Of a stretch of DNA of 9,753 bases, positions 1 through 9,753 are shown one piece after another (positions within the stretch are counted from its first letter, which is position 1; every line of letters begins with the position of its first letter). A program made the position numbers and the translations under genes. The stretch spans positions 1-9,753 of the forward strand of contig JACPSX010000028.1 of the NCBI GenBank assembly GCA_016193065.1. The letters are read 5' to 3'. The notes beneath the pieces were generated by a model. That model saw only the letters and a program-made list of their open reading frames with translations, did not search any database and was not told where the DNA came from. This DNA comes from Candidatus Tectimicrobiota bacterium. Lineage in GTDB: Bacteria; JACPSX01.

Positions 1-1414
1 TGCCATCGGGGCCTGGGGTGAGCTTGGGACCGCAGTTGTCTCCCTGGATCGCTCCGGGAACGTCCATGGCCCCGACGATCGTGTTGAGCACCTTGGAGGC
101 GAGCTGGACGAGCTGCCCGTCCTTGTGGGCGATGGTCCCTCTTTTTACCCAGATCGCGACGGGGCGGAAGGGGAACTCGTAGCCGTCCAGGGTGATCGTG
201 CTGCCGATGCGGGCCTCGGTGACGAAGTCGCGGGCGATTTGCCGGATCATCTTGGCGGGGATCGCGGTGATCTGGGAGGCCCAGTCGGCGGTGTACTGGG
301 CGAGATGTTCCTTCAGGATCTGGAAGGCGGGCTTTACGGTTTCCTTGCGCACCGTGAAAGTCCCCTCCAGCGCCGGGTCCTGGAGCGTGGGGTCGTCGAA
401 GGGTTTTGCCTTACCCGTCGCGGCGTCCCAAATCAGGGGCTTGTTCGATTTGGGATCGCGCAGGTAATCGCCGGAGGCGGTGATCAGGTAGGGGCCGTTG
501 GTCCGTCCCTTGAGGAATTCCACGTCGTAGATGCCGATCTCGTTCACGATGGTGTTGGTGACCGCCAGGACAAAGGGGAGCTCGGTGCCGGGGCGGATGG
601 GGACCCACTGGGTGGCCTTGGAAGCCTCCGGGCCGCAGCGGGGATCCACGACCACGGCCTTCATGCCGCGCTCCAATGCGTTTACGTACTGGCGTCCGGA
701 TCCTTTGGCAAGGGCCCAGTTGGCCCCGAAGCTCGTGCCGATCAGGAGGGCGTAGTTGCAGCGCTCCAGGTCCACGCGATCCGTGAACGTTCCGTGGGTG
801 GAGAGGGGTGCGTAGTGAACGGCGCACAGGGGACCGTTCGTGTGAATGCTGTTTGGGGTACCGAAGGCTTCCGAGAAGATCGTCCATCCGATGGGATCGG
901 AGTCCGGAAAGCTCCCGAAGCCCGAATTGACCACCAGTTTCCTCGGATCTTCGGACTTGATCTTGCGGAGCCTCTTGGCGATCGTGTCGAGCGCTTCATC
1001 CCAGGAGATTTCCACCCAGCCAGGGTCCACGTCGAGACCCTTCTGGGGATTGGTCCGCTTCAGGGGTGCCTTGACCCGGTACGGGTTGTAGAGGTTCATG
1101 ATCATCCCCTGCCCGCGGGGGCAGAGGGTCCCCTGGTTGTACGGGTTCTTGGGGTCTCCCCGGACATGCGTGACGATTCCGTTCTGAGTGCGCACGATGG
1201 TACTGCATTCAGGCATCATGCACATGCGACAGAAGCTGTAGTGCCACTGCTCGGGTTCCGGGGGCTGCGGCTGCGCGGCGCAGCGGGGGGCAAGGACGCT
1301 CACTGTGCCGCCGGCGATGGTGGAACCCAGTGCGGCGAGGGCGGAGAGTTGTAGGAAATCCCTACGGGAAAGAGTAGATTTGTGAGCGGTAAGAGGCGAA
1401 GCTTCGTTTGACAC
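1..1414 (-). CDS. Tat-exported molybdopterin-dependent oxidoreductase, catalytic subunit (partial, C-terminus beyond left edge)
   Basis: The reading frame is open from GTG at 1414 to the left edge, about 471 codons. The start is set by GGGAGGT (about 7 nt upstream) and by the Tat signal that follows. Residues 15-21 read LSRRDFL, then comes a hydrophobic stretch ending near an AxA-like site (C45-A-A), so the mature enzyme should lie in the periplasm. Next is the [4Fe-4S] motif C62-X2-C65-X4-C70-X27-C98 followed by PRG, as in DMSO-reductase-family enzymes with Arg after the last Cys. C197, in NGPLC, sits where the Mo ligand is expected, which would make it a Cys-ligated enzyme like polysulfide or arsenate reductases (inference). 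Residues 225-280 (IGTSFGANW, VVVDPRC, WVPIRPGT) are typical pterin-binding segments. The electron-transfer and membrane subunits, if any, lie outside the window. The substrate cannot be told. The family call is firm. Confidence 0.93.
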   Translation of the reverse strand, partial: MSNEASPLTAHKSTLSRRDFLQLSALAALGSTIAGGTVSVLAPRCAAQPQPPEPEQWHYSFCRMCMMPECSTIVRTQNGIVTHVRGDPKNPYNQGTLCPRGQGMIMNLYNPYRVKAPLKRTNPQKGLDVDPGWVEISWDEALDTIAKRLRKIKSEDPRKLVVNSGFGSFPDSDPIGWTIFSEAFGTPNSIHTNGPLCAVHYAPLSTHGTFTDRVDLERCNYALLIGTSFGANWALAKGSGRQYVNALERGMKAVVVDPRCGPEASKATQWVPIRPGTELPFVLAVTNTIVNEIGIYDVEFLKGRTNGPYLITASGDYLRDPKSNKPLIWDAATGKAKPFDDPTLQDPALEGTFTVRKETVKPAFQILKEHLAQYTADWASQITAIPAKMIRQIARDFVTEARIGSTITLDGYEFPFRPVAIWVKRGTIAHKDGQLVQLASKVLNTIVGAMDVPGAIQGDNCGPKLTPGPDG

Positions 1415-1487
1415 GGCGTGACCTCCCAGCAATAAGAAGGTGCCCAGCAAACATCACTTGCCCCCCAATTTGAGGATCAGATCCATG

Positions 1488-1519
1488 CAGGAGGGGTTCT
1501 TTCCTCCCAGGGCCTCCTG
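1488..1519 (-). other. Inverted repeat at the 5' end of the Mo-enzyme transcript
   Basis: A perfect 7-bp stem, CAGGAGG with CCTCCTG, encloses an 18-nt loop. It starts close to the predicted transcription start, so the mRNA would begin with this hairpin. The paired strand is itself an anti-Shine-Dalgarno-like CCTCC. The gene's own ribosome site lies about 70 nt further on, so the hairpin more likely affects mRNA stability than start access. No T-run follows, so it is not a terminator. Function is inferred only. Confidence 0.35.
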
Positions 1520-1524
1520 TTTTA

Positions 1525-1552
1525 AATCTAGATTTGGGCCGGGGACTGTCAA
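1525..1552 (-). promoter_or_regulatory. Sigma70-like promoter of the Mo-oxidoreductase gene
   Basis: On the minus strand, TTGACA (1552-1547) and TAGATT (1530-1525) are separated by 16 bp. The -35 box is a perfect consensus match and the -10 box matches 4 of 6. Transcription should start near 1518, giving a leader of about 100 nt before the GTG at 1414. The same boxes, spacing and flanks (GTATTGACA and TAGATTTAAA) occur in front of glgC. Confidence 0.65.
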
Positions 1553-1570
1553 TACGAAATGGGATGATCG

Positions 1571-1587
1571 TGTAAATTAATTTTACA
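1571..1587. promoter_or_regulatory. Inverted repeat TGTAAA-N5-TTTACA, possible activator site
   Basis: A perfect 6-bp inverted repeat with a 5-bp AT-only centre lies about 20 bp upstream of the -35 box of the Mo-enzyme promoter. Its centre (1579) is about 61 bp upstream of the predicted transcription start, a classic position for a dimeric CRP/FNR-type activator. The half-site is not a match to textbook CRP (TGTGA) or FNR (TTGAT). Short AT-rich repeats arise by chance, and the site is also near the 3' side of glgC. Confidence 0.35.
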
Positions 1588-1668
1588 TTCCTTGGACCCG
1601 GAGAGGCGGTATCCCATGCAGATCAACAGGGCGGTGGAGAAATGCAACGGCGCAAATCCCTCAGGCGT

Positions 1669-2922
1669 TTACGTTTCGGAGGATGATTTCCCGGGCAGCT
1701 CCGCTCCATTGAGTTTCATGTCCTTCGTGATCACCACCAACCCGGACTCGGTGACTGTGAAGCGCCTGCAGTCCTCTTCCGGATCAATACCGATTTCGGT
1801 GTTCGGTGGAATGATCACATCGTTGTCAACGATGGCCCGTTTGATGCGGCAGCGCTCTCCGACCACCACGTTTTCCATCAGGATGGAATTGTACACTTCG
1901 GCGTGGTCGTTCACGCGGACGTGGGGAGACAGGACCGAGTTCTGCACCCGCCCGCCGCTGATGATGCAACCTCCGCAAACGATCGAGTCCAGCGCGATCC
2001 CCAGCCGGCCCCCCGGGAATTCCTGGGCAAACACGAACTTGGCCGGAGGGAACTGGCGCTGGTAGGTGCGGATCGGCCAGTCCTGGTCATAAAGATTAAA
2101 CAGAGGGTCCACCGACACCAGGTCCACGTTCGCTTCCCAGTACGCGTCCAGCGTCCCGATATCCCGCCAGTACTTCACCGTTTTCTTGTTCTCGTCCTTG
2201 AAATTATACGCAAAAACCCGACCGTCCTTAATCATCCGGGGGATAATGTTCTTGCCAAAGTCATGGTCGGTGTCGCACTTGGCGTCTTCCATCAAGTGTT
2301 CCTTAAGGACATTGGTTCTAAAGAGGTAGATGCCCATGGAAACGAAGGCGCAAGTCGGGTCATCCGGCAGGGGGGCCAGAGTCTTGGGCTTCTCGTCAAA
2401 CCCCATAATCCGGTACTCCGGGTCCACCTGGATGACGCCGAACTGGCTAGCCGCCTCCAGCGGGAACTCAATGGCCGCCACGACTGCGTCCGCCTTCTTG
2501 AACTGAAGGTAGTCGTACATTTCCTGATAGTTCATCTTGTAAATGTGATCTCCCGCCAGGACCAGGAGGTATTCCGCACCCTCACTTTCCACCAGAAACA
2601 GGTTCTGATACACCGCGTCAGCCGTGCCCTTATACCAGTCCTGGCTGATCCGCTGCTGAGGCGGGAACCCAAAAATGAACTCGCCCAGTTCATGGTTCAA
2701 AATATTCCAGCCGTAACGGAGATGGCGGACAAGCGAGAGGGATCTGTACTGGATCAGCACGGCCACCTTGCGGAGATTGGAGTTCAGGCAGTTGCTCAGG
2801 GTGAAATCAATGATCCGGTACTGGCCCCCGAAGGGGACCGCGGGTTTGGCGTGGTGGAGGGTGAGGGGATGCAGGCGTTCCCCCTTCCCTCCGGCGAGGA
2901 CCATGGCCAGGACGTTTTTCAT
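1669..2922 (-). CDS. glgC: Glucose-1-phosphate adenylyltransferase (ADP-glucose pyrophosphorylase)
   Basis: This 417-residue enzyme makes ADP-glucose and PPi from ATP and glucose 1-phosphate, the committed step of bacterial glycogen synthesis in the cytosol. The nucleotidyltransferase domain has the P-loop-like LAGGKGERL (residues 9-17), AKPAVPFGG (25-33), WYKGTADAV (96-104), LAGDH with the catalytic Asp125, and EKP with the glucose-1-phosphate Lys178. The C-terminal part (about 300-395) is a left-handed beta-helix of hexapeptide repeats ending in IGIDPEED. Length is normal for GlgC. The ATG at 2922 is chosen because family members begin a few residues before LAMVLAGG; a weak GGGGA lies 7-8 nt upstream. 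The frame stays open well upstream, so a longer form is possible. His23 replaces the E. coli activator Lys39. No other glycogen gene is in view. Confidence 0.96.
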   Translation of the reverse strand: MKNVLAMVLAGGKGERLHPLTLHHAKPAVPFGGQYRIIDFTLSNCLNSNLRKVAVLIQYRSLSLVRHLRYGWNILNHELGEFIFGFPPQQRISQDWYKGTADAVYQNLFLVESEGAEYLLVLAGDHIYKMNYQEMYDYLQFKKADAVVAAIEFPLEAASQFGVIQVDPEYRIMGFDEKPKTLAPLPDDPTCAFVSMGIYLFRTNVLKEHLMEDAKCDTDHDFGKNIIPRMIKDGRVFAYNFKDENKKTVKYWRDIGTLDAYWEANVDLVSVDPLFNLYDQDWPIRTYQRQFPPAKFVFAQEFPGGRLGIALDSIVCGGCIISGGRVQNSVLSPHVRVNDHAEVYNSILMENVVVGERCRIKRAIVDNDVIIPPNTEIGIDPEEDCRRFTVTESGLVVITKDMKLNGAELPGKSSSET

Positions 2923-3020
2923 GAGAATTCCCCGGGTTCTCTTTTCAAAGCGCCGAGGTTCTTGACGCGTTCCCGGCTGGCGTCTCAATGCTCCTCCTGG
3001 AAAGAAGTCTTTCATGTTTA

Positions 3021-3048
3021 AATCTACGTTCGGGCAGTATGTTGTCAA
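3021..3048 (-). promoter_or_regulatory. Sigma70-like promoter of glgC
   Basis: TTGACA (3048-3043), a 16-bp spacer and TAGATT (3026-3021) lie on the minus strand. The start should fall near 3014. The boxes and their flanks match those upstream of the Mo-oxidoreductase gene, including TAGATTTAAA around the -10 and a GCCC in the spacer. Confidence 0.65.
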
Positions 3049-3199
3049 TACAAACGGGGAAATGGTGTCGATTATTGCTACAGTGCCAGTGTACTGAATC
3101 TGTGACCTGTTGGAAAGCAAAAGCGAGCGGATTTGGGAAGTTTCAACGGCGCGGGAGGTTTCCGGTGCAGGTGGTGCTCCCGGACTGCCAAGAAAACAC

Positions 3200-3228
3200 T
3201 AGACAGAAAATCTGCCGCTGTTTATAAA
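3200..3228 (+). promoter_or_regulatory. Promoter of the hyuA-hyuB-MFS operon
   Basis: TAGACA (3200-3205) and TATAAA (3223-3228) are separated by exactly 17 bp. Each box is one mismatch from the sigma70 consensus. Transcription should begin near 3235, about 30 nt before the hyuA ATG, leaving room for the GGAAGGG ribosome site. It differs from the TTGACA/TAGATT promoters of the two minus-strand genes. Confidence 0.65.
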
Positions 3229-3264
3229 AGAAAAGTTTGTGCGCAATAAGGTGGAAGGGACTTT

Positions 3265-5331
3265 ATGGGAAAATATCGCGTCTCGGTCGACACTGGAGGC
3301 ACCTTTACGGATTTTGTCTTCTACGAGGAGGCAAGCAACTCCTTTTCCGTCACCAAGGCGCCATCCACCCCTGAGGATCCCTCCCGGGCGATCCTGACTG
3401 GAATCCAGGAGCTGCTGGGGCAAGGGGTCCAGCCCTCCGAAATCGTCTTCTTCTCTCATGGCACCACCGTGGGTACCAATGCCCTTTTGGAGGGGAAAGG
3501 GGTACGCACAGGACTGCTGGCTACGGAAGGTTTTCGAGGGATTTACGAGGTCCAGGAGCAGGCCCGTCCCTATGGCCCTCCGGTCTTTGACGTGATGTAC
3601 GATCGCCCCCCTTTGCTGGTCCCTCCGTACTTGACCGGCGAAGTTCCCGAGCGCATCGGTTCCGAGGGGGAGGAGCTTCGCCCCCTGGACATGGAACGGA
3701 CCCGGGTCCTGGTAGACCTCTTGAAGGAACGAAAGGTCGAGTCTATTGCCGTCTGCCTCCTGTTTTCCTTTCTGAACCCGGAACATGAGCGGGTAGTGGC
3801 CGAGATCATCCGGTCCCGGCATCCGGCCTGCACGGTCTCACTCTCATCGGAAGTGCTTCCCCAGATCCGGGAATACCTGCGCTTGAGCACGACGGTCATC
3901 AACGCCACGATCCAACCGATTCTGGCCCGTTACATGGAAAAGCTGGATGAGCGTCTGCGCAGCAGCGGGGTGACCACGGCGCAGAAATACATCATGCAGT
4001 CCAATGGGGGAGTGACCACCGTGCCGAAAGCTCCCGAAAGGGCGGTCACCACGGTTCTCTCGGGGCCGGCGGGAGGAGTCATTGCCGGAGTGGAAATCGG
4101 GCGGCAGGCGGGTTTCCCCGATCTCATCACGCTGGATATCGGGGGAACGAGCTGCGATGTGGCCCTCATTCAGGGCGGAGTTCCCGCACTGCGCACCCAG
4201 GGAGAGATGGAGGGGAGGCACATCGCCGTCCCCATGCTCGATATTCACACCCTGAGCGCTGGCGGCGGGACGATGGCGCGGGTCGATTCCGTGGGGGTCT
4301 TGCACGTGGGTCCCGAAAGCGCCGGGGCCATGCCCGGCCCGGTCTGTTACGGCCAGGGCGGGGAACATCCGACGATCACGGATGCGAATCTTCTCCTGGG
4401 GTATCTGAACCCGGAGAATTTCCTCGGGGGGCGGATGAGCCTGCGCAAAGACCTAGCTGCCGCCGCCATCAAGAAGAAAATTGCCGACCCTCTGGGTATG
4501 GACGTGCTGGCCGCCGCCGAGGGAATCGTCCGCATTGTGAACGTGAAGATGGAGGAGGGGATCAAATCGATCTCCTCCAAGCGGGGCTACGACCTGCGGG
4601 AGTTTACGCTGATGGCCTTCGGGGGAGCGGGGCCCCTGCACGGGGCCCGCATGGCCGCGGACCTGGGGATTCCCCGGGTGCTCGTGCCCCCTCACCCCGG
4701 CGTGACTTCGGCCCTGGGGCTTCTCATGGCCCACGTGCGGCACGACTACGTGCGCTCGCGCTTGAGCCCGCTGCTGGGCCTGGCTCCCGAGGAGATCAAC
4801 CGGACCTATGAGGATCTGGCTCGGGAGGCGCGCCGGGATCTGGCCGAGGAGGGATTTGCCGAGCGGGAGACGGCCCTGGAACTGGGCCTCGACCTGCGCT
4901 ACAGCGGCCAGAGTTACGAGGTGACCATCCCGCTGGAGGAGTTTCCCGTGCGGGCGGAGACCTTACCTCGTGTGCGCTCCCGGTTTGACGAGATGCACGA
5001 GAAGCTCTTCGGGCACCGGGCCGAAGGGGAAGAGGTCGAGGTGGTCAACTACCGGGTGGTCGGGGTGGGACTCGTCCCGCGGGTGGAACTTCCCCGCCAG
5101 CAGGCGCAGGGGATCCCCCTTTCCCGGGCCCTGCGCGGTGAGCGGCCTGTCACGTACGGTCCGCCCTGGGGAACCGTCGCCTGCCCGATCTACGATCGGC
5201 AGGCGCTTGACGTGGAGTGCACGATCCGTGGGCCTGCGGTCATTGAGCAGTTGGATTCCACCGTGGTGATCCTTCCCGATCAGAAGGCCGTGGTGGACCC
5301 GTATGGCAACCTGATCATCGAGACTTCGTAA
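3265..5331 (+). CDS. hyuA: Hydantoinase/oxoprolinase family protein, subunit A (ATP-binding)
   Basis: This 688-residue protein belongs to the HyuA/OplA family, the ATP-using subunit that activates a cyclic amide (hydantoin, 5-oxoproline) or, in acetone carboxylases, a ketone. The N-terminal hydantoinase/oxoprolinase domain starts with VSVDTGGTFTD (residues 6-16) and contains SHGTTVGTNALLEGKG (64-79). The second, ASKHA-like ATPase domain shows SGPAGGV (266-272), LDIGGTSCDVA (290-300), HTLSAGGGT (328-336) and AMPGPVCYG (355-363). Length is normal. ATG at 3265 is preceded by GGAAGGG and starts right at the conserved N-terminus. The partner subunit follows after an unusually long 209-bp gap that holds two REP palindromes. 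Substrate specificity (N-methylhydantoin, oxoproline, ketone or other) cannot be read from sequence; a third acetone-carboxylase subunit is absent here. Confidence 0.94.
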   Translation: MGKYRVSVDTGGTFTDFVFYEEASNSFSVTKAPSTPEDPSRAILTGIQELLGQGVQPSEIVFFSHGTTVGTNALLEGKGVRTGLLATEGFRGIYEVQEQARPYGPPVFDVMYDRPPLLVPPYLTGEVPERIGSEGEELRPLDMERTRVLVDLLKERKVESIAVCLLFSFLNPEHERVVAEIIRSRHPACTVSLSSEVLPQIREYLRLSTTVINATIQPILARYMEKLDERLRSSGVTTAQKYIMQSNGGVTTVPKAPERAVTTVLSGPAGGVIAGVEIGRQAGFPDLITLDIGGTSCDVALIQGGVPALRTQGEMEGRHIAVPMLDIHTLSAGGGTMARVDSVGVLHVGPESAGAMPGPVCYGQGGEHPTITDANLLLGYLNPENFLGGRMSLRKDLAAAAIKKKIADPLGMDVLAAAEGIVRIVNVKMEEGIKSISSKRGYDLREFTLMAFGGAGPLHGARMAADLGIPRVLVPPHPGVTSALGLLMAHVRHDYVRSRLSPLLGLAPEEINRTYEDLAREARRDLAEEGFAERETALELGLDLRYSGQSYEVTIPLEEFPVRAETLPRVRSRFDEMHEKLFGHRAEGEEVEVVNYRVVGVGLVPRVELPRQQAQGIPLSRALRGERPVTYGPPWGTVACPIYDRQALDVECTIRGPAVIEQLDSTVVILPDQKAVVDPYGNLIIETS

Positions 5332-5349
5332 GGCCATACGGAAAGAGTC

Positions 5350-5383
5350 CCGTTCGTGGTTCGACCAGGCTCACCACGAACGG
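5350..5383. repeat. REP-type palindrome, copy 1
   Basis: A perfect 11-bp inverted repeat (CCGTTCGTGGT and ACCACGAACGG) flanks a 12-nt loop. The core TTCGACCAGGCTC is shared, in inverted form, with the second palindrome about 30 bp downstream. Such elements are known dispersed, non-coding repeats in many bacterial genomes. As RNA it forms a strong hairpin in the hyuA-hyuB spacer and could influence relative expression of the two subunits. Confidence 0.85.
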
Positions 5384-5410
5384 AGAATCGTGAAACGTTG
5401 CAAGGTAGCT

Positions 5411-5445
5411 GCCGTTCGCCCTGAGCTGGTCGAAGGGTGAACGGC
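5411..5445. repeat. REP-type palindrome, copy 2 (inverted relative to copy 1)
   Basis: The arms are 12 bp, GCCGTTCGCCCT and AGGGTGAACGGC, pairing fully except for one G/T position that would be a G-U wobble in RNA. The loop is 11 nt. The complement of the core (TTCGACCAGCTC) matches copy 1 apart from one base. Two inverted copies about 30 bp apart resemble a REP doublet. No REP-associated transposase is in the window. Confidence 0.85.
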
Positions 5446-5540
5446 TAGAAACATGCGGTGGACCGCGCAGACCGGGGGGACTCAACGATGGGGAATGATG
5501 CGGAGTCCGGATCATGGTGAAGCGGAAATAGGAGGGAAAT

Positions 5541-7298
5541 GTGACCGAGGCCTCCCTCAAGCGGACCGTGGACGCCATTACCTTTCAGGTGATCAACGCC
5601 CGGTTCCTGGGAATCGTGCAGGAGATGCTCAATTCCCTGTTTCGCACGGGGTACTCCACCATCGTGCGGGAATCGAACGACGGCAGTTGCGCCATCATGG
5701 ACCGGCACGGGCGAGTGGTGTCCCAGCAGGTGGTTTTGCCCCTGCACATGGGCGCTTTTCCCGCTTGCATGGCAGGGATTTTTTCCCGCTATCCGGTGGC
5801 GGAAATGGAGGAAGGGGACGCCTTTCTGATCAACCACCCATACGAAGGGGGGAGCCCCCACGCGCCGGATCTGGCCGTCATCACTCCGGTTTTTCATGAA
5901 GGCGAGGTGGTGGCCTTTTGCGGGGCCATGGCCCACAAGAGCGATATCGGCGGCCCCGTGCCCGGCAGTTGCTCGGGGCAGGCCCGCGAGATCTTTAATG
6001 AGGGACTCCACCTGCCCGCGGTGAAGTACTGCTCCCGGTTTTCCCCGAGCCGGGAAGTGGAGGCGATTATCGGGGCCAACAGCCGCACCCCCGAGCTGGT
6101 TCTGGGTGACATCCGGGGGCAACTGGGCGCCGACCGGCTGGGGGAGCGCCGGGTGCAGGAGGCCTTTCGCAAGTATGGTGTGGAAGATGTCCTGGCTACC
6201 TTCTCCCAACTCTTTGAGGTAAGCGAGAAGAGGCTCCGCCAGGAGATTCGCCAGTGGAATGACGGGGTCTACGAAGCCGAGCGCTTCGTGGACGATGACG
6301 GGATCCACCTGGGAAAACCAATCCGGGTCCACGTCACGGTTCACAAGAGCGGGGATCGTATCCTCTTTGACTTCACTCAATCCGCAGATCAGACCCAGGG
6401 GCCGGCCAACATCCGTCCGCCACTGGTTAAGGCCGCCTGCGCCTACTGTCTCATCGCCCTCACCGACCCCTACATGGACGTCAACTCGGGTCTCCTGGAA
6501 GTGGTGGGGCTGCGCCTGCGGGAGGGGAGCGTTTTGAATCCCAGGTTCCCGGCTTCAGTGAATACGTACAACCCCACGGTGCACGCCACCATCGACGGGA
6601 TTTTCGAAGCGTTGAGCCGTGTGGTTCCTCATCGCAAGCGGGCCGACGGCTGCGGAAACCGCTCCATTATCCTGGGAGGCCGCCACGCCAAAACGGGAAA
6701 GAGCTACATCCAATATGAGATTGTTTACGGCGGGACGGGTGGGCGGCTGGGCAAGGACGGGATTTCCGGCTGCAGCGTCAATCACGGCAATGCCAAGATC
6801 GCCCCTGTGGAGATCATCGAGTCCGAGTTTTCCGTGCGGCTGCGGCGCTTCGAGCTCATCGCCGATTCGGGAGGGGCCGGACAGTTCCGGGGCGGCCTGG
6901 GGATCCTCCGGGAGTACGAGAACCTGCGGGAAGCCCGCTTTTCCTTGCGTTCTTCCAAGCACGTAATTCCCCCCCTGGGCCTCGAAGGAGGGCTTACGGG
7001 AAGGCTGGGAGCCCTGCTGATCAATCCAGGGACCGAGCGGGAGAAGCGGCTCCCGACCCGGTATTCCGATTATCCCCTGCAACTCGGAGACGTGTTCCGC
7101 CTGGAGACCCCAGGGGGAGGAGGGCTCGGGGATCCCAGGAAGCGAGATCCCGAGAAGGTTTGCTGGGATGTTCTGAACGGCTACGTTTCCGAGGAAAAGG
7201 CCCGGGAGCTTTACGGCGTGGTTCTCAAAAGATCGGGGGAAACGCTCATGGTTGACGTGGACTCCACCACGAAGCTCCGTGAATCCCAATCCCGGTAA
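5541..7298 (+). CDS. hyuB: Hydantoinase/oxoprolinase family protein, subunit B
   Basis: This 585-residue protein is the HyuB partner, thought to carry the hydrolase (ring-opening) half of the reaction after ATP-dependent activation by subunit A. Family hallmarks are IVRESNDGSCAIMD (41-54), LPLHMGAFP (67-75), INHPYEGGSPHAPDL (97-111), AHKSDIGG (131-138) with the likely metal-binding His and Asp, and GANSRTPELVLGDIRGQ around residues 180-196. The glycine-rich C-terminal segment (GGAGQFRGGLG, later PGGGGLGDP) is also typical. Length is normal. The start is GTG at 5541, set by AGGAGGG about 5 nt upstream and by the conserved N-terminus. The 3' end overlaps the MFS gene. The most likely complex is HyuA-HyuB in the cytosol; the substrate is unknown. 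Confidence 0.94.
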   Translation: MTEASLKRTVDAITFQVINARFLGIVQEMLNSLFRTGYSTIVRESNDGSCAIMDRHGRVVSQQVVLPLHMGAFPACMAGIFSRYPVAEMEEGDAFLINHPYEGGSPHAPDLAVITPVFHEGEVVAFCGAMAHKSDIGGPVPGSCSGQAREIFNEGLHLPAVKYCSRFSPSREVEAIIGANSRTPELVLGDIRGQLGADRLGERRVQEAFRKYGVEDVLATFSQLFEVSEKRLRQEIRQWNDGVYEAERFVDDDGIHLGKPIRVHVTVHKSGDRILFDFTQSADQTQGPANIRPPLVKAACAYCLIALTDPYMDVNSGLLEVVGLRLREGSVLNPRFPASVNTYNPTVHATIDGIFEALSRVVPHRKRADGCGNRSIILGGRHAKTGKSYIQYEIVYGGTGGRLGKDGISGCSVNHGNAKIAPVEIIESEFSVRLRRFELIADSGGAGQFRGGLGILREYENLREARFSLRSSKHVIPPLGLEGGLTGRLGALLINPGTEREKRLPTRYSDYPLQLGDVFRLETPGGGGLGDPRKRDPEKVCWDVLNGYVSEEKARELYGVVLKRSGETLMVDVDSTTKLRESQSR

Positions 7299-8463
7299 CT
7301 CGATCCCCTCGCCTGCGGACCGCCGCCATTTTCTTATTCTCAACCTCGCTCTCTTTGTCTCCTCACTGGGGATGGGCATCGTGGTCCCCTTACTCCCCAT
7401 CTATGCCAGCCAGATGGGAGCTTCGGGTCTCAGCCTCGGGATCTTCTTTGCCAGCTTCAACGTCTCCCGCGGGCTTGCCATGCCCTTCATGGGAAGGCTC
7501 TCCGATCGAACCGGGCGCAAGCGCTTTCTGTCCGTGGGCTTGTTTGCCTACACCCTCCTTTCTCTGGCCTACGTGGCCTCCCGGGATATTTATGCACTGA
7601 CCCTCACGCGCACTCTGCAAGGAATCGCCTCGGCCATGGTAGTCCCCATCGGGATGGCCTATGCGGGGGATCTTTCCCCTCCGGGAAGGGAGGGGACCTA
7701 CATGGGTATCCTCAACGTCTCTCTGTTTGGCGGCTTCGGCTTTGGCCCGTTCCTGGGAGGAGTTCTCTCGGACCAGTTCGGGATCGACGCCGGCTTCTAT
7801 GCCATGGGTTTCTTAAGCCTGGCCACGCTCATTTTAGTCCTCGTCCGCCTTCCAGGAGAGCCCGTGTGGAGAGCCGAGGAGGGCCAGCAACTTCTCCCCA
7901 TGGCCCGTATTTTAAAGGAGCGCTTCCTGATGGGGATCCTCTCCTTTCGCCTGGCCAATGCCGTAAGCCGGGGCTTGTACGTTTCGTTTTTGCCCCTCTT
8001 TGCAAGCCTGGAGGGAGGGCTTTCGAGTTCCGAAATCGGGATCGTGATTTCGGCGAACCTTCTGATCACCGCGGTGCTTCAAGCTCCAGCGGGGAGGCTG
8101 GCCGATCTGGCAAGCCGGCGGGTGCTGGTCACCGCCGGCGGGCTCGCCTATGCAGTCCTTTTCGGGGTTCTCCCCCTGTCTTCCAGCTTTTCTTCGTTGC
8201 TCGTGATCAGCATCCTGCTGGGAGGAGCCGGCGCCCTTCCGCTGCCGGCCGCCACCGCCCTGATGGCTGACCGGGGGCGGGGCTACGGGATGGGGACGCT
8301 GATGGCGTCCTTCAATATGGCGCAGAGCGTGGGCATGGTGGTGGGACCTTTGCTGGGGGGATTTCTCATGGATGCCTCCGGGCTCCTCTCTGTTTTCGTC
8401 ATGGGCGGAGTGGCGGGGATTGCCGGAAGCGGGATCTTCTATTACCGCACGGCCAAAGCCTGA
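7279..8463 (+). CDS. MFS transporter, DHA1-like (12 membrane segments)
   Basis: This is a polytopic inner-membrane carrier of 394 residues from GTG 7279, or 403 from TTG 7252. Both starts overlap hyuB and neither has a strong ribosome site, so translational coupling is likely. The first membrane helix begins soon after (HFLILNLALFVSSLG). MFS motif A, GRLSDRTGRKRF, lies between helices 2 and 3, with a weaker copy GRLADLASRR in the second half. Helix 5 has GFGFGPFLGG, the motif C pattern (GxxxGPxxGG) of proton-coupled antiporters of the DHA1 group. Being the third gene of the hyuAB operon, it may import the substrate or export the product of HyuAB (inference from context); a drug efflux role is the alternative. 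Family call firm, substrate unknown. Confidence 0.9.
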   Translation: MNPNPGNSIPSPADRRHFLILNLALFVSSLGMGIVVPLLPIYASQMGASGLSLGIFFASFNVSRGLAMPFMGRLSDRTGRKRFLSVGLFAYTLLSLAYVASRDIYALTLTRTLQGIASAMVVPIGMAYAGDLSPPGREGTYMGILNVSLFGGFGFGPFLGGVLSDQFGIDAGFYAMGFLSLATLILVLVRLPGEPVWRAEEGQQLLPMARILKERFLMGILSFRLANAVSRGLYVSFLPLFASLEGGLSSSEIGIVISANLLITAVLQAPAGRLADLASRRVLVTAGGLAYAVLFGVLPLSSSFSSLLVISILLGGAGALPLPAATALMADRGRGYGMGTLMASFNMAQSVGMVVGPLLGGFLMDASGLLSVFVMGGVAGIAGSGIFYYRTAKA

Positions 8464-8547
8464 GGGTGCAGGGCAGGAGCTAACGGCCCGCGTACACCCC
8501 TGGATGTCATAAAGACTCGATAGGTCCTAATAATTATCAAAAAATCA

Positions 8548-8576
8548 TTGTATAGTAGACAAACGTCTAGTATATT
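8548..8576 (+). promoter_or_regulatory. Promoter of the three-Cys-motif cassette
   Basis: TTGTAT (8548-8553) and TATATT (8571-8576) are separated by 17 bp in a very AT-rich stretch. The -10 matches 5 of 6 consensus bases and the -35 matches 3 of 6, as expected for a regulated promoter. The start should be near 8583, about 20 nt before a GTG codon with AGGAGG. Confidence 0.55.
8551..8574. promoter_or_regulatory. Operator-like 24-bp palindrome inside the promoter
   Basis: Arms TATAGTAGAC and GTCTAGTATA flank a 4-bp centre AAAC and are complementary at 9 of 10 positions. The palindrome fills the spacer and overlaps both promoter boxes, so a dimer bound here would block RNA polymerase. No regulator gene is in view, so the binding protein is unknown. 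Confidence 0.5.
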
Positions 8577-8603
8577 TCATGTAAATTTCTGCCAGGAGGA
8601 AAA

Positions 8604-8786
8604 GTGTTGAGATTGCCGATCCTGCGACCGCTGCAAATGATTGCCTCTTGCAGGACCTATCATAGGAAACTCTTTGACTTTCTTTTCCCCGAGATATACA
8701 AGCAAATTCTGGCTGGGCTCAAGAGAGACGCGAATCACGGGAATGCCAGCTTCCTGACTAAGGCGAGGCTGACTACCATTGAGTGA
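8604..8786 (+). CDS. Hypothetical 60-residue protein, first ORF of the three-Cys-motif cassette
   Basis: I do not recognise this protein. The ORF begins with GTG at 8604, with AGGAGG ending 4 nt before it, and lies about 20 nt downstream of a plausible regulated promoter, so the expression signals are better than for many true genes. It ends with TGA at 8784-8786, overlapping the TTG start of the next gene by 8 bases, which suggests coupled translation. The product is basic, has two Cys/His-bearing or aromatic patches ([14 protein letters not shown]), no clear membrane segment and no obvious helix-turn-helix. It may be a small accessory protein, a leader ORF, or the remnant of a larger gene. 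Base composition is lower in GC than the hyu operon. Confidence 0.45.
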
Positions 8787-9379
8787 TCAGAGCGGCATTG
8801 AGTGGACTGACTCGACGTGGAATCCGGTAACAGGTTGCACGAAGATTAGCCCAGGGTGCAAAAACTGTTATGCGGAGCGTCTAGCTCTACGTCTCAAGGC
8901 GATGAGAAATCCTCGGTATAGGAACGGGTTCTCGGTAACCTTACAGCCTGACCAGCTCACACTGCCTCTCCGATGGCACCGGCCCAGGCGCATCTTCGTC
9001 AACAGCATGAGCGACCTTTTCCATGAGAAGGTTCCTGAAGACTACATCCACCGTATTTTCGAAATCATGACGCGAGCCGATTGGCATATATTCCAGATTC
9101 TCACCAAGCGCAGCGACCGGTTGGCCTCTCTTGCACCGCACCTGCCATGGGCGCCCAATATTTGGCAGGGAGTTTCGATTGAAAACGCCCGGTACACTCG
9201 GCGCATTTTTCACCTGCGGAGATCAATGTCTCATTGCTGGCGTACCTTTCTTTTTCAAGCAATGGGGCGGCAGGACTCCAAAATCTGGCGGTCGAGTGCT
9301 AGATGGAAGAACCTGGAACCAGACGCCCGACCATTCCAGATTAGACATGGCGAAATTTGCGATCCCTTTGGTTTCATAG
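8779..9379 (+). pseudogene. Three-Cys-motif protein, phage Gp37/Gp68 (DUF5131) family, internally deleted and frameshifted
   Basis: From TTG 8779 the frame matches the family well: [14 protein letters not shown] (7-20), the cysteine motif C20-X6-C27-X2-C30, [25 protein letters not shown] (70-86), [14 protein letters not shown] (102-115) and [11 protein letters not shown] (126-136). After about residue 146 (near 9214) similarity stops. It resumes in another frame at 9221 with [17 protein letters not shown] and LDGRTW, ending at TAG 9377-9379. The family normally has several dozen residues between these two blocks, including a GGESG-type segment, so both a deletion and a frame change have occurred. 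The unshifted frame would give a 202-residue product with a foreign tail (stop at 9387). The family is regarded as radical-SAM-like from its cysteine cluster; activity of this copy is doubtful. It directly precedes its usual partner tcmP. Confidence 0.82.
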
Positions 9380-9394
9380 TGGAGTAATGCGTTA

Positions 9395-9753
9395 ATGGAG
9401 CGAGAGGATACCATTGGAGCATGGTCTCTTGAGAAGCTCGGTTTAGTAAGAAAGTACTTGGAGGCATATGTTCTGGTCCTAAGAAAGCAGAGCTGGTGCA
9501 GGGGTTACGAGTATATCGATGCATTTGCAGGAACAGGAAAACCAAAATCCCGCGACGAGCAGAAATACGTAGATGGATCACCACGCATAGCTCTGGGCCT
9601 CTCGCATCCGTTCAGCAGGTATCATTTCATCGAGAGCAGCAATTGGCGGATTAAGAAACTCGAAAGGCTGAAACAAGAATTGCCTAATCGTCATATTTTA
9701 ATTCACCCGGGAGATTGTAATGCAATTCTCTGCAACGAAATAGTCCCAAATAT
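9395..9753 (+). CDS. tcmP: Three-Cys-motif partner protein TcmP (partial, C-terminus beyond right edge)
   Basis: From ATG 9395 the frame is open to the right edge, 119 codons. A weak GGAG lies 10 nt upstream and the start is 15 nt after the stop of the broken three-Cys gene. The N-terminal part resembles the TcmP family: GAWSLEKLGLVRKYLEAY (8-25), YIDAFAGTGKP (40-50), DGSPRIALGL (60-69), YHFIES (76-81) and HPGDCN (104-109). These segments look like motifs I, II and III of a class I SAM-dependent methyltransferase Rossmann fold: a glycine-rich loop after an acidic strand end, then an acidic second strand, then GDxN. TcmP genes are known for sitting beside three-Cys-motif genes, as here; their biochemical role is not established. 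GC is low (43% at 9421-9480), unlike the upstream operon. Confidence 0.85.
   Translation, partial: MEREDTIGAWSLEKLGLVRKYLEAYVLVLRKQSWCRGYEYIDAFAGTGKPKSRDEQKYVDGSPRIALGLSHPFSRYHFIESSNWRIKKLERLKQELPNRHILIHPGDCNAILCNEIVPN

Follow-up and report, generated by a model that had tools for sequence, protein, structure and literature searches.

The window analyzed here, meaning the entire 9,753-nucleotide stretch, corresponds to contig C6:1-9753 of a draft assembly (294 contigs, 2.9 Mb, 86% complete), and the same contig runs on to 10287. At the far end of the window, two genes form a cassette of an already known type, in which TcmP is joined by the three-Cys protein DUF5131 and which PADLOC lists as the candidate system PDC-M41. 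An earlier note on this DNA had named the gene pair as three-Cys/DUF5131 plus tcmP, and matches to PF07505, TIGR04474, and PDC-M41 bear it out. The features are:

8510..8603, + strand: AT-rich stretch upstream of the cassette, where G+C falls
8779..9219, + strand: N-terminal part of the DUF5131 (three-Cys) gene, residues 1-147, TTG start, CX6CX2C motif C20-C27-C30
9219..9221, + strand: junction, about 152 nt absent versus relatives, frame +1 to +2, without Ns
9221..9379, + strand: C-terminal part of the DUF5131 gene, frame +2, stop TAG at 9377-9379
9395..9753, + strand: first part of tcmP, 119 codons open to the window end, with the SAM-binding-like motif YIDAFAGTG

The TcmP–DUF5131 cassette

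The two window genes match both PDC-M41 models (M41A, TcmP; M41B, DUF5131) and are adjacent and in the same orientation; the window M41B copy lacks one block. PDC systems are described as unpublished (PMC11811056), and validation is pending for most of them (PMC12988326). PDC-M41 is listed as a candidate antiphage system. Our literature search found no experimental report on PDC-M41 and no papers on TcmP or DUF5131 function; Sinorhizobium meliloti papers name TcmP in tables only. The cassette is foreign by composition and was probably acquired horizontally. G+C is about 42% at 8464-8603 versus 61-64% across the three genes just upstream. A 60-aa ORF at 8604-8786 overlaps the DUF5131 start; it has no Pfam match and no significant homolog among the fetched loci.

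The tcmP frame, described in the earlier note as clean for 119 codons, indeed stays open from 9395 to the end of the window. These codons score 96.3 bits against TIGR04474 (E 2.8e-27; curated cut-off 53) and match the PDC-M41A model (4.8e-24). The note had also proposed extending the contig to learn whether the gene is full length. It is, apart from an assembly gap of 60 N at 9754-9813 that interrupts it just beyond the window: tcmP resumes at 9814-10212 (profile positions 141-261), again above the TIGR04474 cut-off, and reaches a stop at 10228-10230, which would give about 275 aa, as in relatives. Both halves are open, and the gap between them is of estimated length. In relatives, 19 residues separate the tcmP anchors, which puts the true gap at about 52 nt, not 60. 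Because the 60-N length is an estimate, the difference in frame across the Ns is no evidence of a frameshift.

The block missing from the DUF5131 gene

Frame +1 (8779-9225) matches positions 1-151 of the DUF5131 profile PF07505 (E 2e-56), whereas positions 201-243 are covered by frame +2 (9221-9328; E 1.3e-7). The PF07505 score is 192.8 bits versus a gathering score of 28.9, and the triad C20, C27, and C30 is retained. A complete domain carrying FxSxEP and the GGESG block is not present: profile positions of about 152-200 are absent, and the frame is changed. The PDC-M41B model gives the same picture, with the N-terminal part matching at 9e-69 and the C-terminal part matching positions 198-236. 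The N-terminal part is 72% identical to its relative L008, and the best matches of the C-terminal part include the same relatives. As assembled, the DUF5131 sequence is that of a broken family member. The two halves are the sole PF07505 matches in the genome, and no second, intact DUF5131 was found elsewhere in it.

The junction is sharp. The R147 codon closes at 9219, and the codon for the D in "DQC" opens at 9221. At this point, 113 of the 121 relatives, none of which is closer to the source genome than domain level, carry 51 residues, versus a single nucleotide in the window. Therefore, about 152 nt are missing, a loss that also accounts for the shift from frame +1 to +2. The missing internal block and frame change reported in the earlier note are accordingly real in the sequence; the note had suggested sizing the gap against DUF5131 profiles. 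Among the relatives, Nitrospira moscoviensis (L007) and Nitrospira CG24C (L009) encode DUF5131 proteins of 68% and 67% identity, in the same order, DUF5131 and then tcmP. Both loci are intact and encode 51 residues at the point where a single nucleotide stands in the window. The L007 TcmP is best classed as PDC-M30A type, whereas the window TcmP is best classed as M41A.

Twelve invariant residues fall within the lost block (F155, S157, E159, P160, W175, GGESG 179-183, R187, and W193), as do, in the predicted model, two barrel strands, E153-158 and E175-178. Therefore, a working protein could hardly be made from the gene as written. Outside the block, every one of the 46 invariant residues is retained, along with 30 of the 33 near-invariant ones, and no further lesion is present.

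Partners and predicted folds of TcmP

A survey of 290 diverse genomes yielded 35 readable TcmP loci, and a radical-SAM partner is adjacent or fused in 34 of them. The partner is an adjacent DUF5131 in 22 loci, an adjacent generic radical SAM protein of the PF04055 type in 6, and an adjacent spore photoproduct lyase (SPL; PF20903) in 3. In the remaining 3 (L169, L173, and L243), a radical-SAM or SPL domain is naturally fused to TcmP. The sole partnerless locus holds an 86-aa TcmP fragment. TcmP is therefore almost never found without a radical-SAM partner. The reverse is not so: many phage DUF5131 genes have no TcmP detected nearby.

TcmP–SPL pairs occur in several contexts: with recA and recX; with an S24/HTH repressor; with a type IIG enzyme, a UvrD/GajB-like helicase, and a kinase; and with a type III restriction pair. 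In one case, a 721-aa TcmP-wHTH-SPL fusion sits between recA and recX (L193:7730-11693), an order that suggests a DNA-damage role for TcmP. At two other loci (L256:1-8701 and L257:3-7153), TcmP–SPL pairs are packed closely among genes for restriction-modification, for a UvrD-like helicase, and for a kinase.

Predicted structures of relatives were compared with known folds. The DUF5131 model (L008, pLDDT 89) is closest to SPL, a radical SAM DNA repair enzyme (Z 13.9, rmsd 2.9, 196 aligned residues), followed by viperin and RlmN (Z 11-12). The cysteine triad is invariant, and the similarity of the predicted fold to SPL, viperin, and RlmN spans Z 11-14. DUF5131 differs from SPL in its smaller size, its cysteine spacing of CX6CX2C, and an identity of 12-13%. 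Sequence comparison of DUF5131 with solved structures gave no match, and the profile search reported no PF04055 match for the window DUF5131 protein. Independent agreement with the fold match comes from the gene neighborhoods, in which genuine SPL-family proteins stand in for DUF5131, either next to TcmP or fused with it.

The TcmP model (L018, pLDDT 96) is closest in fold to RlmJ, the 23S rRNA A2030 N6-methyltransferase (Z 14.6), which is also the best, though weak, sequence match of the TcmP profile (E 0.003). The RlmJ motif is DPPY. The TcmP consensus is DPxG, with D121 invariant and P122 near-invariant, and this consensus, together with an identity of about 19%, rules out TcmP as an RlmJ ortholog.

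In our best reading, an intact DUF5131 would belong to the radical-SAM enzymes as a small protein of SPL type, with its three cysteines holding a [4Fe-4S] cluster, and TcmP would be an RlmJ-like protein with a SAM-dependent methyltransferase fold. Together the two would form a single machine that acts on nucleic acid and repairs or modifies bases during defense or DNA-damage responses. We consider the pair a likely two-enzyme module for nucleic-acid repair or modification; its role, including cluster binding, the nucleic-acid substrate, and a function in defense, we infer. With this comparison, what had been a neighbor of unknown joint function becomes a testable two-enzyme machine that joins a methyltransferase fold to an SPL-like radical SAM protein in DNA-damage and defense contexts.

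Assembly error versus deletion

The state of the assembly bears on how the break arose. A tblastn search with the fetched loci reached only 21 kb of the sampled sequence and was uninformative, so frame switches were sought instead by a codon-usage scan of 361.5 kb from the same genome (14 + 20 contigs, one of which, C4, reads wholly as N). The scan flagged 20 places, 4 of them at Ns and some of them probably genuine gene borders. The housekeeping breaks described here were picked from these flags, several of which were inspected, and do not constitute a systematic count. Losses of roughly 50-150 nt without Ns affect ilvB, nuoL/nuoM, and argB/argD. In ilvB, beside ilvN (L203:3850-5437, contig C17), profile positions 110-149 are replaced by 3 nt with no N, a loss of about 39 codons or 117 nt, and a second frame change follows. 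The nuoL match ends at position 604 of 630, and nuoM restarts at 16-24 of 486 (L207:2480-2620, contig C21), joined without a stop, intergenic space, or N. Similarly, argB has lost C-terminal residues and runs straight into argD. A 4-N run breaks the frame of cmk, which has no other copy (L187:10453-10456, contig C11). A molybdopterin oxidoreductase gene (L214:2294-4593, contig C28) changes frame within a stretch of seven Gs that has no Ns. N-runs are rare, with seven in the 361.5 kb, and yet one sits 535 nt from the DUF5131 junction.

The N-less missing blocks of about 100-150 nt elsewhere in the genome resemble the DUF5131 lesion, and one organism is unlikely to have lost so many genes of this kind. 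The paralogs of ilvB and nuoM in the genome weaken these examples somewhat, their loss being less absurd than that of cmk. Because N-less block losses occur in housekeeping genes and an N-gap lies near the junction, we favor a join error in this fragmented, scaffolded assembly over decay as the source of the roughly 152-nt loss. We infer this artifact origin as fairly probable, and the organism's DUF5131 gene is probably intact. The lack of other lesions in DUF5131 also counts in favor of an artifact. An accessory gene that had recently suffered a genuine deletion would, however, look no different. That such a deletion, with its frameshift, inactivated DUF5131 and has left tcmP intact for now is a possible but less likely alternative. 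The junction contains no Ns, both halves are otherwise perfectly conserved, which fits a young lesion, and the cassette is compositionally foreign; accessory genes are often lost. The same kind of block loss in ilvB, nuoL/nuoM, and argB/argD and the neighboring N-gap speak against it, as does the finding that the one other TcmP lacking a radical-SAM partner is a fragment. An intact tcmP beside a dead partner would be an exception, a further reason for caution. The biological decay proposed in the earlier note is probably not real, the view that the cassette has lost one of its halves is weakly supported, and the window copy belongs to an already known cassette type.

Two further readings were weighed. 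In one, DUF5131 would function in a short or shifted form, either as a natural variant lacking the block or through programmed frameshifting, and both frames are indeed open across the junction. Nevertheless, none of the 121 relatives clearly lacks the block, so the naturally block-less family members that the note had named as a refuting case did not emerge; a single shorter span, in L100, is poorly aligned at this place, with 4 matching residues in the C-terminal part. Moreover, the block holds the 12 invariant residues, GGESG among them, and both model-barrel strands, and 51 absent residues are beyond what a frameshift can supply. This reading is largely refuted, and its probability is vanishingly small. 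In the other, which the note had raised, TcmP functions alone here and can do without its lost partner. Except for the N-gap, tcmP is open over its full length, but with 34 of 35 TcmP loci partnered, and a fragment as the exception, a lone TcmP is unlikely in general and very improbable at this locus.

On our favored reading of an assembly join error, the break in the DUF5131 gene is probably artifactual, and the comparison it prompted is what proves useful. It is doubtful that the deletion is real, that the intact TcmP here is naturally partnerless, and that, in a broader sense, TcmP with any of the three radical-SAM types forms one unrecognized class of two-enzyme systems for nucleic-acid repair or modification. 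If the deletion were real, this locus would be exceptional against the 35 sampled loci and would offer a natural test of the activity, or cost, of the methyltransferase-like half on its own.
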